DNA from: Bacillota bacterium
GTDB taxonomy: Bacteria > Bacillota > Clostridia > Peptostreptococcales > Anaerovoracaceae
Direction: 5' to 3'
Length of the DNA stretch: 11,710 bases
NCBI GenBank assembly: GCA_030535715.1
Contig: JAUNRL010000014.1
Location: forward strand, 1-11,710
The first letter of the stretch is position 1; the number at the start of each line of letters is the position of its first letter. This document shows positions 1 to 11,710 of this stretch, in pieces. The translations under genes and the position numbers were made by a program. The notes beneath the pieces are model-generated. The model searched no databases. It had not been told where the DNA came from and was given only the letters and a program-made list of their open reading frames with translations.

Positions 1-1
1 A

Positions 2-1114
2 AACATCCGCCGGATTGCCGGCTGGCTGAAGCGGCGGCAGACAGCAAACCGGGTGATCTTCGCCGGGTGGGTTTTTGTGCTGCTGATACTGTATTTCTGG
101 CGGGGATATCCGGCGGTGACCGTCGTCCTGCTGTTTACTCTGGCGTACGCGGCAGCAGCGCTTGTTTTCGTTCAGGCGGGAGGAAAGAATCTGCAGGTTC
201 ACCTGTCCGGAGGGGACATGATCGAAAAGGGCGGGACAATGCAGATCCGCGCCCGGATTGAAAACCGGAGCAGGATCCCGGTTTTTCTCTGCTGCGGAGA
301 AGTGAGCGCCCGGAACCGGCTCACCGGAGAGAATGCCCGATTGCCCCTGCGCATATCTGCGGGGCCGGGCGCATCCGCCGAGCAGGTCTTCGTTCTGACC
401 GATGAGTACTGCGGGCTGATCGACACGGAAGTCCGGGAACTGTTCATTCGTGATCCGCTGGAACTGTTCTCCGCGAAGCGGAACAGCCCGGGCCGGACGA
501 CGGGATACATCGCGCCGCAGATCAGTATAGCCGGCATTCCGGAAAGCTGGCTGGATTCATACAACATGGACAGTTATCAGTATTCTCAGCACGAAAAGGG
601 CAATGATCCCGGAGAGGTATTCGGCGTGCGGGAATATCAGGAGGGAGACAGCCTGAGACAGATTCACTGGAAACTGTCTGCAAAGCTGGAGAACGTCACG
701 GTGAAGATTCCCTCCTTCCCTGTGGAAAATAATATCCTGATCATTCTGGACAACCTGCTGGAGCCGGACAAAGATCTCACTCCGGCACAGAAGAGCTGTC
801 TGACGGAGGAATTCTATTCCCTCTCCGCGGCGCTGCTGGAGCGGGAGATCCCCCACAGTCTCGGCTGGTTCGACGGAGAGGATCAGGTCTTCCTGCTGCG
901 GCGTATCCGCAGCACGGAGGAAATGTGGGCGACGGTGCCGGAGGCTCTGGGCTGCGGATTTCAGGTCAGCGAGATCTCGACGGTTTACCGCTATCTGGAG
1001 AACTGGGGAGGAAGCCGGTTCTCCAACCACTTCCTGGTTACCGGCCAGGAGGGAAGGGATACAGAACGATTGGAGAGCCGGGGTGCAGTTTACGTTTTCC
1101 GGACAACCGAATAA
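2..1114 (+). CDS. DUF58 domain-containing membrane protein (5' end outside the window)
   Basis: The C-terminal half carries the DUF58 hallmark REYQEGDSLRQIHW (629-670), with the conserved R-x-Y-x-x-G-D-x-x-R-x-I-x-W pattern. Two hydrophobic segments lie at the N-terminus (about 53-175), followed by a beta-rich region. DUF58 proteins are usually encoded beside a MoxR-type AAA ATPase and a transglutaminase-like membrane protein; the second partner follows directly here with a 32-nt overlap. The function of the family is poorly defined; it is often linked to envelope or protein-complex maturation. The reading frame is open to the window edge. A GTG at 53 could start it, but no Shine-Dalgarno sequence precedes that codon, and the upstream in-frame residues (IAGWLKRRQTANR) are a plausible cytoplasmic lead-in to the first membrane helix. 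I therefore think the true start lies further upstream. The domain call is firm; the start is not. Confidence 0.88.
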   Translation, partial: NIRRIAGWLKRRQTANRVIFAGWVFVLLILYFWRGYPAVTVVLLFTLAYAAAALVFVQAGGKNLQVHLSGGDMIEKGGTMQIRARIENRSRIPVFLCCGEVSARNRLTGENARLPLRISAGPGASAEQVFVLTDEYCGLIDTEVRELFIRDPLELFSAKRNSPGRTTGYIAPQISIAGIPESWLDSYNMDSYQYSQHEKGNDPGEVFGVREYQEGDSLRQIHWKLSAKLENVTVKIPSFPVENNILIILDNLLEPDKDLTPAQKSCLTEEFYSLSAALLEREIPHSLGWFDGEDQVFLLRRIRSTEEMWATVPEALGCGFQVSEISTVYRYLENWGGSRFSNHFLVTGQEGRDTERLESRGAVYVFRTTE

Positions 1115-3254
1115 AGGAGGGGGAAAGGACTGGCTGCCGGTTCTGGGCGGCGCGATCCTCGGGACGGGATGCTTCATCCTGCTCTGTTCGGCCTTCGCCC
1201 TTCGCTGGTCGCCGACGCAGGCTTTTTTCGGCAATCCCCTGCAGGGTCTGCTGGGTGTGTGCAACGCGGCGGCAGACCGCCTGGGACAGTCGGACTACAT
1301 CCTGTTAAAAAAATACGCCGGTGGCGTGACGGCAGGAGGGGATCCGGCAGCCCAGGGCTTTTTTCTGACCATTCTGCTGGCCCTGCTGATCCTGTTGTCC
1401 TGGATGATTCTGCGCAGCGGATGCCGCTGGCTCCTGCTGATCCCGGCGGTGCCGGCCGCGGCGCTGATGTTCTTCACCCACACGGCGTCGGGGATCTGGG
1501 CCGGCGCGGCATTTGCCTTCGCGCTGACCTGCGCTTTCGCACTCATGTCCGCCGGCAGGACGCTGTCCATATGGCTGCTGGCGGTTCCGCTGCTGGCGCT
1601 GGTGCTTTGCGTCGGCACGGCCGCGGTCATCGATCACAGCGGCGGGTTCGCCCGCACCGATCTGCAGGAAAAAACCGGAGCGGCACTGGAGAACCTGGCC
1701 GCGAAACGCTATGGGGAGAATCCTCTGGGCAGCGGCAGGCTGGCGGAACTGAACGGTGAGAAACTGACTGAGGCGAGGGGAAGCATGGCGGATCCGGCCC
1801 GGGCCATGGGCGGGAAAGGCCAGACGAAGACGGCCATGGAGGTGACGATGAGCCGCCCGGAGCCCATGTATCTGCGCGGATTTGTTGGCGAGATCTACAC
1901 GGGAAAAGGCTGGTCATCCCTGAGCAATTCAACGTTGTACGATCAGCGGGATACTCTCTACTGGCTCAATCGCCAGGGCTTCGACGGGCTCTCTCAGCTG
2001 TCCGAAGCCGCGGCGGCGGCCGGGGAGGCCGGGGAAGCGCAGTCGGTGCATATCGCGGTGAAAACAGCGGATCGGGCCCGGGTTTATACGCCTTATGAGA
2101 TTACGGGCACAGACCTGGCCGTCCCCGAAGGAACGAAAAACTGCGCCGGCGGATTCCTGCGCACGAACCGGTTTGCCGGCACACGCGCCTGTGATTACCA
2201 GGCGATCCCCGGGCTGTCCGCTTCCTGGACGGACTGGGCCGGCCGAATCTACAGCGCCGGGGACAGCGAGGAACTGCAGAAGTATTTCGAGGGCGAAAGC
2301 CACTACAACGTCTGGTGTTACGCCAGCTTCACGGGGATTCCCGGTGCCATGACCGGCCTGCTTCAGGCAGCGGTGGGCAGCCCGGGCGACCTGAGCGAGA
2401 GCCACGCAGACTATAAGGAAACCATCGCGGCCATCCGGACATATCTGGAGGACAATTATCTCTACACGGAAAACTTCACGGTGCCGGAAGCGGGTGAGGA
2501 TGCGGTCGAACATTTCATGGTCACGGGCAGGGGCTGCGACGCCCACTACGCCTCTCTGGCCGCTCTGCTCTTCCGGTATTACGGAATCCCCGCCCGGTAT
2601 GTGGAAGGGTATCTGGTTACCCCGGAGGATACAGCGGGGGCAAAAGCAATGCAGCCTGTGCCCATCGGCGTCAGCCATGCCCACGCCTGGACGGAGATCT
2701 ATATCGACGGGCTGGGCTGGATTCCGGTGGAGATGACCGGCGCCTACCGGGACATTATGCCGGAGGCGGACATGGAGAAGGGCCTGCAGGCCGTGCAGTA
2801 TGCCGCGGTGAAAAAGGATCAGGATAATCCGCCGGAGGAAGAACTGCCCGAGGAGCAGGGCGCGTCCTCCTACGGCAGGCTGCTGTTTCGCATTCTGCTG
2901 CTGGCGGCGGGAATCCTTCTGGCGTTGCTTTTGCTCTGGATCCTGTACCGATTGCTGGGCGATTACCGAGAGAAGCGGGCCAGACAACGGGCCTTCGCCG
3001 ATCCGGATCCGCGGAAGGGAGTCTGCGCCATGTACGGATACCTGCTGCGGGAAGGCGTTCCCTGCAGCAGGGAGGCCAAAGAGATCGGCGACCGGGCATC
3101 CTTCAGCCGGGAGGAAATTGACGAATCGGATCGCACGCGGATGCGCGCAGAAATGGAGTGGGGAGAACGTGAGAAAAAAACTCAGGAAAAACGGAATCAT
3201 CGGATTGCTGCTGATCGTCTTTCTGCTGTTTGCCGCTGGCTGCGGCGGAAGTGA
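1083..3254 (+). CDS. Transglutaminase-like membrane protein (TgpA-like architecture, DUF4129-like tail)
   Basis: This 723-residue protein has about five N-terminal membrane helices (residues ~19-41, 92-109, 113-131, 136-154, 158-180), a large extracytoplasmic part, one more helix (~600-625) and a charged cytoplasmic tail. The transglutaminase core is clear: the catalytic cysteine C485 in GRGCDAHYASLAA, then RYYGIPARYVEGY, then the catalytic histidine H534 in HAHAW, and GWIPVEMT with E550 where many family members have Asp. All catalytic positions are thus plausibly occupied. Related proteins act as proteases or protein-modifying enzymes at the outer membrane face; the substrate is unknown. 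The tail (KGVCAMYGYLLREG...SREAKEI) resembles the DUF4129 region. The GTG start at 1083 has GGAGAG six bases upstream and overlaps the DUF58 gene. A second, stronger Shine-Dalgarno at 1115-1121 has no ATG, GTG or TTG after it, only an in-frame CTG at 1134. The 3' end runs 86 nt into the next gene. Confidence 0.9.
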   Translation: MQFTFSGQPNKGGGKDWLPVLGGAILGTGCFILLCSAFALRWSPTQAFFGNPLQGLLGVCNAAADRLGQSDYILLKKYAGGVTAGGDPAAQGFFLTILLALLILLSWMILRSGCRWLLLIPAVPAAALMFFTHTASGIWAGAAFAFALTCAFALMSAGRTLSIWLLAVPLLALVLCVGTAAVIDHSGGFARTDLQEKTGAALENLAAKRYGENPLGSGRLAELNGEKLTEARGSMADPARAMGGKGQTKTAMEVTMSRPEPMYLRGFVGEIYTGKGWSSLSNSTLYDQRDTLYWLNRQGFDGLSQLSEAAAAAGEAGEAQSVHIAVKTADRARVYTPYEITGTDLAVPEGTKNCAGGFLRTNRFAGTRACDYQAIPGLSASWTDWAGRIYSAGDSEELQKYFEGESHYNVWCYASFTGIPGAMTGLLQAAVGSPGDLSESHADYKETIAAIRTYLEDNYLYTENFTVPEAGEDAVEHFMVTGRGCDAHYASLAALLFRYYGIPARYVEGYLVTPEDTAGAKAMQPVPIGVSHAHAWTEIYIDGLGWIPVEMTGAYRDIMPEADMEKGLQAVQYAAVKKDQDNPPEEELPEEQGASSYGRLLFRILLLAAGILLALLLLWILYRLLGDYREKRARQRAFADPDPRKGVCAMYGYLLREGVPCSREAKEIGDRASFSREEIDESDRTRMRAEMEWGEREKKTQEKRNHRIAADRLSAVCRWLRRK
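1114..1123 (+). promoter_or_regulatory. Strong Shine-Dalgarno-like sequence with no conventional start after it
   Basis: AAGGAGGGGG lies immediately after the DUF58 stop codon (TAA 1112-1114) and inside the transglutaminase frame. No ATG, GTG or TTG follows at normal spacing in any frame; the only in-frame candidate is CTG at 1134. It may mark a CTG start for the transglutaminase gene, a ribosome pause site, or chance. The GTG at 1083 remains my preferred start. Confidence 0.4.
3155..3165 (+). promoter_or_regulatory. Ribosome-binding region that sets the lipoprotein start
   Basis: Two purine runs, GGAG (3155-3158) and GGGGAG (3160-3165), precede the GTG at 3169. Together with the lipoprotein signal peptide that begins exactly at this GTG, they favour 3169 over the in-frame TTG at 3118. 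Confidence 0.5.
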
Positions 3255-4134
3255 ACCTGACGGACAGGCAGCGTCCTCAGCTCAATCCGTCATCCTGGTG
3301 CAGCCGGCCCAGGCGGAGAAGGAAACCGCGGCCCGGCTGATCCGGGATCTGACGGAGGCGGGAGATCCCGGCCCGGGAACGGAATGGAGCATCATCGCCA
3401 TTGCCCGATCCTCTCTGGCGAAGACCCCGGAGGCACAGGCCCTCTTTGCCGCCTATCAGGAGAATCTGCGGCTGCAGGTCAAGCGCGGCAGGGGGATTCT
3501 GGATGCGGAACGTCCTACGGATAACGCCAAGGCGGCCATTGCCCTGCGCATGACGGGCGTGAATCCTTTCTCGGTGGAAGGCTATGACCTGCTTGCCCGG
3601 CTGGAGGATGAGGAGGCAGTGCGGGAGCAGGGCATCAACGCAGAGATCTGGGCGCTGACCGCCGCCGCCGCATGCGGACGGGATCTGGAGGCGGCCGATA
3701 CATTCCGGGTGGATATCCGCGCCATGCAGGGCGCGGACGGCGGCATCACCTTCGACGGGACAGAGCAGGACGTGGACATTACGGCCATGGCCATGCAGGC
3801 GCTTGCCCTGTCCGGGAAAGAGGAGGACGAGGATCTGATCACCGCTGCGCGGGGCTGGCTGGCCGGGAAGCAGGGCGCGGACGGCAGTTTCGTCAATGCC
3901 GAATCCACGGCCCAGGTGATTCTGGCGCTGAACTGCATGGGGGAAGATCCCGCGGCAGCGGAGGATTTCATCCGTGGCAACAGAACGCTGGCGGACGGGC
4001 TGATGGTCTACCGCGTTGGTGACGGGTTTCGCCACCTGGACGAGCAGGAGGCGGACGGCATGGCGACGGAACAGTCCCAGTGCGCCCTGGATGCGCTGAT
4101 GATGGGAAGCGGGGAGCGATTCTATATCCCGTAA
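3169..4134 (+). CDS. Lipoprotein with alpha/alpha-toroid (prenyltransferase/squalene-oxidase-type repeat) domain
   Basis: The product is 321 residues from the GTG at 3169. It opens with a lipoprotein signal peptide: basic VRKKLRKN, a hydrophobic core, then the lipobox FAAGC with the modified cysteine at residue 25 (codon 3241). The mature part has the repeat pattern of the terpenoid-cyclase/prenyltransferase toroid: GINAEIWAL (155-163), ADGGITFDG with DVDITAMAMQALA following (D190 to ~213), ADGSF with AQVILALNCMG following (D238 on), and the late MATEQ motif (298-302). Bacterial relatives often occur with DUF4430, and the same fold forms the N-terminal alpha domain of animal intrinsic factor and transcobalamin. 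It probably acts as a membrane-tethered binding protein outside the cell, not as a terpene cyclase; no cyclase DXDD motif is seen (DVDI is the nearest match). A longer reading from TTG 3118 would hide the signal peptide and is not favoured. It overlaps the preceding gene by 86 nt; the next starts 24 nt downstream. Confidence 0.85.
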   Translation: MRKKLRKNGIIGLLLIVFLLFAAGCGGSEPDGQAASSAQSVILVQPAQAEKETAARLIRDLTEAGDPGPGTEWSIIAIARSSLAKTPEAQALFAAYQENLRLQVKRGRGILDAERPTDNAKAAIALRMTGVNPFSVEGYDLLARLEDEEAVREQGINAEIWALTAAAACGRDLEAADTFRVDIRAMQGADGGITFDGTEQDVDITAMAMQALALSGKEEDEDLITAARGWLAGKQGADGSFVNAESTAQVILALNCMGEDPAAAEDFIRGNRTLADGLMVYRVGDGFRHLDEQEADGMATEQSQCALDALMMGSGERFYIP

Positions 4135-4158
4135 CCGGAAGGAAAGGAAGAGAGCCTG

Positions 4159-5229
4159 ATGAGCAAAGGCAGATGGTTTCTGACCGCGTCGCTGGCGATG
4201 GTCTTTCTCCTCGTGGTCGGAACGACGGTGTTTCTCTACGGACAGGAGGAGTATGAACCGCCCAACCGGGTAGCGGGAACGGATCCCCAGCGGTCCCAGG
4301 TCTATGTGACCGGAACCGGATACATGGTGGATCAGCAACGGGGTAAGATTCATCAGAAAGAAGAAAAACAGAAGAAGGAAGAGCAGGCGACGAAACCGGA
4401 GACGGAGCAGCAGGTCACGCAGCAGCCAGAGGGATCGGCCGGCTCCCGCTCCGTAAAAACCATCCGGGCCCGGCAGGCTTCCCGCAGCTCCGCCAAGAAA
4501 GGAAAGACGGCAGACGGGAAAAAGGGAACAGGCGGAACGGCGCAGAATCCGACCCGGATGGTGCCGACGAAGCAGGAGACGGATCCGACAAAGGGCGATC
4601 CCGGCGGAGAGGAGGGCGAGTCCGAGGAAGATCGGGCGAAGAAGCCGGTCATCCGGATCAGCGTCGCCAGCGGGGAGCGGATCAGCGGACGGACGGTGGA
4701 CTTCACCGTCTCGGTGACGGATTACAAAGGACGGAATGTGCCGGTGTTTTCCGAGGATGACGGCTCCTTCACCGTGACCCTCAACGGAACCCGGCTGTAC
4801 AGCACGGGAATCAGCGGCAGCGGGACAGCCTTCCGCGAGACCATGGCGGAGGGCACCAATGAAATCCGCGTGAGCGCTGCCGACCGGGAGGGACACACGT
4901 CGGTGAAGATCGTCCGGTTTACCGGGAACACCAGCGAAGAGGCGGAGGAGATCGGTGTCGCTGCGGTCAGCATCGAGGCGCCGATCCTGCATCTGGATGT
5001 GATCTGCGCCACGGAGGTGTCCCTGCACCGGGGAGATACGGCGAAGGATGTGCTGGAGACGGCTTTCCGCGAGGCCGGGATCAAACCGACCTTCAGCGGC
5101 GGATATCTGGCCGGCATCAGCCGGCCCGGGATTTCTCAGGACGCGTGGGTTGACGATGAGATCCGAACCCTTATGGAGGAAATGCGCAAGACGGAAAGGA
5201 TCCGGCGAAGCAGGACAGAAATCAGCTGA
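4159..5229 (+). CDS. Membrane-anchored Ig-like/DUF4430 protein, C-terminus lost to a frameshift
   Basis: The 356-residue reading starts at ATG 4159 with AGGAAG eight bases upstream. Residues 1-27 are a signal anchor. Residues ~60-160 form a low-complexity Lys/Glu/Gln/Thr linker that could span the cell wall. Residues ~164-260 look like a bacterial Ig-like beta-sandwich (VIRISVASGERISGRTVDFTV at the start, NEIRVSAADREGH near its end). From ~268 a DUF4430 domain begins: LHLDVICATEVSLHRGDTAK, then DVLETAFREAGIKPTFSGGY and LAGISRPG. The second half of that domain, including the SGW-x-Y-x-VNG motif, is absent in this frame; the reading ends in out-of-frame sequence (ERIRRSRTEIS) and stops at 5229. 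The missing half lies directly downstream in another frame. DUF4430 is related to the C-terminal beta domain of eukaryotic cobalamin carriers, so a ligand-binding role with the upstream lipoprotein is plausible. As written, the product would lack a complete domain. Confidence 0.82.
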   Translation: MSKGRWFLTASLAMVFLLVVGTTVFLYGQEEYEPPNRVAGTDPQRSQVYVTGTGYMVDQQRGKIHQKEEKQKKEEQATKPETEQQVTQQPEGSAGSRSVKTIRARQASRSSAKKGKTADGKKGTGGTAQNPTRMVPTKQETDPTKGDPGGEEGESEEDRAKKPVIRISVASGERISGRTVDFTVSVTDYKGRNVPVFSEDDGSFTVTLNGTRLYSTGISGSGTAFRETMAEGTNEIRVSAADREGHTSVKIVRFTGNTSEEAEEIGVAAVSIEAPILHLDVICATEVSLHRGDTAKDVLETAFREAGIKPTFSGGYLAGISRPGISQDAWVDDEIRTLMEEMRKTERIRRSRTEIS

Positions 5230-5369
5230 GGGAACATGACTTCTATGATTCCTCCGGCTGGATCTACAACGTGAACGGGGAATTTCCGCAGATCGGGCTG
5301 GGATCGTACAAGCTGGAAGACGGCGATGCCCTGTATCTCATCTTCCAGCTGGCGGAGGATGTGTACTGA
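5190..5369 (+). pseudogene. Out-of-frame C-terminal half of the DUF4430 domain
   Basis: In the frame one base back from the preceding gene, this stretch reads DGKDPAKQDRNQLREHDF, then YDSSGWIYNVNGEFPQIG and SYKLEDGDALYLIFQLAEDVY, ending at TGA 5367-5369. These are the typical second-half DUF4430 motifs: SGW-x-Y-x-VNG, then Y-x-L-x-DGD. It has no start codon or Shine-Dalgarno of its own. Adding one base near 5190 (for example a G, turning AAGACGG into AAGGACGG) would join the two frames as ...MRKDGKDPAK... and give a 403-residue protein. The next gene starts 23 nt after this stop, as expected if this is the true gene end. A real mutation and a sequencing or assembly error cannot be told apart from this sequence alone. 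Confidence 0.85.
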
Positions 5370-5392
5370 AGAGGATAACACGAGGTGGCAGC

Positions 5393-8300
5393 ATGAAACG
5401 AAAAAACACAGGACGGAAATTCATCGGGCGGTGCCTGCCGGTCATCGGACTGGCGGTGATGCTGAGCATGGCCTGGATTGCCTTTGCGGGAGACGCGGCC
5501 AGCGCCGCGGATCGGGACATCGAGTGGAGAAGCTACCAGAACAGCGCGGAGAACAACGGCGTCATCGGCGGCATCCCGACGTCCGGGTCCTATGAGGAAA
5601 CCTCCCTGCTCTGGGGGAAGAAAATGGTCAACGGCTACACCGTGTCCTTCACACCGCCACTGATCATCGACGGCGATCTGATCACCGCGTCCAACAGACA
5701 CGTCTACCGGATCGATAAGCGAACCGGGGAGACAAAGGCGACCAGCGCGGAGCTGAAGCTCAATGTGGGATACGCCATGAATCCCATCACCTACGACCGG
5801 GAGAAGGATCAGTTCTATGTGCCCATCATGAACGGCCGCGTGCAATGTCTGGATGGGGAGACCCTTTCCTCGAAATGGATTTCCCGGGAGTACAAATACA
5901 ACCAGACCCTGTCACCCATCGCCTGCAAAGGCGGACTGGTCTACACGGGCATCTGGGAGACGGAGACCGATGACGGCGTATTCTTCTGCCTGAACGCGGA
6001 TACGGGCGCGGAAGTGTGGACATTCCGGCCATCAGAGCACGGGGATCAGCCACACGGATTCTACTGGGCGGGCGCTTACGTCAATGAGAACCATGTTGTC
6101 GTCGGTTCCGATGACGGGGCGAACAACACCTTCGCGGAGGCGTCCAACGAGGCCTATCCGGCAACGGCGGTCGCGTACTGCTTCGACCGGAGAACGGGTG
6201 AAGTCGTCGACCGGATCACCGGGATCAAGGGGGATGTCCGGAGCACGGTGGCTTACCATGACGGCTTTGTCTATTTTGTGTCCAAGGGCGGGCGGCTGTA
6301 CAAAGCGGCGCTCGGTGCGGACGGGAAGTTCAGCCGGGTTTCTTCGATTCAGCTGAAGGACAGCCGGGGCGTGGACGCAATGATGACTTCCACGCCGGTA
6401 ATCCATAATGGCAGGATCTATGCCGGCGCGGCAGGATCGGGAGGCCAGTTCAGCGCCGACGGCGGGCACATGTTCGCCGTGATCCGGGATGATCCGTCTC
6501 TGTCGGACAGCTCGCTGATCTATACGGTGCCCATTTCCGGGTATCCCCAGGCGGCGCCTCTGCTCTCCACGGCCACCGAGGATACCGACGGCAAGGTTCG
6601 CCTCTACTTCACCTTCAACGCCTTTCCCGGAGGGATCTACTGTCTGGAGGATTCAGCGGAGGCAACGGCGGAGCATCATGAGAACGCTCATCTGCTTTAC
6701 CGCCCGAAGCAGGAGATGCAGCAGTACTGCATCAGCCCCCTGTGCTGCGACCGGGACGGAACCTTCTATTACAAGAATGACAGCGGGTACATGATGGCGG
6801 TCGGCATGAACAGGGCCTGGCTCAGCGGGATCGACGTCACCTGCACCCAGGGCGAGGTGGTCTGGGAAAGCGCCTTTGCTTCCGGCACCCTGAACTATAC
6901 CCTGAACGCGCCCGGCGGAGCGAACGAAGTGAAGATTTCTCCGCGCATTCCGGAGGGAAGCGGGATGACGGTTACCGTGGACGGGAAGCCCTTTGCCGGG
7001 CAGCCTGTCGCCGCGGCGGTCGGGACGCAGTCCCGAGCCGTTTCCGTGGAGGTGACGAAGACCGCGGGAGACCGGAGCTGGACCAGAACCTATGCGCTGA
7101 ATATCAGTTCGGCCTTGGACAACGCGAATCTGGCCGGACTGGCCATTACCGACAGCAATATGAAGCCCCAGATTGTCGACACGGAGACCCAAAAGGCCAG
7201 CGGGATTGGCGTGGGGTATGACCCGGACTTTGATGCCGCCATTGTCGACTACACGGGCAGGACCTACGAAGGAGAAAAGACCTTCCTCAACATCTGGCTG
7301 CAGACGGCGGACAGCAAAGCTTCATTGCGGATCGTCCCGGCGAGCCATGTGGGCAACAGTTCGCCAAGCAAGTATATGAATGCGGACGGCACCCTCAAGC
7401 CGGCGCAGAACGGAAGGTATCCGATCTACTGGGTCAGGGGGGCCAACTCCGCGGAAGTGGACGTGGAAGTGACCTCCGCCAGCGGGAAGAGCACGAAGGT
7501 GTATCGTGTGACCCTGGTCCGGGGCAGGAATCACCTGGATGTCGGTGAGGATCCTCTGATCCTGACGCCCTCTTCGGCGGTGCTGTATACCGGCGGGAAG
7601 GAGCAGAGGGTACAGGTTTCCGCTGTTTTCCGCGGAGAGGACGTGACCGGCGAGTGCGCTTTCACATCGACGGATCCGAAGGTGGCGGTGGTCAGCGCCG
7701 GCGGGACGATTACCGCTGCGGGTACGGGAGAGGCGGAGATCTGGGTCGATCTGACCCGGGAGAACCGCCGGGAACGGATCCACGTTGAGGTGGAAAACCC
7801 GAAACTGGAGCCTCCTGCGGCATCCCTGCGCGGCGGCACATATGAACAGCCGCTTCAGCTGGTCCTGCAGGCGGATCAGCCAGGTGCGCAGATCCGATTC
7901 AACATCGCCGAGGGCGAAGAAGAACCGCCGGTGCCTGTCACGACGACCGGAACGGTTTATGACGGCCCCATCGCCATCGGCAGGGACGGAGAGTGCGTCT
8001 CGGTGACCATCTGTGCTATTGCCTGCGGTAAAGGATTTTCCAAAAGCGATCCCGCCAGATTCCAGTATACGGTGGATCTGACGGAAGGCCCGAAGACGGA
8101 GCCCAACACCGTGTCCCCGGAGCCGGGCAGCATTGCCGTGGCGGAGCAGGATGCGACGGCCTTCGCGGCCCTGCCGTCAGGGATATCCTATGAAGCGCTG
8201 ACCGCGAAATTGGCAGCGGTGGAGACCGTCCGGGTGATTCTGACCGGAGGATCGGATGTGAGCGGCGTCGATCTGTCGGATTCTGATTACCCGCGGATCA

Positions 8301-9013
8301 GCGCTGATGTGACATGGGACGGTGAGGAAACCTACGCCTACGATCCGGCAGACAGCCGGGAACAGAAATTCTTCGTCGGCGGAACGGTTACTCTGCCCGG
8401 GGGCGTCAGCGATGGCGGCAGCACCCTGCGGGCATACCTTCCGGTGACCGTCCGCGCGGCGCCAGAACCCCGGCCCAGGCCGGTGCCGGGCGCCGTGAAC
8501 GGGTTTGCGGCGAAGGTGAACGCGAACGGCAAAACGGTCACCGTCAGCTGGAACCCTGCCGCCGGTGCCGGCGGCTATGTGGTCGGCTGGCGGAAGGCCG
8601 GCGGCGGGTGGAATACAGTCCGGATTTCCGGGACATCCCATACCCTGTCCGGTCTGGCGCCTGGCGGGTGCTATGAGGTTCGGGCGGCGGCGGTGAATGC
8701 TTCCGGTCAGGGAGCATGGTGCTCACCGGCCGGCTGTCTGATTCAGAAGACGACCCTGAAGGTGAAGGCAGGAAAGAAATCCTTTACCGCGAAGATGAAA
8801 AAGGTAAAGAATATCAGCGGCTACCAGATCCGGTATTCTCTCCGGACCGACATGGCCGGAGCGGGAATAAAGAATACGAAAAAGAAGTCCGTTAAGGTAA
8901 AAAAACTGCAGAAAAAGAGAGTGTACTATGTGCAGGCCGTGCCGTATAATAATATGGGCGGGATGGTCTATTACGGCGAAATCGCCTCGAAAAGGGTGAA
9001 GATCAGGAAATAG
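5393..9013 (+). CDS. Large secreted PQQ-type beta-propeller protein with Ig-like, chitobiase-C-like and FN3 domains
   Basis: A 1206-residue protein from ATG 5393, with GAGGTGG just upstream. A signal peptide (basic MKRKNTGRK, hydrophobic core, likely cleavage after DAASA near residue 39) exports it. Residues ~42-475 form a beta-propeller with PQQ/BamB-like blade motifs such as HVYRIDKRTGE, VQCLDGET, FFCLNADTGAEVW, AYCFDRRTGEVV and GGRLYKAAL. Next come two cadherin-like beta-sandwich regions (~478-575, ~577-715), a BIG2 Ig-like domain (~720-800, LTPSSAVLYTGG...GTITAAGTGEAEIWV), a chitobiase/hexosaminidase C-terminal-like domain (~801-895), an unassigned region (~900-1025), and two FN3-like domains (~1030-1116 and ~1120-1206). 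The last is lysine-rich (GYQIRYS, VKVKKLQKKRVYYVQA). No LPXTG motif, SLH repeat or C-terminal helix is seen, so it may be released or bound through its basic tail. No catalytic motif was recognised. Its place between two DUF4430 genes suggests a scaffold or binding role in the same extracellular system. Confidence 0.87.
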   Translation: MKRKNTGRKFIGRCLPVIGLAVMLSMAWIAFAGDAASAADRDIEWRSYQNSAENNGVIGGIPTSGSYEETSLLWGKKMVNGYTVSFTPPLIIDGDLITASNRHVYRIDKRTGETKATSAELKLNVGYAMNPITYDREKDQFYVPIMNGRVQCLDGETLSSKWISREYKYNQTLSPIACKGGLVYTGIWETETDDGVFFCLNADTGAEVWTFRPSEHGDQPHGFYWAGAYVNENHVVVGSDDGANNTFAEASNEAYPATAVAYCFDRRTGEVVDRITGIKGDVRSTVAYHDGFVYFVSKGGRLYKAALGADGKFSRVSSIQLKDSRGVDAMMTSTPVIHNGRIYAGAAGSGGQFSADGGHMFAVIRDDPSLSDSSLIYTVPISGYPQAAPLLSTATEDTDGKVRLYFTFNAFPGGIYCLEDSAEATAEHHENAHLLYRPKQEMQQYCISPLCCDRDGTFYYKNDSGYMMAVGMNRAWLSGIDVTCTQGEVVWESAFASGTLNYTLNAPGGANEVKISPRIPEGSGMTVTVDGKPFAGQPVAAAVGTQSRAVSVEVTKTAGDRSWTRTYALNISSALDNANLAGLAITDSNMKPQIVDTETQKASGIGVGYDPDFDAAIVDYTGRTYEGEKTFLNIWLQTADSKASLRIVPASHVGNSSPSKYMNADGTLKPAQNGRYPIYWVRGANSAEVDVEVTSASGKSTKVYRVTLVRGRNHLDVGEDPLILTPSSAVLYTGGKEQRVQVSAVFRGEDVTGECAFTSTDPKVAVVSAGGTITAAGTGEAEIWVDLTRENRRERIHVEVENPKLEPPAASLRGGTYEQPLQLVLQADQPGAQIRFNIAEGEEEPPVPVTTTGTVYDGPIAIGRDGECVSVTICAIACGKGFSKSDPARFQYTVDLTEGPKTEPNTVSPEPGSIAVAEQDATAFAALPSGISYEALTAKLAAVETVRVILTGGSDVSGVDLSDSDYPRISADVTWDGEETYAYDPADSREQKFFVGGTVTLPGGVSDGGSTLRAYLPVTVRAAPEPRPRPVPGAVNGFAAKVNANGKTVTVSWNPAAGAGGYVVGWRKAGGGWNTVRISGTSHTLSGLAPGGCYEVRAAAVNASGQGAWCSPAGCLIQKTTLKVKAGKKSFTAKMKKVKNISGYQIRYSLRTDMAGAGIKNTKKKSVKVKKLQKKRVYYVQAVPYNNMGGMVYYGEIASKRVKIRK

Positions 9014-9019
9014 GAATCC

Positions 9020-9026
9020 GGAGGAA
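9020..9026 (+). promoter_or_regulatory. Shine-Dalgarno with very short spacing
   Basis: GGAGGAA directly abuts the ATG at 9027, leaving only two bases between the GGAGG core and the start codon. No better in-frame start follows before the membrane anchor, so 9027 is kept. The tight spacing may lower translation. Confidence 0.45.
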
Positions 9027-9635
9027 ATGGAACAGGAACTGCTGAACAAAGTCAGAAGAAAACGGCAGAGAACCATCGGGATCGTTGTGCTCATCGCGGC
9101 CTTTGCCGCGCTGGCGGTCTTCGGTCTGTTGCAGCAGACCGGGGAGGATCCCCGGTCCGGCGGCGGGGATGCGGGCGCAGCGTCGCCGCCGGCCCGGCAT
9201 TACGTTACGATGGAGATTACCTGCTGGGATCTGTCGGAGCATATGGATCGGCTGACCGATGAAGCGGTGCGGGAGTACATTCCGGAGGATGGGGAGATTC
9301 TGGCCCCGGTCAGAGTTGCCTTTGCGGAAGGGGAGACCGTCTACGATGTGTTGTGCCGGACATGTCGGGAAAAGAAGATTCCCATGGAGTCCAGCGAGGA
9401 TCCGGTGTACCGGTCCCGGTACGTGGAGGGGATCGGCCGCTTGTACGAGAAGGATGCCGGCAAGCGCAGCGGCTGGACCTATGAGGTGGATGGGGCGCAG
9501 CCGAACTACGGATGCTCGAAGTACAGGCTGAAGAACGGAGAGGCGATCCGCTGGGTCTACGTCACCGATTATACGGAGCAGACAAAGGCATCGGGCGGTA
9601 CGGGCAGCGGCGGCGCCGGGAAGGAGGCGGACTGA
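9027..9635 (+). CDS. Membrane-anchored DUF4430 (transcobalamin C-terminal-like) protein
   Basis: A 202-residue protein with a basic N-terminus (NKVRRKRQRT) and a single hydrophobic helix (~13-35), then a short Gly/Ser/Asp linker and one complete DUF4430 domain to the C-terminus. Visible motifs are VTMEITCWDLSEHMDRL, the PEDGEIL turn, FAEGETVYDVLCRTCREKKI, YVEGIGRLYEKD, SGWTYEVDG (S148-G149-W150 onward) and the terminal YRLKNGEAIRWVYV. The domain is related to the beta domain of intrinsic factor and transcobalamin, which closes over cobalamin in those carriers; whether this one binds cobalamin is not known. The helix would place it on the outer face of the cytoplasmic membrane, next to the ECF transporter whose EcfT subunit starts one base before this gene's stop ends. 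That coupling suggests it delivers ligand to the transporter or helps it gate. The domain call is firm, the ligand is inference. Confidence 0.9.
   Translation: MEQELLNKVRRKRQRTIGIVVLIAAFAALAVFGLLQQTGEDPRSGGGDAGAASPPARHYVTMEITCWDLSEHMDRLTDEAVREYIPEDGEILAPVRVAFAEGETVYDVLCRTCREKKIPMESSEDPVYRSRYVEGIGRLYEKDAGKRSGWTYEVDGAQPNYGCSKYRLKNGEAIRWVYVTDYTEQTKASGGTGSGGAGKEAD
9123..9155 (+). other. Two overlapping inverted repeats inside the DUF4430 gene
   Basis: GGTCTG (9123-9128) pairs with CAGACC (9135-9140), and CCGGGGA (9139-9145) pairs with TCCCCGG (9149-9155) around a three-base loop. The two stems share two bases, so they would compete. They lie in the linker between membrane helix and binding domain. 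No T run follows, so this is not an intrinsic terminator. In GC-rich coding DNA it may be chance. Confidence 0.35.
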
Positions 9636-10528
9636 TGCTCAGGGAAGGGCTCGGCGAGCATTCGGCCTTTGGGGAGTACCATCCTTTGATCAACCTGACC
9701 TATTATATATTTGCCATCGGCGTCACGGTTTTTTCCCTGTCGCCCGGGTTCCTGGTAACCACCTTCCTGCTGGCCTGGGTCTACTCGGTGATGCTGCGGG
9801 GAACATCGGCCATGCGCATGAACCTGATATTCATTCTCTGGATTATCGTCGTCATGGCGCTGATCAACGTGCTCTTCACCCATCAGGGGGAAACGGTGCT
9901 GTTCTGTCTGCACGGCAATCGGATCACCGCGGAGGCCCTGATATACGGGCTGTCCGCGGCGGTCATGCTCAGTGCCGTGCTGATCTGGTTCACCAGTTTC
10001 AACGCGGTCATGACAGCGGAGAAACTGATTTACCTCTTCGGCCGGGCAGCGCCGGTGCTGGGGCTGACCCTGTCCATGATCTTCCGTTACATTCCCCTGC
10101 TGAAGAATCGCTATGAGGAGATCCGCATGGGGCAGAGGTGCATGGGCCGCGGCGCGGCGTCCGATCCCACCTTCCTGCAGCGCCTGCGCCAGGACGGAAG
10201 GAACGTGTCCGTACTGATCTCCTGGTCCCTGGAGTCCTCCATTGAGAACGCGGATTCCATGGAGGCCAGAGGCTACGGCCTGAAGGGGAGAACCAGTTTT
10301 CATCTCTACCGGTTCACGGCAGGAGACGCGGCGATGGAGATCTGGCTGTGCGCTCTGGGTGCGGTCTGCGTCTGCGGCTGCGTGCTGGACAGAACCGATG
10401 CTTTCTTCTATCCCCGCTACATCCCCCATCCCCTGGACGGAGGCGCCACCGTGACCCTCGCCGCCTTTGCGTGTCTTCTGGCTACGCCGATCGTTCTGGA
10501 TCTGCTTGGAGAAAGAAAATGGAAGTAA
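9635..10528 (+). CDS. ecfT: ECF transporter transmembrane subunit (EcfT/CbiQ family)
   Basis: The 297-residue product starts at ATG 9635, with AAGGAGG (9621-9627) seven bases upstream, and overlaps the previous stop (TGATG). A longer in-frame reading from 9512 lies inside the upstream gene and is rejected. The protein has several hydrophobic helices, an N-terminal FGEYHPLINLTYY element typical of EcfT, and a cytoplasmic coupling region with two arginine motifs: QRCMGRG (M170-G173, first motif with Gly in place of Ala) and MEARGYG (A211-R212-G213, canonical). These motifs dock on the EcfA ATPases in ECF transporters. EcfT links ATP hydrolysis to toppling of a small substrate-binding S component, which is not encoded in this window. 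Translation is probably coupled with both neighbours. The association with DUF4430 proteins suggests a dedicated transporter, not the general vitamin module. Confidence 0.92.
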   Translation: MLREGLGEHSAFGEYHPLINLTYYIFAIGVTVFSLSPGFLVTTFLLAWVYSVMLRGTSAMRMNLIFILWIIVVMALINVLFTHQGETVLFCLHGNRITAEALIYGLSAAVMLSAVLIWFTSFNAVMTAEKLIYLFGRAAPVLGLTLSMIFRYIPLLKNRYEEIRMGQRCMGRGAASDPTFLQRLRQDGRNVSVLISWSLESSIENADSMEARGYGLKGRTSFHLYRFTAGDAAMEIWLCALGAVCVCGCVLDRTDAFFYPRYIPHPLDGGATVTLAAFACLLATPIVLDLLGERKWK

Positions 10529-11710
10529 TCCGATTTGACAACCTGACCTTCACCTACCCCATGAGCGCTTCGCCGGTGCTGAACGGGATCTCCTTCGCCG
10601 TGGACGAGGCGGAGTTCCTTGTGGTCTGCGGTAAGTCCGGCTGCGGCAAGTCCACTCTCCTGCGCCAGATCAAAAGGAGTCTGATCCCCTACGGCCGGCG
10701 CACAGGGGAGGTGTTCTATTACGGCGAGCCGGCGGATCAACTGGACGAACGGCGTGGCGCATCGGAGATCGGGTTCGTGCAGCAGAACCCGGATAACCAG
10801 ATTGTTACCGATAAGGTCTGGCATGAACTGGCCTTCGGACTGGAGAGTCTGGGCATGGAGGGCACGGCCATTCGCAGGAGGGTGGCGGAGATGGCCAGTT
10901 ATTTCGACATCCAGGGGTGGTTCCGCAGGGATGTGGCGCAGCTTTCCGGAGGGCAAAAGCAACTCCTCAACCTGGCCTCCGTCATGGTGATGCAGCCCAG
11001 GCTGCTGGTGCTGGACGAGCCTACGTCCCAGCTGGATCCCATCGCCGCTTCCGAGTTCCTGCAAACCATCCGGAGGGTCAACCGGGAACTGGGCATCACG
11101 GTCATCCTTTCGGAGCATCGGCTGGAGGAGGTTTTCTCCATGGCGGACCGGGTGATGGTGATGGATCAGGGAGACGTGCTGGCCTGCGGCAGCCCCCGGC
11201 GGATCGGCGGGCAGCTGGCGCGGATGGAGCATCCCATGTTCCACGGTCTGCCGGCGGTGACGAAGATCTATCACGCCGCGGAGATGAAGGGTACGGATGG
11301 GGCAGAGGCGGCTTCGGCGGAGAGCGGGAACGCGCCGGAGAAGGGGGCTGCGCCGGCGGCGGGCGAAGGCCCTCTGACCGTTCGGGAGGGACGGCTCTGG
11401 CTCAGGAAGCGGACGGAAGAGGCCGGCCTGGATGCGGCGGACGCCACGGATCTCTGGGAAAAGGTCTGCGGGAACCGCCCGCAGCATTTCCGGAAGGATC
11501 GGACCGGGCCGGCGATCCGCATGAAAAACGTGTGGTTCCGCTACGGCAGAGATGGCGCCGATGTGCTGCGGGATCTGAATCTGGAGGTTTTCCCCGGGCA
11601 GCTGTACACTCTGCTTGGCGGAAACGGCGCAGGAAAGACCACGGCGCTGAAGGCGGCGCTGGGTCTGATCGCCCCCCGGCGCGGCAAAGTGAGCGCCGGC
11701 GGCCGCATCG
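10519..11710 (+). CDS. ECF transporter ATPase with two fused ABC domains (EcfA type), 3' end outside the window
   Basis: The frame opens at ATG 10519, overlapping the EcfT stop by 10 nt, and is still open at the window end (397 codons seen). The first ABC domain is complete: Walker A GKSGCGKST (residues 38-46), Q-loop VQQNPDNQ, signature LSGGQ (142-146), Walker B LLVLDEP with D166-E167, and H-loop H200 in SEHRLEE. A linker (~255-290) rich in Ala, Gly and Glu follows, then a second ABC domain beginning near IRMKNVWFRYG with Walker A GGNGAGKTT (367-375); the rest is cut off. This matches the fused double-ATPase form of ECF energising subunits (CbiO/YkoD-like), which needs no separate partner ATPase. 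It powers EcfT-driven import on the cytoplasmic face. Linker length and composition are unusual only in being low-complexity. Confidence 0.93.
   Translation, partial: MEVIRFDNLTFTYPMSASPVLNGISFAVDEAEFLVVCGKSGCGKSTLLRQIKRSLIPYGRRTGEVFYYGEPADQLDERRGASEIGFVQQNPDNQIVTDKVWHELAFGLESLGMEGTAIRRRVAEMASYFDIQGWFRRDVAQLSGGQKQLLNLASVMVMQPRLLVLDEPTSQLDPIAASEFLQTIRRVNRELGITVILSEHRLEEVFSMADRVMVMDQGDVLACGSPRRIGGQLARMEHPMFHGLPAVTKIYHAAEMKGTDGAEAASAESGNAPEKGAAPAAGEGPLTVREGRLWLRKRTEEAGLDAADATDLWEKVCGNRPQHFRKDRTGPAIRMKNVWFRYGRDGADVLRDLNLEVFPGQLYTLLGGNGAGKTTALKAALGLIAPRRGKVSAGGRI

Follow-up and report, generated by a model that had tools for sequence, protein, structure and literature searches.

The window, by which we mean the whole stretch of DNA analyzed here, comprises 11,710 nt (positions 1 to 11,710 of contig JAUNRL010000014.1, assembly GCA_030535715.1; Anaerovoracaceae, Bacillota). 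It carries, on one strand, genes encoding a toroid lipoprotein, two membrane-anchored DUF4430 proteins (one of them frameshifted), a beta-propeller protein, EcfT, and a double EcfA, and all of the cluster parts listed in the first-pass annotation were recovered among the ORFs and Pfam matches. Adjacent genes overlap by up to 86 bases or are separated by at most 24. Because the core gene order recurs across many genomes, the run is not a chance arrangement. The features are as follows:

2..1114, + strand: DUF58 protein, start lost at the contig end (PF01882, E = 2.2e-5)
1083..3254, + strand: membrane transglutaminase (PF01841, E = 1.3e-22)
3169..4134, + strand: alpha/alpha-toroid lipoprotein, candidate barrel half of a transcobalamin/intrinsic factor-like carrier (PF13249, AlphaFold, Foldseek)
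4159..5369, + strand: DUF4430 protein no. 1, membrane-anchored, frameshift near 5200 (ORF 4159-5229 plus a DUF4430 match at 5244-5339)
5393..9013, + strand: secreted PQQ-type beta-propeller protein with cadherin-like, Big_2-like, and fn3 domains (Pfam)
9027..9635, + strand: DUF4430 protein no. 2, membrane-anchored, candidate beta-grasp half (transcobalamin C-terminal type; PF14478, E = 4.6e-17)
9635..10528, + strand: EcfT transmembrane coupling subunit (PF02361, E = 5.9e-10)
10519..11710, + strand: double EcfA ATPase (EcfA-EcfA') with ABC domains, running beyond the window end (TIGR04520, E = 3.1e-71, below the curated cut-off)
Contig positions 12224-13192, 0.5 kb past the window: EcfS gene, following EcfA on the same contig

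Genes for EcfT and an S component accompany the two EcfA domains, as in an ECF transporter. In a profile search against the PDB, the closest solved relative of the S component is the B12-specific CbrT (6fnp_A; E = 1.6e-13), which is ahead of the next solved S component, the riboflavin component 3p5n (E = 3e-6), by seven orders of magnitude. The best families in Pfam and NCBIfam bear other names, PF07155 (ECF-ribofla_trS; E = 9.7e-17, above the cut-off) and TIGR04518 (FolT family; E = 4.4e-9, below the cut-off), which would suggest riboflavin or folate as the substrate. However, this naming is outweighed by the CbrT match, the riboswitches at these loci are of the cobalamin type, and no FMN or folate riboswitch was reported in Rfam scans of 18 stretches; a riboflavin or folate substrate was thus rejected as highly improbable. 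The concern that the S component might serve an unrelated substrate, raised in the first-pass annotation, is allayed by its relationship to CbrT. At 322 aa, the S component is longer than the CbrT chain (182 aa), with an extra N-terminal segment and an insert; the insert, of about 65 residues, is found in the S components of genomes G000 and G003.

The first-pass annotation had also proposed looking for B12 riboswitches, and these were found both in the same genome and at many homologous loci. Within the window itself, Rfam yielded a single hit at the level of chance (RsmY; 19.9 bits, cut-off 57), and the cobalamin riboswitch of this genome lies on a different contig (C97:2898-3119; 108 bits in Rfam). 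On C97 it is followed by a gene encoding a 572-aa surface protein, a MoxR-like gene (which we take to be a MoxR from its general appearance), and the overlap with the window start. This overlap, in which 162 of 172 bases are identical to window positions 1-172 (94%), is the sole link between the two contigs; if it does join them, the riboswitch is about 2.7 kb upstream of the first base of the window. In the relative G003, the riboswitch (C20:27465) and a same-strand run extending to EcfS are on one contig, and the gaps within the run do not exceed about 100 bases.

Across 80 named S-component loci, there were 40 riboswitch matches (E <= 1e-3), 39 of them on the strand of the S gene; the density of such matches across the genomes of 100 relatives predicts about 1.7. 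When 14 loci were retested with Rfam, all 12 with such a riboswitch had a match above the gathering score. Upstream content was scored at the 56 loci with at least 6 kb of upstream sequence. Toroid and/or DUF4430 genes are upstream at 46 of these, and both are present at 37; loci with capture genes come from Paenibacillus, Clostridium, Blautia, Lutispora, Pelotomaculum, and many uncultured Clostridia, among others. Two of the 10 loci lacking them upstream (L055 and L061) have them downstream. At half of the scored loci (28/56), the available stretch contained no riboswitch that was both ahead of the S gene and on its strand; at three of these (L050, L101, and L110), a riboswitch is present in another part of the stretch. 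A riboswitch was found at 24 of the 46 loci with upstream toroid or DUF4430 genes and at 4 of the 10 without. Since riboswitches are about equally common with and without the capture genes, they mark the transporter rather than the capture proteins, and the counts show no specific tie between riboswitch and capture proteins. Searches of open-licence papers did not turn up the combination of the riboswitch with DUF4430 or toroid genes.

The toroid lipoprotein has a Cys at residue 25 that fits a lipobox, as judged by eye, and matches SQHop_cyclase_N (PF13249; E = 2e-4) below the Pfam cut-off. Its AlphaFold model (pLDDT, 87.9) contains an alpha/alpha barrel, and the top Foldseek match of this model is rat transcobalamin (8ixu; E = 3.3e-4, TMq = 0.56), with terpene cyclases and prenyltransferases scoring just behind. 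The model thus predicts a barrel domain of the carrier type. A terpene cyclase function was judged unlikely on context. PF01122, the eukaryotic cobalamin-binding family, is absent among the matches listed for the lipoprotein at E <= 1. A toroid profile searched against the PDB retrieved neither transcobalamin nor intrinsic factor and instead retrieved squalene-hopene cyclases (E = 1.9e-15), and a DUF4430 profile retrieved no transcobalamin at E <= 10. It is only through fold comparison that the toroid and DUF4430 are linked to transcobalamin.

That comparison also covered L126, a natural fusion of toroid and DUF4430 domains of 441 aa. In searches with its AlphaFold model, PDB ranks 1 to 15 are all transcobalamin, haptocorrin, or intrinsic factor (E = 4.7e-10 to 1e-7), and the model matches the isolated transcobalamin beta domain (5no0/5np4) with a TMt of 0.70. 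PF01122 is absent among the matches listed for L126 at E <= 0.1. From its PF14478 match and the L126 model, DUF4430 protein no. 2 of the window is predicted to carry a small transcobalamin-type beta-grasp domain. The likeness to animal carriers put forward in the first-pass annotation is borne out by L126, both domains of which match transcobalamin and intrinsic factor, but their placement in the apo model is unlike that in the solved carriers (whole-chain rmsd, about 23 A; TMq, 0.36 to 0.47). The alpha/alpha barrel and beta-grasp domain are common to the animal proteins, which are the best fold matches, and the predicted halves in the window. In the animal carriers, however, they form one soluble chain, whereas in the window they are encoded by separate genes as membrane-tethered proteins beside an ECF importer. 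Among the 55 named loci with toroid and/or DUF4430 genes upstream, 20 have an ORF bearing both domains in either order, L126 being one example; fusions in the carrier order were found in 13 ORFs among the named loci.

Several features are particular to the window and could indicate that the locus is decaying or that its ligand has shifted. The frame of DUF4430 protein no. 1 is broken near 5200, with the Pfam match (E = 1e-7) in the second frame; the toroid is divergent, with 29 to 37% identity to the toroids of other loci; and the S component carries the insert described above. Against this, the remaining genes are all open, and the relative G003 has an intact homologue of DUF4430 protein no. 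1 (L023:10086-11303). The lipoprotein of G003 is 86% identical to that of the window. Because the assembly is in 221 contigs with apparently mixed alleles, as in the 94% overlap, the frameshift may have arisen in assembly. Decay or a shift of ligand is accordingly quite unlikely.

The propeller protein matches PQQ_2, Cadherin-like, and fn3 above the Pfam cut-offs and Big_2 slightly below (21.3 bits against 22.8), and it has homologues at some sister loci but not all. The 572-aa surface protein is encoded between the C97 riboswitch and the MoxR-like gene, and a MoxR-DUF58-transglutaminase trio lies within the run. The propeller and this trio probably help to build or tether a surface layer, which is the weakest step of the interpretation. 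The propeller, fn3, and SpaA-like domains resemble those of adhesins, and it might be supposed that the ECF transporter alone imports corrinoids and that the toroid, DUF4430, and propeller proteins, though encoded in the same B12-regulated run, do another surface job (adhesion, wall building, or capture of a second ligand). The 10 loci without upstream toroid or DUF4430 genes, four of which retain the riboswitch, fit such a division, as does the ECF-CbrT of Lactobacillus delbrueckii, which, in the part of PMC5997447 available, transports in proteoliposomes without partners of this kind. It is nonetheless unlikely, given that a stand-alone DUF4430 gene lies within 150 bases of EcfT at 41 of the 55 loci and given the B12-carrier fold match and the carrier-order fusions.

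Corrinoid-dependent enzymes, whose co-occurrence had been suggested as a check, are represented in the genome by a MetH-like protein, below the model's full-length cut-off, and the lysine 5,6-aminomutase beta subunit, above its cut-off. A match to the methionine synthase activation domain (C144; E = 8.7e-6) was set aside, as the ORF had no NCBIfam match. Hosts of the SLBB transcobalamin-like scavengers of Burroughs et al. would be expected to lack key enzymes of B12 synthesis; CobS and a CbiK domain were found in this 90%-complete assembly, and CbiC and adenosyltransferases of the BtuR and PduO types were not found in it.

Overall, the locus very probably serves riboswitch-controlled scavenging of cobalamin or other corrinoids in a Gram-positive-type bacterium, with toroid and DUF4430 carrier halves feeding a CbrT-like ECF importer. 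This reading is based on the gene content and order, the riboswitch, the homology of the S component to CbrT, and the fold match of the barrel and of L126. The upstream riboswitch would permit expression of the run under B12 shortage. At the cell surface, a transcobalamin/intrinsic factor-like carrier would be formed by two halves, the toroid lipoprotein and the tethered beta-grasp DUF4430 proteins, with the corrinoid between them; we infer that they bind it jointly and pass it to the CbrT-like S component, after which EcfT and the EcfA pair would drive it inward. The corrinoid proposal of the first-pass annotation is thus well supported by the locus, with corrinoid binding as a predicted step.

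Bacteroides BtuG is a surface beta-propeller for B12. The window propeller resembles it by description, as a surface beta-propeller adjoining a B12 importer, but is of the PQQ type with Ig-like domains and is present at some loci only. A more specific version, in which the two tethered halves close on the corrinoid and deliver it directly to the S component while the propeller is a BtuG-like third grabber, is possible but doubtful. If this is true, the ancestor of intrinsic factor and transcobalamin would have a surviving Gram-positive relative in this carrier.

The idea of capture dates from 2007, when Burroughs et al. (PMC1796856, in the part available) proposed that bacterial transcobalamin-like domains, with toroids, next to CbiO/CbiQ genes scavenge B12 and traced the animal carriers back to bacterial transcobalamin-like proteins. 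As in the window, the SLBB proteins described there are secreted or anchored beta-grasp proteins; they are accompanied by toroids and a second SLBB paralogue, in one instance also by a propeller, and share an operon with a CbiO-like ATPase and a CbiQ-like protein. New here are the CbrT-type S component, of which the available part of that paper makes no mention, the riboswitch evidence (the word riboswitch does not occur in PMC1796856), and the structural match. The L. delbrueckii ECF-CbrT, as far as described in PMC5997447, shares a homologous S component, EcfT, and an EcfA pair; unlike it, the window has its EcfT and EcfA genes in the same run, together with extracellular partners, and its substrate is predicted.

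Finding the transporters of B12 and B12 precursors in gut genomes has been called an open problem (PMC6593275, in the part available), and B12 capture before the membrane in Gram-positive bacteria is apparently little studied. The small proteins described here, above all the 441-aa fusion, give a handle on the capture mechanism and bear on the 2007 proposal of a bacterial origin for animal intrinsic factor (PMC1796856, in the part available).

Every part that the first-pass annotation had listed is present on one strand of the window: a toroid lipoprotein, two DUF4430 proteins (one of them frameshifted), a propeller protein, EcfT, and a double EcfA. The window covers bases 1 to 11710 of contig C212 (13871 bases), which belongs to an assembly of 1.23 Mb in 221 contigs that is ~90% complete. 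The features of this and two other contigs of the same genome are as follows.

Window, plus strand, near gapless and in this order: DUF58 protein, transglutaminase, toroid lipoprotein, DUF4430 protein 1 (frameshifted), beta-propeller protein, DUF4430 protein 2, EcfT, double EcfA
Window contig 12224-13192 (L043), just beyond the window end: S component, 322 aa
Directly after the S component gene: ATP synthase I-like gene (ATP-synt_I E 0.016, below the Pfam cutoff)
C97:2898-3119, minus strand: cobalamin riboswitch, 108 bits
C62:8837-9031 (L139): second cobalamin riboswitch, ahead of the gene for a lipoprotein-like protein bearing a CbiK domain (cobalt chelatase), truncated at the contig end

In the relative G003, the next neighbors at the same place are genes that we recognize as, and take to be, those of F1Fo. 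The frame of DUF4430 protein 1 is broken in the window (4159-5369) and intact in G003, and the frameshift may be an error of assembly, a difference between strains, or a genuine loss.

By homology, the S component suggests cobalamin as the ligand of this transporter. When a profile built from 12 S components of the own and related genomes (A1) is searched against solved structures, 6fnp ranks first (E 1.6e-13), followed by a riboflavin component (3e-6) and others at 0.002 and weaker. We take 6fnp, described in the structure listing as “membrane protein,” to be CbrT, the cobalamin S component of L. delbrueckii. An S component for an unrelated substrate had been named beforehand as evidence against corrinoid import, and the best solved relative is instead this one. 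Family names in Pfam and NCBIfam point to riboflavin and folate, with the NCBIfam scores below curated cutoffs. PMC5997447 reports the CbrT structure. The S profile has matches at E <= 1e-10 in 32 of 61 relatives' genomes, and the window lipoprotein has matches at E <= 0.001 in 29 of 100. The S components of the own genome and G003 carry an insert of ~65 residues after a GQGPWTPWQM motif that is absent from the other ten rows of the alignment.

Cobalamin riboswitches provide a second line of evidence. Downstream of the C97 riboswitch are a 572-aa surface protein, a MoxR-like gene, and the start of a DUF58 gene, and the contig end is identical to window bases 1 to 172 at 162 positions. The mismatches suggest that the bin holds two strains; the overlap being imperfect, C97 likely adjoins the window start, short of proof. 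In G003, one strand of one contig carries the riboswitch (at 27465), a propeller protein, two more surface proteins, MoxR-like, DUF58, transglutaminase, lipoprotein, DUF4430, propeller, DUF4430, EcfT, EcfAA, and EcfS, with all gaps at or below ~100 bases. The MoxR-DUF58-transglutaminase trio (C97:177-1112, L138, and window 1-3254) lies inside a riboswitch-led run in both genomes. G011 and G042 have it ahead of their toroid genes, and parts of it are present in G006 and at locus L113.

An RF00174 search of 100 relatives' genomes, own included, gave 285 matches in ~215 Mb, with at least one in 86 genomes. A covariance model built from 18 riboswitches was then applied to the best 80 of at least 584 S-component loci, which, as the best scoring of a longer list, represent nearest relatives rather than a random sample and include at least three (L048, L052, and L057) that apparently repeat records already among the G-numbered genomes. 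There were 40 matches at E <= 1e-3, 39 of them on the S-gene strand, against ~1.7 expected from the genome-wide RF00174 density, a figure derived from other genomes and Rfam's own model. The B12 riboswitches that the first-pass annotation had proposed looking for occur both in the own genome and at 35 of these 80 loci, upstream and on the S-gene strand in 32 of the 35. Among the 56 loci with at least 6 kb of upstream sequence, 28 have an upstream same-strand riboswitch. When 14 loci were retested with Rfam, all 12 with a match to our model (E <= 1e-3) passed the gathering score; no cobalamin match was found in L103, which had no match to our model, or in L126 (E 0.058). The model also matched 12 of 23 further stretches, taken from the own genome and its relatives, at the same threshold of E <= 1e-3; some of these sequences, however, had been used to build it. 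Elsewhere, G022 has three cobalamin riboswitches in tandem (L026:16426-18623), each preceding a DUF4430 gene; the 138-aa products of two of them share their first 70 and last 40 residues. Upstream of a DUF4430 gene in a Blautia MAG (L050) are an opposite-strand cobalamin riboswitch and Clostridiales-1 RNA (2125-2270 and 2389-2547).

By home-made profiles, 55 of the best 80 of at least 584 loci carry a toroid gene, a DUF4430 gene, or both upstream of the S gene. Where at least 6 kb is available (n = 56), 46 loci have one or the other (toroid, 39; DUF4430, 44; both, 37). The putative binding halves were proposed to sit on separate proteins, which is true of the window and of 27 of the 55 loci; since this is about half, the split is no peculiarity of the window. 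The remaining, overlapping classes are one open reading frame with both domains (20), DUF4430 alone (10), and toroid alone (2). A stand-alone DUF4430 frame lies within 150 bases of EcfT at 41 of the 55. Riboswitches are about equally common with (24/46) and without (4/10) upstream toroid or DUF4430 genes, indicating that the riboswitch marks the transporter.

A natural fusion resembles the animal carriers in its predicted fold. L126:2592-3917 encodes a 441-aa lipoprotein, toroid then DUF4430, similar in size to those carriers. Its AlphaFold model (pLDDT 88.7, pTM 0.74) retrieves transcobalamin, haptocorrin, and intrinsic factor from the PDB at ranks 1 to 15 (E 4.7e-10 to 1e-7; 421 to 470 alignment columns), with terpene cyclases and prenyltransferases from rank 16 onward, and also matches the isolated transcobalamin beta domain (E 2.2e-4). 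The whole-chain rmsd to solved carriers is ~23 A, so that the domains match individually but are positioned differently to each other in the apo model. The modeled window lipoprotein (pLDDT 87.9) best matches rat transcobalamin (E 3.3e-4, TMq 0.56); because terpene cyclases score close behind, the predicted barrel alone is suggestive of a transcobalamin-type fold, short of exclusive. Both toroids match the Streptomyces family SCO2321 of NCBIfam below cutoff (L126:2592-3917, E 6.6e-15; window 3169-4134, E 1.1e-6), hinting at a possible actinobacterial branch.

Corrinoid-dependent enzymes, also proposed as a check, are encoded in the own genome: a MetH-like protein (TIGR02082 E 9.8e-116, below the full-length cutoff) and lysine 5,6-aminomutase beta (above cutoff). 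CobS is present, and CbiC was not found in the ~90% complete assembly. This gene content, from an incomplete assembly, fits a corrinoid salvager.

The available part of the 2007 paper by Burroughs, Balaji, Iyer and Aravind (PMC1796856) names the SLBB superfamily, describes bacterial SLBB proteins that are secreted and carry fused alpha/alpha toroids or a propeller, as well as operons with a second SLBB protein, a CbiO-like ATPase, and a CbiQ-like protein, and predicts B12 scavenging for the secreted proteins. The window shares the toroid, propeller, second beta-grasp protein, and ATPase/CbiQ-like genes with those systems, and the first-pass idea is thus a sound rediscovery. Beyond that part of the paper, this analysis adds a CbrT-type S component, statistics on riboswitches, a fold match for a natural fusion, and the distribution of the complete locus. 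By analogy with its family, the riboswitch would stay open when intracellular B12 is low; the surface halves may then trap a corrinoid, binding it jointly and handing it over to the S component, which, as for CbrT, would take it up for import by the ECF module.
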